Part shown: positions 1-64,000 of the stretch, piece by piece
Position numbering within the stretch: position 1 is the first letter of the stretch
Layout of the letters: each line of letters starts with the position of its first letter
Assembly (NCBI RefSeq): GCF_001441615.1
Contig: NZ_LAXJ01000005.1
Span: 1-64,000, forward strand
Reading direction: 5' to 3'
DNA: 64,000 bases
From: Roseovarius atlanticus
Lineage (GTDB): Bacteria; Pseudomonadota; Alphaproteobacteria; Rhodobacterales; Rhodobacteraceae
Translations under genes and position numbers: made by a program
Notes under the pieces: generated by a model
What the model saw: only the letters and a program-made list of their open reading frames with translations
What the model was told of the DNA's origin: nothing
Database searches by the model: none

Positions 1-646
1 CGCCGAAGCCCTGGTACGCGATGTCGATCATCGGGATGGCGCCCTTGGCGTTGGCCAGGTCTGTGACGTCGCCCCATTGCTGCATCGTCAGATTGGCGCC
101 GGTCGGGTTGTGGCAGCAGCCGTGCAGCAGGATCACGTCGCCCGCTTTCACGCCGTCCAGGTCCTGCATCATGCCGTCGAAATCGACGCCGCCGGTGTCG
201 TTGTCGAAATAGCGGTAGGGGACGTGTTCGATCCCCATGTGCTTGAGGATGCTGAGGTGGTTGGGCCAGGTCGGGTCCGACACGAAAACCCGGGCACCGG
301 GGTTGGCCATCTTCACCAGGTCGAAGGCCTGCCGCACTGCGCCGGTGCCGCCGGGTGTCGCCACCGCCGCCACCGCATCGCGGGGCGCGGCATCGTCCAG
401 GATCAGCCTGATCATCGCGTCGGAAAAGGCCGGGTCGCCGGCGAGGCCGACATAGGCCTTGGTCTCTTCCTCGTTCCACCATTCCTTTTCGGCGGCCTTG
501 ACGGCGCGCATGATCGGTGTGCGGCCTTCGGCATCCTTGTAGACACCGACGCCGAGGTCGATCTTGGTATCGCGCGGATCGTCCTTGTAGGCCTGCATCA
601 GCGCGAGGATCTTGTCGGCGGGTTGTTCCTTGAGGTGTTCGAACAT
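1..646 (-). CDS. Aromatic amino acid / aspartate aminotransferase, N-terminal part (cut by window edge)
   Basis: PLP-dependent class I aminotransferase of the AspC/TyrB type, which moves the amino group of aspartate or aromatic amino acids to 2-oxoglutarate in the cytoplasm. The visible 215 residues start MFEHLKEQPADKIL and carry family landmarks: IDLGVGVYKD near the start, the PGGTGA loop near residue 100, SDPTWPNH near 128, and HNPTG where the Asn contacts PLP. The PLP lysine lies beyond the window. The ATG shares one base with the sseA stop (TGATG), so the two genes are probably translationally coupled. AspC versus TyrB specificity cannot be decided from this part. Confidence 0.88.
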   Translation of the reverse strand, partial: MFEHLKEQPADKILALMQAYKDDPRDTKIDLGVGVYKDAEGRTPIMRAVKAAEKEWWNEEETKAYVGLAGDPAFSDAMIRLILDDAAPRDAVAAVATPGGTGAVRQAFDLVKMANPGARVFVSDPTWPNHLSILKHMGIEHVPYRYFDNDTGGVDFDGMMQDLDGVKAGDVILLHGCCHNPTGANLTMQQWGDVTDLANAKGAIPMIDIAYQGFG

Positions 647-1503
647 CAGGCTTCTCCGGTTGCGACGGAGACGGTGGGGAAAGCGCCCCATTCGGTCCAT
701 GATCCGTCATAAAGCGCGTGGTCGGTCTTGCCGATCCGTTCCAGCGCAAGGTTGATCACCGCGGCGGTCACGCCCGAGCCGCAGCTTGTGATGACGGGTT
801 TCGACAAATCCGCCCCGGCCGCGTCGAAGATCGCGCGCAGCGCATCGGGGGATTTCATCGTGCCGTCATCGTTGAGCAGGGTGCTGTAGGCCACGTTGCG
901 GGAATTGGGGATGTGCCCGGCACGCAGACCTTCGCGCGGTTCGGGTTCGTCCCCCCGGAATCGGCCAGGCGCGCGCGCGTCGAGGATGGTGTAATCGCCC
1001 AGCTTGGAGGCGGCGGCGACTTGCGTCACGTCCTTGACGCGGTGCGCTTCGCGCCGAACGGTCATGTGGCGGTCGCGGATCATCGGGGGCAGGTCCTCGG
1101 TCGGGCGGCCCTCGGCCAGCCACTTGGGCAAGCCGCCGTCCAAAACCGCCACATCGGTCTGGCCCATCAGGCGGAAGAGCCACCAGACGCGGGCCGCCGA
1201 AAAGAGGCCGTGGGTGTCGTAGACCACCACCTGGTGACCGTCGCCAACGCCCATCTGGCGCATGCGGGACATGAACTTTTCCACCGGCGGCGCCATGTGC
1301 GGCAGGTCCGAGCGGTGGTCGGAGATGTCGTCGATATCGAAGAAGCGCGCGCCGGGGATGTGCGCCTGGTCATATTCGGCGCGTGCATCGCGATCGACGC
1401 CGGGAAGGAAATACGTGGCATCCAGGATCCTGAGGTCGGGATCGGTAAGATGCGTGGCCAGCCAGTCGGTGGATACCAGTGTTTTCGGATCGTCGTTCGC
1501 CAT
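646..1503 (-). CDS. sseA: 3-mercaptopyruvate sulfurtransferase (two-domain rhodanese)
   Basis: Transfers sulfur from 3-mercaptopyruvate to thiols or cyanide and takes part in cysteine-sulfur metabolism. The 285-residue length is normal for tandem rhodanese proteins. The N-terminal domain is inactive and the C-terminal domain carries the loop CGSGVTA with catalytic Cys231. Gly-Ser after the Cys is typical of mercaptopyruvate enzymes, whereas thiosulfate enzymes usually have Arg-Lys. The start is an ATG after a weak GGGGG stretch. The stop overlaps the start of the downstream aminotransferase, which could make mercaptopyruvate by transaminating cysteine; this metabolic link is inferred. Confidence 0.9.
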   Translation of the reverse strand: MANDDPKTLVSTDWLATHLTDPDLRILDATYFLPGVDRDARAEYDQAHIPGARFFDIDDISDHRSDLPHMAPPVEKFMSRMRQMGVGDGHQVVVYDTHGLFSAARVWWLFRLMGQTDVAVLDGGLPKWLAEGRPTEDLPPMIRDRHMTVRREAHRVKDVTQVAAASKLGDYTILDARAPGRFRGDEPEPREGLRAGHIPNSRNVAYSTLLNDDGTMKSPDALRAIFDAAGADLSKPVITSCGSGVTAAVINLALERIGKTDHALYDGSWTEWGAFPTVSVATGEA

Positions 1504-1584
1504 GACAGCCCCCAGATGCGGTTGACAGTGACGTAGCGCGGGACGCGGGACAGTGCAAGCGAACGGGGTGTGTCGCAGGCCGGG

Positions 1585-1875
1585 TCAGCGGGTGAGGATG
1601 TTGCGCAAAAGACCGGCCGCCAGCAGGCAGGCGCCACCGCCGAGACCGCCCGCGGCCAGTTGCGTTATCAGGGCCGCAGGATCGAGGGCGGCGCTGTCCG
1701 GTGGTGTCTGAGCAAGCCCGCCAACGCCCAGCAGGGCAAGGGCATGGTTGCCCAACGCACCGCCGAGAACGCCGCTGAGGGAATTGATCAGAAGCCCGAG
1801 GTTAAGACGGGGAAGTAGGCCGCCGGCGATGTTGCCGCCGATGGCGCCTGCGATCAGACTGATCAGTAAGTCCAT
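1585..1875 (-). CDS. Small glycine-rich membrane protein, function unknown
   Basis: A 96-residue hydrophobic protein with no recognised function. It starts MDLLISLIAGAIGGN and has Gly/Ala/Leu-rich hydrophobic stretches at about residues 3-20, 28-50 and 70-90 with glycine-zipper-like GxxxG spacing, which suggests two or three packed membrane helices. I chose the internal ATG at 1875 because the hydrophobic segment begins there; an upstream in-frame ATG at 1896 would add seven polar residues. It sits alone between sseA and smpB on the same strand, 81 bp before sseA. Similar short glycine-rich proteins are common hypotheticals in Rhodobacterales. Confidence 0.6.
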   Translation of the reverse strand: MDLLISLIAGAIGGNIAGGLLPRLNLGLLINSLSGVLGGALGNHALALLGVGGLAQTPPDSAALDPAALITQLAAGGLGGGACLLAAGLLRNILTR

Positions 1876-1971
1876 GCGTCCCGGTCCCCCGTGCAATCTC
1901 GCGTGTCGCTTCCAGAACGGGGGGAGAATAGCAAAAGTCGAGGCACCCGCAGAGAGTGCAAACCGACGCGC

Positions 1972-2448
1972 TTACATACCGTGGCGCAAAAGCCGCTGCT
2001 TCTGGCGGTTCCAGTCGCGCTTGGCCTCGGTCTGGCGCTTGTCGGTGTTCTTCTTGCCCTTGGCGATGCCGATCTTGATCTTGGCGATGCCGCGGTCGTT
2101 GAAATACATCACCAAGGGCACGAGGGTCATGCCCTTGCGCTGGGTCTCGTTCCACAGACGCGCCATTTCCTTGCGCGAAACCAATAGCTTGCGGCGCCGA
2201 CGGTCCTCGTGACCGAAGGGCACGGCCTGCTCGTAGGGAGCGATGTAGCTGTTGACCAGCCAAAGCTCGCCATCCTCGACCGCGGCATAGCTTTCGGCGA
2301 TGTTGGAGGTCTTCTGGCGCAGGGATTTGACCTCGGACCCTGCGAGCACCATGCCGCATTCCAGATCGTCCTCGATGGCATAGTCGTGCCGCGCCTTGCG
2401 GTTCTCGGCGACGACCTTGTAGTTCGGATTGATCTTGGGTTTCACCAT
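1972..2448 (-). CDS. smpB: SsrA-binding protein SmpB
   Basis: Binds tmRNA and brings it to stalled ribosomes for trans-translation. The 158-residue length matches the family. Visible landmarks are the N-terminal beta-barrel start ([12 protein letters not shown]), the conserved [13 protein letters not shown] segment, IAPYEQA, the EMARLWNE helix, and a basic C-terminal tail ([20 protein letters not shown]) that enters the mRNA channel. It is the last gene before the divergent thiD region. No tmRNA gene is visible in this window. Confidence 0.97.
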
Positions 2449-2560
2449 GTCGGGCCTGCCTTGGGAACGTGCAAGGAACCAAGATAGACCCTGCGCGCCG
2501 GCCTTCCAACCCCTTCGGAGCGAATCGAAAGCTTAACACGGGGCGAGACGCGAAAACCGT

Positions 2561-2600
2561 GTCGGTATCGCGTCGGTATTTGCGGCTGTATCGCGTCGGT
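2561..2600. repeat. Short imperfect direct repeats between smpB and thiD
   Basis: TATCGCGTCGGT occurs at 2566-2577 and again at 2589-2600, 23 bp apart start to start. A related GTCGGTAT overlaps it at 2561-2568 and 2572-2579. The repeats lie upstream of the thiD promoter and may be a regulator site or chance duplication. Confidence 0.45.
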
Positions 2601-2642
2601 GCCATTGTCCGACCCCCACTTTTAGGCCACCGTGCGGTGCGG

Positions 2643-2670
2643 TTGACAGGCCGTGACCCGAGCCTATCCT
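2643..2670 (+). promoter_or_regulatory. Predicted sigma-70 promoter of thiD
   Basis: A TTGACA -35 element at 2643-2648 and TATCCT -10 element at 2665-2670 are separated by 16 bp. Transcription would start near 2677, just before the TPP riboswitch. Confidence 0.65.
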
Positions 2671-2679
2671 TTCGGCAGA

Positions 2680-2747
2680 GCCAGGGGCGCCTTCGGGCTG
2701 AGATGTACCCTTTGAACCTGACCCAGATCATGCTGGCGGAGGAAGGC
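2680..2747 (+). ncRNA. Thiamine pyrophosphate (TPP, thi-box) riboswitch
   Basis: The leader contains the conserved thi-box parts in order: GGGGCGCC near 2684, GGCTGAGA at 2697-2704, ACCCTTTGAACCTGA at 2708-2722, and CTGGCGGAGGAAGG closing the aptamer. GCC at 2680-2682 and GGC at 2745-2747 begin the P1 stem, and the P3 arm is very short (GCC-TTC-GGGC). The thiD Shine-Dalgarno GAAAGGAG lies about 40 nt downstream, so TPP probably represses thiD by hiding the ribosome site or ending transcription; the mode is inferred. Confidence 0.93.
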
Positions 2748-2797
2748 GCGACCGAAGCCGGTCGGACCCAGCCTTTTGCCGCAGCGAAAGGAGCCGG

Positions 2798-3622
2798 ATG
2801 AACCCCGAGACAAACACCACAGCCAAGGGCCGGATCGCCAACATCCTGTCGGTCGCCGGGTCGGACCCGTCGGGCGGGGCCGGGGTGCAGGCGGACCTCA
2901 AGGCGATCTCGGCGAACGGGGCCTATGGCATGGCCGCGCTGACGGCGTTGACGGCGCAGAACACCCAAGGCGTGCAGGGCGTGCATCTGGTGCCGCCGGA
3001 GTTCGTGGCTGACCAGATCAGAGTGGTGGCCGAGGACGTGCGCATCGACGCGGTCAAGATCGGGATGATCGCCACGGCGGAGATCGCCCGGGCGGTGGCG
3101 GAGACCTTGCCGGACGTGCCGGTCGTGCTGGACCCGGTGATGGTGGCCAAGGGCGGCGCGTCGCTGTTGGCCGAGGATGCGGTGGCGGCGCTGCGCGAGG
3201 CGCTGGTACCGAAGGCGGCGGTGATCACGCCGAACCTGCCGGAGGCCGCGGCGCTGCTGGGCTGCGACGCGGCGGTGACGCGCGGCGCGATGGCCGAGCA
3301 GGCAGAGGCCTTGCGGGCGCTGGGCTGCGCGGCGGTGCTGCTGAAGGGTGGGCACCTTGATGGCGAAGAGAGCCCGGACGTGCTGGCCGATGCAAACGGT
3401 GTGCACTGGTTCGAGGGCGTGCGGGTCGACACGCGCAACACCCACGGCACGGGCTGCACCCTGTCGGCGGCGCTGGCGGCGCGGATCGGGCGGGGAGAGC
3501 CGGTGCCCGAGGCGGTGGCCGAGGCCAAGGCTTATGTCGCGCGGGCGATTGCTGGGGCCGGGGCGCTTGACGTGGGCTCGGGGCACGGGCCGACGCATCA
3601 TTTCGCCGGGATATGGGCGTGA
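2798..3622 (+). CDS. thiD: Hydroxymethylpyrimidine / phosphomethylpyrimidine kinase
   Basis: Phosphorylates HMP and then HMP-phosphate to give HMP-pyrophosphate for thiamine synthesis. The 274-residue ribokinase-fold protein shows SVAGSDPSGGAGVQADLKA at the substrate site, KIGMI, VLDPVM, TPNLPEA, and the anion-hole/ATP motif NTHGTGCTLSAA near residue 220. The ATG follows GAAAGGAG with good spacing. It is preceded by a TPP riboswitch and stands alone, without thiE or thiC in the window. Confidence 0.96.
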   Translation: MNPETNTTAKGRIANILSVAGSDPSGGAGVQADLKAISANGAYGMAALTALTAQNTQGVQGVHLVPPEFVADQIRVVAEDVRIDAVKIGMIATAEIARAVAETLPDVPVVLDPVMVAKGGASLLAEDAVAALREALVPKAAVITPNLPEAAALLGCDAAVTRGAMAEQAEALRALGCAAVLLKGGHLDGEESPDVLADANGVHWFEGVRVDTRNTHGTGCTLSAALAARIGRGEPVPEAVAEAKAYVARAIAGAGALDVGSGHGPTHHFAGIWA

Positions 3623-3642
3623 CCTTTGTATTGGGGCGCATT

Positions 3643-3670
3643 CCGCCCCGGACCTGATCCGGGGCCTCTC
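3643..3670. repeat. Extragenic palindromic repeat, CCGGA-type
   Basis: GCCCCGGA (3645-3652) and TCCGGGGC (3658-3665) form a perfect 8-bp stem around CCTGA, followed by CTCTCG. It belongs to the same family as copies at 8694-8755 and 29202-29230. Confidence 0.7.
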
Positions 3671-3780
3671 GTCGCACGGTAACGAGACTGCCTTTGACGG
3701 ATCGGGATCGGCCAATTCCCGCTCTGAGGAATCGCTGCTGGACGTGGTAGGCTTTGGCGAACCAAGCGGAGCCGCGTGCC

Positions 3781-4944
3781 ATGTCTTCCTCCAGCGTCAG
3801 CCTTCTTGTCGGCACCACCAAGGGTGCCTTTATCCTGTCCTCAGGCGCAGGCCGCGACAGTTGGGACGTTACCGGCCCGCATTGCGACGGCTGGTGCATC
3901 AACCACATTGCGGGCGATCCCGACACCGGCACGATCTGGGCCGGGGGTGGCGGTGCGTTCTTCGGGGCGGGCGTGTGGCGGTCCGAGGATCAGGGCCGGA
4001 CGTGGACGCTGGAGCGGCTGACGCGGGGGCAGATGGACGACTGGGCGGCGAACGATCCGGGCTTTGCCGAGATGATCGGCTGGACCGATGCGCCGCTGCC
4101 GTTCGACGGCAGCTTTGAACAGGTCTGGTCGCTGGGGTTCGCGCACGGGACGCTATACGCCGGAACGAAGCCCGCCACCTTGTTGAAGAGCACGGATCAT
4201 GGCCGGACATGGGCCAAGGTGGATGCGTTGACCGAGCATCCATCTGCGAAGGATTGGAACCCCGGGGCCGCGGGGCTGGTCCTGCACAGTATCGTTTTCG
4301 ACCCTGACGCGCCCCAAAAGCAGTGGATCGGGATTTCCGCCGCCGGGGTCTTTGCCACCGAGGATGGTGGCGCGAGTTGGGAGCGGCGCAACCGGCTGTC
4401 CAATGCCGAGACCTGCGGCGCGCATGACCATCCCGCCGCGCCGCGTGACGGCGAGACCGGGCATTGTGTGCACAACATCATGCGCGCGCCGGGCGACGCG
4501 GACCTGCTCTATCAGCAGAACCATCACGGCGTCTGGCGGTCGGCGGATGGCGGACGGTCGTGGGACGACATCACCCCGGGCCTGCCCTCGACCTTCGGCT
4601 TTCCGATCCGGGTGCATCCGCGCGATCCGCGTACGATCTGGACGCTGCCGCTGAATGGCGACATGGCGGGGCGGTATCCGCCCGATGCGGCCTGTGCTGT
4701 CTGGCGGTCGTGCGACGGGGGCGAGACATGGGAGGCGCTGCGCGAAGGGCTGCCGCAAAAGAACTGTTTCTTCACCGTGCTGCGGCAGGCCATGGCCGGG
4801 GACACGCAGGAGGCGCCGGGCCTTTATTTCGGGACCAATTCGGGGTCTGTCTTTGCCAGCCTTGACGAGGGCGACAGCTGGCGCGAGATTGCGCGGCACA
4901 TGCCCACCATCCTGTCGGTCGAGGCGTTCGAGCCTGTGGGCTGA
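3781..4944 (+). CDS. Asp-box (BNR) repeat beta-propeller protein, sialidase/VPS10-like
   Basis: A 387-residue protein predicted to fold as a beta-propeller of the exo-sialidase superfamily. Six Asp-box motifs (S-x-D-x-G-x-T/S-W) are visible: SEDQGRTW, STDHGRTW, TEDGGASW, SADGGRSW, SCDGGETW and SLDEGDSW. There is no signal peptide, so it is probably cytoplasmic. The sialidase catalytic arginine triad and Tyr/Glu pair cannot be assigned, so glycosidase activity is doubtful; these proteins are usually named glycosyl hydrolases by fold only. The ATG at 3781 follows GGAG by about nine bases; an in-frame TTG lies 27 bp upstream. Confidence 0.85.
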   Translation: MSSSSVSLLVGTTKGAFILSSGAGRDSWDVTGPHCDGWCINHIAGDPDTGTIWAGGGGAFFGAGVWRSEDQGRTWTLERLTRGQMDDWAANDPGFAEMIGWTDAPLPFDGSFEQVWSLGFAHGTLYAGTKPATLLKSTDHGRTWAKVDALTEHPSAKDWNPGAAGLVLHSIVFDPDAPQKQWIGISAAGVFATEDGGASWERRNRLSNAETCGAHDHPAAPRDGETGHCVHNIMRAPGDADLLYQQNHHGVWRSADGGRSWDDITPGLPSTFGFPIRVHPRDPRTIWTLPLNGDMAGRYPPDAACAVWRSCDGGETWEALREGLPQKNCFFTVLRQAMAGDTQEAPGLYFGTNSGSVFASLDEGDSWREIARHMPTILSVEAFEPVG

Positions 4945-5025
4945 GCGCGCAGGACGGGAATTGAACAGTCGTTCATTTTCCTTTATGCACGCCCCGACCC
5001 CTTGCACGACTTCGGGAGACAGCCG

Positions 5026-6225
5026 ATGCCCCAGCGCCCCGCCTTTGCCAAATGGCTTGACGACACCAACGACGTGACCGCCACCTTTCTTGCCGCCGGG
5101 CGTATTCCCGGGCTGGTCAACCTTGGCGGTGGCCTGCCGGGCACGGAAATCTGGCCGGTCGAGGACATGACGAAGCTGGCGACATCCGCCGTGGCCGATC
5201 ATGCGGACGAGACGCTGGCCTATGCCCCCGTCGCTGGCCTGCCCAAGCTGCGGGACCTGATTGCGGCGCGGTATTCTGAAGGGGACCTGACGCTGACCCG
5301 CGACAACGTGTTGATCACCGCGGGCGGGGCGCAGGCGCTGAACCTCATTGGCACGGTTCTGCTGGAGGAAGGCAGCACGGTCGCCTCGCAGACGCCGGCC
5401 TATCTCGGCGCGCTCGACAACTGGCGGCCGCGGCAGCCGGTCTATCGCCCGATGCGACTGGAGGCGAACGACCTTGACCCGGTGGCGGCCATGACCGGCG
5501 CACAGTTTGCCTATACGGTGCCGAATTTTTCGAACCCGACGGGCAAGCTGGTGAATGCGGCGACGCGCCGGCGGCTGGTGGATGCCGCGCACCATACCGG
5601 CACCTGGCTGATCGAGGATGACCCCTACGGCACGCTTTATTATGACGACGCACCGATGCCGCGGATGCTGACGCTGTCGGCGGAGGAGGCCGGGGCGCCT
5701 TATGACGGGCCGGTGATCTATCTTGGCACGGTGTCCAAGGAGCTGGCGCCGGGTTTGCGGATCGGGTGGATCATCGCCGCGCCCGAGATGATCGAGGTGC
5801 TGAAGGCGGCCAAGCAGAGCGCCGACATGTGCACCAGCGGCCTGTGCCAGCAGATCACCCATGACGCCTTTGCAACCGGGCTGGCCGATGACATGCTGCC
5901 CAACATCCTCGACCTTTACCGTGCGCGGCGCGATGCACTGTGCGCGGCGATGGACGAACATTTGCCCGACCTGTTCACATGGGAGCGGCCGACGGGGGGC
6001 ATGTTCGTCTGGGCCACGGCGAAGGACCCCGCGCTAGATACCAACCGGCTGATGGAGGTGGGGCTGGAGCATGGCGTGTGCATTTCGCCCTCGTCGGTGT
6101 TCGACCCCGAGGGGCGCGACCATAGCTCGATCCGCATCAACTTTACCTACAATACCGAGGACAAGCTGGTGACCGGTATCGAGCGCCTGGCGACAGCGAC
6201 CCGCGCCGCGCTTGCGGAGGCGTGA
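5026..6225 (+). CDS. PLP-dependent aminotransferase, class I/II (LysN/2-aminoadipate-like)
   Basis: A 399-residue fold-type I aminotransferase resembling the catalytic domain of MocR/LysN enzymes but without a DNA-binding domain. Visible motifs are LGGGLPGTEIWP for substrate, YAPVAGLPKLRDLIA, ITAGGAQALNLIG (PLP phosphate), FSNPTGK, EDDPYG, and the PLP-lysine region GTVSKELAPGLRIGW with Lys in SKE. The ATG at 5026 is preceded by GGGAGA at 5014; an upstream TTG at 5002 is less likely. The substrate is unknown. Its neighbour downstream is pncB, 45 bp away. Confidence 0.87.
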   Translation: MPQRPAFAKWLDDTNDVTATFLAAGRIPGLVNLGGGLPGTEIWPVEDMTKLATSAVADHADETLAYAPVAGLPKLRDLIAARYSEGDLTLTRDNVLITAGGAQALNLIGTVLLEEGSTVASQTPAYLGALDNWRPRQPVYRPMRLEANDLDPVAAMTGAQFAYTVPNFSNPTGKLVNAATRRRLVDAAHHTGTWLIEDDPYGTLYYDDAPMPRMLTLSAEEAGAPYDGPVIYLGTVSKELAPGLRIGWIIAAPEMIEVLKAAKQSADMCTSGLCQQITHDAFATGLADDMLPNILDLYRARRDALCAAMDEHLPDLFTWERPTGGMFVWATAKDPALDTNRLMEVGLEHGVCISPSSVFDPEGRDHSSIRINFTYNTEDKLVTGIERLATATRAALAEA

Positions 6226-6270
6226 CCCTTTTGCTCTAACGGGCGGCAACGTGACTACCGGAGGCCGCCC

Positions 6271-7563
6271 ATGGTCGACATCGCAACCCGTGTCTGGAAC
6301 CACAAGTGGAAGATCGACCCGATCGTCCGGTCCCTGATCGACACCGATTTCTACAAGCTGCTGATGTGCCAGTCGGTGTTTCGCAACCGGCCCGACACCA
6401 CCGTCACGTTTTCGCTGATCAACCGGACCAAGGATGTGCGGCTGGCCGAGCTGGTGGACGAGGGCGAGTTGCGCGAACAGTTGGACCATATCCGCTCGCT
6501 GTCGCTGTCGCGGGGGGAGTCGACGTGGATGCGCGGCAACACGTTCTATGGCAAGCGGCAGATGTTCACGCCCGAGTTCATGGACTGGTTCGAGAAGCTG
6601 CGGCTACCGCCCTATCACCTGGAAAAGCGCGACGGGCAGTACGAGCTGACCTTCGAGGGCAAGTGGCCCGAGGTGATGCTGTGGGAGATCCCGGCGCTGG
6701 CGGTGCTGATGGAGCTGCGCTCGCGCGCGGTGCTGCACGACATGGCGCGGTTCGAGTTGCAGGTGCTGTACGCCCGGGCAATGACCAAGCTGTGGGAAAA
6801 GGTCGAGCGGCTGCGCGGAGTCGAGGGGCTGCGGATCGCCGATTTCGGCACGCGACGGCGGCATTCCTTCCTGTGGCAGGACTGGTGCGTGCAGGCGATG
6901 ACCGAACGGCTGGGCGACAATTTCGTGGGCACCTCAAACTGTCTGATCGCCAAGAATCGCGACCTCGAGGCGATCGGCACCAACGCGCACGAGCTGCCGA
7001 TGGTCTATGCCGCGCTGGCCGAGGATGACGCGACGCTGGCGCGCGCGCCTTATGAGGTGCTGTCGGACTGGCACGACGAGCATGACGGCAACCTGCGGAT
7101 CATCCTGCCCGATACATACGGTACCGAAGGGTTTCTGGACAAAGCGCCCGACTGGCTGGCCGGGTGGACGGGCATACGGATCGATTCAGGCGACCCGGCG
7201 ACCGGGGCCGAGATCGCGATCCGGTGGTGGAAGGACCGGGGCGAGGACCCGACGCGGAAGCTGATCATCTTTTCCGATGGGCTGGACGAGGAGAAGATCC
7301 TGTCGCTGCACAAGCAGTTCGCGGGCCGCGTGCGGGTGTCGTTCGGGTGGGGGACGCTGTTGACCAACGATTTCCGCGGCCTGACGCCGGGGGATGCGCT
7401 GGCGCCTTTCAGCCTGGTCTGCAAGGCGGTGGCCGCCGATGGCAAGCCCACGGTGAAACTGTCGGACAACCCGCGCAAGGCGATGGGACCGGAGGACCAG
7501 ATCGAGCGCTACAAGCGGGTCTTCGGGGTAGGGGACCAGGAGGAGATGGAGGTGGTGGTGTGA
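6271..7563 (+). CDS. pncB: Nicotinate phosphoribosyltransferase
   Basis: Makes nicotinate mononucleotide from nicotinate and PRPP in the Preiss-Handler route to NAD. The 430-residue length and motifs fit: LIDTDFYKLLMCQSVF at the N-terminus, FGTRRRHSFLWQDW with the catalytic-site region, GTSNCLIA, GIRIDSGDP for phosphoribosyl binding, IIFSDGLDE, and SFGWGTLLTNDF near the C-terminus. GGAGG lies shortly before the ATG. Its stop overlaps the start of the next gene, indicating co-translation. Confidence 0.95.
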   Translation: MVDIATRVWNHKWKIDPIVRSLIDTDFYKLLMCQSVFRNRPDTTVTFSLINRTKDVRLAELVDEGELREQLDHIRSLSLSRGESTWMRGNTFYGKRQMFTPEFMDWFEKLRLPPYHLEKRDGQYELTFEGKWPEVMLWEIPALAVLMELRSRAVLHDMARFELQVLYARAMTKLWEKVERLRGVEGLRIADFGTRRRHSFLWQDWCVQAMTERLGDNFVGTSNCLIAKNRDLEAIGTNAHELPMVYAALAEDDATLARAPYEVLSDWHDEHDGNLRIILPDTYGTEGFLDKAPDWLAGWTGIRIDSGDPATGAEIAIRWWKDRGEDPTRKLIIFSDGLDEEKILSLHKQFAGRVRVSFGWGTLLTNDFRGLTPGDALAPFSLVCKAVAADGKPTVKLSDNPRKAMGPEDQIERYKRVFGVGDQEEMEVVV

Positions 7564-8663
7564 GCACCGCAATGCTCACCGGCATCCGCATCATCGAATT
7601 CGAGGGCCTTGGCCCCGCGCCCTTCGCGGCCATGATGCTGGCGGATTTAGGGGCGGAGGTGACGGTGATCCAGCGGCCCGGGTCTGCCAATCCGACGATG
7701 GGTGCGCACAACATGCTCGACCGGGGCAAGCGGGCGGTGGTGCTGGATCTCAAGGATCCCGGGGACATGGCGGCGGCGAAGGCGCTGGTGAGCGAAGCCG
7801 ACGCCCTGATCGAGGGGTTGCGGCCCGGGGTGATGGAGCGGCTGGGGCTGGGGCCGGACGTGTTTGCCGAGAGCAATCCGAGGCTGGTTTATGGGCGGAT
7901 GACCGGCTGGGGGCAGGACGGGCCCAAGGCGCATCTGGCGGGGCATGACTATAACTACATCGCCACGGCGGGGGCGCTTTACTATGCCTCGGTGCCCGGT
8001 GATGCGCCGCTGACGCCGCCGACGATCGTGGGGGATATCGGGGGCGGGGCGCTGTACCTTGTGGCCGGTATTCTGAGCGGTCTGCTGAACGCGCAGCGGA
8101 CGGGCAAGGGCACCATGGTGGATGCGGCGATCACCGACGGGTCGGCGCATATGATGGCGCTCTTCATGGCGATGGCGGGGGGTGAAAACCTGTCGCGGGA
8201 GCGGGGGCAGAGCCTGCTGGACGCGCCGCCCTGGGGGCGGACCTATGCCTGTGCAGACGGGCAGTACCTGTCGGTGCAATGCTTGGAGCCGCAGTTCTAT
8301 GCGCTTTTCCTTGACCTGCTGGGGCTGGAGGACGATCCGCTTTTCGTGGCGCAGTACGATCGGGCGCGGTGGCCAGAACAGTCGGCGCGGCTGTCGGCGC
8401 TGTTCGCGGCGCGGCCGGTCGCGCATTGGGCCGCGCTCTTTGACGACACGGACGCTTGCGTCGCGCCGGTGCTGAGCCCGTGGGAGGCGGCGGAGGATCC
8501 GCATATCGCCGCGCGGGGGATCTGGCACGCGGGAGAGACCGGGTTGCAACCGGCCCCGGCGCCGCGGTTCGACGGGCAGGCCCCGGCGCCGAACCCGACG
8601 CCAGAGCGGGGTCAGGACACCGAGGCGGTGCTGGAGAATTTGCGCGCGCGCGACCTGATCTGA
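7560..8663 (+). CDS. Class III CoA-transferase family protein, likely alpha-methylacyl-CoA racemase
   Basis: A CaiB/BaiF-family protein of 367 residues. The N-terminus reads LTGIRIIEFEGLGPAPFAAMMLADLGAEVTVI (positions 5 onward in part), typical of AMACR, followed by DRGKRAVVLDLK, GHDYNYIATAGAL with the His/Asp pair and VDAAITDGSAHM with the Asp used by racemases. It probably epimerises 2-methylacyl-CoA thioesters in branched-chain degradation. I chose GTG at 7560 because GGAGG (7548-7552) sits seven bases upstream and the codon overlaps the pncB stop; ATG at 7572 is too far from it. Confidence 0.85.
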   Translation: MSTAMLTGIRIIEFEGLGPAPFAAMMLADLGAEVTVIQRPGSANPTMGAHNMLDRGKRAVVLDLKDPGDMAAAKALVSEADALIEGLRPGVMERLGLGPDVFAESNPRLVYGRMTGWGQDGPKAHLAGHDYNYIATAGALYYASVPGDAPLTPPTIVGDIGGGALYLVAGILSGLLNAQRTGKGTMVDAAITDGSAHMMALFMAMAGGENLSRERGQSLLDAPPWGRTYACADGQYLSVQCLEPQFYALFLDLLGLEDDPLFVAQYDRARWPEQSARLSALFAARPVAHWAALFDDTDACVAPVLSPWEAAEDPHIAARGIWHAGETGLQPAPAPRFDGQAPAPNPTPERGQDTEAVLENLRARDLI

Positions 8664-8693
8664 CGGTTTATTCCAGTCGCTTCCGTATGGTCG

Positions 8694-8755
8694 GGTATCC
8701 CGGACGTGGCCCGGGATCCCTTGCCACGAGAGGTCCCGGGTCAGGCCCGGGACGG
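8694..8755. repeat. Two facing extragenic palindromes, CCCGG-type
   Basis: ATCCCGG...CCCGGGAT at about 8697-8717 and GTCCCGGG-TCAGG-CCCGGGAC at 8733-8753 lie in the convergent gap between the racemase and the ABM-domain gene. They resemble the repeats at 3643 and 29202 and could form RNA hairpins that end transcription from both sides. Confidence 0.7.
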
Positions 8756-8766
8756 GGCGTGCGGGG

Positions 8767-9114
8767 TCAGCCGCCGTGGACCTGTTTGCTGTCGGCGGGC
8801 GCCTCGTCGCGTTCGAACATGCCGTAGTCGCGGATCACCGACACGACGCGCAGGCGGTAATCGTCGAACATGATCTCGCGGCCGGCGCGCTGGGCGCCGC
8901 GATGCGCTTCGAGCCGGCGCCATTCGTCGAGGGCGGCCTCGTCGCGCCAGAAGCTGAGGGAGAGGAGTTTCTCGGGGTTCATCAGGCTTTGAAACCGCTC
9001 GACCGAGATGAAGCCGTCGATGCCTTCCGCAAGCGGTTTCATCTTGGCGGCCATGTCGAGATAGGCGTCTTTCTGGTCGGGGTGTGGCATGACCTCGAAG
9101 ATGACGGCGATCAT
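8767..9114 (-). CDS. Antibiotic biosynthesis monooxygenase (ABM) domain protein
   Basis: A 115-residue dimeric ferredoxin-like (alpha+beta barrel) protein. It starts MIAVIFEVMPHPDQ and contains the ABM pattern PLAEGIDGFISVERFQS...LSLSFWRDEAALDEWRR (two separate stretches) and IMFDDYRLRVV. Such proteins degrade or oxidise small aromatics or peroxides without a cofactor, or act as dimerisation modules. The ATG follows AGGAAGGAG. It overlaps the upstream NIPSNAP-like gene by four bases, so the two form one transcript opposite a divergent ArsR-type regulator. The substrate is unknown. Confidence 0.82.
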   Translation of the reverse strand: MIAVIFEVMPHPDQKDAYLDMAAKMKPLAEGIDGFISVERFQSLMNPEKLLSLSFWRDEAALDEWRRLEAHRGAQRAGREIMFDDYRLRVVSVIRDYGMFERDEAPADSKQVHGG

Positions 9115-9437
9115 TTGGGGGCTCCTTCCTGTGGGTTTGAGACACATTTCAGGAAGGTGCGGTCCTCGCGCAAGAGGAACTTCTCGGATTGGGCGAAGGC
9201 GTAGTTTTCGCGCCCCAGCGGATCGGCGGCGAGGCGGGCGCGATAGGCTTCGTATTCGGCCAGGTCGGGGATGTTGTAGATGCCGTAGACCAGGGTCGAG
9301 GAGCCTTCGTGGGGGGCGAAATAGCCGATGAGGTCGGCGCCGCAGCGCGGGATCGCGGTGCCCCAGTTGCGGGCGTAGCGCGCGAGCTGGGCATGTTTGG
9401 TGGGGTCGATGTGGTAGCGGATGATGCAGGTGAGCAT
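9111..9437 (-). CDS. NIPSNAP family protein
   Basis: A 108-residue NIPSNAP/dimeric alpha-beta barrel protein: MLTCIIRYHIDP at the start, LARYARNWGTAIPRCG, LIGYFAPHEGSS, YGIYNIPDLAEYEAYR and PLGRENYAFAQ are family features. Function is not established for bacterial members. The ATG at 9437 follows AAGGAGACC. The stop overlaps the ABM gene start (ATGA). Divergent from the regulator at 9513, which probably controls both. Confidence 0.85.
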   Translation of the reverse strand: MLTCIIRYHIDPTKHAQLARYARNWGTAIPRCGADLIGYFAPHEGSSTLVYGIYNIPDLAEYEAYRARLAADPLGRENYAFAQSEKFLLREDRTFLKCVSNPQEGAPK

Positions 9438-9493
9438 GGCCGGTCTCCTTGGATGGGTTCGGGAATGTTCTAGCCGATGGACAGGTTTTAATG

Positions 9494-9511
9494 GTTCGGT
9501 TATTGTCGAAC
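9494..9511. promoter_or_regulatory. Candidate operator between NIPSNAP/ABM pair and ArsR-type gene
   Basis: GTTCG (9494-9498) and CGAAC (9507-9511) form an inverted repeat with an 8-bp centre one base before the regulator's ATG and 57 bp from the divergent start. Position and symmetry suit autoregulation by a winged-helix dimer; binding is inferred. Confidence 0.45.
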
Positions 9512-9512
9512 T

Positions 9513-10208
9513 ATGAAAGACGGACCTGACATATCCCGTGTAGCCGCGCTGATCGGAGATCCGGCGCGGGCGAATATCCTGACCGCGCTGATGAGCGGCA
9601 AGGCTCTGACCGCGAGCGAGCTGGCGGGCGAGGCGGGGGTGACGTTGCAGACGGCCTCGGCGCATCTGTCGAAGCTGGAAGGTGGCGGGCTGATCGCGCT
9701 GCGCCGCGAGGGGCGGCACAAGTATTTCCGGCTGGCGGGCGACGAGGTGGCGGATGTGCTGGAGGCGCTGATGGGGCTGGCCGCCGGGACCGGCGCGCTG
9801 CGCACACGACCGGGGCCGCGCGACCCGGAGATGCGGCGGGCGCGGGTCTGTTACAACCACCTGGCGGGCGACATGGGCACGCAGATGTATGATGCGCTAC
9901 TGGCGCGGGGCGTGTTGCGGCGGAGCGGTGCGGCGCTGGAGCTGACGGCGGCGGGGCGGAGATTCGTGGCCGGGTTCGGGATCGACCTGAACGGTTTGCC
10001 GAAATCGCGGGCGCCGCTTTGCCGCGACTGCCTGGACTGGTCGGAGCGGCGGTCGCACCTGGCGGGGCAACTGGGGCGGGCGATGTTGAGCCGGATGGAG
10101 GAGATGGGTTGGGCGGCGCGGGTGACGGGTACGCGGGTGGTGCGGTTTTCGCGCGACGGAGAGGCGGCGTTTTCGGAGGTCTTTGGCGGGAGGTCGCGCC
10201 ACGTTTGA
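9513..10208 (+). CDS. ArsR-type winged-helix transcriptional regulator
   Basis: A 231-residue regulator. Residues 8-80 form an ArsR/MarR-like winged helix (ALIGDPARANILTAL, LTASELAGEAGVTLQTASAHLSKLEG in two parts, REGRHKYFRLAG for the wing). The C-terminal half has another helix-rich domain with a CRDCLDWSER segment whose two Cys could bind metal or sense redox state. It is larger than classical ArsR proteins. It is divergent from the ABM/NIPSNAP pair, its likely target, and its ligand is unknown. Confidence 0.87.
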   Translation: MKDGPDISRVAALIGDPARANILTALMSGKALTASELAGEAGVTLQTASAHLSKLEGGGLIALRREGRHKYFRLAGDEVADVLEALMGLAAGTGALRTRPGPRDPEMRRARVCYNHLAGDMGTQMYDALLARGVLRRSGAALELTAAGRRFVAGFGIDLNGLPKSRAPLCRDCLDWSERRSHLAGQLGRAMLSRMEEMGWAARVTGTRVVRFSRDGEAAFSEVFGGRSRHV

Positions 10209-10213
10209 GCGGC

Positions 10214-10238
10214 GCGTGGGTTTTCACCCACCCTACGC
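10214..10238 (-). repeat. REP-like element with GTAG signature, copy 1
   Basis: GTGGGT (10216-10221) and ACCCAC (10226-10231) form a hairpin with a TTTC loop. On the minus strand GTAG (complement of 10233-10236) directly precedes the stem, the hallmark of REP sequences recognised by RAYT transposases. Copy 2 at 25770-25794 is nearly identical and copy 3 is at 29122-29145. Confidence 0.75.
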
Positions 10239-10295
10239 GTTCGGGACGGTTGCGCGTAGGCGCGGGCGTTGCCCTGCCGGTCAGGTGTTCAGGTG

Positions 10296-10322
10296 CCTCC
10301 GGCGGGAGTATTTGGGGAACAG
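10296..10322 (+). repeat. CCTCCGGCGGGAGTATTT-family extragenic repeat
   Basis: CCTCCGGCGGGAGTATTTGG then GGAACAG. The short CCTCC-GGCGGGAG palindrome is followed by an A/T-rich TATTT tract. Related copies are at 25829, 36901 (reverse) and 39014. It lies about 60 bp before the MocR-type regulator. Confidence 0.65.
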
Positions 10323-10383
10323 TGAAAGCCGTGGGCATCGGTCCAGATTGCGGGGGCGATGAGACCAGTGTAGAGTTCAGCTT

Positions 10384-11841
10384 ATGGCCATATCGGTGGA
10401 AAGCTTTTTCCTGTCGCCCGAGGCGGAAGGGACGTTGCAGGCGCAGATCCAGCAGATGATCGCGCAGGGCATCCTGTCGGGGCGATTCCGCAAAGGCGAG
10501 AAGCTGCCCTCTTCGCGCAGGATGGCCGAGCACCTTGGGGTGAGCCGGATCACGGTGACGCTGGCCTATACCGAGTTGCAGGCCAACGACTATCTGGAGA
10601 GCCGAGACCGGTCGGGGTATTTCGTGTCGCAGAACGCGCCGGAACCGCCGGCATTCACGCCAAGTGCGGCGAAGGGCGACATGATCGACTGGGGGCGGGC
10701 GATCGGGCGGCGTTACACCGGCGGGGCGACGCCGGAGAAGCCGCGGGATTGGTCGAGCTATCCCTACCCGTTCATTTTCGGTCAGACGGATCCGAGCCTG
10801 TTCGATCATGCAAGCTGGCGGCATTGCGCGCTGCGAGCGCTGGGGCAGAAGGAGTTCCAGGCGCTGGCGGCGGATGCCTATGACCAAGACGATCCCAAGC
10901 TGATCGAGTTCATCGCGCGGCATACGCTGCCACGACGGGGGATCCTGGCGGAGCCGGGAGAGATATTGCTGACGATGGGGGCGCAGAACGCGCTGTGGCT
11001 GACCGCGCAGGTGTTGCTGACGCAGCGGCGGACGGCGGCGGTGGAAGAGCCGTGTTACCACGCGCTGCGCGATATCCTGACGCAATCGCGTTGTCACATG
11101 GCGCCGGTGCCGGTGGATCGTGATGGGCTGCGGCCGCAGGCCCTGCCGGAGCGGGCGGAGGTGATTTTCACCACGCCGAGCCACCAGGCGCCGACGAATG
11201 CGACCATGCCGCTGGACCGGCGACAGGAGCTGCTGACCCGCGCGCGGGAGATGGAGGCGCTGATCGTCGAGGACGATTACGAGTTCGAGATCAGCTTTCT
11301 GCGCGCGCCGCTGCCATCGCTGAAATCGCTCGATACCGATGGGCGGGTGATTTACGTGGGCAGCTTTTCCAAGTCGATCTTTCCGGGGCTGCGGCTGGGT
11401 TACCTGGTGGGGCCGCAGGCGTTCATCCGCGAGGCGCGGGCTCTGCGGGCGAGCGTGCTGCGGCATCCGCCGGGGCATGTGCAGCGGACCACGGCCTATT
11501 TCCTGAGCCTGGGGCATTACGACAGCCTGATCCGGCGGATCGGCAAGGCCTATGCGCGGCGGCGGCAGGTGATGGAGACCGCGCTGGAGGATCAGGGCCT
11601 CGGCGTGGAAGGGCGCGGCGTGTTCGGCGGAAGCTCGATCTGGATGCGGGCGCCGGAGGGGGTGGATACCGAAGATCTTGCGCGCCGGTTGCAGGCCCGG
11701 GGCGTTCTGATCGAGCCGGGGCGGCCGTTCTTCGAGGCGGCGCGGGCGCCGCGGAATTTCTACCGGCTGGCCTATTCCTCGATTCCTTCGGAGCGGATTG
11801 CGGACGGGATCGGGATACTGGCGAATGAGCTGAGGGCGTAA
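10384..11841 (+). CDS. tauR: MocR-family regulator (GntR helix-turn-helix plus aminotransferase domain), TauR-like
   Basis: A 485-residue MocR protein. Residues 15-85 form a GntR winged helix (LQAQIQQMIAQGILSGRF, KLPSSRRMAEHLGVSRITV). The rest is a fold-type I aminotransferase-like domain with MGAQNALWL, EEPCYHALRDIL, VIFTTPSHQAPT, VEDDYEFEI and the PLP-lysine region YVGSFSKSIFPGLRLGY. It probably senses an amino compound through PLP. It lies directly upstream of xsc on the same strand, as TauR does in taurine clusters of Rhodobacter and Paracoccus, so I call it TauR-like. Ligand and name are inferred from context; the MocR architecture is certain. Confidence 0.8.
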   Translation: MAISVESFFLSPEAEGTLQAQIQQMIAQGILSGRFRKGEKLPSSRRMAEHLGVSRITVTLAYTELQANDYLESRDRSGYFVSQNAPEPPAFTPSAAKGDMIDWGRAIGRRYTGGATPEKPRDWSSYPYPFIFGQTDPSLFDHASWRHCALRALGQKEFQALAADAYDQDDPKLIEFIARHTLPRRGILAEPGEILLTMGAQNALWLTAQVLLTQRRTAAVEEPCYHALRDILTQSRCHMAPVPVDRDGLRPQALPERAEVIFTTPSHQAPTNATMPLDRRQELLTRAREMEALIVEDDYEFEISFLRAPLPSLKSLDTDGRVIYVGSFSKSIFPGLRLGYLVGPQAFIREARALRASVLRHPPGHVQRTTAYFLSLGHYDSLIRRIGKAYARRRQVMETALEDQGLGVEGRGVFGGSSIWMRAPEGVDTEDLARRLQARGVLIEPGRPFFEAARAPRNFYRLAYSSIPSERIADGIGILANELRA

Positions 11842-11940
11842 GGCCAGTTGGGGCCTTGGTGCGGAATCGCTCGAACGCCTTGTTCAAAAGGCGGAAACGG
11901 ACCTTGGCCGGACGCGCCACATGTCGATTTTGCTGATTTT

Positions 11941-12003
11941 TGAGACCCAAAGTCTCAATAAAAATCCTCTCTGGCTATAGTATGCAGCGGAAACTGGCCC
12001 TAG
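11941..12003. promoter_or_regulatory. Regulatory region of xsc: palindrome and TauR-like direct repeats
   Basis: TGAGAC (11941-11946) and GTCTCA (11952-11957) form a perfect inverted repeat flanked by ATTTT and AAAAAT. Downstream are two direct repeats, CTGGCTATAG at 11971-11980 and CTGGCCCTAG at 11994-12003, 23 bp apart start to start. MocR regulators typically bind spaced direct repeats, and the reported TauR site begins CTGGAC. A similar AACTGGCCTAG sits before soeA at 16017-16027. The regulator assignment is inference. Confidence 0.45.
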
Positions 12004-12086
12004 AATGGGGGTGACTGCAAGGGTAGCTTCCCCTCAAACCGCGCCGGGGGAGGACCGGCCCTTTTCCAATGTTCAGGAGCACTGTC

Positions 12087-13865
12087 ATGAAGATGACCAC
12101 CGAAGAAGCCTTTGTCAAAACGCTGCAACGTCATGGGATCCAGCACGCGTTCGGGATCATCGGGTCGGCGATGATGCCGATCTCGGACTTGTTCCCGAAG
12201 GCCGGGATCACGTTTTGGGACTGTGCGCACGAAGGCAGCGCGGGGATGATGGCCGATGGCTATACCCGTGCGACCGGCAAAATGAGCATGATGATTGCCC
12301 AGAACGGGCCGGGGATCACCAATTTCGTGACCGCCGTGAAGACCGCCTATTGGAACCACACGCCGCTTTTGCTGGTGACGCCGCAGGCGGCCAACAAGAC
12401 CATCGGACAGGGCGGGTTCCAGGAAGTCGAGCAGATGAAGCTGTTCGAGGACATGGTGGCCTATCAGGAAGAGGTGCGTGACCCGACGCGGGTGGCCGAG
12501 GTGTTGGCGCGGGTGATCAGCCAGGCCAAGCGCCTGTGCGGTCCGGCGCAGATCAACATCCCGCGCGATTTCTGGACGCAGGTGGTGGATATCGAGATCC
12601 CCCAGGCGATCGAATTCGAGGTCAGCCCCGGTGGCACCAAGTCTGTGGCCGAGGCCGCCGCGCTGTTGAGCGAGGCCAAGAACCCGGTGATTTTGAACGG
12701 TGCGGGCGTCGTGCTGTCCAAGGGCGGGATCGAGGCGTCGATGGAGCTGGCCGAGCGGCTGACCGCGCCGGTCTGCGTGGGCTATCAGCACAATGACGCG
12801 TTCCCGGGCTCGCATCCGCTGTTTGCCGGGCCGCTGGGCTATAACGGCAGCAAGGCGGGGATGGAGCTGATCAAGGAGGCGGACGTGGTGCTGTGCCTGG
12901 GCACGCGGCTGAACCCGTTTTCCACCCTGCCGGGCTATGGCATGGAATACTGGCCTGCCAATGCGAAGATCATCCAGGTGGATATCAACCCCAACCGGAT
13001 CGGCCTGACCAAGAAGGTGACCGTGGGGATCGTGGGCGATGCGGCCAAGGTGGCGCAGGGTATCCTGAAGAACCTGAGCGAGACGGCGGGGGATCACGAG
13101 CGCGACGCGCGCAAGGCGAAGATTGCCGAGACCAAGAGCAAATGGGCGCAGCAGCTGGCCAGCATGGACCACGAGGATGACGACCCCGGCACCACGTGGA
13201 ACGAGCGGGCGCGGGATGCCAAGCCCGACTGGATGAGCCCGCGCATGGCGTGGCGGGCCATTCAGGGCGCGCTGCCGCGAAATGCGATCATTTCCAGCGA
13301 TATCGGCAACAACTGTGCAATCGGCAATGCGTACCCCGATTTCGACGAGGGGCGGAAATACCTGGCGCCGGGGCTGTTCGGGCCCTGTGGATACGGCCTG
13401 CCCGCCATCGTGGGGGCCAAGATCGGGTGCCCGGACGTGCCCGTTGTGGGCTTTGCCGGGGACGGTGCGTTCGGCATCGCGGTCAACGAGCTGACCGCAA
13501 TCGGCCGGAGCGAGTGGCCGGGGATCACGCAGATCGTTTTCCGCAACTACCAGTGGGGGGCGGAAAAGCGGAACTCCACGCTTTGGTTCGACGACAACTT
13601 CGTGGGCACGGAACTGGACGATGACGTGAGCTATGCCGGGATCGCCCAGGCCTGCGGGCTGAAAGGTGTCGTGGCGCGGACCATGGACGAACTGACAGAT
13701 GCGCTGAACACGGCGATCAAGGAGCAGATGGAGAACGGCACGACAACGCTGATCGAGGCGATGATCAACCAGGAGCTGGGCGAGCCGTTCCGCCGGGATG
13801 CCATGAAGAAACCGGTGGAAGTGGCCGGGATCAGCGCCGACGACATGGTCGAGCAACGGGTCTGA
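12087..13865 (+). CDS. xsc: Sulfoacetaldehyde acetyltransferase
   Basis: TPP-dependent enzyme that converts sulfoacetaldehyde and phosphate into acetyl phosphate and sulfite, the key desulfonation step of taurine, isethionate and related sulfonates. The 592-residue size and features match Xsc: FGIIGSAMMPISDLFPKAG at the start, HEGSAGMMADGY with the catalytic Glu region, AQNGPGITNF, FGPCGYGLPA, and the TPP/Mg motif GDGAFG ending at Asn in FRNYQWG. The ATG at 12087 follows CAGGAGC by seven bases; an upstream ATG at 12069 has no such site. Next genes are pta and ackA, which use acetyl phosphate, then soeABC, which removes sulfite. Confidence 0.95.
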   Translation: MKMTTEEAFVKTLQRHGIQHAFGIIGSAMMPISDLFPKAGITFWDCAHEGSAGMMADGYTRATGKMSMMIAQNGPGITNFVTAVKTAYWNHTPLLLVTPQAANKTIGQGGFQEVEQMKLFEDMVAYQEEVRDPTRVAEVLARVISQAKRLCGPAQINIPRDFWTQVVDIEIPQAIEFEVSPGGTKSVAEAAALLSEAKNPVILNGAGVVLSKGGIEASMELAERLTAPVCVGYQHNDAFPGSHPLFAGPLGYNGSKAGMELIKEADVVLCLGTRLNPFSTLPGYGMEYWPANAKIIQVDINPNRIGLTKKVTVGIVGDAAKVAQGILKNLSETAGDHERDARKAKIAETKSKWAQQLASMDHEDDDPGTTWNERARDAKPDWMSPRMAWRAIQGALPRNAIISSDIGNNCAIGNAYPDFDEGRKYLAPGLFGPCGYGLPAIVGAKIGCPDVPVVGFAGDGAFGIAVNELTAIGRSEWPGITQIVFRNYQWGAEKRNSTLWFDDNFVGTELDDDVSYAGIAQACGLKGVVARTMDELTDALNTAIKEQMENGTTTLIEAMINQELGEPFRRDAMKKPVEVAGISADDMVEQRV

Positions 13866-13881
13866 GACGTCGCAATCCTGT

Positions 13882-13914
13882 GGCCCCGCGGGCATACTCT
13901 TGCCACGCGGGGCC
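13882..13914. repeat. Strong hairpin between xsc and pta
   Basis: GGCCCCGCG (13882-13890) pairs with CGCGGGGCC (13906-13914), and an inner GGCA/TGCC pair extends the stem around a TACTCT loop with one bulged A. No T-run follows. It may partly stop or stabilise the transcript and so set xsc above pta-ackA expression. Confidence 0.7.
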
Positions 13915-13948
13915 GATCAGGGCCCTGGACAGAGCGACAGGACAAGAC

Positions 13949-14881
13949 ATGACAGACCGATATCCCTTTCTCGCCGCAAGTGAACCCACGTGCCCGCCTT
14001 CGTTGTTGGCGCGGGCGCAAGGCTTGCCGCGGCCGCGTGTGGCGCTGGTGAATGCCGGGGCGCCGAACCCGTTGCAGGGCATCCGAGAGGCGGCCGAGGC
14101 CGGTCTGGCCGACCCGGTGCTGATCGGGGACAGCGACAAGATCAAGGCTGTGGCGAAAGAGATCGGGTGGGATATCGCGGGGCTGCCGCTGATCCATGCG
14201 CCGAAGGAGACAGCCGCGCCGGTGGCGGCCGAGATGGCGCGGACCGGCGAGGTGGGCGCGATCATGAAAGGACAGATTCATACCTCGACCTTTCTGAAAG
14301 GCCTGCTGCCGTCGGCGGCGGGGCTGCGCGAGAAAGGCACGCGCTGCGGGCATGTGTTTCACATCACGATGCCGGGGTCCGAGCGGCCCCTCTTGTTGAC
14401 CGATGCGGCGCTGAATGTGGACCCGGACGTTGAGACGCGGCAGGCGTGCCTGAGCCATGCGGTGATGCTGGCCTACAAGCTGGGGATCGAGCGGCCAAAG
14501 GCGGGGATATTGGCCCCGACCGAGGACCCGATCCCGACGGTGCCCAACACGATGGAGGCGGTCGAGATCGCGGAGTGGGCGCAGGGCGCGCTGCCGGGGG
14601 CGGTGGTGCAGGGGCCGATGGCGATGGACCTGATCCTGTCGAAGGCGGCGGCAGAGGCGAAGAATTATGAGTCGGAAGTGTCGGGCGATGCCGACATCAT
14701 GCTGACGCCGAACATCACCACGGGCAACGCGCTGTTCAAGCTGATGTCGTTCGGCATGGGGTGCTGTTGTGCCGGCGTGGTGCTGGGCGCGAAGGTGCCG
14801 ATATTGCTGACCAGCCGGGCGCAGGGCGCGGAAGAGCGCATCGCCTCGGCGGCGCTGGGCGTGATCGGGGGGGCGGCATGA
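13949..14881 (+). CDS. pta: Phosphate acetyltransferase (short PTA/PTB type)
   Basis: A 310-residue member of the phosphate acetyl/butyryltransferase family that interconverts acetyl phosphate and acetyl-CoA. Visible motifs are ALVNAGAPNPLQGIREA, MKGQIHTSTFLKGLLP, HVFHITMPG, LLTDAALNVDPD, and GDADIMLTPNITTGN with SFGMGCCCAGVVLGAKVP. It lacks the N-terminal extra domains of E. coli Pta. The ATG at 13949 was preferred because the protein alignment begins there. The stop overlaps the ackA start (ATGA). It takes the acetyl phosphate made by Xsc into central metabolism. Confidence 0.93.
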   Translation: MTDRYPFLAASEPTCPPSLLARAQGLPRPRVALVNAGAPNPLQGIREAAEAGLADPVLIGDSDKIKAVAKEIGWDIAGLPLIHAPKETAAPVAAEMARTGEVGAIMKGQIHTSTFLKGLLPSAAGLREKGTRCGHVFHITMPGSERPLLLTDAALNVDPDVETRQACLSHAVMLAYKLGIERPKAGILAPTEDPIPTVPNTMEAVEIAEWAQGALPGAVVQGPMAMDLILSKAAAEAKNYESEVSGDADIMLTPNITTGNALFKLMSFGMGCCCAGVVLGAKVPILLTSRAQGAEERIASAALGVIGGAA

Positions 14882-15936
14882 TCCTGGTCGTCAATGCCGG
14901 GTCGTCCTCGATCAAGGTGGAGTTGTTCACGCCTGCGCTGGAGTCGGTTCTGTCGGGGTCGGTGACAGAGATTGGCGGACAGGGGCGGCTGAGCCTGGGG
15001 GGTGAGACGCAGGACGTTTCGGTTGCGGACCATACGGCGGCGTTGGGTTTGATCCTGGAGAAGTTGGAGGCGGCGGGGCACCCGGTGTCGTCGCTCGCGG
15101 CGGCGGGTCATCGCGTGGTGCATGGCGGGGCGCATCTGACGGCGCCGGAGCGGCTGACCGACGAGGTGATTGCGAGGATCGAGGCGGTGGTGCCGCTGGC
15201 GCCGCTGCACAATCCGCACAACCTGTCAGGGGTGCGGGCGCTTGCCGGGCTGGCGCCGGACCTGCCGCAATTCGCCAGTTTCGACACGGCGTTTCATGCG
15301 ACCAACTCCGACGTGGCGGTGACCTATGCCCTGCCGCGAGCGGAGCGGGACAAGGGCATAAGGCGGTACGGGTTTCATGGCCTGTCCTATGCCGGGATGG
15401 TCATGCATTTCGGGGATGACCTGCCGCAGCGGTTGCTGGGGCTGCATCTTGGGAATGGCGCGAGCCTGTGCGCGATGGTCGAGGGAAAGTCTGTGGCGAA
15501 TTCGATGGGGTACTCGCCGCTGGATGGCCTTGTGATGGGCACTCGGACGGGGTGCATCGACGGGATGGCAGTGCTGCGACTGGCCGAGGATCACGGGATC
15601 GAGGGCGCGGGCACGATCCTGAACAAGGAAAGCGGGCTGAAGGGGCTGGCCGGGACGAATGACATGGCCACTCTGTTAAGTCGCGATGATGAGGATGCGC
15701 GGTTCGCCGTCGAGCATTTCTGCTACTGGGCGGCGCGGCAGGCCGGGTCCGCTATTGCCGCGATGCATGGCGTGGACGCGGTGGCGTTTACCGGGGGCAT
15801 TGGCGAGAACGCCGCGACGATACGGGACCGTATCATGGAGCATCTGAAGTGGCTGGGTGAGATCCCTGTGCACGTGGTGCCCGCCGACGAGGAACGGCAG
15901 ATTGCGCGAGATGTGGTCGGGCTGTTGCCCGGCTGA
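14878..15936 (+). CDS. ackA: Acetate kinase
   Basis: Converts acetyl phosphate and ADP to acetate and ATP (reversible). The 352-residue sequence has both ASKHA signatures: VVNAGSSSIKVELF at the N-terminus and YGFHGLSYAGM in the middle, with HRVVHGG, FDTAFH, LGNGASLCAMVEGKSV, MGTRTGCID and FTGGIGENAA. At 352 residues it is shorter than the usual about 400, with a trimmed insertion region, but no key motif is lost. It overlaps pta by four bases and gives Xsc-derived acetyl phosphate an ATP-yielding exit. Confidence 0.95.
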   Translation: MILVVNAGSSSIKVELFTPALESVLSGSVTEIGGQGRLSLGGETQDVSVADHTAALGLILEKLEAAGHPVSSLAAAGHRVVHGGAHLTAPERLTDEVIARIEAVVPLAPLHNPHNLSGVRALAGLAPDLPQFASFDTAFHATNSDVAVTYALPRAERDKGIRRYGFHGLSYAGMVMHFGDDLPQRLLGLHLGNGASLCAMVEGKSVANSMGYSPLDGLVMGTRTGCIDGMAVLRLAEDHGIEGAGTILNKESGLKGLAGTNDMATLLSRDDEDARFAVEHFCYWAARQAGSAIAAMHGVDAVAFTGGIGENAATIRDRIMEHLKWLGEIPVHVVPADEERQIARDVVGLLPG

Positions 15937-15952
15937 GCGCATGAGATTTTCG

Positions 15953-15981
15953 GCTTTCCCGGCAAAACGCTTCGGGAAAGC
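15953..15981. repeat. Hairpin after ackA
   Basis: GCTTTCCCG (15953-15961) and CGGGAAAGC (15973-15981) form a perfect 9-bp stem with an 11-nt loop. No T-run follows, so it may be an intrinsic-terminator relic or an mRNA boundary between ackA and soeA. Confidence 0.55.
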
Positions 15982-16059
15982 GAACGAACCGAGAGAAGCG
16001 GTCGCGGGGCGGTGCGAACTGGCCTAGCGTGACCGGGACAAGCCAAGGGAGGCGACGAC

Positions 16060-18885
16060 ATGCTGGATCAGCCCAAACTGGACACCTCGCCCAAGGTGTC
16101 CGACGAGGTGCGCAAGACGACCTGCTACATGTGCGCCTGCCGCTGCGGGATCAACGTGCACATGAAGGATGGCAAAGTTGCCTATATCGAGGGCAACCGC
16201 GACCACCCTGTGAACAAGGGCGTGCTGTGCGCCAAGGGCAGTGCGGGGATCATGCAGCACAACGCGCCGTCGCGTCTGCGGGCGCCGCTGAAGCGGGTCG
16301 GGCCGAGGGGGTCGGGCGAGTTCGAGGAAATCAGCTGGGACGAGGCGCTGGAGATCGCCACCGGCTGGCTGGAGCCGCTGCGGCAGGAGGCGCCGGAGAA
16401 GCTGGCGTTCTTCACCGGGCGAGACCAGAGCCAGAGCTTCACCAGTTTCTGGGCGCAGAATTTCGGGACGCCGAACTATGCCGCGCATGGCGGGTTTTGC
16501 AGCGTCAACATGGCAGCGGCGGGCATCTACACGATGGGCGGCGCGTTCTGGGAGTTCGGGCAGCCGGACTGGGAGAATACGAAGCTGTTCATGATTTTCG
16601 GCGTGGCCGAGGACCATGACAGCAACCCGATCAAGATGGGGCTCGGGCGGGTGAAGGAACGCGGCGCCAAGGTGATCGGGGTGAACCCGATCCGGTCGGG
16701 ATATAACGCGGTTGCCGACGAGTGGGTCGGGATCACGCCGGGGACCGATGGGCTGTTCATCCTTGCGCTGGTGCATGAATTGCTGCGCGCGGGGAAGATC
16801 GACCTGCGGTATCTTGCGGAATACACCAATGCCCCGGTGCTGGTGAATTGCGATGCCAGCTCGCCGGACCACGGCCTGCTGATGCGCGACGAGAACGGCA
16901 AGCTTCTGGTGATCGACCGGGTCACCGGGGAGCCTGCGGCGTTCGACAAGAAGGGCGTGAAGCCGGACCTGTCGGCCAGCTATGAAAAGGATGGCGTGAC
17001 GCACCGGCCGGTGATGCACCTGCTGGCAGAGCGGTACATGGGCAAGGAGTATGCGCCCGAGGCGGTGGCGGAGCGGTGCGGCGTGAGTGCGCGGCGTATC
17101 CGGGCGATTGCCGCGGAGCTGGCGCGCGTGGCCTTTGAGGAAGAGATCGTGCTGGAACGGGAGTGGACGGATTTTCGGGGCCAGACGCACAAGACCATGG
17201 TGGGCCGCCCGGTGAGCTTTCACGCGATGCGCGGGATCTCGGCGCATTCGAATGGGTTCCAGACCTGCCGGAGCCTGCACCTGTTGCAGATTCTGCTGGG
17301 GTCGGTCGAGGTGCCTGGTGGGTTCCGGTTCAAGCCGCCTTATCCCAAGCCGGTCAGCATCCACCCGACGCCGCATTGCAAGGTGACGCCGGGCAAGCCT
17401 TTGGACGGCCCGCACCTGGGGTTCGTGCGCGGGCCGGAAGACCTGGCGCTGAAGGAAGACGGCACACCTGCGCGGATCGACAAGGCGTTCACCTGGGAGA
17501 ACCCGATGAGCGCGCATGGCATGATGCATATGGTCATCAGCAATGCCCATGCGGGGGACCCCTACAAGATCGACACGCTGTTCATGTACATGGCGAACAT
17601 GGCGTGGAATTCCACGATGAATACGCGCGGCGTGATCGACATGCTGACCGACACCGATGAGGACGGCGAGTACGTCATTCCGCACATCATCTATTCGGAT
17701 GCGTATAGTTCCGAGATGGTCGCCTATTCCGATCTGATTCTGCCCGACACGACCTATCTGGAGCGACATGATTGCATCAGCCTGCTGGACCGCCCGATCT
17801 GCGAGGCGGATGCCGCCGCTGACGCCATCCGCTGGCCGGTGGTTGAACCGGACCGCGACGTGAAGGGGTTTCAGACGGCGCTGGTGCTGCTGGCCAACAA
17901 GATGAAGCTGCCGGGGTTCACCAACGAGGATGGCAGCGCCAAGTGGGCGGATTACGCCGATTACATCGTCAACCACGAACGCAAGCCGGGCATTGGCCCA
18001 CTGGCCGGGTGGCGCAAGGGCGAGGACGGGCTGACCCACGGGCGCGGGGCGCCGAACGAGGACCAGCTGAAGACGTATATCGAGAATGGCGGGTTCTTCG
18101 TGAACCATATCGCCAAGGAACACGCCTATATGAAGCCGTGGAACATGGGCTATCAGGAATGGGCGGTGGGCATGGGTCTCTATGACAGCCCGCAGCCCTA
18201 TATCTTTGACCTTTATGCCGAGACGATGCGCAAGTTCCAGCTGGCCGCCGAGGGGCATGGGGAGCGGCAGCCGCCTGAGCACCTGCGCGAGCGGATCAAG
18301 GCGACGCTGGACCCGCTGCCGGTGTGGTATCCGCCCTTCGAGGACGGGCATGTGGACCCGGTGGAATATCCCGTGCACGCGCTGACGCAGCGGCCTATGG
18401 CGATGTATCACTCGTGGGGGTCGCAGAATGCGTGGCTGCGGCAGATCCATGGGCGCAATCCGCTGTATCTGCCGACCAAGATATGGGAGGCGAACGGCTT
18501 TGCCGAGGGGGATTGGGCGCGTGTGACCTCGGCCCATGGCGAGATCACGGTGCCGGTGGCGCATATGGCGGCGCTGAACGAGAACACGGTCTGGACGTGG
18601 AACGCGATCGGCAAGCGCAAGGGCGCCTGGGCGCTGGAAAAGGACGCGCCGGAGGCGACGAAGGGGTTTCTGCTGAACCATCTCATTCACGAGCTTTTGC
18701 CGCCCAAGGGCGACGGGCTGCGCTGGGCGAACAGTGATCCGGTGACCGGACAGGCGGCATGGTTCGACCTGCGCGTGAAGATCGAGAAGACGGCGGCCCC
18801 CGACGAGGTGCATCCGACATTCGCGCCGATCCGGTCGCCGGTGGGGACCGGGCCGGATGAGTTGCGCTGGAAGGTGGGCAAATGA
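16060..18885 (+). CDS. soeA: Sulfite dehydrogenase (quinone) molybdopterin subunit
   Basis: Catalytic subunit of the membrane-bound sulfite dehydrogenase SoeABC, which oxidises sulfite to sulfate and passes electrons to quinone. The 941-residue protein is in the DMSO-reductase family: an N-terminal [4Fe-4S] site at Cys22, Cys25, Cys29 and Cys57, then bis-MGD domains (FFTGRDQSQSFTSFW, MIFGVAEDHDSNP, GVNPIRSGYN, DLILPDTTYLERHD). Cys147 in GGFCSVN is a candidate Mo ligand. No twin-arginine signal is present, so it acts in the cytoplasm, where Xsc releases sulfite. GGGAGG precedes the ATG. FDH, PsrA and ArrA relatives are possible alternatives by domain alone; context supports SoeA. Confidence 0.88.
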   Translation: MLDQPKLDTSPKVSDEVRKTTCYMCACRCGINVHMKDGKVAYIEGNRDHPVNKGVLCAKGSAGIMQHNAPSRLRAPLKRVGPRGSGEFEEISWDEALEIATGWLEPLRQEAPEKLAFFTGRDQSQSFTSFWAQNFGTPNYAAHGGFCSVNMAAAGIYTMGGAFWEFGQPDWENTKLFMIFGVAEDHDSNPIKMGLGRVKERGAKVIGVNPIRSGYNAVADEWVGITPGTDGLFILALVHELLRAGKIDLRYLAEYTNAPVLVNCDASSPDHGLLMRDENGKLLVIDRVTGEPAAFDKKGVKPDLSASYEKDGVTHRPVMHLLAERYMGKEYAPEAVAERCGVSARRIRAIAAELARVAFEEEIVLEREWTDFRGQTHKTMVGRPVSFHAMRGISAHSNGFQTCRSLHLLQILLGSVEVPGGFRFKPPYPKPVSIHPTPHCKVTPGKPLDGPHLGFVRGPEDLALKEDGTPARIDKAFTWENPMSAHGMMHMVISNAHAGDPYKIDTLFMYMANMAWNSTMNTRGVIDMLTDTDEDGEYVIPHIIYSDAYSSEMVAYSDLILPDTTYLERHDCISLLDRPICEADAAADAIRWPVVEPDRDVKGFQTALVLLANKMKLPGFTNEDGSAKWADYADYIVNHERKPGIGPLAGWRKGEDGLTHGRGAPNEDQLKTYIENGGFFVNHIAKEHAYMKPWNMGYQEWAVGMGLYDSPQPYIFDLYAETMRKFQLAAEGHGERQPPEHLRERIKATLDPLPVWYPPFEDGHVDPVEYPVHALTQRPMAMYHSWGSQNAWLRQIHGRNPLYLPTKIWEANGFAEGDWARVTSAHGEITVPVAHMAALNENTVWTWNAIGKRKGAWALEKDAPEATKGFLLNHLIHELLPPKGDGLRWANSDPVTGQAAWFDLRVKIEKTAAPDEVHPTFAPIRSPVGTGPDELRWKVGK

Positions 18886-18892
18886 GCGCGGG

Positions 18893-18958
18893 AATTTTCT
18901 GCCCAGAAAATTGCCAAGACTTTTCGAAAAGTCTTGGGCGGAAAATGCGTATTTTCCG
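18893..18958. repeat. Array of three adjacent palindromes between soeA and the 50-residue ORF
   Basis: First, AATTTTCTG (18893-18901) and CAGAAAATT (18904-18912) around CC. Second, a perfect 24-bp palindrome at 18914-18937 centred on TTTTCGAAAA with arms CCAAGA/TCTTGG. Third, CGGAAAAT (18939-18946) and ATTTTCCG (18951-18958) around GCGT. The array starts 7 bp after the soeA stop. A similar two-part array follows the Ada-like gene at 60447-60492. Confidence 0.8.
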
Positions 18959-19000
18959 GCCCATTTTCTGCGCGGAACTTGGGTGTGCGGAGGTGCGGCG

Positions 19001-19153
19001 GTGAGCGGCAAGACCCTGACATTGATTGCCATACTGGCCTTCGTGATCTTCGTGGTCGGAACCTTCGTGTGGTTCATCGGCAATTGGAATTCGAGCGAGG
19101 ATGCGCCCCAGAGCGGTGGCGTCCCAGCCAAGACAGAGGAGCGGCAGGCATGA
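19001..19153 (+). CDS. Small single-helix membrane protein in the soe operon
   Basis: A 50-residue ORF with a GTG start. It reads MSGKTLTLIAILAFVIFVV at the N-terminus, giving one transmembrane helix at about residues 6-28, then a short polar, acidic tail ending KTEERQA. GGAGG at 18989-18993 is seven bases before the GTG and the stop overlaps the soeB ATG (ATGA), which strongly supports translation. Being sandwiched between soeA and soeB suggests a small accessory or assembly subunit of the sulfite dehydrogenase; I know of no assigned function. Confidence 0.75.
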   Translation: MSGKTLTLIAILAFVIFVVGTFVWFIGNWNSSEDAPQSGGVPAKTEERQA

Positions 19154-19929
19154 CGACGCTTCCCGAAACGACGCAGCGCAAAATGGGGCTGGTGATTGAC
19201 CTCGACACGTGCGTCGGCTGTCACGCCTGCGTGGTCAGCTGCAAGGGGTGGAACACCGAGAATTACGGCGCGCCGCTGAGCGATCAGGACCCTTATGGGG
19301 ACGACCCGCGCGGCACGTTCCTGAACCGGGTGCATTCCTACGAGGTGCAGCCCCTGGCCGAGAGCGGGATGCCGCATCCGGCGGCGCAGCTCATTCACTT
19401 CCCGAAGTCGTGCCTGCATTGCGAGGACGCACCATGCGTGACCGTATGTCCAACCGGCGCCAGCTATAAACGGGTCGAGGACGGGATCGTTCTGGTGAAC
19501 GAGAGCGATTGCATCGGCTGCGGGCTGTGTGCCTGGGCCTGTCCCTATGGCGCGCGCGAGATGGACGAGGCCGAGGGCGTGATGAAGAAATGCACGCTGT
19601 GCGTCGACCGGATCTACAACGACAACCTGCCCGAGGAGGACCGGGTGCCGGCCTGCGTGCGGACCTGTCCGGCGGGGGCAAGGCATTTCGGGGATCTGGG
19701 CGATCCTGACAGCGACGTGTCCAAGCTGGTCGCGGAACGCGGCGGCATGGACCTGATGCCGGAACAGGGCACGAAACCCGTGAACCAGTACCTGCCGCCC
19801 CGGCCCAAGGACCGCGTGATGGCCGCGCCAGACGCGCAGATCGACGTGCTGGCGCCGCTGCTGGCCCCCGTGGCGGAAGAGCCGAAAGGGTTCATCGGCT
19901 GGCTTGATAAAGCGCTGGAGAAGATCTGA
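19150..19929 (+). CDS. soeB: Sulfite dehydrogenase iron-sulfur subunit
   Basis: A 259-residue ferredoxin-type electron-transfer subunit with four [4Fe-4S] clusters: CVGCHACVVSC, CLHCEDAPCVTVC, CIGCGLCAWAC and CTLC...CVRTC. It has no Tat or Sec signal, in line with a cytoplasmic-facing complex. It carries electrons from SoeA to the membrane subunit. The start overlaps the preceding small ORF by four bases, and the stop shares a base with the soeC ATG (TGATG). Confidence 0.9.
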   Translation: MTTLPETTQRKMGLVIDLDTCVGCHACVVSCKGWNTENYGAPLSDQDPYGDDPRGTFLNRVHSYEVQPLAESGMPHPAAQLIHFPKSCLHCEDAPCVTVCPTGASYKRVEDGIVLVNESDCIGCGLCAWACPYGAREMDEAEGVMKKCTLCVDRIYNDNLPEEDRVPACVRTCPAGARHFGDLGDPDSDVSKLVAERGGMDLMPEQGTKPVNQYLPPRPKDRVMAAPDAQIDVLAPLLAPVAEEPKGFIGWLDKALEKI

Positions 19930-20801
19930 TGCATCCCGCACCGTCCGTTATCGTATTCACCACGCTGTCGGGCCTTGGATTCGGCCTGCTCTTTTGGCTT
20001 GGGCTTGGGGTCATCGTGCCAACCGGATGGGTCGCGTTCACGTTCTTCGTGATTGCCTACCTGCTGGCGGTGGGTGGGCTGATGGCCTCAACTTTTCACC
20101 TGGGCCACCCTGAGCGGGCGCTGAAGGCGTTCACTCAATGGCGGTCCTCGTGGCTGAGCCGGGAGGGGGTGTCGTCGGTCGCGGCGCTGGTCGTGATGGC
20201 GATCTATGGCGCGGGGCTGGTGTTTTTCGACACGGCCTGGTTGCTGGTGGGCATCACCGGCGCTGTGCTGTCGGCGGTGACGGTGTTCACCACCTCGATG
20301 ATCTATACGCAGATGAAGACGGTGCCGCGCTGGAATACGCCGCTGACGCCGCTTTTGTTCATGGCGATTGCACTGGCCGGGGGCGCATTACTGGCGGGAC
20401 AGGTGGCGATTGCGCTGATCCTGATACCAATTGCGGCGCTGGCGCAGGTGGCTTGGTGGCTGCGCGGGGACCGCGCGTTCGCGCAGAGCGGGACGGATAT
20501 GGCGACGGCCACGGGATTGGGCAATATCGGCACCGTGCGGGCATTCGAGCCGCCGCATACCGGCAACAACTACCTGCTGCGGGAATTCGTCTATGTGGTG
20601 GGGAGAAAGCACGCGCAGAAGCTTCGGATGATCGCGCTCTTGTTCGGGTACACGATTCCTTTCGTGCTGCTGCTGGTCCCGTTTTCGCATATAGCGGCGC
20701 TGGTGGCCGTGTTGGCGCATCTGGGCGGGATCGCGGCGTCGCGCTGGCTGTTTTTTGCGGAGGCCGAGCATGTGGTCGGCCTCTACTACGGCAAGCGTTA
20801 G
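19929..20801 (+). CDS. soeC: Sulfite dehydrogenase membrane anchor (DmsC-like)
   Basis: A 290-residue integral membrane protein with about eight hydrophobic helices (for example residues 8-28, 33-55, 85-105, 110-130, 145-165, 165-185, 235-255, 255-275). MASTFHLGHPERALKAF after helix 2 and NNYLLREFVYVVGRKHA are typical of DmsC/NrfD-like anchors that host the quinone site. It follows soeB with a one-base overlap. Its stop is 2 bp from the convergent DUF1523 gene. Confidence 0.88.
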   Translation: MHPAPSVIVFTTLSGLGFGLLFWLGLGVIVPTGWVAFTFFVIAYLLAVGGLMASTFHLGHPERALKAFTQWRSSWLSREGVSSVAALVVMAIYGAGLVFFDTAWLLVGITGAVLSAVTVFTTSMIYTQMKTVPRWNTPLTPLLFMAIALAGGALLAGQVAIALILIPIAALAQVAWWLRGDRAFAQSGTDMATATGLGNIGTVRAFEPPHTGNNYLLREFVYVVGRKHAQKLRMIALLFGYTIPFVLLLVPFSHIAALVAVLAHLGGIAASRWLFFAEAEHVVGLYYGKR

Positions 20802-20803
20802 GT

Positions 20804-21400
20804 CTACAGGCGGTCGCGACCGGGCTGCGGATCGGTGAGGCCCCATTCGTCCGTGGTTGGGTCGATCCGGCGTTCGCGGAAGCGCACCCAGCGGGCGCGG
20901 ATGGCCCAGACGAGCGCCGCGAGCAGGGTCAGGAAGATGATGTTGAACCACGGAATGATCGTGACGTTCGGACCCTCGACCCGCGCCACCGAGATGGCGT
21001 TGGGAAAGATCGACAGGAACTCGTTACGCCAGCCGTAATGGGTGATGGAGACCCATTTCGGCGTCTCGGAGGTGGAGCGCTGGTCGGCGGCCTCGGCCTG
21101 AAGGTTCGTGGTGTCGAACTTGAAATAGGGCGGCCAACCCCAGCCGGTATCCTCGTTGCGGTAAACCATGACTTCGCCATCGGCGAGGCGGGTCTGGATG
21201 AAGAAGATGTCGCGGTTGACCGTGCCTTCGGCGTCGCCGCTGCCCACGTTCGACCAGAAGATCGAGTTTTCGCCGAAGTCGATGCGCTTTTCATAAGTAT
21301 CGGTGATGCGCGCGATATCGTGCTGCGGAAGGGTGTAGTGCAGAAAGCCCGCGACCAGCAGCCAGAAGGCGGCGACGAAGATCCATTTGACGTAGTGCAT
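20804..21400 (-). CDS. DUF1523 family membrane protein
   Basis: A 198-residue protein starting MHYVKWIFVAAFWLLVAGF, a membrane helix, followed by an extracytoplasmic domain (ITDTYEKRIDFGENSIFW, YRNEDTGWGWPPYFKFDT) and a second helix at about 155-175 (WFNIIFLTLLAALVWAIRA) before a basic tail. This is the DUF1523 pattern found in Rhodobacterales; function unknown. ATG 21400 was preferred over the upstream one because the hydrophobic segment starts there. It is convergent with soeC. Confidence 0.82.
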   Translation of the reverse strand: MHYVKWIFVAAFWLLVAGFLHYTLPQHDIARITDTYEKRIDFGENSIFWSNVGSGDAEGTVNRDIFFIQTRLADGEVMVYRNEDTGWGWPPYFKFDTTNLQAEAADQRSTSETPKWVSITHYGWRNEFLSIFPNAISVARVEGPNVTIIPWFNIIFLTLLAALVWAIRARWVRFRERRIDPTTDEWGLTDPQPGRDRL

Positions 21401-21558
21401 GGCGGCCCCTTGCGATTGTGTGTTTGCTTTCGGTTCAGCGCCGATGCGCCGGCTGTTGTGCGCGATATAGTGTGACATTGACCCGGGGGACAGGGCAAAC
21501 CGGGATCTGGTTTGCGGTGTCGCTTCGGGGTTGGCTTTTGCGCCATGATGTATACTCC

Positions 21559-21571
21559 TGAACGAAGTTCA
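21559..21571. promoter_or_regulatory. TetR operator copy O1
   Basis: TGAAC-GAA-GTTCA, a perfect inverted repeat 3 bp after a TATACT -10-like element (21551-21556) and 14 bp before the regulator's ATG. Three more copies lie before pspA, which identifies the site as the TetR-family operator and implies autoregulation. Confidence 0.8.
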
Positions 21572-21585
21572 AGTTCGGAGGCTGC

Positions 21586-22185
21586 ATGGCGGGTAAAGTT
21601 GAGGCGCGGCGCGACGCGCTGCGAAAGACGTTGATCGACCTGGCCGAGGTGAAGGTGACGGAAGGCGGACTCACGGCGGTCAAGGCGCGGGAACTGGCGC
21701 GCGAGGCGGGATGCGCGCTGGGGGCGATTTACAATGTGTTCGGAGATTTGCACGACATCGTCATCGCGGTGAACGGGCGCACATTCGTGCGGCTGGGGCA
21801 GGCGGTTGAGGCCAGCCTGGAGGATCGCCTGCAAGACAGCCCGACGGACCGCATGATCGCGATGTCAGAGGCTTATCTTGATTTTGCGGAGGCCAATCGT
21901 AACGCATGGCGGGCGCTTTTCGAAGTGCAGACGGTGGCGGGTGTCGAGGCGCCGGACTGGTATCATGAACAGATGAAACGTCTGTTCGGCCTGATCGAGG
22001 CCCCGGTGCGGGACTGTTTTCCGAAGATGCCGGAGGACGATGTGGTGCTTATGGCGCGGGCACTGTTTTCATCGGTGCACGGCATTATCGCGCTGGGACT
22101 GGACAATCAGGTGTCAGAGGTGTCGCGCGCCGATATGACCCGGATGATTGCACTGGTGATCGGGAATGTCACCGGAAACAGATAG
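21586..22185 (+). CDS. TetR/AcrR-family transcriptional regulator
   Basis: A 199-residue repressor. Residues 10-58 form the TetR helix-turn-helix (LIDLAEVKVTEGGLTAVKARELAREAG in parts, CALGAIYNVFGDLHDI). The C-terminal region (residues 80-195) is the ligand/dimer domain. Good GGAG precedes the ATG. The TGAAC-N3-GTTCA operator occurs upstream of its own gene and three times before the downstream pspA-like gene, so it very likely represses the operon it heads. The inducer is unknown; membrane stress is a reasonable guess from the targets. Confidence 0.9.
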   Translation: MAGKVEARRDALRKTLIDLAEVKVTEGGLTAVKARELAREAGCALGAIYNVFGDLHDIVIAVNGRTFVRLGQAVEASLEDRLQDSPTDRMIAMSEAYLDFAEANRNAWRALFEVQTVAGVEAPDWYHEQMKRLFGLIEAPVRDCFPKMPEDDVVLMARALFSSVHGIIALGLDNQVSEVSRADMTRMIALVIGNVTGNR

Positions 22186-22189
22186 TTTC

Positions 22190-22260
22190 TGAACATCGTT
22201 CAAAATATTTCTTGAACGATGTTCAATCTGCTGTATATCTCTATTCATGAACATTGTTCA
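22190..22260. promoter_or_regulatory. TetR operators O2-O4 and promoter upstream of pspA-like gene
   Basis: Three perfect TGAAC-N3-GTTCA sites lie at 22190-22202 (centre ATC), 22213-22225 (GAT) and 22248-22260 (ATT). A likely promoter is interleaved: TTGAAC -35 at 22212-22217 overlaps O3, TATATC -10 at 22234-22239 follows after 16 bp, and O4 covers the start region. Occupancy would block both RNA polymerase binding and escape. Confidence 0.8.
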
Positions 22261-22276
22261 CGAAAGGGATTGGAAT

Positions 22277-22951
22277 ATGTTCACGACACTGAAGACATTG
22301 ATCGCCGGGGCGAATGCGCGGGCGGAGGAGCAGGTCAAGGACGCCTTCGCGATCGAATTGATCGATCAGAAGATCCGCGACTCGGATGCACAGTTGAGGG
22401 CGGCGAAGGCGACCTTGGCTTCGCTCATTCAGCGGCAGAGGTCGGAAAAGCGGATCCTGGACGCTTTGCAAGGCCGGATCGACACGATGGTGCGACGGGC
22501 GGAAGATGCCTTGGCTGCAGAGCGCGAAGACCTTGCCCGACAGGCGGCGGATGCCGTCGCGACGATGGAGAACGAGGCGCAGCTTCGGCAGGGCACGGTC
22601 GACCGGCTGGAGGCCAAGGTGATCCGGCTGCGCGGAAGCGTGGAAGTGGCGCATCGGCGGCTGATCGACCTCAAGCAGGGCGCGGTGACGGCCCGGGCCA
22701 TCCGCCGCGAGCAGCAGGTGCAGGGCTCGCTGCGGACCACGATCGGCAACACGTCGGCCGCGGACGAGGCCGAAGAATTGATCGCGCGGGTCGTGGGGCG
22801 GGATGATCCGTTCGAGCAATCGCAGATCCTTCAGGGGATCGAGGCGGACCTGAACCATGAAAGCCTGGATGCCCGCATGGAGGAGCAGGGCTTTGGCCCG
22901 GTGACGAAAGTGACGGCGGACCAGGTGCTGGATCGGCTGAAGCGCAAGTAA
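22277..22951 (+). CDS. PspA/IM30 family protein
   Basis: A 224-residue membrane-remodelling protein of the ESCRT-III-like PspA/Vipp1 family. The N-terminus (MFTTLKTLIAGANARAEEQV) is the amphipathic helix region, followed by a long coiled coil of charged helices from about 30 to 150 and a helical C-terminal part. It probably binds stressed inner membranes. ATG 22277 follows AAAGGG. Regulation is by the upstream TetR protein through three operators, instead of PspF/sigma-54 as in E. coli. The next gene is a small YiaA/B-like membrane protein, likely its membrane partner. Confidence 0.87.
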   Translation: MFTTLKTLIAGANARAEEQVKDAFAIELIDQKIRDSDAQLRAAKATLASLIQRQRSEKRILDALQGRIDTMVRRAEDALAAEREDLARQAADAVATMENEAQLRQGTVDRLEAKVIRLRGSVEVAHRRLIDLKQGAVTARAIRREQQVQGSLRTTIGNTSAADEAEELIARVVGRDDPFEQSQILQGIEADLNHESLDARMEEQGFGPVTKVTADQVLDRLKRK

Positions 22952-22988
22952 CTGAAATCCATTTCTAAAGCGAACGAGGAGACGACCA

Positions 22989-23294
22989 ATGCAATTCAAT
23001 GACAAACCCGACAACACCGTGATCATGGCGTTCAACGCGATTGGCGTGGCGGCGGCTTATGTACTGCTGGGCATGTCGCTGTGGCTTTCGACCGAGGTGC
23101 CGCTGTCGACCAAGGGGTTCTGGGGGATCGCGGTGCTGCTGCTGACGCTGAGCCTGGTGAATTTCGTGAAATACCGGTTCGAGAACCAGGCGCGGATCGA
23201 CCGGATCAACCGGATCGAAGAAGCCAGGAACGAAAAGCTGCTGGAGGATTACGTGGGCGAGAGCTATGGGCCCGAGCGCAAGGACGCGGCATAG
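22989..23294 (+). CDS. YiaA/YiaB-like two-helix inner membrane protein
   Basis: A 101-residue protein with two membrane helices at about residues 13-33 and 44-62 and the YiaAB-type turn LSTKGFWGIAVLLL, then a charged C-terminal helix (RFENQARIDRINRIEEARNE) that faces the cytoplasm. AGGAG is present before the ATG. It lies 37 bp after the pspA-like gene and before a strong terminator, so it completes a TetR-pspA-yiaAB operon. It may recruit PspA to the membrane; this role is inferred. Confidence 0.78.
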   Translation: MQFNDKPDNTVIMAFNAIGVAAAYVLLGMSLWLSTEVPLSTKGFWGIAVLLLTLSLVNFVKYRFENQARIDRINRIEEARNEKLLEDYVGESYGPERKDAA

Positions 23295-23320
23295 GTTAGT
23301 GCCACAGATCAGGGCTGAAG

Positions 23321-23352
23321 CGCCCCCCGGGAATTTTTCCGGGGGGCGTTTT
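23321..23352 (+). terminator. Rho-independent terminator of the pspA operon
   Basis: CGCCCCCCGG (23321-23330) and CCGGGGGGCG (23339-23348) form a perfect 10-bp stem with an 8-nt A/T loop, followed by TTTT. It ends the operon right before the convergent creatinase gene. Confidence 0.9.
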
Positions 23353-23358
23353 CGTGTT

Positions 23359-24597
23359 TCAGCCGACCACGTTGAAGTCCGGCCCGTAGGGGTAGCCGGT
23401 GATGTTCTCGTTACCGTTTTCGGTGATGACCAGCACGTCGTGTTCGCGGTAGCCGCCGGCGCCGGGCTGGCCCTGGGGGATGGTCAGCATCGGTTCCATC
23501 GAGATGACCATGCCGGGTTTCAGCACGGTGTCGATATCCTCGCGCAGTTCGAGGCCCGCCTCGCGGCCGTAGTAATGCGACAGGATGCCGAAGCTGTGGC
23601 CATAGCCGAAGGTGCGGTATTGCAGCAGGTCACGCTCGGCCAGGAAGGCGTTGATCCTGTGGGTGACCTCGGCGCAGGAGATGCCGGGCTTGAGCAGGGA
23701 CATGCCGTATTCGTGGGCGGCGACGTTGGCCTGCCAGATGGCGAGCGAGGCGGCGTCGACCTCGGCCGCGAACATGGTGCGTTCGAGGGCCACGTAATAG
23801 GCCGAGACCATCGGGAAGGTGTTGAGTGACAGGATGTCGCCGCTCTGGAGTTGCCGGGACGTGACGGGGTTATGGGCGCCATCGGTGTTGAGGCCGGACT
23901 GGAACCAGACCCAGCTGTCGCGGTACTCGGCATCGGGGAAGCGGCGGGCGATTTCCAGCTCCATCGCGTTGCGCCCGGCCATGGCCACATCGATTTCACG
24001 GGTGCCGATGCGCACCGCGTCGCGGATGGCATGGCCGCCCACGTCGGCGATGGCGGTGCATTGACGGATGAGCGCGATTTCGGCCGGGGACTTGGCCATG
24101 CGCTGGGTCATGGTGTGAGTTGACAGGTCGACCGTTTCCTTTGGCGAAAGGAAGTGGTCCAGCTTGCCACATTGTTGGAGCGTGAGGTGGTCGGACTCAA
24201 AGCCGATGACGCCGCCGGTGCCGGTGACGGACGCGATGGCGCGCCAATAATTGTCGCGCTGCCAGTCGGTATAGGTGATGTTGTCGCCGTGGCAGCGGCG
24301 CCACGGCTGGCCCGCGTCGATGCCCGCCGAGATGGTGACGCTGTCGGTCGCCGTCACGACAAGGCCGTAGGGCCGCCCGAAGGCGCAGTAAAGGAAGCCC
24401 GAATAGTAGGCGATGTTGTGCATCGAGGTGAAGACGGCGGCGGTGACGCCGGTTTCCGCCATGATGCGGCGCAGGCCGGTCAGGCGCTGGTCGTACTCGG
24501 AGGCAGCGAAGGGCAACGGGGCCTTTTCGCCGTTGTGGAAGCGGTAGAATTCGGGGCGTGCGCCCGTGACATCGGTGTGGATTTGGGGTGCAGTCAT
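23359..24597 (-). CDS. Creatinase (creatine amidinohydrolase), M24 family
   Basis: Hydrolyses creatine to sarcosine and urea. The 412-residue protein has the two-domain creatinase layout and matches the Pseudomonas enzyme in long recognisable blocks: FTSMHNIAYYSGFLYCAFGR, SAGIDAGQPWRR, TYTDWQRDNYW-type segment, WVWFQSGLNTDGAHNPVT with the catalytic His, GDILSLNTFPM, YRTFGYGHSFGILSHYYGRE and SMEPMLTIPQGQPGAGGYRE. Like creatinase it lacks the full metal-ligand set of M24 aminopeptidases. It stands alone between a terminator and a divergent P1 peptidase. Sarcosine oxidase and urease are not in the window. Confidence 0.9.
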   Translation of the reverse strand: MTAPQIHTDVTGARPEFYRFHNGEKAPLPFAASEYDQRLTGLRRIMAETGVTAAVFTSMHNIAYYSGFLYCAFGRPYGLVVTATDSVTISAGIDAGQPWRRCHGDNITYTDWQRDNYWRAIASVTGTGGVIGFESDHLTLQQCGKLDHFLSPKETVDLSTHTMTQRMAKSPAEIALIRQCTAIADVGGHAIRDAVRIGTREIDVAMAGRNAMELEIARRFPDAEYRDSWVWFQSGLNTDGAHNPVTSRQLQSGDILSLNTFPMVSAYYVALERTMFAAEVDAASLAIWQANVAAHEYGMSLLKPGISCAEVTHRINAFLAERDLLQYRTFGYGHSFGILSHYYGREAGLELREDIDTVLKPGMVISMEPMLTIPQGQPGAGGYREHDVLVITENGNENITGYPYGPDFNVVG

Positions 24598-24759
24598 CGT
24601 GTGACCCTCCTAATCAAAGAAAGGTCCCGGCGTTCAGGACTGTTGGGGTAGGAACCCGTGATTGGGGCGACGCCATCGCCCCCGGGTCTGACGCTGTTCT
24701 TGCAGAGCGGGGCAGGTCTGGCAAGATGATTTGCGACATTGCGAGGACGGGAACGAATC

Positions 24760-25758
24760 ATGACGGCAAGACCGGGCAAGCGGAATCTGATCACGGATGT
24801 GCCGGGCATACTGGTGGGGCAGGCCGAGGATGCGGCGGTGAAGACCGGGGTGAGCGTTGTGGTGAGCGACGCGCCGTTCACGGCGGGCGTGCATGTGATG
24901 GGCGGGGCGCCGGGCACGCGGGAGACGGATTTGCTGGCCCCGGACAAGGTGGTGGAGGAGGTCGATGCGCTGGTGCTGTCGGGCGGGTCGGCGTTTGGCC
25001 TGGATGCGGCGTCGGGCGTGGCGGATGCGTTGCGCGCCGAGGGGCGTGGGTTTGCCGTGGGCGACCAGCGCGTGCCAATTGTGCCGGGGGCGATCCTGTT
25101 CGACCTGCTGAATGGCGGGGAGAAGGACTGGGGGGAGAACCCGTATAAGACACTTGGGCGGGCGGCGCTGGCGGCCCGGAGAGAGGCTTTCGAGATTGGC
25201 AGTTTCGGGGCCGGAGCGGGTGCGGTGACGGCGGATTTCAAGGGCGGAATTGGCTCGGCCTCGGTCGTGCTGGCATCGGGCGTGACTGTGGGGGCGCTTG
25301 TGGCGGTCAACGCGCTGGGGTCCGCGGTGGCCGGCGAGCGCGGAGAGTTCTGGGCGGCGCCGTTCGAGATGGAGGGCGAGTTTGGCGGATTGGGCGCGGC
25401 GCGCGCGTTCGGGGATGTGCAGGAGCCTCGGACAAAGCTGGCGCAGCACGCGGCGACGACGATTGGGATCGTGGCGACGGATGCAAAGCTGACCCAGGCG
25501 CAATGCACGCGGATGGCGGTGGCGGCGCATGATGGGTATGCCCGGGCGCTGTTGCCGTCGCACACGCCTATGGACGGGGATCTGATCTTTGCCGCGGCAA
25601 CGGGGCACGGGGACGCGCCCGACGTGGCGGGGCAGTTGGCGCTGGGCCATGCGGCGGCGAGTTGCGTGGCGCGGGCGATTGCGAGGGCGGTTTTTGCGGC
25701 ACGTCCGGCGGAGAGGGACGGGGTGCCGTGTTGGGCGGAGCGGTTCAGTCAGGGATGA
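24760..25758 (+). CDS. P1 family peptidase (DmpA/S58 type)
   Basis: A 332-residue Ntn-type self-processing aminopeptidase of the DmpA family. Visible features: NLITDVPGILVGQAED at the start, TGVSVVV, GGAPGTRETDLL, VLSGGSAFGLDAASGVADAL, and HAATTIGIVATDAKLTQAQC, where a Thr/Ser after the scissile bond is the nucleophile. These enzymes release N-terminal D- or L-amino acids or beta-peptides. The ATG at 24760 was preferred to an in-frame TTG at 24739. It is divergent from creatinase. Confidence 0.87.
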   Translation: MTARPGKRNLITDVPGILVGQAEDAAVKTGVSVVVSDAPFTAGVHVMGGAPGTRETDLLAPDKVVEEVDALVLSGGSAFGLDAASGVADALRAEGRGFAVGDQRVPIVPGAILFDLLNGGEKDWGENPYKTLGRAALAARREAFEIGSFGAGAGAVTADFKGGIGSASVVLASGVTVGALVAVNALGSAVAGERGEFWAAPFEMEGEFGGLGAARAFGDVQEPRTKLAQHAATTIGIVATDAKLTQAQCTRMAVAAHDGYARALLPSHTPMDGDLIFAAATGHGDAPDVAGQLALGHAAASCVARAIARAVFAARPAERDGVPCWAERFSQG

Positions 25759-25769
25759 GGCGCGGGGGC

Positions 25770-25794
25770 GCGTGGGTTTTCACCCACCCTACGC
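25770..25794 (-). repeat. REP-like element with GTAG signature, copy 2
   Basis: GTGGGT (25772-25777), TTTC loop, ACCCAC (25782-25787), then CTAC (GTAG on the minus strand) at 25789-25792. It matches copy 1 at 10214-10238 over the whole element. Confidence 0.75.
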
Positions 25795-25828
25795 AGGGCC
25801 ATTGCGTCGGGCGCGTGGCGGGCTTTGG

Positions 25829-25858
25829 CTTTTGAGTATTTTTGCCAAGAAAGAGCGC
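25829..25858 (+). repeat. GAGTATTTTTGCCA-family extragenic repeat, partial copy
   Basis: TTTTGAGTATTTTTGCCAAG followed by AAAGAG. It keeps the GAGTATTTTTGSCA core and the GAAAG tail of the family but lost the CCTCCGGCGG arm. It lies just after the REP copy in the convergent gap before the alpha/beta hydrolase stop. Confidence 0.55.
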
Positions 25859-25866
25859 GGTGTCGC

Positions 25867-26655
25867 TTAGCCCAGGATATCGGTCATGAGCGGGCTGTCG
25901 GGGTCTTTCAGGGCGTCGATGATGTCGAAATGGTGACGGCCCGTGTCGATGCGCAAAGGGCAGGACCAAGCGTCGGCCTGCCAGCGGGCCTGGTCGAGGA
26001 AGACGGGGCGTTCCTCGGCGCCGACCCAGATGCGGGTGGGGATGCCGAGGCGGTCGGTCATGAGGGCCGGGCTTTCGGCGGCGGCGCTGGTTTCGGTGAG
26101 CTGGAACTGGTCGTTCATCGATGTCTGCAGCAGCGGGCGCAGGTCGGAGACCGGGGAGATTGGGGTGATCGTGGTGATCCGGTCGGTGACGTTGTCAGGC
26201 AGGAGGCCGGGTTCAGCCATGCGCGAGACGAGGTGGCCGCCGGCGGAGTGACCGGCAAGGGCGACGGGGCCATCGGTGGTGCCCGCGATGGTCTGGATGG
26301 CGCGCGCGATCTGGTGGGTGATGTCGGCGATGCGGACATCGGGGCAAAGGTCGTAGGAGGGCATGGCGACGGACCAGCCACGGGCCAGCGCGCCGGTGGC
26401 GAAGTGGGACCAGTAGCTGCGGTCGAAGCGGAGCCAGTAGCCGCCATGAACGAAGATGAGCGTGCCTTCGGGCGCGGCTTCGGGGCGGAAGATATCGTAG
26501 GCCTGGCGGGGTGTGTCGCCGTAGGGAACGCCGAGCTCGTCGCGGCCTGGTGCGCGTGCCTCGCGGAAGGCGGCCGCCTCGGCGGCCCAGCGCGGCGGAT
26601 AATCCTCGCCGCCGGGGATGTTGGGGACGTTGGCATAGGCGTCGTCCAGTTTCAT
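25867..26655 (-). CDS. Alpha/beta hydrolase, arylformamidase-like esterase
   Basis: A 262-residue serine hydrolase. The oxyanion motif HGG appears in LIFVHGGYWLRFDRS, the nucleophile elbow is GHSAGG, and a C-terminal His in GRHHFDIID completes the triad with an upstream Asp. This combination resembles animal-type kynurenine formamidase/arylformamidase and small esterases. ATG 26655 follows GAAGGAG. It is divergent from gabD with 83 bp between them. The substrate is unproven; no tryptophan-degradation genes are nearby. Confidence 0.8.
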   Translation of the reverse strand: MKLDDAYANVPNIPGGEDYPPRWAAEAAAFREARAPGRDELGVPYGDTPRQAYDIFRPEAAPEGTLIFVHGGYWLRFDRSYWSHFATGALARGWSVAMPSYDLCPDVRIADITHQIARAIQTIAGTTDGPVALAGHSAGGHLVSRMAEPGLLPDNVTDRITTITPISPVSDLRPLLQTSMNDQFQLTETSAAAESPALMTDRLGIPTRIWVGAEERPVFLDQARWQADAWSCPLRIDTGRHHFDIIDALKDPDSPLMTDILG

Positions 26656-26738
26656 GATTTTCTCCTTCGGTCTGGCCCTAGACATTCCGTGCCCCAGATG
26701 CTTTGCCATGAGCAACAGTTTTTGCCGGAGGATGCGCC

Positions 26739-28217
26739 ATGCTCGATACTGCCACCAACCTGAAATCGCTTTTGAAAGATCCCGACCTGCTGGCCGAGAA
26801 GGCCTATGCCGGGGGTGAATGGATCGACGGCGCGGACGGCGCGACCTTCGAGGTGGTGAACCCGGCGCGGGGTGACGTGATTGCCAATGTGGCGGACCTG
26901 GATCGCAAACAGGTGGCCGATGTGATCGCGGGGGCGGCGAAGGCGCAGAAGGAGTGGGCCAAGTGGACCGGCAAGGAGCGCGCCGCGGTGCTGCGCAAGT
27001 GGTTCGATCTGATGATGGAGCACCAGGATGACCTGGGAACGATCCTGACCGCCGAGCAGGGCAAGCCGCTGGCCGAGGCCAAGGGCGAGATCGCCTATGG
27101 CGCGTCCTTCATCGAGTTCTTCGGCGAGGAGGCCAAGCGGGTCTACGGCGAGATGATCCCGGGCCATCAGCGCGACAAGCGGATCATGGTGCTGAAACAG
27201 CCGATCGGGGTGGCCGCATCCATCACGCCGTGGAACTTCCCCAACGCGATGATCACGCGCAAGGCCGCGCCTGCGCTGGCGGCGGGCTGTGCGTTCGTGG
27301 GGCGTCCGGCGGCGGAGACGCCGCTGTCGGCCACGGCGATGGGCGTGCTGGCCGAGCGGGCGGGCATCCCGGCGGGAGTGTTCAACATCGTGACCTCGTC
27401 GCGGTCGTCGGACATCGGCAAGGAGTTCTGCGAGAATCCGAACGTGCGCAAGCTGACCTTTACCGGGTCCACCGAGGTGGGGCGCATCCTGCTGCGGCAG
27501 GCGGCCGACCAGGTGATGAAATGCTCGATGGAGCTGGGCGGGAACGCGCCCTTTATCGTGTTCGACGATGCAGATGTGGACGCCGCCGTGGAAGGCGCGA
27601 TCATGTGCAAGTTCCGCAACAACGGGCAGACCTGTGTCTGTGCCAACCGGATCTATGTGCAGGCTGGGGTCTATGACGCTTTTGCCGAAAAGCTGAAGGA
27701 CCGGGTGAGCAAGATGAAGGTGGGTGACGGGCTGGAAGAGGGCACCGAGCTGGGGCCGCTGATCAACCCGGAAGCGTCGGAGAAGGTGGTGGAGCATATC
27801 GAGGATGCCAAGGCCAAGGGCGGCAATGTGATCCTTGGGGGTGCGGATGGCGAGATGGACGGCAACTTCTTCCAGCCGACGATCCTGACGGGTGTGACGC
27901 AGGACATGAAGGTGAGCCAGGAAGAGACGTTCGGGCCGTTGGCGCCCTTGTTCAAGTTCGAGGACGAGGATGACGTGATCACCATGGCGAACGATACGAT
28001 CTTTGGCCTTGCCAGCTATTTCTACGCCAAGGATCTGAGCCGCGTCTACAAGGTAGCCGAGGCGCTGGAATACGGGATTGTCGGCGTGAACACCGGCATC
28101 ATCTCGACCGAGGTCGCGCCGTTCGGCGGGGTCAAGCAGTCGGGGCTGGGCCGCGAGGGCAGCCATCACGGGATCGAGGATTTCCTGGAGCTGAAATACG
28201 TCTGCATGAGCGTGTGA
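26739..28217 (+). CDS. gabD: NAD(P)-dependent succinate-semialdehyde dehydrogenase
   Basis: Oxidises succinate semialdehyde (or a related semialdehyde such as 2-oxoglutarate semialdehyde) to the acid. The 492 residues carry the catalytic Glu265 in [15 protein letters not shown], Cys299 in [10 protein letters not shown] with the regulatory CxC pair, [29 protein letters not shown] and [15 protein letters not shown]. One notable change: the cofactor-binding Lys of the usual KPAxxTP motif is Arg189 here (VGRPAAETP). It heads a pair with a DapA-family lyase, a pairing also seen in hydroxyproline and pentose catabolism. Confidence 0.9.
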
Positions 28218-28225
28218 GGCACGGC

Positions 28226-29110
28226 ATGGACGGCGGGTTTCACGGGGTCTTTCCCTATCTCGTCTCGCCGCTGGATGGCGAGGGCCGCGTCAAACGCGAG
28301 GTTCTGACGCGGCTCTGCGACGACCTGATCGACGCTGGCGTGCATGGGCTGACGCCATTGGGCTCGACGGGGGAGTTCGCCTATCTCAGCTGGGCGCAGA
28401 AGCGCGATATCGTCGAGACGGTCGTGGCCGCCGCCAAGGGCCGGGTGCCTGTGGTGGCGGGCGTCGCGGCGACGACCACGTCGGAGGCGGTGCGGCAGGC
28501 GCGGGAATTCGCGGCGATGGGCTGTGACGGTATTCTTGCCGTGCTTGAGGCCTATTTCCCGGTGAGCGATGCCGGCATCAAGGACTATTTCACCGCCGTA
28601 GCGGCGGCGGGGGATCTGCCGATCGTGATCTACACCAATCCTAATTTCCAGCGCAGCGACCTGAGCGTGGCTTTGATCGCGGAACTGGCGGAGGTGGAGA
28701 ACATCCGCTGTCTGAAGGATGCGTCGAGCAACACGGGGCGGCTGTTGTCGATCATGGACCGGGTGGGCGACAAACTGGATATCTTTGCTGCGTCGGCGCA
28801 TATCCCGGCCTGCGTGATGCTGATCGGGGGCAAGGGCTGGATGGCGGGGCCCGCGTGCATCGTACCGAAGCAGAGTGTGAAATTGTATGAGCTGTGCAAG
28901 GTCGGGCAGTTTCAGGCGGCGATGGAATTGCAGCGCGAGCTGTGGTCGCTGAACCAGGCGTTCGCCAAGTACAACCTGGCGGCCTGCGTCAAGGGTGGTT
29001 TGGAACTGCAGGGCTATGACGTGGGTGCGCCGCTGCCGCCGCAGGACGGGCTGAGCGATGCGGGGCGGACCGAGTTGAGGGCGGTGCTGGAGCGGGTCGG
29101 GGCGCTTTAA
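28226..29110 (+). CDS. Dihydrodipicolinate synthase/N-acetylneuraminate lyase family protein
   Basis: A 294-residue class I aldolase-fold enzyme. The Schiff-base lysine is Lys164 in RCLKDASSN, the proton-relay Tyr is Tyr136 in IVIYTNPNF, and the GSTGEF loop is present near residue 46. True DapA is likely encoded elsewhere; the pairing with gabD suggests a catabolic lyase or dehydratase such as 4-hydroxy-pyrroline-carboxylate deaminase or a keto-deoxy-sugar-acid dehydratase that yields a semialdehyde. That is inference. I chose ATG 28226, with GAGG six bases upstream; GTG 28214 is an alternative. Confidence 0.83.
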
Positions 29111-29121
29111 GGGGCACGATA

Positions 29122-29145
29122 GGTGGGATGAAATCCCACCCTACG
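29122..29145 (-). repeat. REP-like element with GTAG signature, copy 3
   Basis: GGTGGGAT (29122-29129), GAA loop and ATCCCACC (29132-29139 or close), then CTAC at 29141-29144, which is GTAG ahead of the stem on the minus strand. The stem differs from copies 1 and 2 by compensating changes. Confidence 0.7.
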
Positions 29146-29201
29146 CGGAGCTTCGGGGGCGCTGTCATCGTCGGGCTTTAACCAGAGAATCTCTGGGAGA
29201 A

Positions 29202-29230
29202 AGAGATCCTCGATCAAGTCGGGGATGACG
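29202..29230 (-). repeat. Extragenic repeat, CGTCATCCCCGA-type
   Basis: On the minus strand it reads CGTCATCCCCGACTTGATCG then AGGATCTCT, a degenerate member of the CCGGA-centred family also seen at 3643 and 8694. A separate short palindrome CCAGAGA-A-TCTCTGG lies at 29182-29196. Confidence 0.6.
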
Positions 29231-29291
29231 TTCTCAAAAAAATTCCACCCTGCGCCAAGGATTGACGCCTGGGCGGCGTCCTACAATCGTG

Positions 29292-29834
29292 ATGCGTATG
29301 ACAGTCAGTGACGAAACCCTGGCCCAAGCCGCCGCCGATGGCGATGCGGCGGCGTTCTCGACCCTCGTCGAGCGGCATTACGATGCCGTGTTCCGGCTGG
29401 CCTTTCGGCTGACCGGCGCAAGGGCCGAGGCGGAGGACCTGACACAGGATGTGTGTGCTGGCTTGCCAGCAAAGCTGTCGGGGTTTCGCGGGGCGTCGAA
29501 GTTCACCACCTGGCTATGGCGGGTGGTGGTGAATGCTGCCCATGACCGGCGGCGGCGGGCGGCGACGCGGGCGAAATACGCGGAAGGCTGGGGCGATTGG
29601 GAGGTGGACCGGCGGGCGGCGGAGGCGGAAGTGGCCGAGGCCGTCGATTGGTTGACGCAAGCCATGAGGGCCTTGCCGGAGGACTTGAGGGACACGCTGG
29701 CCCTGGTGCTGGACGACATGAACCATGCCGAGGCGGGCGAGGTGCTGGGCATCTCGGGCGGCACGGTGGGCTGGCGCATATCTGAGGCGAAGAAACATTT
29801 GCGCGCGATGCGTGCGCGAGAGGAGGACGCATGA
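29292..29834 (+). CDS. ECF-type RNA polymerase sigma factor
   Basis: A 180-residue sigma-70-family ECF factor. Region 2 spans about residues 15-85 (FSTLVERHYDAVFRLAFRLT, EAEDLTQDV, KFTTWLWRVVVNAAHDRRRR), and region 4 about 115-170 (ALPEDLRDTLALVLDDMNHA, EAGEVLGISGGTVGWRISEA). There is no good Shine-Dalgarno; ATG 29292 and 29298 are both possible. The stop overlaps the start of the VWA membrane protein (ATGA), which is therefore its probable regulator or output. Confidence 0.9.
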   Translation: MRMTVSDETLAQAAADGDAAAFSTLVERHYDAVFRLAFRLTGARAEAEDLTQDVCAGLPAKLSGFRGASKFTTWLWRVVVNAAHDRRRRAATRAKYAEGWGDWEVDRRAAEAEVAEAVDWLTQAMRALPEDLRDTLALVLDDMNHAEAGEVLGISGGTVGWRISEAKKHLRAMRAREEDA

Positions 29835-31855
29835 GCGACGACCTCGACGATCTGAAGGCCATGATGCGGGCCGCGACGCCGAAGCCGGATGCCGACAGGA
29901 AGGCGGCGGATCTGGCGTTGGCGCGGAAAAACTTTGCCGATCTCCAAGAGGTGTGGGATGACGCACGTCAAACCTCTGATCGCCCGAAAGCGGGCCTTGT
30001 CAGAGGAGTGACGGATATGTTGACGCGGATGAACACACGCGGGGCGCTGACGGCGACGACGGCGCTGGTGGCGCTGGGAATGGTCGTGGTGGTGCCGGAC
30101 TGGCGGAACGCGCCGGCGCTGCGCGGGGCGCAGCCGGTGGTGACCGAGGCGGATGACAGTTTGGCGGACGCAGGCGTGCGTAGGGAAGCGCCGGTGCCGG
30201 AGGCGGCGGAGGAGATGGTGCTGGACGTGGCCCCGGCGGAGCCTGCACCGGAGGCCGAGGCGCCGCAGCCCGTGCCGATGCCATCGCCGCAGGTGGCGCG
30301 GCCGGAGTCGGGTCTGGCGAAGCAAAGGCAGATCGCACCGCAGGCGATGCAGTCGCAGGCCTTGTCCGATGCGGAGGGATATGCCGGGGGTGTGGCCAAC
30401 ACGGCGCCGGTCGGGCGGATCGAGCAGCCGGGCTCGGATGACGCTATGGCATTGCCCGAAATGGAAAGCGAAGCGTTTCCCGACGCTGTACCGAACGCGC
30501 TGAAGATCACCAGTGAGGAGCCGGTGTCGACTTTTTCGATCGACGTGGATACGGCATCGTATGGTGTGGTGCGGTCGTCCTTGCGGGCTGGATACCTGCC
30601 GCCGCGGGAGGCTGTCCGGATCGAGGAGATGGTGAACTACTTCCCCTATGACTATGCCGCGCCTGAAGGTAATGCGCCGTTCCAGCCGACGGTCAGCGTG
30701 ACGGACACGCCGTGGAACCCGGACACGAAGCTGGTGCATGTCGCGATCCAGGGCGAGACGCCCCCGGTAGAGGACCGCCCACCGCTGAACCTGGTGTTCC
30801 TGATCGACACGAGCGGGTCGATGCAGGCGGCGAACAAGCTACCGCTGCTCAAGCAGTCCTTGGCGCTGATGCTGCCGCAACTGACCGAGCGGGACAGCGT
30901 GGCGATCATCACTTATGCTGGCAGCGCGGGGCAGGCGCTGGCGCCGACACCGGCGACGGAGCGAGAGACGATCCTGGGCGCGCTGGACCGGCTGGAGGCC
31001 GGAGGCTCGACGGCGGGGCAGGCGGGATTGCAGCAGGCTTATGCGCTGGCCGGGGAGATGAGTGGCGACGGCGAGGTGTCGAGGGTGATCCTGGCGACGG
31101 ACGGGGATTTCAATGTGGGGATCAGCGATCCGGAGGCGTTGAAGGACTATATTGCCGAGCAGCGCGAGAGCGGCACCTACCTGTCGGTGATGGGGTTCGG
31201 GCGCGGCAATCTGGACGATGCCACGATGCAGGCGCTGGCGCAGAACGGGAACGGGCAGGCGGCCTATATCGACACGCTGTCCGAGGCGCAGAAGGTGATG
31301 GTCGACCAGGTGACCGGTGCGCTTTACCCGATTGCCGATGACGTGAAGATCCAGGTGGAGTTCAACCCGGCAGCCGTGGTCGAGTACCGGTTGATCGGGT
31401 ACGAGACGCGTGCGCTGCGGCGTGAGGATTTCAACAACGATCGGGTGGATGCGGGCGATATCGGGGCCGGGCACCAAGTGACCGCGCTTTACGAGATCAC
31501 GCCGGTGGGCTCGCCCGCGCAGATGAGCGACCCGCTGCGCTATGGCGAGGCGGAGGCGGTGCGCGGGGATGCAGGCGAGCTTGGGTATTTCAAGCTGCGG
31601 TACAAGGCGCCGGGTGAGGATGAAAGCCGGTTGATCGAGCAGGCTATCGTTGAGGGTGCCGAGGCTGGTTCAGAGGCGCGGTTCGCGGCGGCGATTGCCG
31701 GGTTCGGGCAGCTGTTGCGCGGGGAGACGTATCTTGGCGACTGGGGGTATGCGGAGGCGATTGCGCTGGCGAATGGGGCGAAGGGGGAAGACCCGTTCGG
31801 CTATCGGGCCGAGGCGGTGCAGCTGATGCGGCTGGCGGAGAGCCTGTCGCGGTAG
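29831..31855 (+). CDS. Membrane-anchored VWA-domain protein, probable anti-sigma partner of the ECF factor
   Basis: A 674-residue protein. Residues 1-65 form a charged cytoplasmic segment (MSDDLDDLKAMMRAATPKPD), residues about 71-90 a single membrane helix, then a Pro/Ala/Glu-rich linker to about 210. The YfbK-like region begins TFSIDVDTASYGVVRSSL, followed by a VWA domain whose metal site DTSGS is near residue 326 and TDGDFNVG near 430. It overlaps the ECF gene by four bases. The topology (short cytoplasmic N-terminus, one helix, large periplasmic sensor) is that of an anti-sigma factor, although no zinc anti-sigma motif is visible. Confidence 0.85.
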   Translation: MSDDLDDLKAMMRAATPKPDADRKAADLALARKNFADLQEVWDDARQTSDRPKAGLVRGVTDMLTRMNTRGALTATTALVALGMVVVVPDWRNAPALRGAQPVVTEADDSLADAGVRREAPVPEAAEEMVLDVAPAEPAPEAEAPQPVPMPSPQVARPESGLAKQRQIAPQAMQSQALSDAEGYAGGVANTAPVGRIEQPGSDDAMALPEMESEAFPDAVPNALKITSEEPVSTFSIDVDTASYGVVRSSLRAGYLPPREAVRIEEMVNYFPYDYAAPEGNAPFQPTVSVTDTPWNPDTKLVHVAIQGETPPVEDRPPLNLVFLIDTSGSMQAANKLPLLKQSLALMLPQLTERDSVAIITYAGSAGQALAPTPATERETILGALDRLEAGGSTAGQAGLQQAYALAGEMSGDGEVSRVILATDGDFNVGISDPEALKDYIAEQRESGTYLSVMGFGRGNLDDATMQALAQNGNGQAAYIDTLSEAQKVMVDQVTGALYPIADDVKIQVEFNPAAVVEYRLIGYETRALRREDFNNDRVDAGDIGAGHQVTALYEITPVGSPAQMSDPLRYGEAEAVRGDAGELGYFKLRYKAPGEDESRLIEQAIVEGAEAGSEARFAAAIAGFGQLLRGETYLGDWGYAEAIALANGAKGEDPFGYRAEAVQLMRLAESLSR

Positions 31856-32042
31856 GTGCGGCGCGGAATCAAGGTGCAGCTTGCTGCACCGCCGCGCATC
31901 GCCGGGCCGCCCGGACGGCACGGCGATTGGGCTAGGCTGGGTGCGCCGCTTATTTCTTTTGCGGGTTTGGCCGGGATAAAGCGCTATAGAATAACGGTTG
32001 GATCGCCGTACCGCGGCCCGAAGATGCGCGGCCCCCAACAAA

Positions 32043-32071
32043 AAACGCCCCGTGGCTGCCACGGGGCGTTT
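32043..32071. terminator. Bidirectional rho-independent terminator
   Basis: AAACGCCCCGTGG (32043-32055) and CCACGGGGCGTTT (32059-32071) form a perfect 13-bp stem with a CTG loop, A-rich on the left and T-rich on the right. It serves both the VWA gene and the convergent hsp20 gene. A second hairpin, GGTGCAGC-TT-GCTGCACC, lies just after the VWA stop near 31879. Confidence 0.9.
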
Positions 32072-32091
32072 CGCGCGGTAGGATCTGCCGT

Positions 32092-32559
32092 TTAGTTGAC
32101 AGTTTCGGCGTCAACGACATCCTTGTGGGTGGACGTACCGCTGGCGATCTCGATGCGGCGGGGTTTCAGCCGCTCGGGCACTTCGCGCACCAGCTCGATA
32201 TGCAGCATACCGTCGGTATGGGTCGCCCCGGTGACCTTGACGTGGTCGGCCAGCTGGAACTTCCGCTCGAACGCGCGGGTGGCGATGCCGCGGTGCAGGT
32301 AGGTGCGCTCGCCGTCCTCTTCGGCCTTGCGGGCCGAGACGATCAGCGCGCCTTCGCGCAGTTCGACCGAGAGTTCGTCATCGCTGAACCCTGCGACGGC
32401 GATCGAGATGCGGTAGGCATCGTCGGCTGTCTTTTCGATATTGTAAGGGGGGTAGGTCGGTTGATTGACGTCGCCGGCAAGGACGCGGTCCATCATGTCG
32501 GCAATCTGGTCAAACCCGATGGAAGCCCGGTAAAGCGGGGCAAGATCAAAGTTACGCAT
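32092..32559 (-). CDS. Small heat-shock protein Hsp20 (IbpA type)
   Basis: A 155-residue alpha-crystallin-domain chaperone that holds unfolding proteins. The N-terminus MRNFDLAPLYRASIGFDQ is typical of class A alpha-proteobacterial Hsps. The crystallin domain covers about residues 38-125 with YRISIAVAGFSDDELSV, ERTYLHRGIATRAFERKF and DGMLHIELVREVPE. The I-x-I/V-like tail (RRIEIASG) assembles oligomers. GGAGG lies six bases before the ATG and is inside a predicted thermometer hairpin; a sigma-32-like promoter is upstream. Confidence 0.95.
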   Translation of the reverse strand: MRNFDLAPLYRASIGFDQIADMMDRVLAGDVNQPTYPPYNIEKTADDAYRISIAVAGFSDDELSVELREGALIVSARKAEEDGERTYLHRGIATRAFERKFQLADHVKVTGATHTDGMLHIELVREVPERLKPRRIEIASGTSTHKDVVDAETVN

Positions 32560-32645
32560 TGGAATCCTCCGTTGAGCGATACCTATGTGGATGCCTTCCC
32601 GAACGGGACAGGCGGTTGATGTCGACCCGCGACGCGGCGTCGGAC
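32560..32645 (-). ncRNA. Candidate ROSE-like RNA thermometer in the hsp20 leader
   Basis: In the minus-strand RNA, AUCGCUC (complement of 32574-32580) can pair with GAGGAU (complement of 32564-32569), hiding the GGAGG ribosome site. The pairing leaves one unpaired G inside UCGCU, which matches the U(U/C)GCU core of ROSE elements with their characteristic bulged G. The leader is about 85 nt, in the usual range, and the gene class (hsp20/ibpA) is the classical ROSE target. Confidence 0.5.
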
Positions 32646-32651
32646 AAACGC

Positions 32652-32681
32652 TATTTGGGAAGCGAAAAAGCCGGTTTCAAG
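32652..32681 (-). promoter_or_regulatory. Predicted sigma-32 (RpoH) promoter of hsp20
   Basis: CTTGAAA (complement of 32675-32681) and CCCAAATA (complement of 32652-32659) are separated by 15 bp, close to the RpoH pattern CTTGAAA-N11-15-CCCATNT. Transcription would start near 32645. Confidence 0.55.
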
Positions 32682-32700
32682 CCCCTGCGTTGGGTTGAAA

Positions 32701-33522
32701 TCACTGGATTTTCTCGAAACGGGCCCCCGAGGCGTTGCCGCCGCGGGTCACATCGACCTTGCGAAAGCCGGTATTGGCGGTCGAAGGGGCCGAGGCAGCG
32801 CTGGCGCGCAGCTTGCGCTTGAGGTCATCGACCGTGTCGGGCAATTCCATGCCATAGGCGACGGTCGTGCCATGCTCGGTCTTGTGGCCGCCGACGACAA
32901 GGCTGACGATGCGGGCACGGTAGCCGCCATCGGAAAAGACCGGCGCGCCCGAGGAGCCGAAGGTCACGTTGCAGTTGAAGGAAATCAGGCCCTCGCCGCG
33001 GCGCAACACGTCGCACTGGCGTTCCCAGGACAGGGCGTCATCGCGCTTGCGTCCGTAGGAGACCACGCTGACATTGTCGCCCCGCGTGGGGTTCATGTGC
33101 AGGGCAAAGGGGCTGGCGGTGGCGGTGGGAATGGGGGTGCTGAGTTCCAGCAAGGCCACGTCGCGGCGCACATTATCGGCGGACATGCCGTCGGAGGCGC
33201 GATAGCCATCGGCCACCACGTAGCGGCTGATGTTGCGTGCGGCGATGGCGGCGCCGTCACGCAGCCCGGCGCGAAACACGATACGCTCTGGCAGAATCGG
33301 CGCGCCGCGGTTGTCGAAGACGCAGTGAGCCGCCGTCAGCACAAGGTTGTCGGCAATCAGCGTGCCGGTGCAATAGCTGTCCTGGCCCAGATCGATCCGG
33401 CCCACGGCCTCCCACCCCAGAAGGTCGTCGCGGTTGGTCAGCCGGATCAGGTCGCTGGCGGTGGCCAGGGTGGGCAGCGTCAGAGTGAAGACGAGCGTGA
33501 AGAGCGAAAACAGACGAAACAT
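32701..33522 (-). CDS. Secreted trypsin-like serine protease (paralogue 2 of tandem pair)
   Basis: A 273-residue S1-family protease with a Sec signal peptide (residues 1-22, cleavage after ATA/TAS). The triad is His66 in LTAAHC, Asp121 in RRDVALLEL and Ser191 in FGSSGAPVF, so it should be active. The C-terminal 40 residues are low-complexity and end ARFEKIQ. The start lies 3 bp after the stop of a closely similar protease gene, so the two are a tandem duplication in one operon. Substrates are unknown; both lack a PDZ domain. Confidence 0.88.
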   Translation of the reverse strand: MFRLFSLFTLVFTLTLPTLATASDLIRLTNRDDLLGWEAVGRIDLGQDSYCTGTLIADNLVLTAAHCVFDNRGAPILPERIVFRAGLRDGAAIAARNISRYVVADGYRASDGMSADNVRRDVALLELSTPIPTATASPFALHMNPTRGDNVSVVSYGRKRDDALSWERQCDVLRRGEGLISFNCNVTFGSSGAPVFSDGGYRARIVSLVVGGHKTEHGTTVAYGMELPDTVDDLKRKLRASAASAPSTANTGFRKVDVTRGGNASGARFEKIQ

Positions 33523-33525
33523 AAA

Positions 33526-34353
33526 TCAATCCAGGTCGGGCACGGCGAATTTCGCGCCGGTGTTGCGGTTCTGGCCGGTCGAGAACATTTCGACCCGGGC
33601 CTGGTCTTGCAAGCGTTCGCCGCTCTCGAGCGCGTGGCGCATCAGGGCAAGCGGCCTGTCGAGAGAGGCGCCAAGGGCGACCTTCTTGCCGTGGATCTCG
33701 GCCATGGCGGAGACGACCGACACGATGCGTGGCGCGCCGGTGTCGTCGAAGGAAAAGACCGGTGCGCCGGACGCGCCGTAATCGACGTCGCAGGACATCA
33801 CCAGCACGCCGCTGCGCTGTTCCAGCACCTGGCACATGTCCTGAAGCGAGGGTGCCTCGGAGCGTTCGCGCGCATAGCTGACCAGCCCGATGCGTTCATG
33901 CTTGCGCGGCTGGGTGTCGGTCTGGAACGGGACAACGCCGGACTTGGCGATGGGGTGGTGCAATTCCAAGAGGGCGATGTCGTTACGCACGCGCGCGGCG
34001 TCGATCCGGTTGGAATAATCGTATTCGGGATGCACCACCGCGCGGCGGACCCAGCGATAGGCGGTGGCGCGGCCGTTGCGCCAGCCGGCGAGAAACTCGA
34101 TATTCTGCGTATCGACAGGCTTGCCCGTCGTGGCATCGAACAGGCAGTGCGCCGCCGTCAGCACGAGGTCGGGCGCGATCAGGGCGCCGGTGCAAAAGCC
34201 GTTTCCGCCGATGTCGATACGCCCCACGGCCTGCCACTGGCGGCCGTCATCGGTGGTGTCCAGTCGCTGGAGCATGGCATCCTGTGCGGATGCGGGCGAC
34301 ATGGACCAGAGCAGGGCCATGACCAGCCCTGTGAAACCTATGCTCTTGAACAA
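33526..34353 (-). CDS. Secreted trypsin-like serine protease (paralogue 1 of tandem pair)
   Basis: A 275-residue S1-family protease with signal peptide MFKSIGFTGLVMALLWSMSP... cut after ASA (residue 23). Triad: His69 in LTAAHC, Asp125 in RNDIALLEL and Ser195 in YGASGAPVF. It shares architecture with the next gene, including VGRIDIG, CTGALIAPDLVLTAAHC-type block and the NRNTGAKFAV tail similar to ASGARFEKI. Probably acts in the periplasm or medium. Confidence 0.88.
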   Translation of the reverse strand: MFKSIGFTGLVMALLWSMSPASAQDAMLQRLDTTDDGRQWQAVGRIDIGGNGFCTGALIAPDLVLTAAHCLFDATTGKPVDTQNIEFLAGWRNGRATAYRWVRRAVVHPEYDYSNRIDAARVRNDIALLELHHPIAKSGVVPFQTDTQPRKHERIGLVSYARERSEAPSLQDMCQVLEQRSGVLVMSCDVDYGASGAPVFSFDDTGAPRIVSVVSAMAEIHGKKVALGASLDRPLALMRHALESGERLQDQARVEMFSTGQNRNTGAKFAVPDLD

Positions 34354-34421
34354 ACCGGGTGCCTCACTTGATTTTCAAGCGGGATACCGGCGCAATTTGT
34401 CGAAAATAGGGCTGTCGCCTG

Positions 34422-35708
34422 TTAATCGTGCAAGGCTGGCGGTTTCGGTCCGCCGGTGGCCCAGTCGAGCAGTTCGACGGTGTGCACGACGGGTACCCCG
34501 GTGCCCGAGCCTATCTGCATCATGCAGCCGATATTGCCTGTGGCGATGATGTCGGGCGACTTGGCCTCGAGCGTCTGAACCTTGCGCGTTTTCAACTGCT
34601 TGGAGATCGCGGGCTGCATCAGGTTGTACGTGCCGGCCGAGCCGCAGCACAGATGCGCGTCGGCCGGTTCGACCACCTCGAACCCGGCGTTTTTCAGCAG
34701 GGTCTTGGGGTGGGTCTTGATCTGCTGGCCGTGCTGGAGCGAACAGGCGGCGTGGTAGGCCACGCGGGTGCCGCGGGGCGTACCCTCGGGCAGGTCGAGC
34801 TGCATCAGGAGTTCCGAGACATCCATGGCGATGGCCGAGACGCGGGCGGCGTCCTCGGCCAGCGCCTCGGTGCGGAACATGTGGCCGTAATCCTTGACGG
34901 TGGTGCCGCAGCCGGAGGTGTTGATGACGATGGCATCGAGGCCGCCCTCGTCCATCTCGGCGGTCCAGGCGCGGATGTTGTGGGCTGCCGTCGCGTGGCT
35001 CTCGGAGGTCTTGCCCATGTGGTGGGTGAGCGCCCCGCAGCAGCCTGCGCCCTTGGCCACCACAACCTCGCAGCCCAGCCGGGTGAGCAGGCGGATGGTG
35101 GCGTCGTTGATGTCGGTGTTTAGCGCCTTCTGCGCGCAGCCGGTCATCAGGGCGACGCGTTTCACGGGCTTGTCTTTCGCCGGGAAGGTTTGCGGGTCGT
35201 CATTGCGGCTGACTGGCGGGACATTCTTGGGGGCCATGTCGACCATCGCGCGCAGGCGGGCGTCGGGCAGGGCCCATTTGAACGGTTTGGCGATCTTGGC
35301 GCCGAGCATCGCGATGCGGAAACGGTTCGGGTAGGGCAGGATGCGCGCCAGCGTCCAGCGCAGGACACGCTCGAACATGGGGCGTTGGTAGCGATCCTCT
35401 ATATACTCGCGGGCGTGGTCGACAAGGTGCATGTAGTGCACGCCCGAGGGGCAGGTCGTCATGCAGGCGAGGCAGGACAGGCAGCGGTCGATATGCTTGA
35501 CTGTCTCGCGATCCGGGTCGCGGTCGTTTTCCAGCATGTCCTTGATCAGGTAGATGCGGCCCCGGGGGCTGTCGAGTTCGTCGCCCAGCACCTGATAGGT
35601 GGGACAGGTGGCGGTGCAGAACCCGCAATGCACGCAGGAACGCAGAATCTCGTTCGAGCGCTGGATGGCAGGGGATTTGAGCTGTTCGGCGGAAAATTCG
35701 GTTTTCAT
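34422..35708 (-). CDS. glcF: Glycolate oxidase iron-sulfur subunit
   Basis: Electron-transfer subunit of the glycolate dehydrogenase complex GlcDEF, which oxidises glycolate to glyoxylate. The 428 residues carry two [4Fe-4S] motifs, Cys25-28-31-35 (CVHCGFCTATC) and Cys76-79-82-86 (CLSCLACMTTC), followed by two CCG-domains (GAGCCGALTHHMG, LCCGSAGTYN). It is the last gene of a minus-strand glcD-glcE-glcF operon, 55 bp after glcE. Confidence 0.95.
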   Translation of the reverse strand: MKTEFSAEQLKSPAIQRSNEILRSCVHCGFCTATCPTYQVLGDELDSPRGRIYLIKDMLENDRDPDRETVKHIDRCLSCLACMTTCPSGVHYMHLVDHAREYIEDRYQRPMFERVLRWTLARILPYPNRFRIAMLGAKIAKPFKWALPDARLRAMVDMAPKNVPPVSRNDDPQTFPAKDKPVKRVALMTGCAQKALNTDINDATIRLLTRLGCEVVVAKGAGCCGALTHHMGKTSESHATAAHNIRAWTAEMDEGGLDAIVINTSGCGTTVKDYGHMFRTEALAEDAARVSAIAMDVSELLMQLDLPEGTPRGTRVAYHAACSLQHGQQIKTHPKTLLKNAGFEVVEPADAHLCCGSAGTYNLMQPAISKQLKTRKVQTLEAKSPDIIATGNIGCMMQIGSGTGVPVVHTVELLDWATGGPKPPALHD

Positions 35709-35763
35709 ACGGTAGGCAATCTACTCAGCGGTGCGAGGGCAGGGCAAATGATGGACGTGCACG

Positions 35764-36900
35764 TCACGCGGCGCGGCCCATCAGGCCGGGGTTCAGGATG
35801 CCGCGCGGGTCAAAACGTGCACGCAGCCCGTCCTGAAGTGCTGCGATGGGCGGCGAAAGCGGTTGGAAGGCACCGCCGGCGCGGTTGCCGCGGATGAGTG
35901 TGGCGTGGCCACCGGCGGCATTCACGGCGGCGCGGATGGTGTCGGCGTGGGTGTTTTGCGGCACGCGCAGCCAGACAAGGCCACCGCCCCAATCGTACAG
36001 CGCCTCGGCCCCGTCGACCTGCGCTTTGATCCCGGGCGCGTCGGAGGGTTTGACCGAGAGGCGCCAGATATCGCCTTCCCCATCGTGGAAACATGCGACA
36101 TCGCGGATGTCTTGCCACAGCGTGGTGTTGGTGTCGGGGTCGGTTTCGACCTTTGCCGCGCCAAGGTCGGCCAGAAGCGTCTGGATCTGGCCGGCACGGT
36201 AGGCCACGGATTTCTCGAAACCCTCGATACGCAGGCAGGTCTGCGGGCCGTCCGCCGTCTGGCGGTGGGCGGCGCCGGTGATCTCGAACGGCGAGCCGAG
36301 CGCGCGGGAGAGGGCGGCGACGGCGGTGGTGTCGTCGAGACCCGAGAGCGTGATCGTGGCGGTGTGGTGCGATGCGGGCAGCACCTTGAGCGCCAGTTCG
36401 GTCAGCACCCCAAGGGTGCCGTAGCTGCCGGCCATGAGCTTCACGAGGTCGTAGCCGGTGACGTTCTTCATCACGCGCCCGCCATTGCGGGTGACCTGTC
36501 CCTGCCCGTCCACAAAGCGGACGCCCAGGAGGAAGTCGCGCGCGGCCCCGGCCTGGATGCGGCGGGGGCCAGAGACATTGGCAGCGAAGACGCCGCCGAT
36601 GGTGGGCTCGCCGGTCGTGCCCAGAAGGCCGCGATGGTCCATCGGCTCGAACGCTAGGCGCTGGCCCTCTGCAGCCAGGGTCTTGCGCACCTCCTCGACC
36701 GGGGTGCCCGCCTGCACCACCAACGTCAGCGCGCCGGGCTCATAGAGCGTCACGCCCGTCAGCCTCGAGGTTGTCAGCGGCTGGCCGTTGACTGGCACGC
36801 CGATGGGGCGCGTGCCGCCGCCCATGATGCGCAAGGGCTCGGAGGCGGAGGCGACCATCTCGGCCAGTTCGGCCTCGGAGGTGGGGGCAAGGGCTTTCAT
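35764..36900 (-). CDS. glcE: Glycolate oxidase FAD-binding subunit
   Basis: A 378-residue FAD-binding (PCMH-type) subunit of glycolate dehydrogenase. FAD-site features are LRIMGGGTRPIG, PVEEVRKTLAAEGQRLAFEP, TIGGVFAANVSGPRRIQAG and GRVMKNVTGYDLVKLMAGS. It is shorter than GlcD, as in E. coli. ATG 36900 is the likely start; the ribosome site and spacer are formed by an extragenic repeat inserted between glcD and glcE, which is unusual. Confidence 0.93.
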   Translation of the reverse strand: MKALAPTSEAELAEMVASASEPLRIMGGGTRPIGVPVNGQPLTTSRLTGVTLYEPGALTLVVQAGTPVEEVRKTLAAEGQRLAFEPMDHRGLLGTTGEPTIGGVFAANVSGPRRIQAGAARDFLLGVRFVDGQGQVTRNGGRVMKNVTGYDLVKLMAGSYGTLGVLTELALKVLPASHHTATITLSGLDDTTAVAALSRALGSPFEITGAAHRQTADGPQTCLRIEGFEKSVAYRAGQIQTLLADLGAAKVETDPDTNTTLWQDIRDVACFHDGEGDIWRLSVKPSDAPGIKAQVDGAEALYDWGGGLVWLRVPQNTHADTIRAAVNAAGGHATLIRGNRAGGAFQPLSPPIAALQDGLRARFDPRGILNPGLMGRAA

Positions 36901-36944
36901 TGTTCCAAAAATACTCCGGGGTCCGGGGCAGCGCCCCGGGAGGG
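36901..36944 (-). repeat. GGAGTATTTTTGGAACA-family repeat forming the glcD-glcE junction
   Basis: Between the glcD stop and glcE ATG the minus strand holds a CCGGGGC-GCT-GCCCCGG hairpin then CCCCGGAGTATTTTTGGAAC and A before the ATG. The element fills the whole 44-bp gap, so the hairpin and the only SD-like GGA are repeat-derived. Confidence 0.7.
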
Positions 36945-38384
36945 TCATTCAGCCGCGATCCGGCGAGTATCGGAGGACGCCAGCGGAAAGACCTTGGCCG
37001 GGTTCAAGAGCCACTTGGGGTCGAACACATCCTTGACGGCCATCTGGATTTCCAGGTCGGGCGGGTCGTATTGATGCAGCATCAGGTCGCGCTTTTCGAT
37101 GCCCACGCCATGCTCGCCCGTAAGGCAGCCGCCGACCTCGACGCAGAGTTTCAGTATCTCGGCGCCCAGCTCCTCGCAGAGTTCCAGGTCGCCCTCCTTG
37201 TTGGCGTCGAACAGGATCAGCGGGTGCATGTTGCCGTCGCCCGCGTGAAAGACGTTGGCGACGTCGAGGCCGTATTCCTTGGACATCTCGCCGATGCGTT
37301 TCAGCACATAGGGCAGTTCGTTGACCGGGATGGTGCCGTCGAGGCACATGTAGTCGTTGATCTTGCCCATGGCGCCGAATGCGGATTTTCGGCCCAGCCA
37401 GATGCGCTTGCTCTCATCCTCGGACGAGGATTGGCGCAGCTCGACAGGGTCGTGCTTGCGGGCGATGTCCATGATCGTCTCAAGCTGCTCGTCGATCTCG
37501 GCGTCGGAGCCTTCAACCTCGACGATCAGGAGCGCCTCGCAATCTGGGTAGCCGGCACCGGCGAAGGCCTCGGTCGCGCGGATGCAGGGGCGGTCCATGA
37601 ATTCGATCGCCACCGGCAGGACGCCGGCCTTGATGATGTCCGACACGCATTGGCCCGCGATCTCGGACGAATCGTAGCCGATCAGCACGGGGCGCGCGCC
37701 TTCGGGCTTGTGCAGAATGCGCAGGGTCGCCTCGGTGACGATGCCAAGCTGGCCTTCGGAGCCGCAGATGAGGCCCAGAAGATCGAGACCTTCGGCATCG
37801 AGATGCGCGCCGCCGATCTCGGTCACGGTGCCGTCCATCAGCACCATCGTCACGCCCATCAGGTTGTTGGTGGTGACGCCGTATTTCAGGCAATGCGCGC
37901 CGCCCGAGTTCATCGCGATGTTGCCCGCGATGGCGCAGGCCAGTTGGCTGGATGGGTCGGGCGCGTAGAAAAAGCCGTCTTCCTCGACCGCGCCGGTGAC
38001 CGAAAGGTTCGTGCGCCCGGTCTGCACGCGGATGAAGCGGTTGTCGTAGTCGGTTTCCAGCACCTCGGTCATGCGGGCGACGCCGATGATCACGCTGTCC
38101 TCGGTCGGCAAAGCGCCCCCGGCGAGCGAGGTGCCGGCGCCGCGCGGCACGACGGGCACGCCCATGTCGTTGCAGATCCTGAGGGTCTCGGAGACCTCTG
38201 CCGTGGAGGCGGGCAGAACCACGGCCAGGGGCGGGCATTTGTAAGCCGTCAGCCCATCGCATTCATAGGCGCGGGTCTCGGACGGGTCGTGGATGAGCGC
38301 CTCGCGCGGCAGGAACGACGCCAGCCGGTCGAGCAGTTGCGACTTGCGGGCAAGGATGGTCGGGTTCGGCTTTGGCATGTCCAT
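36945..38384 (-). CDS. glcD: Glycolate oxidase catalytic subunit
   Basis: The 479-residue FAD-linked oxidase that takes electrons from glycolate (or D-lactate). FAD-binding motifs: PPLAVVLPASTAEVSETLRI, VVPRGAGTSLAGGALP, GFFYAPDPSS, CAIAGNIAMNSGGAHCLKYG and GSEGQLGIVTEATLRI. The C-terminal FAD-oxidase domain includes NVFHAGDGNMHP and GGCLTGEHGVGIEKRD. It is the first gene of glcDEF, which lets the cell use glycolate released by phytoplankton. A promoter with an overlapping palindrome lies just upstream. Confidence 0.95.
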   Translation of the reverse strand: MDMPKPNPTILARKSQLLDRLASFLPREALIHDPSETRAYECDGLTAYKCPPLAVVLPASTAEVSETLRICNDMGVPVVPRGAGTSLAGGALPTEDSVIIGVARMTEVLETDYDNRFIRVQTGRTNLSVTGAVEEDGFFYAPDPSSQLACAIAGNIAMNSGGAHCLKYGVTTNNLMGVTMVLMDGTVTEIGGAHLDAEGLDLLGLICGSEGQLGIVTEATLRILHKPEGARPVLIGYDSSEIAGQCVSDIIKAGVLPVAIEFMDRPCIRATEAFAGAGYPDCEALLIVEVEGSDAEIDEQLETIMDIARKHDPVELRQSSSEDESKRIWLGRKSAFGAMGKINDYMCLDGTIPVNELPYVLKRIGEMSKEYGLDVANVFHAGDGNMHPLILFDANKEGDLELCEELGAEILKLCVEVGGCLTGEHGVGIEKRDLMLHQYDPPDLEIQMAVKDVFDPKWLLNPAKVFPLASSDTRRIAAE

Positions 38385-38399
38385 GGCGGATCTCCCAGG

Positions 38400-38437
38400 A
38401 TTGGTAAGATAATATAACCAATTCGAAGCAGTCGCAA
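38400..38437 (-). promoter_or_regulatory. glcDEF promoter with overlapping operator-like palindrome
   Basis: On the minus strand TTGCGA (38432-38437) and TATTAT (38409-38414) are spaced by 17 bp. ATTGGT (38400-38405) and ACCAAT (38417-38422), an inverted repeat with an 11-bp centre, bracket the -10 element. The TGGT/ACCA half-sites resemble those of FadR-type GntR regulators such as GlcC/LldR; no regulator gene is adjacent. Confidence 0.55.
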
Positions 38438-38527
38438 GTGCGGCATCCGCGACGCAATGACAAGAACAATTCTGTCAGCACACGGTTGTGAGTGCATGTA
38501 TCGTGACCCTCGCCTATATTAGCAGAC

Positions 38528-38887
38528 ATGAAAAGACTCGCTGCATTTTTCCTGGCCGCGCTGCTGGCTACTCCGGCCATCGGCGAAGAGCCGCAGGTAT
38601 TGGACGTGACCGTCGAAAAGGCGGGCATGGTGTGGAATATTCACGTGACGATACGCCATCCGGACACCGGGTGGGACCATTATGCCGACGGCTGGGAAGT
38701 GCTGGATGCGGCGGGCAACCGGCTGGGGTATCGCGAGCTGATGCATCCGCACGTGAACGAGCAGCCGTTTACCCGGTCGCTGAGCGGCGTGGTGATCCCG
38801 GATGGCACGCGCGAGATCTTCGTGCGGGCGCATTGCTCGGTCGACGGCTGGGCCGGTGCGCAGAAACGCGTGGCGTTGCAACCCTGA
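38528..38887 (+). CDS. Small secreted protein, unknown function
   Basis: A 119-residue protein with a clear Sec signal peptide (MKRLAAFFLAALLATPAIG, cleavage near residue 20). The mature part is about 100 residues with a beta-rich pattern: VEKAGMVWNIHVTIRHPDTG, HYADGWEVLDAAGNRLGYRE and HPHVNEQPFTRSLSGV. The repeated short hydrophobic strands suggest an immunoglobulin-like fold. I do not recognise the family; it resembles conserved hypothetical periplasmic proteins. It is divergent from glcD. A short hairpin ACGCGCC-CGAA-GGCGCGT follows at 38896-38913. Confidence 0.8.
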   Translation: MKRLAAFFLAALLATPAIGEEPQVLDVTVEKAGMVWNIHVTIRHPDTGWDHYADGWEVLDAAGNRLGYRELMHPHVNEQPFTRSLSGVVIPDGTREIFVRAHCSVDGWAGAQKRVALQP

Positions 38888-39013
38888 CAGAATGAACGCG
38901 CCCGAAGGCGCGTGCAGGTTGGTCTCGGGGTCGGCCATGAGGCCGACACCTCGGTGGCCTCTTGGCGGCGTGACGCGGTTATCCAAGCGTGGCGCGTGTG
39001 GTCGGTGTGGCAG

Positions 39014-39046
39014 CCTCCGGCGGGGATATTTTTGGCCAGAGGAAGC
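39014..39046 (+). repeat. CCTCCGGCGGGGATATTTTTGG-family repeat, best-preserved copy
   Basis: CCTCCGGCGGGGATATTTTT, then GGCCAGAGGAAG. It sits in the convergent 168-bp gap 38888-39055 between the secreted protein and the MoxR-operon's last gene; otherwise that gap holds only short G/C-rich palindromes. Confidence 0.65.
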
Positions 39047-39055
39047 AGGGCGTGA

Positions 39056-41104
39056 TTATTGGCGGCCTTCGCGGAGCCAGCCACCGACGATGAGGGTTGC
39101 GGCCAAGAGCAGCACCAGCCAGGCCGGCAGAAGTGGTGTCTGGGTGACCGAGCGGGTCTGGTAGGCGTTGCGATCCAGAAGGCCGATCCAGCCGCGCCCC
39201 GACATGGCGCGGCCTTCGCGCACGGTGCGCACGCGCGGCGTGCCGTCGGCCAGCGGGTGGATGCCACCGCCGGTTTCGGAGATGTAGGGTTCGAGCGTTT
39301 CGGTGTCGGCGATGGTGTTCTCGAATTCCACAGGGGAGGCGGGGCCGAGGCCGATGACCGCTGTATGCTCGCCGTTTTCCAGCCTGTAGAGGCCGATGGT
39401 GGGGCCGTCGAACAGCGCCTCGAACCGGCCGGGCGAAACCTCTTCCAGCTCCATCTCGATCTGTTCGTCCTCGGGTGTGGTGATGGTGACCGGGCCGACG
39501 GACTCTTCGAGCGAGCGGCGGATGATTCGCATCTGCTGGCCGGTCGCCTCGGCCCAGAGCGCTTCTTCTTCCAGTTCAGGTTCCTTCATCATCCAATGGG
39601 CGAGACGGCGCAGGAGTTCCAGCTGCGGACCGCCCCCCTCGAAGCCGCGGTTCCAGAGCCAGGCGTGGTCAGAGGCCAGAAGCGCCACGCGGCCTTCGCC
39701 GACGCGGTCGAGAGTGAGCAAGGGACGGTCGCCGACGCCGGTCATGACCGTGTCGCCGGAGGTTTCCTCGACCTCGATCTGGCGCATCCAGCGGCCCCAT
39801 TCGCCGCCGAATTCCTGTTCCAGCCCGGAGGTCACGGGGTGGCGCTGGCCCAGGTCGGTGATCGAGGGGCTGTAGCGTTCCTCGAGCACGCGGGCGGTCG
39901 GGCGGCCGGGCAGGATGGCCTCGAGCGGCGTGCGGTAGAGGCTGTCGGCGGCGGCATAGTCGGGCCCGGCGGCGATCAGGACCGCGCCGCCGCCTTCGAC
40001 GTAGTTGCGGACGTTGTCGAGATAGAGCGAGGGCAGGATGCCGCGACGCTTGTAGCGGTCGAAGATGATCAGGTCGAAATCGTCGATCTTTTCAAGGAAG
40101 AGCTCGCGGGTGGGGAAGGCGATGAGGGACAGCTCGCGCACCGGGACGCCGTCTTGTTTCTCGGGCGGACGCAGGATGGTGAAGTGGACGAGGTCGACCG
40201 AGCTGTCGGATTTCAGGAGGTTGCGCCAGGTGCGCCCCCCGGCGTGGGGCTCGCCCGAGACGAGCAGCACGCTGAGCCGGTCGCGGACGCCGTTGATCTG
40301 GACGAGCGCGGTGTTGTTGCGGTCGGTCAGTTCGCCCTCGACGGCGGGGGTTGAGAATTGCAGCACGTTGCGGCCGCCATGGGGCAGGCGCAGGGGCAGG
40401 TCGATATCCTCGCCCAACGGCACGTTGAACCGCTGTGGGTCTTCGCCGTCGACCGAGACGTCGACCGGTACGGTGGAGGTGCCTTCGGGGGCGGCGCCGT
40501 CATCGGTGATGCGCAGGGTCATCTGGATTTCCTCGCCCAGGATGGCGAAGGCGGGGGCGTTTTCGACCACCAGCTTGCGGTCCCAGTCGTCCTCGCGGCC
40601 GGTGTGCAGCAGGTGGAGGGGCGCGGGCATGTCGGGGGCGCGGTCGAGGTCGTGCAGGCGGCCGTCGGACATCAGGATCGCGCCGGCGATGCGGGCGCGG
40701 GGTTCTTCGGCCAGCGCCTCGGACAGGGCGGTCATGAGCTGGGTGCCGGTGTTGTCGGCACCGTCGGGGACGGTGATGCGGCGCAGCTCGGTGTTGTCGC
40801 GCGCGGCAATGCGGGCGGCGAGGTCGTCCGCCGTCGTGTCGGTTAGCGAGGCGCGGTCGCCCAGGGTCTGGCTGGCGCTTTCATCCTCGATCATCAGGAC
40901 GATGTCGGAGAGCGGCTCGCGGTCTTCGGCCTGGTAGACAGGGCCGAGGAGCGCCGCCAGCACCACGAGACCGGCCAGCGCGCGGAAGGGCCAGCCGGAG
41001 AGGCCGCGCCAGATGGCAAGCGCGGTGCCGGCCATCATCATGGCCGCGAGGGCCGCGATGAGCCACGGGTTCAGGAGCGGTTCGAAGACGATGCTGCCGG
41101 TCAT
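39056..41104 (-). CDS. Membrane protein with VWA-like and glutamine-amidotransferase-like domains
   Basis: The last gene of the moxR-DUF58-BatA-like operon. The 682-residue protein has two N-terminal helices (about 10-30 and 38-58), a VWA-like domain with the metal motif DESAS at residues 74-78 and GAILMSDGRLHDL near 140, a class I GATase-like domain (SVLLVSGEPHAGGRTWRNLL, DLIIFDRYKRRGIL, GGAVLIAAGPDY) and a C-terminal helix (LLPAWLVLLLAATLIVGGWL). The amidotransferase Cys is absent, so it is a binding domain. It likely forms a membrane complex with its neighbours for envelope-protein maturation. It overlaps the upstream gene by 4 bp. Confidence 0.85.
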   Translation of the reverse strand: MTGSIVFEPLLNPWLIAALAAMMMAGTALAIWRGLSGWPFRALAGLVVLAALLGPVYQAEDREPLSDIVLMIEDESASQTLGDRASLTDTTADDLAARIAARDNTELRRITVPDGADNTGTQLMTALSEALAEEPRARIAGAILMSDGRLHDLDRAPDMPAPLHLLHTGREDDWDRKLVVENAPAFAILGEEIQMTLRITDDGAAPEGTSTVPVDVSVDGEDPQRFNVPLGEDIDLPLRLPHGGRNVLQFSTPAVEGELTDRNNTALVQINGVRDRLSVLLVSGEPHAGGRTWRNLLKSDSSVDLVHFTILRPPEKQDGVPVRELSLIAFPTRELFLEKIDDFDLIIFDRYKRRGILPSLYLDNVRNYVEGGGAVLIAAGPDYAAADSLYRTPLEAILPGRPTARVLEERYSPSITDLGQRHPVTSGLEQEFGGEWGRWMRQIEVEETSGDTVMTGVGDRPLLTLDRVGEGRVALLASDHAWLWNRGFEGGGPQLELLRRLAHWMMKEPELEEEALWAEATGQQMRIIRRSLEESVGPVTITTPEDEQIEMELEEVSPGRFEALFDGPTIGLYRLENGEHTAVIGLGPASPVEFENTIADTETLEPYISETGGGIHPLADGTPRVRTVREGRAMSGRGWIGLLDRNAYQTRSVTQTPLLPAWLVLLLAATLIVGGWLREGRQ

Positions 41105-43875
41105 TGGCCAAGCCTGTCGAGAAGGGCGGGCACGTGCACCTGGTCGGATTTATAGTTGCCGGTCAAGACGTGCATCACGAGGTTGACGCCGAAGCGGTAC
41201 GCGAGTTCGCGCTGGCGTTCCCCGGCAAAACCGCGGCCCACGGGGAACAGCGGATTGCCGCGCTCGTCCATGGCCCAGGCCGACGCCCAGTCATTGCCGC
41301 CGATGACGACGGGCGTGACGTTGTCGTTGAGATTGCGGAAGGGCATACCCTCGACCTGTTCGGCGTCGGCGGGTGCGGATTCGACCCAGACGGAGCGGCC
41401 GGTGTGGCGGCCTGGAAAATCCTGAAGAAGGTAGAAGGTGCGGGTGAGCACGTGGTCCTCGGGGATGGGCTCCAGTGGGGGGATGTCGAGCGGGCGGGCG
41501 AGGCGTTGCAGCTTGCGGCCCGCGGGAGACGAAGCGCCGAAGCCCGCGACATTGGCGTCGCGCGTGTCGAAGAGGATCATGCCGCCGGTGCGCAGATAAT
41601 CGTTGAGCTTGACGTAGGCTTCCTCGGACGGGATCGGCTGATCGGGGGATATCGGCCAGTAGAGGAACGGGTAAACCGAAAGCTCGTCGGTTTCGAGGTT
41701 CACGCCGACGGGGTCTGCCGGTTCGACGGAGGTGCGGAAGAAGAGGGTTTCGCCAAGGCCGCGCAGGCCAGCATGGGCGGCGTTGTCGAGGCTGCGGTCG
41801 CCGGTGATGACATGGCCCAGCACGACCTCGGACGCGGCCATCAGGGCCTTTTCGTCGGCCTCGGTCATGGTGCTGTCTTGCGCGTCGGCCATGTGGGGCG
41901 TGAGCAGGAGCGCCAGAACAAGGGCGGACATCGTGGCGCGGGCGGGCAAAAGGCGGCCTGAAAGGCCCAGCGAGGCGAGGATGTCGGCCATCAGGATCAG
42001 AAGCGCCCCGGCGAGGAACCAGCCGCCCAGCGCGGCCTCGGGCGGGCGGTCGAGGCCGAGGACGGGCAGGTTGGCGGGCCAGCTGACCGGGGTGAGCGTG
42101 GTGCCCGAGGGAAGCACGTTGAGCGCGAGGCGCCGGTCGGGGCCGTCATAAAGCCCCGGGCGGAAATCGGGGCCGGGGACATCCTCGACAAAGCGGGTGC
42201 CGTCGACGCCGGGCAGGGTGCTGGCATCTTCCAGAACGCCGGAGCCCGACAGGACCTGCACGGGCTGCCAGGTGGTGCCTTCAAGCTCGGCCAGGTCGGG
42301 CAGGGCGAGGCTGGAGGATATGGCCAGCCGTTCGAGCATCTGCACGAAGAGGCCCGAGAGCGGCAGGGTGGACCATTCGGCGTTGGCGGTCACGTGGAAG
42401 AGGACGACCTGGCCCTGTCCGATGCGTTTGCGGGTCACAAGCGGCGTGCCGTCGCTGAGTTGGGCGATCACGCGGTCCGCGAGCGTGGGGTCGGGCTGGG
42501 CCATGACCTGGGCCGTCACCGTCACGTCGGAGGGCACGTCGAGGCCGAAGAAGGGGCTCGATTCGGGGAAGGGGGCCAGCTCCTTGGGTTCGCCCCAGCT
42601 CATGGCGCCGCCGACGGAGCGGCCCCCGGCGCGCAAGCGGACCGGCATGAGCGGGTCTTCGTCGCTGCGCGAGACGTCCGAGGCGGCGAGGCGCGGCCCG
42701 GCGAAGCGCAGTAGCATGCCGCCACGGTCGGTCCAGTCCATGAGGTCGGCCTGTTCGGCGCCCGAGAGCGTGGCGACATCGGCCAGCACGACGACATCGG
42801 GATTGGCGGGCAGGACGTCGCTGAGGCTGCCGTCGAGCAGGTCGGCGGTGGGTTCGAGCGCCTGTTCGAGGTAGTGGAGCGGCGACAGAAGTTCGAGGCC
42901 TTCGCGATCCTCGCGGCCGGCGATGAGCGCCACCTCGCGGCGCTTGAGGCTGTCATCGGTCAGGGTGACGGCGCCGGCATGGGACTGGCCGGCGATTTCG
43001 AACCGGGTGAGTCGGGCGCGGAGTTCGGCGGGCAGGGACAGGAGCGTGGTGGCTTCCTTGGCGCCGGCCTCGAACGTCATCTCCTGCGTGGCGAGAAGGC
43101 GCTGGGCGCCGGAGGGGTCGCGGCCATGAGCCTCGACCGTGATGTCGCGGGCGGGGCCGGGATTGGCGCGGGTGGCGGTGAGGCGGAGGGCGTCGTCCTC
43201 GACCACCGCGGGGGTCAGGGCGTAGATCGGCACGGCGCTTTCGTGCACGGTGACGGGGCCGCGATCCTGCAAGGCGTCAAGCAGGGTCTGACGGCCCTCG
43301 CGGGCAAGGCCGTCGGAAAACCAGCGGGTTTCGAAGTCTTCTTCGCCGAGCAGGGTGGCGGCTTGTTCATAGTCCTCGGGCTGCGGCGACCACGCGGCGG
43401 GGGCGAGGCCGGTGAGGCGCGTGCGCCACGTTTCGGCGGACTGGAAGACCGGCGCCTCGGGGTCGGAGAGTTGCAGGATGCCGACGGGGCGGGCGTTACG
43501 CCCGGCCTCGGCCAGCAGGGACTCGAGCAGGTCCTCCTGCGCGGGCCAGTCGCGGGCGCTGGCCCAGCTGGAATCGAGCACGATCAGCATGGGGCCGGTG
43601 CGGTTGGCCTGGGCCTGGTCCTGCGGGTTGAGGATGGGGCCGGCGAGGCCGATGATGACGGCGGCGACGGCCAGCATCCGCAACAGCAGCAGCCACCAGG
43701 GCGTGCGGTCCGACACGCTGTCGTCGTCGCGCAACCCCAGAAGAAGCGCCACGCCGGGAAAGCGACGGCGGATGGGCGCAGGCGGCACGGCGCGCAGGAT
43801 CAGCCACAGGATGGGGAGTGCTGCCAGCGCCACCAGAAGCCAGGGCGCGGCGAAACCGATGGGGCCGATGGTCAT
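41101..43875 (-). CDS. BatA-like / DUF4159 membrane protein
   Basis: A 924-residue protein. The N-terminal 80 residues are the BatA-type region with two helices (FAAPWLLVALAALPILWLI, LLLLRMLAVAAVIIGLAGPI), followed by a VWA-like domain whose metal motif is degenerate (DSSWAS, residues 101-106). Helices near 625-660 separate it from a C-terminal DUF4159 domain starting near 690 (HAGLRGLGETLFFRTSVEP, YPFLYWPIS, LRTGGMILFDTRDA). It is in a four-gene overlapped operon with MoxR and DUF58. Partner of aerotolerance-like complexes; exact role unknown. Confidence 0.87.
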   Translation of the reverse strand: MTIGPIGFAAPWLLVALAALPILWLILRAVPPAPIRRRFPGVALLLGLRDDDSVSDRTPWWLLLLRMLAVAAVIIGLAGPILNPQDQAQANRTGPMLIVLDSSWASARDWPAQEDLLESLLAEAGRNARPVGILQLSDPEAPVFQSAETWRTRLTGLAPAAWSPQPEDYEQAATLLGEEDFETRWFSDGLAREGRQTLLDALQDRGPVTVHESAVPIYALTPAVVEDDALRLTATRANPGPARDITVEAHGRDPSGAQRLLATQEMTFEAGAKEATTLLSLPAELRARLTRFEIAGQSHAGAVTLTDDSLKRREVALIAGREDREGLELLSPLHYLEQALEPTADLLDGSLSDVLPANPDVVVLADVATLSGAEQADLMDWTDRGGMLLRFAGPRLAASDVSRSDEDPLMPVRLRAGGRSVGGAMSWGEPKELAPFPESSPFFGLDVPSDVTVTAQVMAQPDPTLADRVIAQLSDGTPLVTRKRIGQGQVVLFHVTANAEWSTLPLSGLFVQMLERLAISSSLALPDLAELEGTTWQPVQVLSGSGVLEDASTLPGVDGTRFVEDVPGPDFRPGLYDGPDRRLALNVLPSGTTLTPVSWPANLPVLGLDRPPEAALGGWFLAGALLILMADILASLGLSGRLLPARATMSALVLALLLTPHMADAQDSTMTEADEKALMAASEVVLGHVITGDRSLDNAAHAGLRGLGETLFFRTSVEPADPVGVNLETDELSVYPFLYWPISPDQPIPSEEAYVKLNDYLRTGGMILFDTRDANVAGFGASSPAGRKLQRLARPLDIPPLEPIPEDHVLTRTFYLLQDFPGRHTGRSVWVESAPADAEQVEGMPFRNLNDNVTPVVIGGNDWASAWAMDERGNPLFPVGRGFAGERQRELAYRFGVNLVMHVLTGNYKSDQVHVPALLDRLGQ

Positions 43876-44750
43876 CGCCCGTGCCCCCCGTCGAACGCGT
43901 TATAGAGCCAAAGAAGCGCGGATTGCGCGGAATCCGATGTGTGGTGCGTGCCGTAGAGCCAGCCGGTGGTGGCGCAGAGGCGGCGCAGGTCATCCTTGCG
44001 AGCGGCGAGGCGCTCCAGATAGCGGTCGCGCAGTTCGGACGCCTTGAGCGTTTCATGCACCATCGTGCCGCCCACCGATTCAAAGATCGTGCGGCCGCGG
44101 TAGGGAAAGCTTTCCTCGGCCGGGTCGAGGATCTGGTAAAGCACGCCGCGCACGCCGCGGTCGGCGGCGGCGGTCAGCGCGTGGCGCACCGGGTCGAGAT
44201 CGCCAAGGAAGTCCGACAGGAACAGGGCGCGCCCGTGCGAGAGCATCCCGGTGGTTTGGGGCGCGCCGTAATCGTCGGGGCCGTCCTGGCCAAGGGCCAT
44301 GGCGAGGCGCTCGATCTGGGCGTCGCCGCGGCGGGGCGGCAGGTCGGCGCCCGAGAGGCCGATGCGTTCGCCCGCGCGATTGAGCAGGATGGCGATGGCC
44401 AGCGACAGAAGGCGGGCGCGGTCGGCCTTTTGCGGCAGGCTGTCATCGGAAGCAAAGCGCATGGAGGCCGCGCCGTCGACCCAGAGGGTGACGCTTTGGG
44501 CGATCTGCCATTCGCGCTGGCGCAGGAATTGCGTGTCCGAGCGGGCGGAGCGGCGCCAGTCGATATGGCGCAGCTCGTCCCCGGCCTGCACCGGGCGGTA
44601 TTGCCAGAAATCGTCGCCCATGCCCGCGCGGCGGCGGCCATGCTCGCCCAGCAGGACGGTGCCCGCCAGATGCTCTGCCCGCGCGAGAAGCGCGGGAAAG
44701 CGGGCGGCCTCGGCCTCGGACCGGGCGCGGAGAGGCGCGATCTGGGTCAA
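43872..44750 (-). CDS. DUF58 domain protein
   Basis: A 292-residue cytoplasmic protein with the DUF58 core GDELRHIDWRRSARSDTQ and a following VWA-like domain whose metal motif is degenerate (DGAAS, residues 92-96). DUF58 proteins are encoded beside MoxR ATPases and are thought to be their adaptors or substrates. It overlaps moxR upstream and the BatA-like gene downstream by four bases each. Confidence 0.92.
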   Translation of the reverse strand: MTQIAPLRARSEAEAARFPALLARAEHLAGTVLLGEHGRRRAGMGDDFWQYRPVQAGDELRHIDWRRSARSDTQFLRQREWQIAQSVTLWVDGAASMRFASDDSLPQKADRARLLSLAIAILLNRAGERIGLSGADLPPRRGDAQIERLAMALGQDGPDDYGAPQTTGMLSHGRALFLSDFLGDLDPVRHALTAAADRGVRGVLYQILDPAEESFPYRGRTIFESVGGTMVHETLKASELRDRYLERLAARKDDLRRLCATTGWLYGTHHTSDSAQSALLWLYNAFDGGHGR

Positions 44751-45754
44751 GCGGCGGCCTCGGTCCTCGTCACTTGGGCGACGGTGGCGGCGATGAGGTC
44801 GTCGAGGTTTTCACCCCGGGCGCGCGCGGCAAAGTTGAGCGCCATGCGGTGGGTCAGGACAGGCTGGGCCATGGCCGCGATATCGTCGGAGTCAGGGGCA
44901 AGCCGGCCCTGAATCATCGCGCGGGCCCGGACGGTCAGCATCAGCGCCTGCGCGGCACGCGGGCCGGGGCCCCAGGCGACGTTTTCGCGCACCGTCTCCG
45001 ACGAGGTGGCGTCGTCGGGGCGGAAGGCGCGGACAAGATCGATGATCTGTTCCATCACGGCCTCGCCCACGGGCATCCGGCGCAGGAGGGTCTGCGCGGC
45101 AATCAGCTCCTCGGCGGTAAAGACCTGGTGCGCCACATCCTCGGTCGCGCCGGTGGTGGCCAGCAGGATCGCGCGCTCGGTGTCGCGGTCGGGATGGGGC
45201 ACGTCGATCTGCACGAGGAAGCGGTCAAGCTGGGCCTCGGGCAGAGGGTAGGTGCCCTCTTGCTCGATGGGGTTCTGCGTTGCCAGCACGTGGAAGGGCG
45301 GCGTCAGCGGGCGGTCCTCGCCGGCGACCGAGACCTGCCGTTCCTGCATCGCCTGAAGCAGCGCCGACTGGGTGCGGGGGCTGGCGCGGTTGATTTCGTC
45401 GGCCATCAGAAGCTGGCAGAAGATCGGGCCGGGAATGAATTTGAACGCGCGGGTTCCGTCGGCGCCGGTTTCCAGCACCTCGGAGCCCAGGATGTCGGCC
45501 GGCATCAGGTCTGGCGTGAACTGCACGCGGTTCGAATCGAGGCCCATGACGACACTGAGGGTTTCGACCAGCCGGGTCTTGCCGAGGCCGGGCAGGCCCA
45601 CCAGCAACCCGTGCCCGCCGCACAGCAGCGCCGAGAGCGACAGGTCGACGACCCGTTCCTGCCCGATGAAGCGGCGGGTGATCGAGGCGCGGGCCTGGGC
45701 CAGCTTGTCTTCGAGGGCTTCGATCCCGGCCAGCAGGTCGGCGTCGTCGGTCAT
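44747..45754 (-). CDS. MoxR-family AAA+ ATPase
   Basis: A 335-residue AAA+ ATPase with Walker A GLPGLGKTRL, Walker B LLMADEINRA, and the sensor/insert regions TQNPIEQEGTYPLPEAQLDR and RAFRPDDATSSETV. MoxR proteins act as chaperones that insert metals or assemble complexes with VWA partners. It is the first gene of a four-gene operon and is divergent from a DUF1285 gene, the usual arrangement in Rhodobacterales. Confidence 0.95.
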   Translation of the reverse strand: MTDDADLLAGIEALEDKLAQARASITRRFIGQERVVDLSLSALLCGGHGLLVGLPGLGKTRLVETLSVVMGLDSNRVQFTPDLMPADILGSEVLETGADGTRAFKFIPGPIFCQLLMADEINRASPRTQSALLQAMQERQVSVAGEDRPLTPPFHVLATQNPIEQEGTYPLPEAQLDRFLVQIDVPHPDRDTERAILLATTGATEDVAHQVFTAEELIAAQTLLRRMPVGEAVMEQIIDLVRAFRPDDATSSETVRENVAWGPGPRAAQALMLTVRARAMIQGRLAPDSDDIAAMAQPVLTHRMALNFAARARGENLDDLIAATVAQVTRTEAAA

Positions 45755-45823
45755 GGCAAAACTCCGGTATGGGCTATATCGCTTGGGTAGAGTGTATCGC
45801 GCGCAAGCAAAATGGCAAAAGCA

Positions 45824-46405
45824 ATGAGCAATAAATCGGTCACAACCCCGTCAGCGGAAAGCCTTGCCGAAACGGCACGCAAGGAAAGCGGCAAGGGCCT
45901 GCCGCCTGTGCATTTGTGGAACCCGGAGTTTACCGGCGAGATCGACATGCGGATCGCGCGGGACGGGACGTGGTACCACGAAGGCACGGTGATCGAGCGG
46001 CAGGGGCTGGTGCGGCTGTTTTCGACCATCCTGAAGAAGGAAGGCGACCGCCATTACCTTGTCACGCCGGTGGAAAAGGTGGGAATCGTCGTGGAGGACG
46101 CGCCGTTCGTGGCGGTGGATTTTGAGGCGGAAGGCGAGGGCGCCGCGCAGATGCTGGTGTTCGTGACCAACGTGGGCGATCACGTGCTTGCGGGTGCAGA
46201 TCATGCGATCCGGGTGGAAAGTGACCCCGAGACGGGCGAGCCGTCGCCCTATCTGCACGTGCGGGCGGGACTGGAGGCCCTGATTGACCGCAAGTCGTTC
46301 TATCGGCTGGTGGACCTGGGCGAGCACGAGGATGGATGGTTCGGCGTCCGGTCGGACGGGGCGTTTTTCCCGATGATCCCGTCCGAGGAACTGCCGGCCG
46401 GATAA
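45824..46405 (+). CDS. DUF1285 family protein
   Basis: A 193-residue cytoplasmic protein of the DUF1285 family: LPPVHLWNPEFTGEIDMRIA, DGTWYHEGTVIERQGLVRLF, STILKKEGDRHYLVTPVEKV and FVTNVGDHVLAG are characteristic blocks. Structure-known members form two beta-rich domains; the function is not established. ATG 45824 or 45812 are both possible and neither has a clear ribosome site. It is divergent from moxR with about 60 bp of shared promoter space. Confidence 0.88.
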   Translation: MSNKSVTTPSAESLAETARKESGKGLPPVHLWNPEFTGEIDMRIARDGTWYHEGTVIERQGLVRLFSTILKKEGDRHYLVTPVEKVGIVVEDAPFVAVDFEAEGEGAAQMLVFVTNVGDHVLAGADHAIRVESDPETGEPSPYLHVRAGLEALIDRKSFYRLVDLGEHEDGWFGVRSDGAFFPMIPSEELPAG

Positions 46406-46420
46406 AGGCCGACGGCTGTG

Positions 46421-47002
46421 TCAGCGCCGAAACGGGGTCGGACGCCGGTTGGAGGCGGCGCTGTCGACCACGTCGTTGATCCTGTTTTCACGTGTCGATG
46501 CTGACTTGGCGGTCTTGATCCATTCGAGCGTGCCGCGCCGGATGCTGCGCGGCCAGTCATCCCACACCGCCACGAGATCGCCCAGCGCGCGGATCAGGTC
46601 TTCGGGGCAATCGAGACGGTCGACATCATCGAGGAAGGTCCACATCCCGCTCGCTTTTGCGGCGGTGACGAGCGCCTCTCCGGCGGGTTGAAGGCGACCG
46701 GCGGCGCGCAGGGCGCGGACCTTGGCCTTGTTCACGGCGGACCAGGCAGAGCGGGGATTGCGCGGTGCGATCAGGAGGCTGGTGCGGTCGTCGTCGACCT
46801 TGCGCGGCTGGCTGTCGATCCAGCCCCAGCAGAGCAATTCCGAGACGATCTCGTCATAGGCGATGTAGTGCGGGGTGTGTTTGCGATACGTTACAAGCCA
46901 GACCGAGGGCGAGCGATCATGATTGGCGGCAAGCCATGTGTGCAGGTCGTCCTGTGACCTGACCTCGACCCTGTTTGCGGTGTCTGCTGCGCGTTTGGCC
47001 AT
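46421..47002 (-). CDS. YdeI/OmpD-associated family protein
   Basis: A 193-residue protein. Landmarks: EVRSQDDLHTWLAANHDRSP, VWLVTYRKHT, AYDEIVSELLCWGWIDSQPR, LLIAPRNPRSAWSAVNKAKV and the C-terminal YdeI tail with the RRGTLEWIKTAKSASTRENR motif. Related proteins are linked to bacteriocin or peptide resistance. The start at 47002 (MAKRAADTANRVEV) was preferred; an open frame runs upstream to 47128. It is convergent with DUF1285. Confidence 0.87.
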   Translation of the reverse strand: MAKRAADTANRVEVRSQDDLHTWLAANHDRSPSVWLVTYRKHTPHYIAYDEIVSELLCWGWIDSQPRKVDDDRTSLLIAPRNPRSAWSAVNKAKVRALRAAGRLQPAGEALVTAAKASGMWTFLDDVDRLDCPEDLIRALGDLVAVWDDWPRSIRRGTLEWIKTAKSASTRENRINDVVDSAASNRRPTPFRR

Positions 47003-47050
47003 GATGCAGTCAGATACGCGGCATCGACCGAAACGGATGATTGAGGACAC

Positions 47051-47077
47051 AAAAAAACCCGATGCGGGGGCATCAGG
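47051..47077 (-). terminator. Rho-independent terminator of the small lipoprotein gene
   Basis: On the minus strand CCTGATGC (complement of 47070-47077) pairs with GCATCGGG (47058-47065), followed by seven T (47051-47057). A larger hairpin upstream, CCCGGGTCG (47110-47118) with CGACCCGGG (47146-47154) and an inner GGCACC/GGTGCC pair, sits in the about 90-nt 3' leader. Confidence 0.85.
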
Positions 47078-47167
47078 CGGATCGGCTGTCGCGGCGAGTC
47101 GGAAAGTAACCCGGGTCGAAGCGGGCACCCGAAGGTGCCGTGCCCCGACCCGGGAAGACGTCGAAGA

Positions 47168-47293
47168 TTAGTACTTCGTCGTGACGGGCTCAGGCTCAAC
47201 CGGAACCACGACTTCTTCTTGTTGTTGCTGTGCACAGGCGGCCAGGCCGACGGTTGCGATGAGAGCAGCAATCATTGCAGTTTTGTTTTTCAT
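47168..47293 (-). CDS. Small lipoprotein (41 residues)
   Basis: Reads MKNKTAMIAALIATVGLAAC at the N-terminus, a lipoprotein signal with lipobox GLAAC (Cys20), then a Gln-rich and Val/Pro/Glu-rich tail (AQQQQEEVVVPVEPEPVTTKY, written in part). AAGGAA lies nine bases before the ATG. TTGACA promoter and terminator flank it, so it is a monocistronic unit. It is too short for common ORF cut-offs. The mature peptide of about 22 residues could tether to the outer membrane; no function is known. Confidence 0.8.
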   Translation of the reverse strand: MKNKTAMIAALIATVGLAACAQQQQEEVVVPVEPEPVTTKY

Positions 47294-47594
47294 GTGAACA
47301 AATTCCTTCCATGTCACGCGCCCGATACTGTGTTTGAACGCGATTTGTTGTCAACACAAGAGCTTGCGTAAAAACGCGAATCTCCGGCTGCTATGGCTTC
47401 TAGGACAGCATTTTTGCCACGTAAATGCCTTTTTGAGCGGGATTCCGCGATTTTTAAGGGGTTTGGCGCTGTTGCAACTGTGCTACTTTTGCAATTCGCC
47501 TTGGAAAAACCGCTTTCCCGGCCCGCAGAACGGCCTATCGCGCGGGCGCTCGATTCCGCGACGGCTCGCCTGGTTCCAAGGCATTTCGGCGGTT
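47294..47594. other. Intergenic region between lipoprotein gene and polA
   Basis: About 300 bp. It contains the lipoprotein promoter: TTGACA (minus strand, 47349-47354) and a CAGTAT -10-like element (47325-47330) after 18 bp. The rest, toward the polA stop, shows A/T-rich stretches (47410-47510) but no gene, hairpin or repeat that I can support. Confidence 0.5.
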
Positions 47595-50393
47595 CTAGTG
47601 CGCTTGGGCCCAGTTCGCGCCACGCCCCGCGTCGACCACGAGCGGCACGTCGAGATGCAGGGCCGGGCGGGCGGCCTCTTCCATCACCTTGCGGGCGGTT
47701 TCGATGACCTTGTCCTCGGCCCCGTCCGAGACCTCGAACAGCAGTTCGTCGTGCACTTGCAGCAGCATCTTGCAGGGCAGGTCGGCGATGGCGTCGGGCA
47801 TCCGAATCATGGCGCGGCGGATGATGTCGGCGGCGGTACCCTGGATCGGCGCGTTGATCGCGGCGCGGCGGGCAAAGCCGGCGCGCGGGCCCTTGGCGCT
47901 AATCTCGGGCGTGTGGATCTTGCGGCCGAAAAGGGTCTGGACGAAGCCGTGGTCCTTGGCGAAGGCGACGGTGTCGTCCATGTAGGTGCGGATGCCCGGG
48001 AAGCGTTCGAAGTAGCGGTCGATGAAGGCTTGCGCGTCGGCGCGGGGAATGCGCAGGTTCCGCGCCAGGCCGAAGCCCGAGATGCCGTAGATCACGCCGA
48101 AGTTGATCGCCTTGGCGCGGCGGCGGATCTCGGGTGTCATGTCGTCCATCGAGACGTCGAACATCTCACTTGCGGTCATGGCGTGAATGTCCTGTCCGTC
48201 GCGGAAGGCGTCCTTGAGGGCCGGGATATCGGCGATATGGGCGAGGATTCGCAGCTCGATCTGGCTGTAGTCCAGCGCGACGAGGGTGTTGCCGTCCTCG
48301 GCCACGAAGGCCTCGCGGATGCGGCGGCCTTCCTCGGTGCGGATGGGGATGTTCTGCAGGTTGGGATCGGTCGAGGCGAGGCGGCCCGTGCTGGCGCCGG
48401 TCTGGACATACGAGGTGTGGACGCGGCCCGTGTCGGGGTCGATGTGGTCCTGCAGGGCGTCGGTATAGGTGGACTTGAGCTTGGAGACCTGCCGCCAGTC
48501 CATCACCCGGGCGGGCAGGTCGTGTTCGGTGGCGAGATCCTCGAGCACGTCGGCAGGGGTGGAATACTTGCCATTCTTGCCGCGTTTGCCGCCCGGCAGG
48601 CTCATCTTGTCGAAGAGAATATCGCCCAGCTGCGCCGGGGAGCCGACGTTGAACTTCTCGCCCGCAAGCTCGTGAATCTCGGCCTCGAGCCCGGCCATTT
48701 TCTGAGCGAAAGCGGCGGACATGCGGCTGAGTGTATCCTTGTCGACCTTGATCCCGTGCCGCTCCATCTGCGCCAGCACGGGCACCAGCGGGCGTTCGAG
48801 GGTCTCATACACGGTGGTGACCTTCGCGCGGTGCAGTTGCGGCTTGAACGTGTGCCAGAGGCGCAGGGTGATGTCGGCATCCTCGGCGGCGTATTTCACG
48901 GCCTCGTCGATGGGCACGCGGTCGAAGGTGATGGCGGATTTGCCGGTGCCCAAGAGATCCTTGATCGGGATCGGCGTGTGCGACAGGTAGCGTTCGGCGA
49001 GCGTGTCCATGCCGTGGCCGTGCATCCCGGAATAGAGCGCGTAGGACATCAGCATGGTGTCGTCGATGGGCGCCATGGCGATGTCGTAATTGGCCAAGAT
49101 CTTGGTGTCGTATTTCATGTTCTGCCCGATCTTGAGAATCGCGGGGTCCTCGAGCACGGGTTTCAGGACGTCGAGCGCATCCTGCATCGGGATCTGGCCG
49201 TCGAGCAGCGCGTCGGAGCCGAAGAGGTCGTCGGCATTGCCGTCCTTGTGGCCCAGAGGGATATAGCACGCCTCGCCCGGGTCGATCGACAGGCAGATGC
49301 CGACCAGATCGGCCTGCATTTCGTTGAGCGAGGTGGTCTCGGTATCGACGGCGACGTAGCCGCGGGCGGTGATGCGGTCGATCCAGCCTTGCAACGCTTT
49401 CATGTCCGAGACGCGTTCGTATTTCGAGGGGTCGATGGCGGGCCAGTCGGGCGCGCTGTCTTCGCCAGGGTCCGGTGCGGTGGGTTCGGGGATGGCGGGC
49501 GCCTCGACATCCAGCGCGTCGGCGATGCGCTTGGTCAGGGTGCGGAATTCCATCTCGGTCAGGAAGGCCAGCAAGGTGTCGGGATCGGGGTCGCGCACCT
49601 CTAGGTCGTCGAGGGTGAAATCGAGGGGGGTTTCGCAGTCGAGTTGGACGAGTTTCTTGCTGAGTTCGATCTGCTCGCGTTTCTCGATCAGGGTCTCGCG
49701 GCGCTTGGGCTGCTTGATTTCCTCGGCGCGGTCGAGGAGTTCTTCGAGGCTGCCGTATTCGTTGATCAGGAGCGCGGCGGTCTTGATGCCGATGCCGGGC
49801 GCGCCGGGGACATTGTCGACGCTGTCGCCGGCCAGGGCCTGCACGTCGACCACACGCTCGGGGCCAACGCCGAATTTCTCTTCGACGCCTTCGCGGTCGA
49901 TGCGGCGGTTCTTCATCGCATCCAGCATTTCGACGCCGTTGCCTACCAGCTGCATCAGGTCCTTGTCAGAGCTGATGATGGTCACGCGCCCCCCGGCGTT
50001 GCGGGCCTGGACGGCGAGGGTGGCGATGATGTCGTCGGCCTCGTAGCCTTCCATCTCCTTGCAGGCGATGTTGAAGGCCTCGGTCGCGCGGCGGGTGAGG
50101 GGGATCTGCGGGCGCAGGTCCTCGGGCATTTCCTCGCGGTTGGCCTTGTACTCGGGGTACATGTCGTTGCGAAACGTGTGGCTGCCCTTGTCGAAGATGA
50201 CGGCGACATGGGTGGGAGCGTCGGCGCCGGTGCTGTCCTCGACATATTTTTGCAGCATGTTGCAAAAGCCCGACACGGCGCCGATGGGCAGGCCGTCGGA
50301 TTTGCGGGTAAGTGGGGGCAGCGCGTGGTAGGCGCGGAAGATGAAGGCCGAGCCGTCGATCAGGTGCAGGTGATGTCCCTTGCCGAATGCCAT
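47595..50393 (-). CDS. polA: DNA polymerase I
   Basis: Repairs DNA and removes RNA primers. The 932 residues hold the 5'-3' exonuclease (LIDGSAFIFRAYHALPPL, EGYEADDIIATLA, LAGDSVDNVPGAPGIG), the 3'-5' proofreading exonuclease with the intact DTE motif in YVAVDTETTSL, and the family A polymerase with NLQNIPIRTEEGRRIREAF, LDYSQIELRILAH, RRAKAINFGVIYG and LQVHDELLFEV. Both exonuclease catalytic residues are present. ATG 50393 was chosen, where homology starts; it is monocistronic. Confidence 0.97.
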   Translation of the reverse strand: MAFGKGHHLHLIDGSAFIFRAYHALPPLTRKSDGLPIGAVSGFCNMLQKYVEDSTGADAPTHVAVIFDKGSHTFRNDMYPEYKANREEMPEDLRPQIPLTRRATEAFNIACKEMEGYEADDIIATLAVQARNAGGRVTIISSDKDLMQLVGNGVEMLDAMKNRRIDREGVEEKFGVGPERVVDVQALAGDSVDNVPGAPGIGIKTAALLINEYGSLEELLDRAEEIKQPKRRETLIEKREQIELSKKLVQLDCETPLDFTLDDLEVRDPDPDTLLAFLTEMEFRTLTKRIADALDVEAPAIPEPTAPDPGEDSAPDWPAIDPSKYERVSDMKALQGWIDRITARGYVAVDTETTSLNEMQADLVGICLSIDPGEACYIPLGHKDGNADDLFGSDALLDGQIPMQDALDVLKPVLEDPAILKIGQNMKYDTKILANYDIAMAPIDDTMLMSYALYSGMHGHGMDTLAERYLSHTPIPIKDLLGTGKSAITFDRVPIDEAVKYAAEDADITLRLWHTFKPQLHRAKVTTVYETLERPLVPVLAQMERHGIKVDKDTLSRMSAAFAQKMAGLEAEIHELAGEKFNVGSPAQLGDILFDKMSLPGGKRGKNGKYSTPADVLEDLATEHDLPARVMDWRQVSKLKSTYTDALQDHIDPDTGRVHTSYVQTGASTGRLASTDPNLQNIPIRTEEGRRIREAFVAEDGNTLVALDYSQIELRILAHIADIPALKDAFRDGQDIHAMTASEMFDVSMDDMTPEIRRRAKAINFGVIYGISGFGLARNLRIPRADAQAFIDRYFERFPGIRTYMDDTVAFAKDHGFVQTLFGRKIHTPEISAKGPRAGFARRAAINAPIQGTAADIIRRAMIRMPDAIADLPCKMLLQVHDELLFEVSDGAEDKVIETARKVMEEAARPALHLDVPLVVDAGRGANWAQAH

Positions 50394-50848
50394 TTGCCGC
50401 GCCTTTCGTTGATGTCGGGTTACGTATCTCATGCCCGTGAAGGCAGTTCCAGCCTGACTTTTCGTGGCGGGATGTGCGCGCTGCAGAATGGGTGAGGCAC
50501 GGTAATAGCTCTTGTGCCTTACCAGTCTGGCGTACGTCGAAAGGCAACGGCGCGGCGGGTGTTTGCAAGGCGCGGCTTGGTTTGTGACGTAAGGGAACTT
50601 TTTGAGTTATCTTGAGTTATCAATGTCTTGGGGGACTTTGCCCGAATTGGAGACACTGATTTTCTGCTGAGGGACTGGACCGATCGGAGCGGATCGGGCA
50701 CACTAAATGCCGTAGGAAGGCTGATTTTTTAAAGCGATTTTATGATGTGACGACTGCATTACGGTCGGCCTTTCTACACGAAACTTGAAACCTGTGGCGC
50801 CGGTCGAGCGCGCCTTGGCCGAACCGCCGCTTCAAGCGGAGAAGGAAA
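50394..50848. other. Intergenic region upstream of polA and the 42-residue ORF
   Basis: About 455 bp. GGTGAGGCAC (50491-50500) and GTGCCTTACC (50514-50523) form a near-perfect 10-bp stem. A tandem direct repeat TTGAGTTATC occurs at 50602-50611 and 50612-50621. A/T-rich sequence at 50720-50760 (TTTTTTAAAGCGATTTTATGA) may hold the promoter of the 42-residue ORF. No longer gene is supported. Confidence 0.5.
50602..50621. repeat. Tandem 10-bp direct repeat
   Basis: TTGAGTTATC twice in direct succession, with no gap. One helical-turn phasing is typical of adjacent protein-binding sites. The binding protein is unknown. Confidence 0.6.
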
Positions 50849-50977
50849 ATGGCCAAGACAAACACAAAACCCCCCGATGCGACACGTGACAAACCGGGCG
50901 AGCCCGTCAAACGCGGAGACGCCGAGAAACCAATCATTGTTTCGAGACGGGTCTTCAGCGATTTCGCGATGATTTGA
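50849..50977 (+). CDS. Predicted small cytosolic protein (42 residues)
   Basis: Reads MAKTNTKPPDATRDKPGEPV at the start, then KRGDAEKPIIVSRRVFSDFA and MI. It is very polar and basic with a short C-terminal hydrophobic/aromatic motif. GGAG/AAGG at 50838-50845 lies 4-7 bases before the ATG, which is a very good ribosome site. It resembles small disordered proteins found alone in alphaproteobacterial intergenic regions. No function can be assigned, and conservation has not been tested. Confidence 0.55.
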   Translation: MAKTNTKPPDATRDKPGEPVKRGDAEKPIIVSRRVFSDFAMI

Positions 50978-51170
50978 GGCGCAAGGGCGCCGAAGACAGA
51001 TATTTCAGGACCGGCCAGGTCGTGACCGCGCCATCTGCGAGGAACGACATTTCAAGGGCCAGAGGTCAGTCGCCTATTTACTCTAATCCGGCGAGCTGGC
51101 GATGTTCGGAAACCACGTCCCGAATGCGTTTTGCGCCTGCAACGCGCCGGACGGGAAAGGCCGCAGCCCG

Positions 51171-51878
51171 TCACTCGGGGTGGAACCAGCGGTGCGATAG
51201 CGTGACGGCATAGGGTGTCGGGGTCCATGCGCCGAAGCGGATACCAGCGCGGCGCAGGATGCGGGAGACCCAGGTGTTGCAGGTACGGAAGATATGGAAG
51301 CTGCCTGTTGCCTCGAAGAACATGTCCGTGTCAGTGAAGCCGGGGGCGGGAAGCGCGATGGCTTCGTAGTCTGCGTCAAGCTTCAGTTGTCGGAGGATCG
51401 CCATCAGAAGCCCGGAATACTCTGCGGGCGTCACCTTTAACGCCGGGCTTTCGTAGCCTTGGGGCAGTGCGCCGATCACGTCGGCGCGCAGGACGGCTTC
51501 GTCGCCGGTGACGGCGCGCCAGAGCGTGGCGGCGGGCATATCGCTGTAGGAGCCTTCGTGGGTGTAGAAGGCGCGGCTGCCCCAGCCGATCACCAGCCAC
51601 TCGGCCTGTGGGTCTGCAAGGGGCAGGCCCGCCTGTTCAAGATGGAAGAAGCGTGCCCGTGTCCGGGGTGTCAGCGGCAGGAGGAGGTCATAGTGGATGG
51701 GTCCGGCCACAAGCCGTATCTCGATGGGCGGGCCGCCTTCGGCGGAGGGATTGGGCGAGAGCGAGCCGGGGATCAGGGCGCCTGCCACCGCGGACACGAG
51801 GTAGAGACTGATCAGCGCGAGAACGGCCAGAAAGCCGAGGAACAGGCGCTTTCCGGCGACCCGCAGAGCCTGCTTCAG
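51171..51878 (-). CDS. DUF2459 / TIGR02117 family membrane-anchored protein, probable CTG start
   Basis: A 208-residue conserved part with [49 protein letters not shown] and [20 protein letters not shown], as in TIGR02117 proteins. Upstream, in frame and without stop, 27 more codons encode a basic segment and an uninterrupted membrane helix ([17 protein letters not shown]). No ATG, GTG or TTG precedes GTG 51797, which would cut the helix. CTG at 51878 overlaps the stop of the upstream gene (CTGA) with AAGG two bases before, so I propose CTG. If wrong, the start is 51797 (GTG). Confidence 0.65.
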
Positions 51879-52054
51879 ACCTTGCCCTCAAAATCGCGGT
51901 GGACCAGCTTGGCGTCGCAATAGGGGCATTCGACAAAGCCCATGTCCTGCGGGATGGTCAGCCACACGCGCGGGTGGCCCAACGCGCCTTCGCCGCCATC
52001 ACAGGCCACGCGGTAGCTGTCGACGATGCGGGTTTCGGGGGCTTCGGTCACCAT
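51875..52054 (-). CDS. Zinc-finger domain protein (NDUFS6/zf-CHCC-like)
   Basis: A 59-residue protein with the zf-CHCC pattern: Cys in [15 protein letters not shown], His in GHPRVWL and CPYC in [18 protein letters not shown]. Small bacterial members resemble the mitochondrial complex I subunit NDUFS6 core and are known from many alphaproteobacteria. ATG 52054 was preferred to an in-frame start at 52078. Its stop overlaps the next gene's proposed CTG start. Confidence 0.87.
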
Positions 52055-52128
52055 TGACGGCGTTCCTTTTGGCTGCAAGTAGGTCGGGGCAGACTATATC
52101 CGAGAGACATCCGGGGACAAGAGCCGCC

Positions 52129-53058
52129 ATGCCGACAAATGCAATCGAAGTGAGAGGCCTGGAGAAGGTCTATGGCGGTGGTAAGCGCGGCATGGCCAAA
52201 CCTGCCTTGACGGGGGTGGATCTGGACGTGCCCAAAGGGTCGGTCTTTGGCCTGTTGGGGCCGAATGGCGCGGGCAAGTCGACGTTGATCAACATCCTGG
52301 CCGGGCTGGTGACCAAGACCGCGGGGCAGGTGAAGATCTGGGGGTTCGACCAGGACGTGAACCCGCGGCAGAGCCGGGCGTCCATTGGCGTGATGCCGCA
52401 GGAGCTGAACCTGGATCCGTTCTTTGCGCCGCGTGCGGCGCTGGAGGTGCAGGCGGGCCTTTATGGCGTGCCCAAGAAGGACCGGCGCAGCGACGAGATA
52501 CTGGAGCTGGTGGGGCTGAGCGACAAGGCCGAAGCCTATGCGCGCACGCTGTCGGGCGGGATGCGGCGGCGGCTGCTGCTGGCCAAGGCGCTGGTGCATC
52601 ACCCGCATATCCTGGTGCTGGACGAGCCGACGGCGGGCGTGGATATCGAGCTGCGCCAGATGCTGTGGCAGAACGTGCGCAAGCTGAACGAACAGGGGAT
52701 GACGATCATCCTGACGACGCATTACCTGGAGGAAGCCGAGGAGATGTGCGACGAGATCGCCATCATCAACGAAGGATCGGTCGTGGCGCGGGACAGCACG
52801 GCGCACCTGCTGAGCCAGATGGACCGTCGCACGATGGTGATCGAGCCCGAGGCCGACCCGGTGGCGCTGCCCGAGGGCGAAGGGCTGACCGTCGAGACGC
52901 GGCCCGGGGGGCAGGTTGCGATCAGCTATCGTTCGACCAAGATGTCGGCCGAAGCGGTGCTGGAGGCGGTGCGGGCCTCGGGGATGCGGATCCGGGACGT
53001 GCGGACCGAGCAGGCGGACCTGGAAGAGGTTTTCCTGGAACTGACGCGCTCGCGGTAA
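52129..53058 (+). CDS. ABC transporter ATP-binding protein (YadG-like)
   Basis: A 309-residue ATPase. Walker A GPNGAGKST, Q-loop GVMPQELNLDPFF, signature LSGGMRRRLLLAKAL, Walker B ILVLDEPTAGVD and H-loop LTTHYLEE are all intact. The C-terminal 70 residues form the extension seen in ABC-2-type ATPases of the YadG/drug-exporter group. ATG 52129 is where the sequence IEVRGLEKVYG begins. No ABC-2 permease gene is adjacent in this window, which is unusual; the partner may be elsewhere. Confidence 0.92.
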   Translation: MPTNAIEVRGLEKVYGGGKRGMAKPALTGVDLDVPKGSVFGLLGPNGAGKSTLINILAGLVTKTAGQVKIWGFDQDVNPRQSRASIGVMPQELNLDPFFAPRAALEVQAGLYGVPKKDRRSDEILELVGLSDKAEAYARTLSGGMRRRLLLAKALVHHPHILVLDEPTAGVDIELRQMLWQNVRKLNEQGMTIILTTHYLEEAEEMCDEIAIINEGSVVARDSTAHLLSQMDRRTMVIEPEADPVALPEGEGLTVETRPGGQVAISYRSTKMSAEAVLEAVRASGMRIRDVRTEQADLEEVFLELTRSR

Positions 53059-53062
53059 AAGC

Positions 53063-53893
53063 CTATTTGTCCGACAGCCGTTTCTCGATGGCGCGCAGGC
53101 GTTGCAGGACTTCTTCGCGGTAGTCGTCGGTGCGCTCGTTGGCCTCGAGGTTGTGGGCGTCCTGCATCGAGTTCACGATCAGACCGACGACAAGGTTCAC
53201 CACCGCGAAGGTCGTCACCAGGATGAAGGGCACGAAGAACACCCAGGCGTAGGGGTAGACCTCCATCACCGGGCGGACGATGCCCATGGACCACGATTCC
53301 AGCGTCATGATCTGGAAGAGGGAATAGCCCGAACGGCCAATCGTGCCGAACCATTGATCGAACAAAGCGGCCTGTTCGGGCGTGCAGGTGGGGCAGCCGC
53401 CGCCGAACAGTTTGGTCGCCATGACCGAGCCGATGTAGAACAGGATGCCCATCAGCAGGAACACCGAGCCCATGCCGGGCAGGGCGTTCATCAGCCCTTC
53501 GACCACGCGGCGCAGGGACGGGGTGACCGACAGGATCCGCAACAGGCGCAGGATGCGCAGCGCGCGCAGGACCGACAGGCCTTGCGTGGCGGGGATTAGC
53601 GAGATGCCGACGATCACGAAGTCGAAGACGCTCCAGCCATTGCGAAAGAACGCGGCGCGGCGCGCAAAGAGTTTCAGCCCGATCTCGACCACGAAGATGG
53701 CCAGGCAGATCTTGTCCAGCATGACGATGAGCGGGCCGGCGGCCTGCATCGCACGGTCGGAGGTTTCCAGGCCAAGGACCGCGGCATTGAAGAGGATCAC
53801 CGCGAGGATGAAATTCTGAAAGCTCGTGCGGCTGACGAGGGCTTCGACGCGGGCGCGCAGCGAGTGCGGTTGGGTCTGTGTGGACTGGCTCAT
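53063..53893 (-). CDS. Bacterial voltage-gated sodium channel homologue (BacNav, NaChBac/NavMs-like)
   Basis: A 276-residue six-helix ion channel subunit. S4 carries arginines every third residue (Arg110, 113, 116, 119) in VLRALRILRLLRIL. The selectivity filter TLESWSM (residues 197-203) is identical to that of NavAb/NavMs, so it should be sodium selective as a tetramer. The pore turret between S5 and the filter is extended and contains Cys167 and Cys170 (GGGCPTCTPEQ). The C-terminus EVLQRLRAIEKRLSDK forms the coiled coil. ATG 53893 was preferred over 53929. Confidence 0.92.
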   Translation of the reverse strand: MSQSTQTQPHSLRARVEALVSRTSFQNFILAVILFNAAVLGLETSDRAMQAAGPLIVMLDKICLAIFVVEIGLKLFARRAAFFRNGWSVFDFVIVGISLIPATQGLSVLRALRILRLLRILSVTPSLRRVVEGLMNALPGMGSVFLLMGILFYIGSVMATKLFGGGCPTCTPEQAALFDQWFGTIGRSGYSLFQIMTLESWSMGIVRPVMEVYPYAWVFFVPFILVTTFAVVNLVVGLIVNSMQDAHNLEANERTDDYREEVLQRLRAIEKRLSDK

Positions 53894-53942
53894 GGCGCTG
53901 GATATGGGGCAGGGCGCGCGGGCGCGCAAGGCACGGTTTGGA

Positions 53943-54329
53943 TCAGTTGTCGGCCTTGGCCAGCATCCGCCCGAGGCCGCGCCCGCCGAGGATGTGAAGG
54001 TGGTAATGCGGCACCTCCTGCACGCCGGCTTCGCCCGCGTTCGAGATGGTGCGATAGCCCGGATTGCCGTCGCCCGGCGAGACGCCGGTCATGGCGCAGA
54101 CCTGGGCTGTGACGCGCATGAAATCGACCAGTTCCGCCTCGGACGCTTCGGCGGCGAAGTGATCGTGGCAGACATACGGACCCTTGGGGATGACCAGCAC
54201 ATGCACGGGCGCCTGCGGCTGGATGTCGTTGAAGGCAAGCGTGTGCTCGGTTTCCAGCACGGTGTCGTTGGGGATCTCGCCGCGGAGGATCTTGGCGAAG
54301 ATGTTCTGGTCGTCATAGGAAAAGGACAT
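53943..54329 (-). CDS. HIT family protein (Hint-like nucleotide hydrolase)
   Basis: A 128-residue histidine-triad protein. The N-terminal FAKILRGEIPNDTVLE and LAFNDIQPQAPVHVLVIPKG and the C-terminal catalytic HxHxH motif in VPHYHLHILGGRGLGRM identify the Hint/PKCI branch, which hydrolyses adenosine phosphoramidates. ATG 54329 is the family start. It is 11 bp after the glycosyltransferase stop on the same strand. Confidence 0.94.
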   Translation of the reverse strand: MSFSYDDQNIFAKILRGEIPNDTVLETEHTLAFNDIQPQAPVHVLVIPKGPYVCHDHFAAEASEAELVDFMRVTAQVCAMTGVSPGDGNPGYRTISNAGEAGVQEVPHYHLHILGGRGLGRMLAKADN

Positions 54330-54340
54330 GGTGTGCGGCC

Positions 54341-55918
54341 TCAATCGGCGTAAAGGTGATCGGTTCGGGCAATCTCTAGCGCCTTGTCGGGCGCGATATC
54401 AAGGAAACGGGCGATAAGGCCCGCGTTATCCTCGGGGTCGTTCGACTGTTTCATGATGCTATGATTCTCGAACTCGGCGTCGCGGATGCGGTCGGATTCA
54501 AAGTTGATGTCGCCGCGGATCGTCGGCAGCAGGCGTTCCAGCGTTTCCTTGGGGGTCTGGGTGCCGGCCAGCCCGACGCGGCGGGCATGGCCCACAAGGT
54601 AGGCATCGGAGAATTCGCACTGGATTTCCAAAAGCTTGGTGGTGGAGCGGTCGTTGCAGAAATCCTCGAGCAGGTCGATATTACCGGGGTCCATGCAGAC
54701 GATCAGGCGATCGGTCTCGAAATAGTCGAACAGCATCCGCATCAGTGCGCGGCGGTGGCGGGTGCGCTTGCCCAGCGTGGCCTGGATGCCGCCGAGGTCG
54801 GGCAGGTGGGTGTTTTCCTCGTTGAAGAGGTATTCGATGGCGGGCACGTTGGTGACCTGGCGGATCTTGTCGATCATCCGCTTGGCGACGTGCCATTTCT
54901 TGCAGATGATGATCATCAGCTCGCGTTCGCGGCCCAGGGTGCTTTCGGTTTCCCAGAACCGCAGGGCGAAACGGCGGCCGATGCGCCCGCGCCCGGTGAG
55001 AAACTTGAAGAGGCTGCGCCCCTCGTCCGAGATGTTGAAGCGGGCGTCCTCATCGGCGTAGAGCGCGCCGAGACGGGTTTTCAGCTCGGTCGCCTCGGGG
55101 CTGATCTTGCGCGCAAAGAGCGCGTCCTGGCTGAGCAGCAGGTCGTAGTGATCGTTGTAGAAGGTGACCGGCATCCCGTAATCGGTGAACATCAGGAAGG
55201 TCAGCGTGCGTGTGCGGATTTCATTCTCGGGGACGAGATGGCGCACGAGGGTCTGAAAGAACGTTTCGTCGGGAATCCAGGTGGTGCGGAAAAACCGCAT
55301 CACGTCGCGGCGCTTGCGGGTGAAGTCGAGGATCCACTCGATGGTGCGGCGGCGCAGGCACCACCACTGGCTGCCGATCTGGATTTGCAGATCGGCGGGG
55401 ATCTCGCGCTTGAGGCGCAGCTTTTTCTGAATGTTGAACGAGGTGTAGAACAGCCACTTGTGGTTTCGTTCGTTGAAGAAATGGCGGTAGATCAGCCGCT
55501 CTTCCTTCATCCCGGTCTTGATCCAGTCGGACGAGAAATAGTCGAAGCTTTCGATGTAATCGACATCGTGGGCGTCAAGGAAATCATGCGCGTAGCGGGC
55601 CGATTTGATTGCCGCGCAATCGCCCGACAGCATGTAGAAATGCGTGGCGCGGGGGAACGCGTCGACCGCCGCCTCGATCGAGTACAGCGTGGCCTGTACG
55701 AGCGACCACTCGCCCCAGCCGCACTTGATGCGCTTGCGGGCGAACGTGACATTGGGATTGTCGGCCAGCGCCTCGCGGATCTTGCGGTAATGTTCGGGCT
55801 TGGCGCGGGCGTCGAAGTGGATCGACATGTAGTCGCCCGCCGCGGTCAGCATGTTCGCCTGTCCGATGATCGCATCGGGGTCCTTGTGGCATAGCAGAAT
55901 GAAGGCGATCCTGGCCAT
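54341..55918 (-). CDS. GT14-family glycosyltransferase with DUF5928 domain
   Basis: A 525-residue protein. The N-terminal 270 residues resemble core-2/I-branching N-acetylglucosaminyltransferases and xylosyltransferases (GT14): AFILLCHKDPDAI, SIHFDARAKPEHYRKIREAL, WGEWSLVQATLYSIEAAVDA, HFYMLSGDCAAIKS and SQWWCLRRRTIEWILD, WIPDETFFQTLVRH. The C-terminal half (about 290-525) is DUF5928, found fused to this domain in Rhodobacterales. No signal is present. It probably transfers GlcNAc or xylose to a surface glycan or protein. It is divergent from a sulfotransferase. Confidence 0.87.
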   Translation of the reverse strand: MARIAFILLCHKDPDAIIGQANMLTAAGDYMSIHFDARAKPEHYRKIREALADNPNVTFARKRIKCGWGEWSLVQATLYSIEAAVDAFPRATHFYMLSGDCAAIKSARYAHDFLDAHDVDYIESFDYFSSDWIKTGMKEERLIYRHFFNERNHKWLFYTSFNIQKKLRLKREIPADLQIQIGSQWWCLRRRTIEWILDFTRKRRDVMRFFRTTWIPDETFFQTLVRHLVPENEIRTRTLTFLMFTDYGMPVTFYNDHYDLLLSQDALFARKISPEATELKTRLGALYADEDARFNISDEGRSLFKFLTGRGRIGRRFALRFWETESTLGRERELMIIICKKWHVAKRMIDKIRQVTNVPAIEYLFNEENTHLPDLGGIQATLGKRTRHRRALMRMLFDYFETDRLIVCMDPGNIDLLEDFCNDRSTTKLLEIQCEFSDAYLVGHARRVGLAGTQTPKETLERLLPTIRGDINFESDRIRDAEFENHSIMKQSNDPEDNAGLIARFLDIAPDKALEIARTDHLYAD

Positions 55919-56068
55919 GGGCGAAACGATTGACCTGCTCTTTTGTCGATTGTTTATAGTGATAGAGATGAACAGCCGTTGAATAAACAGGCTTTCTTTG
56001 GTTTTTTTAACGGGTTAAACACGAATTGACCCGACAAGAACCAGAACGGCGGGGTTGGAGGCAGGCAG

Positions 56069-56887
56069 ATGGGCTTTCCCGGTACATGGATGACGGAAAG
56101 CGAGAGCATGGTCTATCGGGTGGTGCCGAAATGCGCCTGCTCGACAATCGGGCAGATCATGTATTTCTCGGACCATGGGGAATTCTTTGACGGTGACATC
56201 CACGACGCCACGGATGGCCTGCACAAATGGGCCCGCGACGAAAGCCAGCCGCTGATCAAGGCGAATGTGCGCACGCACACGTCTTATGCGTTCACCTGCG
56301 TGCGCAACCCCTATACCCGCATCCTGTCATCGTTTTTCGACAAGATCTGCGGCATCCAGCGCAACGGCAAGCGGTATCGCGGCAAGCTGGTGCCCTTGTT
56401 GATTCAGAAATACGGGATCGAGGTGGGCGGCGAGGACGGCAAGCAGGAGTTCGACCAGATCAAGAGCTTTCGGCGGTTCCTGCTGTTCACCCGCGACACC
56501 ATCCGGTGGAAACGCCCGATGGAGCCGGACATTCACTGGTCGTCGATGTCGGGGCACGTGTCGACCTTCATCGTCAATGGCGGCACCTATGACAAGATCT
56601 TCTGGACGGAGTCGTTCAACGACGGCATGGCGGATGTCCTGAAGGCGACGAAGACGCCGAACAAGGTGGATCTTAAGAAGATCCCGCGCTTCAACGAGAG
56701 CGAGGGGCACGGGCCGAAGCGCGCGCACCCGGTCGAGGACTATTTCGACGACCTGTCGATGCACCTGGTGAAAGAGATCTACCACCGGGATTTCGAGCTG
56801 TTCAAATACGATTTCGACGATCCGTCGAACAAGATGCCCATTGGTGAGATCGACCTGGACGAGGTGCACGCCAAGCTGGGCGAGTGA
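56069..56887 (+). CDS. Sulfotransferase family 2-like protein
   Basis: A 272-residue PAPS-dependent sulfotransferase. The 5'-phosphosulfate-binding segment VVPKCACSTIGQIMYFSDHG and the 3'-phosphate segment FTCVRNPYTRILSSFFDK are those of the carbohydrate sulfotransferase (HNK-1/chondroitin-type) family. GGAGG lies eight bases before the ATG. It is divergent from the GT14-DUF5928 glycosyltransferase and probably sulfates the same glycan; the substrate is inferred from proximity. Confidence 0.87.
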   Translation: MGFPGTWMTESESMVYRVVPKCACSTIGQIMYFSDHGEFFDGDIHDATDGLHKWARDESQPLIKANVRTHTSYAFTCVRNPYTRILSSFFDKICGIQRNGKRYRGKLVPLLIQKYGIEVGGEDGKQEFDQIKSFRRFLLFTRDTIRWKRPMEPDIHWSSMSGHVSTFIVNGGTYDKIFWTESFNDGMADVLKATKTPNKVDLKKIPRFNESEGHGPKRAHPVEDYFDDLSMHLVKEIYHRDFELFKYDFDDPSNKMPIGEIDLDEVHAKLGE

Positions 56888-56918
56888 GCAGGGGCGTGCA
56901 GTAGCTCTCAGGAAAGCA

Positions 56919-57851
56919 TCATACCGTCGGCAGATCGGGCCAGTCGGACATGATCGGCGCTTGCGCGGTCTTGCGGATCTCGATCATCTTGACGTCGTAG
57001 TGGTTCTCGAACTCCGACAGCGCCTTTGCCAGCCGGGGGTGATCGCGGTCGCGCCTGAAGAAGGCATTCGACAGCCAGTCGGGGGTGATGAGGTGGCAGA
57101 ACGCCCGGGCCTCGCGGGCGTGCAGGCTGCGCGCGATGTCGTGGCTGGCGGATGTGTAGAGCTGGTCGTCCTGTCCGGTATCCATCGAAACGTAAAAGGG
57201 CGCACGGATCGAGATGCTGCCGGCGCCGCTGAACGTGTCGTCGGCCCATGGGGTGTGCAGGTCTGACAGCGTTTGCAGCAGCTCGGCAGGGTCGATCAGG
57301 CACATGGTGCAAAATTGCAGGATGTCGTCGCCCGGGCCGGTCAGGTCGCCCGGGCGTTCGGCGCGATGCGGCCAGCCGTCGAGGCCATAATGACCGCTTG
57401 TGAACCAGTCTTCGAATAGCCGCGCGGCCAGGATGCGCAGGGGTGCGATCAGGTCGGGCCGCCAGAACCAGAAGCCCGCCTGGAGCGCCGTTTCAAGAAC
57501 CTCGGAATAATTGAGGTGACCAAAGCCGTCCGGCACCGTGCCGGTCAGCATGGTCTGGATCCCGAAGGGCAGGAAAAGCTTGATCGTCTCTTCCCCGCCG
57601 ACGCAGCGGGGGTGTTCGAAATAAATTTGAGCGAACTGTTCCGGCCGTGGGCAGGTGCCGCGTTGGGCCAGCCGGGCGGCGGCGAAGATCGGCGCCGACA
57701 GGGTCTCGTCGGGAAAACACTGCGGGCAGAGCGCGTCGGGCGCGTCGTGGTAGCGGAAGGCCTCGATGCAGGTGGCAAGCGCGTCGCGCGCCGGCGGTGT
57801 TTGCGTCGGCAGGGGACAGAGCCAATCGGGGCGCGGGCCGGGGGCCGACAT
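56919..57851 (-). CDS. Conserved hypothetical protein (310 residues)
   Basis: I do not recognise a family. The protein is soluble, Trp- and Cys-rich at the N-terminus (CIEAFRYHDAPDALCPQCFP contains Cys pairs that could bind zinc or iron) and acidic. Blocks that look conserved: GGEETIKLFLPFGIQTML, LNYSEVLETALQAGFWFWRP, LARSLHAREARAFCHLITPD-like segment and LSEFENHYDVKMIEI. It lies 4 bp after adoK in an nth-adoK operon. A role in nucleoside metabolism or repair is possible but unsupported. Confidence 0.7.
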   Translation of the reverse strand: MSAPGPRPDWLCPLPTQTPPARDALATCIEAFRYHDAPDALCPQCFPDETLSAPIFAAARLAQRGTCPRPEQFAQIYFEHPRCVGGEETIKLFLPFGIQTMLTGTVPDGFGHLNYSEVLETALQAGFWFWRPDLIAPLRILAARLFEDWFTSGHYGLDGWPHRAERPGDLTGPGDDILQFCTMCLIDPAELLQTLSDLHTPWADDTFSGAGSISIRAPFYVSMDTGQDDQLYTSASHDIARSLHAREARAFCHLITPDWLSNAFFRRDRDHPRLAKALSEFENHYDVKMIEIRKTAQAPIMSDWPDLPTV

Positions 57852-57855
57852 GCGC

Positions 57856-58842
57856 CTAGATCAGGCCGGCCTTGGAAAAGAGTGCCTTGACGTCCTGTTC
57901 GGGCCGGGCCCCGTAATGGGTAATGACCTCGGCGGCGGCGATACAGCCCATCCGGCCCGCGACCTGAAGCGACGCGCCGGTGGCCAGCCCGTACAGGAAG
58001 CCCGCCGCGAACTGGTCGCCCGCGCCGGTGGTGTCGACGGGGGTGATTTCATCGACGGGAACGGTCACGGTGTCGTCGCCCCTGACGATCACCACGTCAT
58101 GGCCTGAGCGGGTGCAGACGATCAGGCCGCTTTCGGCCGCGGCCTGTTCCAGCGCGGCACCGAGGTCTTCGGTCTGGTAAAGCGCGCACCATTCGTGCTC
58201 GTTGCCGATGACGTAGTCCAGCTCGGTCACCAGCTTGCGAAAGTCGGCGCGGTGCCGGTCGACGCAGAACGGGTCCGACAGGGTAATGCCGGCCATGCCA
58301 CCCGCCTCGCGGCAGGCGCGGGCGGCGGCGAGGAAGGCGGCCTTGCCCTTGTCCTTGTCGAAAAGATAGCCCTCCAGAAACAGCAGACCGGCGCCGCCCG
58401 CGACGGTATCGTCGACATCGTCGGGGCCAAGCTCGGTCGAAATGCCGAGATAGGTGTTCATCGACCGTTCGCCATCGGGCGAGACGAAGATCATCGAGCG
58501 GGAGGTGGGCAATTCGCCGCCGCTTGCGGGCGCGTTGACGAAATCGGTGCCGACATCCGACATCTCGCGGGCATAGTCATGGCCCAGCGCATCGTCCGAC
58601 ACCCGGCCGATGAAGGCGGTCGTGAGGCCCAGCGCCCCCAGCCCGGCGATGGTGTTGGCGACCGAGCCGCCCGCCATCTGGGTGCGGTTCTGCATGTTGT
58701 CGTAAAGATGTTCGGCCCGATCCTGTTCGATCAGCTGCATGATGCCTTTCTCGATGCCCATGCGGGACAGAAACCCGTCATCGGCCTGAGAGATCACATC
58801 GACGACGGCATTGCCGATGCCGACAGCCTGGTATTTGGTCAA
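57856..58842 (-). CDS. Adenosine kinase (PfkB/ribokinase family)
   Basis: A 328-residue PfkB kinase that probably phosphorylates adenosine to AMP. Signatures: VVDVISQADDGFL, MAGGSVANTIAGLGALGL for nucleoside binding, GERSMNTYLGIS, and DTTGAGDQFAAGFLYG with the catalytic Asp. The likely start is TTG at 58842, which overlaps the nth stop (TTGA) and follows GAGG by ten bases; a TTG at 58866 lies inside nth. It forms an operon with nth upstream and an unknown gene downstream. Confidence 0.9.
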   Translation of the reverse strand: MTKYQAVGIGNAVVDVISQADDGFLSRMGIEKGIMQLIEQDRAEHLYDNMQNRTQMAGGSVANTIAGLGALGLTTAFIGRVSDDALGHDYAREMSDVGTDFVNAPASGGELPTSRSMIFVSPDGERSMNTYLGISTELGPDDVDDTVAGGAGLLFLEGYLFDKDKGKAAFLAAARACREAGGMAGITLSDPFCVDRHRADFRKLVTELDYVIGNEHEWCALYQTEDLGAALEQAAAESGLIVCTRSGHDVVIVRGDDTVTVPVDEITPVDTTGAGDQFAAGFLYGLATGASLQVAGRMGCIAAAEVITHYGARPEQDVKALFSKAGLI

Positions 58843-59483
58843 AGTCTTTTTTCCTCGAATTGGCAAAGGTCACGGATGATACAGGTCTGGCACATCGGGG
58901 CGCGGGCCTTGCAATGGTAGCGGCCGTGCAGGATGAGCCAGTGGTGTGCGTGCTGCTGGAAATCCACCGGCACGTTGTCTTCGATGGCGCGTTCGACGGC
59001 GTCGACATCCTTGCCCGGCGCGATGCCGGTGCGGTTGCCGACGCGAAAGATGTGGGTGTCGACCGCCTGGGCGGGATAGCTCCACCACATGTTCAGAACC
59101 ACGTTGGCGGTCTTGCGCCCTACGCCCGGCAGCGATTGTAGCGCGGCGCGGGAATTGGGCACCTGGCCGTCGAACCTGTCGATCAGGATGCGCGACAGCT
59201 TCATCACGTTCTTGGCCTTGTTGCGGTAAAGGCCGATGGTCTTGATGTGCTCGATCAGCTCTTCCTCGCCCAACTCCAGCATCTTTTCCGGGGTGTCGGC
59301 GATCTTGAAGAGTTCGCGCGTGGCGCGGTTGACGCCGGCATCGGTCGCCTGCGCCGAAAGGGCCACGGCGACGAGGAGCGTGTAGGCGTTGACGTGGTCG
59401 AGTTCGCCCTTGGGTTCGGCGGAGGCGGCCTGGAACCGGGTGAAAATCTCGCGGATCGTTTTGTAGTCGAGTTGCTTGGCCAT
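58839..59483 (-). CDS. nth: Endonuclease III (DNA glycosylase/AP lyase)
   Basis: A 214-residue base-excision repair glycosylase for oxidised pyrimidines. HhH motif LPGVGRKTANVVLN with the catalytic Lys, QAVDTHIFRVGNR with the catalytic Asp, and the C-terminal [4Fe-4S] set C-x6-C-x2-C-x5-C in CKARAPMCQTCIIRDLC are intact. ATG 59483 (MAKQLDYKTIREIF) is the family start. It overlaps adoK by four bases. Confidence 0.97.
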   Translation of the reverse strand: MAKQLDYKTIREIFTRFQAASAEPKGELDHVNAYTLLVAVALSAQATDAGVNRATRELFKIADTPEKMLELGEEELIEHIKTIGLYRNKAKNVMKLSRILIDRFDGQVPNSRAALQSLPGVGRKTANVVLNMWWSYPAQAVDTHIFRVGNRTGIAPGKDVDAVERAIEDNVPVDFQQHAHHWLILHGRYHCKARAPMCQTCIIRDLCQFEEKRL

Positions 59484-59580
59484 GGCTGTCCTTGTGCCCG
59501 CTTTGACCGGGATGCGCAACATTCGGGTCGCGGTGCGGGGGGCGTGCGCGTACATTTCTCGTATTGAATGGAGACGCCAC

Positions 59581-60444
59581 ATGACCGCCGGGATCAACAC
59601 CGAAATCCGCGATGGATATCATTTCAACGTCATGCGCCGGGCGATCGACCTGATCGACGCGGGCGGGCCGGGGGTGCGCCTGTCGGACCTGGCACGCGAC
59701 ATGAACATGAGCCCGGCGCATTTCCAGCGGCTTTTCACGCAATGGGTGGGCGTCAGCCCCAAGCGGTATCAGCAATACCTCGCCTTGGGGCAGGCCAAGG
59801 ACCTGCTGGCCGAGCGGTTCACCACGCTGGATACCGCGCATGAGCTGGGCCTGTCGGGCACCGGGCGGCTGCATGACCTGTTCCTGCGCTGGGAGGCGAT
59901 GAGCCCCGGCGAGTTCGCGCGGCGGGGCGACGGGCTGAAGATTTACTGGGGGTGGTTCGACAGCCCCTTCGGCCTGGCGCTGGTGATGGGCACGGAAAAG
60001 GGCATCTGCGGCATCGGGTTTGCCAGTGAAACCGGCGAGGCGGCGGCGATGGAGGACATGATCGCGCGTTGGCCCAACGCCGAGTTCGTCGAGGACCCGA
60101 TGATGCTGCGCCCGTGGGTGTTGACGGCCTTTGGCGCAGGCGATCAGCAGGGCGAAAAGGTGCCGCTCTACATGATCGGCGCGCCGTTCCAAATCAAGGT
60201 GTGGGAGGCGCTGATGCGGATTCCCTCGGGGCACGTGACGACCTATTCGGAAATCGCGCAGTCCATCGGCAATCCGCGGGCCGTGCGCGCCGTGGGCACG
60301 GCGGTGGGGCGCAACCCGGTCAGTTTCCTGATCCCGTGCCACCGCGCGCTACGCAAGTCGGGCGGACTGGGCGGCTATCACTGGGGCCTGCCGGTGAAAC
60401 GGGCGATCCTGGCGTGGGAAAGTGCGCGGGCGGAAGCCGGGTAA
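59581..60444 (+). CDS. Ada-like bifunctional protein: AraC domain plus O6-methylguanine methyltransferase
   Basis: A 287-residue protein. Residues 15-110 are an AraC-type helix-turn-helix (MNMSPAHFQRLFTQWVGVSP). Residues 115-285 are the methylated-DNA-cysteine methyltransferase with IPCHRALRK and acceptor Cys253. The N-terminal Ada zinc/methylphosphotriester-accepting domain is missing, so it can repair O6-methylguanine but probably cannot sense phosphotriesters. GGAGA lies seven bases before the ATG. It is divergent from nth, making a repair locus. Confidence 0.93.
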   Translation: MTAGINTEIRDGYHFNVMRRAIDLIDAGGPGVRLSDLARDMNMSPAHFQRLFTQWVGVSPKRYQQYLALGQAKDLLAERFTTLDTAHELGLSGTGRLHDLFLRWEAMSPGEFARRGDGLKIYWGWFDSPFGLALVMGTEKGICGIGFASETGEAAAMEDMIARWPNAEFVEDPMMLRPWVLTAFGAGDQQGEKVPLYMIGAPFQIKVWEALMRIPSGHVTTYSEIAQSIGNPRAVRAVGTAVGRNPVSFLIPCHRALRKSGGLGGYHWGLPVKRAILAWESARAEAG

Positions 60445-60446
60445 GG

Positions 60447-60492
60447 CCATTTTCTGCGTAGAAAATGGGGCAATAAATGCGCATTTATTGCC
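60447..60492. repeat. Two adjacent perfect palindromes after the Ada-like gene
   Basis: CCATTTTCT (60447-60455), GCGT loop, AGAAAATGG (60460-60468); then, with no gap, a perfect 24-bp palindrome at 60469-60492 with arms GGCAATAAATGC and its complement. The layout matches the array at 18893-18958: an ATTTTCTG hairpin followed by a 24-bp palindrome. The element starts within 3 bp of the stop. Confidence 0.8.
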
Positions 60493-60619
60493 GGCTCCGA
60501 ACGGGCTCTGCGCGGATCATTGCCGGTTTGCGCACAGAATGTGCTTGGGCCTTGGCCATAAATTGCTTAGAATCACCTTCAGACCCGGCAAACGGGCGTT
60601 TGGAACATGAGGCATCAGG

Positions 60620-61291
60620 ATGAGCATTTCACATAAAACCGTCACTCTTATTGCGGGTCTGTCGATGTTGGGGGCCACGGCCTGTACCAGCCCGACCTAC
60701 TTGGACGACACCGCAGTCGACCGGAACCAGAAGGCCAAACAGGGCGCACTGCTGGGCGGGCTGCTGGGTGCGGGCGCGGGGGCGCTCGTGGCCGACAAGA
60801 AGGTCAAGGGCGCGCTGATCGGCGGCGCGGTCGGCGCGGCGGGCGGTGCCGTGGCAGGCACCATGCTGGACCGGCAGGAAGCCGAGCTGCGCAACAATAT
60901 CGGCAATGACAATGTCGATATCCAGAACACCGGCGACCGCCTGATCGTGACGCTGCCGCAGGATATCCTGTTCGACGTGGACAGCGCAGCGGTGCGTCCG
61001 GGCCTGCGCAGCGATCTGTCGGCCGTGGCGCAGAATTTGCAGAAGTACCCCGACAGCCGGGTGCAGATCGTCGGCCATACGGACAATTCCGGTGGGGCCG
61101 AGCATAACCAGGCCCTGTCCGAGCGGCGCGCGAATGCCGTGGCGGACGTGCTGATGAACAACGGCGTGGCCTTTGGCCGGATCGACGCGTTCGGCCGGGG
61201 CGAGGATGTGCCGGTGGCGTCGAACCTGACCGAGGACGGCAAGGCGCAGAACCGCCGGGTGGAAATAGTGATCCTGCCCAACGCGGTCTGA
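60620..61291 (+). CDS. OmpA-family outer-membrane lipoprotein (YiaD-like)
   Basis: A 223-residue lipoprotein: signal with lipobox LGATAC (Cys22), then a Gly-zipper region (residues 42-82, LLGGLLGAGAGALVADKK and GGAVGAAGGAVAGTM) and a C-terminal OmpA domain with DILFDVDSAAVRPGL, VQIVGHTDNSGG, LSERRANAVADVL and the peptidoglycan-contact motif near NRRVEI. It anchors the envelope to peptidoglycan. Confidence 0.93.
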   Translation: MSISHKTVTLIAGLSMLGATACTSPTYLDDTAVDRNQKAKQGALLGGLLGAGAGALVADKKVKGALIGGAVGAAGGAVAGTMLDRQEAELRNNIGNDNVDIQNTGDRLIVTLPQDILFDVDSAAVRPGLRSDLSAVAQNLQKYPDSRVQIVGHTDNSGGAEHNQALSERRANAVADVLMNNGVAFGRIDAFGRGEDVPVASNLTEDGKAQNRRVEIVILPNAV

Positions 61292-61301
61292 GGACGGACC
61301 C

Positions 61302-61331
61302 GCCCGGCGCGACAGGGTCGTTGCGCCGGGC
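61302..61331. terminator. Hairpin in the convergent gap between ompA-like gene and sbtA-like gene
   Basis: GCCCGGCGC (61302-61310) and GCGCCGGGC (61323-61331) form a 9-bp stem with extra inner pairing of GAC/GTC. No strong T-run, so termination strength is uncertain. Confidence 0.6.
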
Positions 61332-61340
61332 AGTTCCTGT

Positions 61341-62411
61341 TCAGAAACCGATCAGCCGTTCGGCCAGCGCGATGAAAAGCGGGATGCTGAGGATCGCGAC
61401 GGGCGTGCCTAGGCCGGTCGAGGCGCCGACATAGGCCGAGGGGTTCGCCTCGGGCAGCGCGCCGCGCAGCGTGGGCGGGCCCGAAATGTCCGAACTGGAC
61501 GCCGCCATCACCGACAGCAGGACGACACCCCCGGCGGAAAAGCCGGTCAGATGGTGTGCGGCCAGGCCCAGTGCGAAGCCGAGGCAGCCATGCACCAGCG
61601 GCGCGGTCAGGCCATAGAGCACGTAGGCATGGGCGACCTTGCGCAGTTCCGATAGCCGCGCCCAGGCTTCCATCCCCATGATCAGCATCAGGATCGACAG
61701 CAGACCGTGGAACAGCGGCTTGTAGAAGTCGTGATACACCGTCTCGGGGCGCGCGAAGAGGCCCAGAACTATGCCAAGAAGCAGTGCGCTGATCGCCGGG
61801 CTGCGCAGCGTATCGGTCAGGATGCCGCGCATCAGGCCAGGCTCGAGCCGGGCGGGTGCATCGCCGTCACCGCTGCCAAGGCTGAGCGTCGCGGTGCCGC
61901 TGCCGTTGCCGCTTGCGGCCGGGGCGCGACGGACGGCGGCAACCCGGGCCAGCAGAATGGCAGTGACCAGTGCCGCGATATCCATGAACGGGTAGAGCGC
62001 GCCGATGAAGCCCTCGTAGGCGATGCCTTCGGCATCGAGCATCGTCATGCCGGCGGCCAGGGTCGAGGCGGAAACGGCCCCGAAGAGACCCGCCGTGGCC
62101 ATGCCGTCCACCGGTCTGACACCGCGCCAGCGCGCGAGCGTCCGTGTGCCCAGCAGAACGATCAGGATGCCGGCCAGCGCGGCGCAGAAGGCCGGTACGG
62201 CGAGCGCGGCCAGATCGGCCTCGCGCATGGCGATACCGCCGCTAAGGCCGACCTTGAGCAGCAGCAGAACGATGATGAACTTGTAGACGGGATCGGGAAT
62301 TTCGAACTTGCTGCCGATCGCGGCGAGCACCATGCCCCCCAGCAGGAATGACAGGGTTGGTTTTTGCAGTTGGTCGAGCAGGGTCGACATGAGTGCGGTA
62401 AGAATATCCAT
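61341..62411 (-). CDS. Sodium-dependent bicarbonate transporter-like permease (SbtA family)
   Basis: A 356-residue membrane protein of the SbtA family with about ten helices. N-terminal PTLSFLLGGMVLAAIGSKFEIPDPVYKFI and the inverted-repeat halves with VGLSGGIAM and GLFGAVSASTLAAGM, SVMAASSSDISGPPTLRGALP and GTPVAILSIPLFIALAE are family hallmarks. It may import bicarbonate with sodium, which helps anaplerotic CO2 fixation in marine heterotrophs. It is divergent from a LysR regulator that probably controls it. Confidence 0.87.
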   Translation of the reverse strand: MDILTALMSTLLDQLQKPTLSFLLGGMVLAAIGSKFEIPDPVYKFIIVLLLLKVGLSGGIAMREADLAALAVPAFCAALAGILIVLLGTRTLARWRGVRPVDGMATAGLFGAVSASTLAAGMTMLDAEGIAYEGFIGALYPFMDIAALVTAILLARVAAVRRAPAASGNGSGTATLSLGSGDGDAPARLEPGLMRGILTDTLRSPAISALLLGIVLGLFARPETVYHDFYKPLFHGLLSILMLIMGMEAWARLSELRKVAHAYVLYGLTAPLVHGCLGFALGLAAHHLTGFSAGGVVLLSVMAASSSDISGPPTLRGALPEANPSAYVGASTGLGTPVAILSIPLFIALAERLIGF

Positions 62412-62509
62412 GAGCTTGTCCCTCTGAACGGATGCGATGGCGATCAGATAGCGGGCAACCTGACTAATAAAAAATACAACTATCTTTATTTATCGTTCTA
62501 TTTTATGGA
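62412..62509. promoter_or_regulatory. Divergent promoter region between sbtA-like gene and LysR gene
   Basis: The 98-bp gap is strikingly A/T-rich from 62461 to 62505. AATAAA (62466-62471) and TTTATT (62485-62490) form an inverted repeat with a 13-bp centre, compatible with a LysR-type binding site. Promoters for both genes probably overlap here. Confidence 0.45.
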
Positions 62510-63388
62510 ATGATCATGGATCTGAACTATCACCATCTGCGGTATTTCCAGGCCGTCGCGACCGAAGGCAACCTGACGCGGGCGGCGGAAAAGCTGAACC
62601 TGTCACAATCGGCGCTGTCGACGCAGATCCGGACATTGGAGGCACGTCTGGGTCACGCCTTGTTCGAGCGGGTGGGGCGCACGCTGGAGCTGACCGAGGT
62701 GGGCCGCATCACGCTGGACCACGCGGCCCGGATTTTTGCCACGGGCGATGAGTTGCTGGCGGTGTTGCGGCGCGAAAGCCTGCAAACGCCGCCGCTCAGG
62801 GTCGGGGCGCTGTCGACCTTGTCGCGCAACTTTCAGTTGGGGTTCCTGAGGCCGGTGATCGCGGAGGCGGGCACGGGGATCGTCCTGCGGTCAGGCCAGG
62901 TCGACGGCCTGCTGGAGGACCTGGCCGCGCTGAGGCTGGACGTGGTGCTGATGACCGAACCGCCGCGTCCGGGCGCGGGCGAAGACCTTGTGGCGCACCG
63001 GATCGCCGAGCAGCCGGTTGGCTTGCACGGGCTGCCGGAACGGATGGCGCATCCGACGCTGCGCGCGCTGCTGGAAAGAGAGCCTGTCATCGTGCCCACG
63101 GAAAGCCCGATCCGCACCGGCTTCGATGCGCTGGTGGCGCGGCTTGGGGTCAACGTGACCATCGCGGCGGATGTGGACGACATGGCGATGGTTCGTCTGC
63201 TGGCGCGCGAGGGCGCGGGCGTGGCAGTGGCGCCGTCGGTGGTGCTGAAGGACGAGATACGCGACGGTGTTCTGCAGACCGCGAAATTCGATCTGAAGAT
63301 CGTGGAGACGTTTTATGCGGTCACGGTCCGGCGCAACTTTCCGCATCCGATGTTGCGGGACCTGTTGCCGACCGAGGCGGCGGCGTAG
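62510..63388 (+). CDS. LysR-family transcriptional regulator
   Basis: A 292-residue LTTR. The helix-turn-helix is at residues 5-62 (HHLRYFQAVATEGNLTRAAE, LNLSQSALSTQIRTLEARLG), followed by the periplasmic-binding-like effector domain. The closest pattern I recognise is NhaR-like (LFERVGRTLELTEVG). It is divergent from the SbtA-like transporter, its probable target, possibly in response to sodium or bicarbonate. ATG 62510 and 62516 are both possible. Confidence 0.9.
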   Translation: MIMDLNYHHLRYFQAVATEGNLTRAAEKLNLSQSALSTQIRTLEARLGHALFERVGRTLELTEVGRITLDHAARIFATGDELLAVLRRESLQTPPLRVGALSTLSRNFQLGFLRPVIAEAGTGIVLRSGQVDGLLEDLAALRLDVVLMTEPPRPGAGEDLVAHRIAEQPVGLHGLPERMAHPTLRALLEREPVIVPTESPIRTGFDALVARLGVNVTIAADVDDMAMVRLLAREGAGVAVAPSVVLKDEIRDGVLQTAKFDLKIVETFYAVTVRRNFPHPMLRDLLPTEAAA

Positions 63389-63417
63389 GGCGGCACGGCA
63401 CGCACCGCCCCAAAGGG

Positions 63418-64000
63418 TCAGCCGAAGACGCGGCCCAGCGCCTCGTCTACAGAGGCGACGATCTGGTCGATGTCGTCCTTGGTCGAGATCAGCGCCGGTG
63501 AGAAGCACAGCGTGTTGTTGAAGCCCGGGATCGAGCGGTTGGTCACGCCGATGATCGTGCCCTGCGCCATGCAGTCGGCGACGACGGCCTGGGCCTGTTT
63601 CTCGGGTACCGGCTCCTTGCTGGCGCGGTCCGAGACAAGCTCGGCCCCGAGGAAGAGACCCTTGCCGCGGACCTGGCCGATGACGGCGTGCTTGTCGGCC
63701 AGCGCGTTCAGTTGGTCCATCATGTAGTCGCCCATTTGCGTGGTGTTTTCCAGCAGGCCTTCCTCTTCGATGATCGCGACGTTTTCCAGCGCCGCGGCGG
63801 GGCCAGCGGTGCAGCCGCCGAAGGTCGAGATGTCGCGGAAGTAGTTCAGCGGATCCTCGATATCGTCCTTGAACATGTCAAAGACCTTTTCGTTGGTCAC
63901 GCAGCAGGCGATGGCGGCATAGCCGGAGGCGACGCCCTTGGCCATGGTCACGAAATCGGGCTCGACGCCGTAATGCTGGTAGCCGAACCAATGGGTGCCG
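63418..64000 (-). CDS. tpa: Taurine-pyruvate aminotransferase, C-terminal part (cut by window edge)
   Basis: Class III aminotransferase; the gene runs on beyond the window. The visible 193 residues match taurine-pyruvate aminotransferase: THWFGYQHYGVEPDFVTMAK with the PLP lysine, then VASGYAAIACCVT, NYFRDISTFGGCTAGPAAAL, VIGQVRGKGLFLGAELVSDR and NRSIPGFNNTLCFSPALIST. Tpa moves the amino group of taurine to pyruvate and gives sulfoacetaldehyde, the substrate of Xsc. The catalytic Lys is in MAKG near the window edge. Other class III enzymes are possible but the sequence blocks favour Tpa. Confidence 0.87.
   Translation of the reverse strand, partial: GTHWFGYQHYGVEPDFVTMAKGVASGYAAIACCVTNEKVFDMFKDDIEDPLNYFRDISTFGGCTAGPAAALENVAIIEEEGLLENTTQMGDYMMDQLNALADKHAVIGQVRGKGLFLGAELVSDRASKEPVPEKQAQAVVADCMAQGTIIGVTNRSIPGFNNTLCFSPALISTKDDIDQIVASVDEALGRVFG

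Follow-up and report, generated by a model that had tools for sequence, protein, structure and literature searches.

ROSE elements were first described in the small heat-shock protein (sHSP) genes of rhizobia, and the short leader of an hsp20 gene in Roseovarius atlanticus raises the question of whether a roseobacter controls such a gene in a comparable manner, as had been proposed in a preliminary description of this locus. The analysis was carried out on a window of 64,000 nucleotides, representing the whole stretch of DNA studied, and on relatives of the gene in a collection of genomes. In our assessment, the hsp20 leader is, with high confidence, a ROSE-type RNA thermometer located under a heat-shock promoter. 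This assignment of the leader and its promoter is supported by the sequence, the predicted fold, conservation, compensatory changes, and the link to an sHSP gene.

The start codon of hsp20 (ATG, 32559-32557) is located on the minus strand, as are all elements of the locus listed in Table 1; the preliminary description had named no strand. The 155-aa product matched PF00011 with an E-value of 1.1e-18, and its best NCBIfam models were IbpA (E 1.3e-46) and IbpB, each scoring below its own curated cut-off. According to the scan of the genome collection, the closest named relatives of the protein are those of Roseovarius sp. MMSF_3350 and R. confluentis, featuring 99% and 98% identity, respectively. 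The probable intrinsic terminator rests on reading by eye and was not among the calls of a terminator pattern scan. Two adjacent genes encoding trypsin-like serine peptidases (32701-33522 and 33526-34353, minus strand) were found directly upstream of the hsp20 promoter. Elsewhere in the window, a TPP riboswitch (RF00059, 63.1 bits; 2673-2761, plus strand) was identified, representing the sole match of an Rfam scan of the window at the gathering thresholds.

Table 1. Features of the hsp20 locus, given in the direction of transcription; positions are counted from the first nucleotide of the window.
Feature	Position	Strand	Basis
-35 element CTTGAAA of the RpoH-type promoter	32675..32681	-	sequence and conservation in relatives
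-10 element CCCAAATA	32652..32659	-	sequence and conservation in relatives
Hairpin 1, GUCCGAC-[G]-CC...GG-GUCGAC, with bulged G; begins close to the presumed 5' end of the mRNA	32621..32645	-	fold, Rfam alignment, covariation
Hairpin 2, GCCU-[G]-UCCC...GGGA-AGGC, with conserved bulged G	32593..32613	-	fold, covariation
Hairpin 3, predicted thermosensor, GGUAUC-[G]-CUC-AACG-GAG-GAUUCC, UCGCU opposite Shine-Dalgarno	32561..32583	-	fold, conservation
Shine-Dalgarno GGAGGA, within hairpin 3	32565..32570	-	sequence
hsp20, encoding an IbpA-like sHSP of 155 aa	32092..32559	-	PF00011, NCBIfam
Probable intrinsic terminator: inverted repeat of 13 nt around a 3-nt loop, further T residues 3'	32043..32071	-	by eye

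Regarding transcription, the arrangement proposed previously, namely CTTGAAA and CCCAAATA separated by a 15-nt spacer and followed by an 85-nt leader, was recovered on the minus strand, the leader measuring approximately 85 nt if transcription starts about 6-7 nt past the -10 box, as is presumed here. To follow the promoter through relatives, the best 80 of 566 relatives from one scan of the genome collection were taken as the orthologue set, all of these loci carrying names that we take to be those of Rhodobacterales. A promoter pattern was defined as TTGA, followed after 14-20 nt by at least five of the six fixed letters of CCCANAT. It was present in 76 of the 81 leaders (the window and 80 orthologues) and missing from L021, L032, L060, L062, and L080; the gap between TTGA and the -10 box amounted to 16 or 17 nt in 75 of the 76 leaders bearing the pattern, and the commonest -10 forms in the relatives were CCCACAT, CCCAAAT, and CCCAGAT. 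As background, 16 matches were counted in 168,000 nt, corresponding to approximately 0.005 expected matches per zone searched. A C-rich -10 box is typical of RpoH promoters, and in the window it is combined with a -35 TTG at RpoH-like spacing. In R. sphaeroides, RpoHI and RpoHII were both described to require the -35 TTG (available text of PMC3441632). The heat-shock promoter postulated earlier is well founded as far as its layout is concerned: judged from its letters, it is a conserved promoter of the RpoH type, and RpoH is the probable sigma factor reading it.

Folding of the leader by RNAfold resulted in three hairpins, the last one lying over the Shine-Dalgarno sequence. The helix suggested in the preliminary description, AUC-G-CUC (32580-32574) opposite GAG-GAU (32569-32564) with a bulged G over the ribosome site, was recovered exactly. 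The fold energy of the leader was no better than that of shuffled sequences (z -0.46; 58 of 200 shuffles equally good), so that stability alone is no evidence and was dropped as such. The defining trait of ROSE-like elements is a U(U/C)GCU stretch in imperfect pairing with the Shine-Dalgarno sequence around a bulged G (PMC11342760; U(U/C)GCU also in PMC3669281), and two to four stem-loops in all were reported for ROSE-like thermometers (PMC4166951), as stated in the accessible parts of these papers. In the window, UCGCU stands opposite GGAGGA in imperfect pairing, and the bulged G is located within the Shine-Dalgarno helix in the fold of the window as well as in the RNAalifold consensus. Three stem-loops are present, hairpins 1 and 2 being backed by covariation, and the gene downstream encodes an Hsp20 (PF00011), a small heat-shock gene being the usual, if not exclusive, partner of such elements. 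The same features were found among the relatives. When the partner was fixed from the start-codon side, blind to pairing, UYGCU occurred opposite the ribosome site in 81 of 81 leaders, and four positions of hairpin 3 were paired in 81, 81, 81, and 79 of them under the same parse. Likewise, the bulged G was kept in hairpin 1 of 80 leaders (the remaining row being short there), in hairpin 2 of 80, and in hairpin 3 of all 81.

Covariation across Rhodobacterales hsp20 leaders had been named as a check of the proposal, and it turned out in its favor. A sequence-only alignment of the 81 leaders (A1) was evaluated with RNAalifold, yielding three hairpins with 19 pairs, nine of them with double changes, and an unpaired G in each 5' arm; for the counts, one outer pair of hairpin 3 was added to this set by hand, resulting in 20 pairs. 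In total, 96.2% of 1592 cells were paired, compared to 63.4% at most for controls with slid partners. Double changes were detected at 10 of the 20 pairs, a value reached by 2 of 500 shuffles, and comprised 120 cells versus a shuffled mean of 35.8, with none of the 500 shuffles reaching 120. Hairpin 2 featured double changes at five of seven pairs, with 98.8% of its cells paired, and hairpin 1 at three of six counted pairs. Hairpin 3 varies little within the order: of its seven pairs, two featured double changes, one of them in the core and the other being the hand-added outer pair, which was unpaired in 32 of the 81 rows. At the core pair, C-G was replaced by U-A in six leaders (L020, L060, L065, L068, L075, and L079), which belong, by title, to Aliishimia, Yoonia, Cognatishimia, Limimaricola, Pseudooceanicola, and Xinfangfangia. 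When mapped onto a protein tree of hsp20, this core pair required at least eight state changes and the hairpin-2 pair 59-78 at least 12; the tree has few well-supported branches, on which only one or two independent pairs are located, too few to test, and no phylogenetic p-value is therefore given. A further alignment (A2) was not used for counts, RNAalifold having suggested that hairpin 1 was misaligned in it.

The response of the leader to temperature was assessed by prediction. In the window, the pairing predicted for the hairpin-3 core decreased from 0.96 at 20 °C to 0.67 at 37 °C, 0.52 at 42 °C, and 0.30 at 50 °C, accompanied by an increase in the predicted opening of the Shine-Dalgarno sequence from 0.03 at 20 °C to 0.34 at 42 °C. 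Upon in silico removal of the bulged G, pairing of hairpin 3 stayed at 0.99 between 10 and 50 °C. For all 81 leaders, nearest-neighbor folding resulted in a mean core pairing of 0.66 at 20 °C and 0.54 at 50 °C (a drop of 0.127), and 0.5 was exceeded by 56 of the 81 leaders at the lower temperature and still by 43 at the higher one; with the bulged G removed, the means were 0.98 at 20 °C and 0.96 at 50 °C, compared to 0.54 for the unaltered leaders at the latter temperature. At 20 °C, the Shine-Dalgarno opening was 0.20 on average versus 0.32 in leaders with a shuffled 5' part (p 2e-5), and between 15 and 30 °C, the hsp20 leaders were less open at this site than 25 control genes (p 0.019-0.035). 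The gain in opening from 20 to 42 °C was 0.059 for the hsp20 leaders and 0.029 for the 25 control genes, a difference that was not significant (p 0.22). Since ROSE sensing was described to rest on non-canonical heat-labile pairs (available text of PMC4166951), which are, in our judgement, poorly described by nearest-neighbor rules, the weak melting across the set was read neither as a confirmation nor as a negative result. Predicted opening of the Shine-Dalgarno sequence with temperature is, thus, clear for the window and weak across its relatives.

These observations are compatible with the following mechanism. In the cool, UCGCU of hairpin 3 would pair with the Shine-Dalgarno sequence, the bulged G weakening the hairpin just to the point at which physiological temperatures can melt it. 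Warming would open hairpin 3 and allow the ribosome to bind, while hairpins 1 and 2 would probably remain folded and keep hairpin 3 in register. As RpoH-dependent transcription would also rise with heat, hsp20 would be controlled twice. The role of the 5' hairpins of ROSE elements has been described as not fully understood (available text of PMC3669281), and for the covarying 5' hairpins presented here, it is now directly testable.

A second sHSP gene (G000:C67:47317-47727, L002/L093) is encoded in the same genome. It is preceded by an RpoH-type promoter (CTTGCAG...CCCCATATT) and a leader featuring hairpin 1 and the helix GUC-[G]-CUU / AAG-GAC, without hairpin 2. Relative to the Shine-Dalgarno hairpin of the window, this helix shows double changes from A-U to G-C and from C-G to U-A. 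In a set of 30 paralogue leaders (from the own genome and 29 others, the best of 121), GUCGCUU was found in all 30 and AAGGAC in 26, and RNAalifold arranged them into two hairpins with an unpaired G in each, 2 of the 12 pairs showing double changes. Of the 121 genomes in the order sample, 120 contained two sHSP matches and one contained a single match (E ≤ 1e-15). As deduced from their sequences, the 30 leaders examined for the second sHSP gene probably carry a shorter, two-hairpin ROSE-like form.

Instead of sensing temperature directly, the leader could mainly represent a binding site for the sHSP itself, resulting in autorepression as for IbpA of Escherichia coli; heat would then release the protein onto aggregates, and melting would be secondary. 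By motif, the window protein possesses the matching residues (GIATRAFERKF and TYPPYN), presumably corresponding to those of E. coli IbpA. Moreover, hairpins 1 and 2 are upheld by covariation, with a conserved bulged G in each; they could serve as a platform for sHSP binding. For Pseudomonas, it was reported that the last hairpin senses temperature alone (available text of PMC3669281), yet hairpins 1 and 2 are maintained here. However, autorepression is without direct support in this clade, the paralogue manages without hairpin 2, and a UCGCU/Shine-Dalgarno helix with a bulged G is what a melting thermometer needs. We consider a leader acting mainly through autorepression to be unlikely, and a ROSE-type thermometer remains the preferred interpretation.

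To evaluate the range of the element, the leader was compared with the Rfam family RF00435 (ROSE). The model aligned to 32644-32553 of the window over all of its 94 positions, on the right strand and in the right register, with a score of 22.3 bits (E 0.3). Being below the cut-off of 45 bits, the leader lies outside the curated family, yet it fits the ROSE-like definition. With this full-length alignment added to UCGCU opposite the Shine-Dalgarno sequence, the bulged G, the 5' hairpins, the sHSP gene, and the compensatory changes, the proposal of a ROSE-like leader is upheld. None of the 20 relatives tested (of the 80) reached the gathering threshold of RF00435. A second RF00435 match in the own genome (L004, 17.8 bits) was located at neither of its sHSP genes and was, therefore, taken as chance.

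A covariance model (R1; 95 positions, 22 pairs) was then built from A1; apart from the ATG, it carries no information on the protein encoded downstream. R1 matched 281 of 292 sampled Rhodobacterales genomes (E ≤ 0.01), some of which may be conspecific with leaders used to build it. RF00435 matched 54 of the 292 genomes at E ≤ 1, four of them above its cut-off. All of these multi-genome scans, with either model and including those of the class and the phylum, ran with stricter filters at the expense of weak matches; with RF00435, for instance, the window's own genome (22.3 bits otherwise) was missed in the order sample. In the class sample of 385 genomes, 102 were matched by R1 (E ≤ 0.01), 97 of these being outside the order, and 26 by RF00435 at E ≤ 0.01, with three above the cut-off; in the phylum sample, R1 matched 17 of 200 genomes, 16 of which belong to the class of the window. 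The 97 genomes outside the order hold 106 R1 matches, 103 of which were fetched, and an sHSP gene was found by tblastn to adjoin 96 of the 103. Among the 84 of these 96 loci that entered alignment A3 (see below), the sHSP gene always had the same orientation as the match, and its ATG coincided exactly with the last three positions of R1 in 78.

Compensatory changes were also observed beyond the order. In alignment A3, the window was combined with 89 loci out of the 103 fetched. L194, L197, L200, L205, L209, L214, L215, L223, and L225-L230 (mostly short or low-scoring matches) were left out, and five loci lacking an sHSP gene (L138, L190, L212, L217, and L221) were included. In its 89 distinct rows, 94.5% of cells were paired and double changes were present at 19 of 22 pairs (hairpin 1, 7/8; hairpin 2, 7/7; hairpin 3, 5/7), these counts leaning to structure because A3 was fitted to R1. 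The counterpart of the outer pair of hairpin 3 was unpaired in 67 of the 89 rows. Beside the bulged G, the 96 leaders from outside the order featured C-G in 52 cases, U-G in 31, U-A in 10, and C-A in 3, GAGAA occurring with UUGCU in some and GAGGA with UCGCU in others.

Several further loci deserve mention. The four genomes of the order exceeding the RF00435 cut-off are represented by L085, L086, L087, and L088. In L085, L086, and L088, which belong to one genus (g7), the adjacent sHSP shares no more than 49-53% identity with the window protein, and in L087 it appeared, by eye, to be of another class; possibly, these loci are other sHSP lineages with the rhizobial-type element. In one genome (G588), two sHSP leaders of identical sequence (L174 and L175) contain the anti-Shine-Dalgarno arm GATATTGCTCA twice in tandem, and two alternative hairpins could form there. 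In Salipiger bermudensis, RF02645 (Ruegeria cis2 sRNA) matched with 106.2 bits close to hsp20 (L027:2828-2977).

The distribution also bears on readings that dispense with a thermometer. A conserved leader structure unrelated to temperature, serving for example mRNA stability or as an sRNA target or protein site and including the Shine-Dalgarno sequence by coincidence, would be in accordance with the weak thermodynamic contrast with the control genes; it is nevertheless very improbable, given the exact ROSE motif with its bulged G in 81 of 81 leaders, the sHSP genes beside 96 of the 103 matches outside the order, and the RpoH-type promoter. A chance inverted repeat or an artefact of a GC-rich leader, with which the fold z-score of -0.46 would agree, can practically be dismissed in view of the conservation and covariation in 81 leaders and the recovery of sHSP genes by R1 across the class.

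Besides sHSP genes, the ROSE-type model recovered other carriers. R1 matched the clpB leaders of three genomes of one genus (L212, L217, and L221), the ATG being located exactly at the end of the model; inspection by eye indicated hairpins 1 and 2, again containing an unpaired G, and a Shine-Dalgarno hairpin with a UGU bulge, not UYGCU. The ClpB identity was obtained from NCBIfam for a fragment of L221 only, and by likeness to L221 for L212 and L217. A clpB-like match (L190), whose start codon is 10 nt off the model end, was not counted in support of clpB, and the matches at a gene of no assigned kind (L230) and at a locus without reading frame (L138) are unexplained or due to chance. In a 1.2-Mb alphaproteobacterial genome, a weak match (L227/L231, G408:C12:26579-26671; E 0.0074) directly precedes rpoH, its leader featuring three hairpins of ROSE-like appearance with UUGCU opposite the Shine-Dalgarno sequence. 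The product was assigned to the sigma-32 subfamily by NCBIfam above the cut-off (E 5.4e-99), the RpoH equivalog model scoring just below its cut-off for the fragment tested. A second R1 match in this genome (L232, E 0.017) precedes an sHSP gene, as judged by eye. A search of the family and order of this genome for relatives of the rpoH leader returned that one genome alone.

In the accessible part of a review, ROSE elements are described as always tied to sHSP genes (PMC4166951), and later papers reported them at ABC transporter genes (PMC11342760 and PMC12857270, as far as available). Speculatively, and with considerable doubt on our side, the three bulged-G hairpins might represent a shared alphaproteobacterial heat-shock leader, sensing temperature by hairpin 3 and free sHSP by hairpins 1 and 2, which was placed on clpB in one family and on rpoH in a lineage with small genomes. 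If this were true, the placement on rpoH would mean that the master regulator and its chaperone share one RNA switch.

For the Rhodobacterales, a major marine group, the results indicate that a ROSE-type leader of hsp20 is near-universal, being present in 281 of the 292 sampled genomes. RF00435 with its cut-off overlooks almost all of these elements (4 of 292 found), and R1 recovers the element across the Alphaproteobacteria and points to clpB and rpoH as unexpected carriers. As stated in the available text of PMC4166951, more than 40 ROSE-like elements at sHSP genes of alpha- and gamma-proteobacteria were already described in 2005. It had also been claimed that ROSE in a roseobacter hsp20 is little reported, which is a fair statement, although such elements are not unreported: for Nautella sp. 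R11, ROSE-like motifs were noted in 2011 to be recognizable upstream of ibpA and hspD (PMC3230580). Like the window, that case concerns a roseobacter and small heat-shock genes (two there) with a ROSE-like motif; it consists, in the accessible text, of a single statement without structure, alignment, covariation, or clade survey. Beyond that paper, we know of no other report of ROSE or RNA thermometers for Rhodobacterales or Roseobacter from a literature search covering few subscription journals.

Among the systems known from other groups, the short ROSE-like elements of Pseudomonas ibpA (PMC3669281, available text) share sigma-32-type promoters with the window and consist of two hairpins, like the leader of the second sHSP gene, whereas the element of the window consists of three. 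The elements of ROSE-like and ROSE-G type known from ABC transporter genes (PMC11342760 and PMC12857270, available text) resemble the window in the bulged G within the helix over the Shine-Dalgarno sequence, but are located at genes other than sHSP genes; ROSE-G additionally differs by CUGCU and by a further bulged G, which lies on the Shine-Dalgarno side. RF00435 has in common with the window the position, strand, and register, the bulged G of hairpin 1, the bulged G of the last hairpin opposite the Shine-Dalgarno sequence, and the sHSP gene. Its consensus reads UUGCU, whereas UCGCU of the window places a C-G pair beside the bulge, and hairpin 2 of its consensus structure is without a bulged G, in contrast to hairpin 2 of the window. 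The element of the window is, in our verdict, a member of the known ROSE class, in a clade-wide form that is invisible to Rfam.
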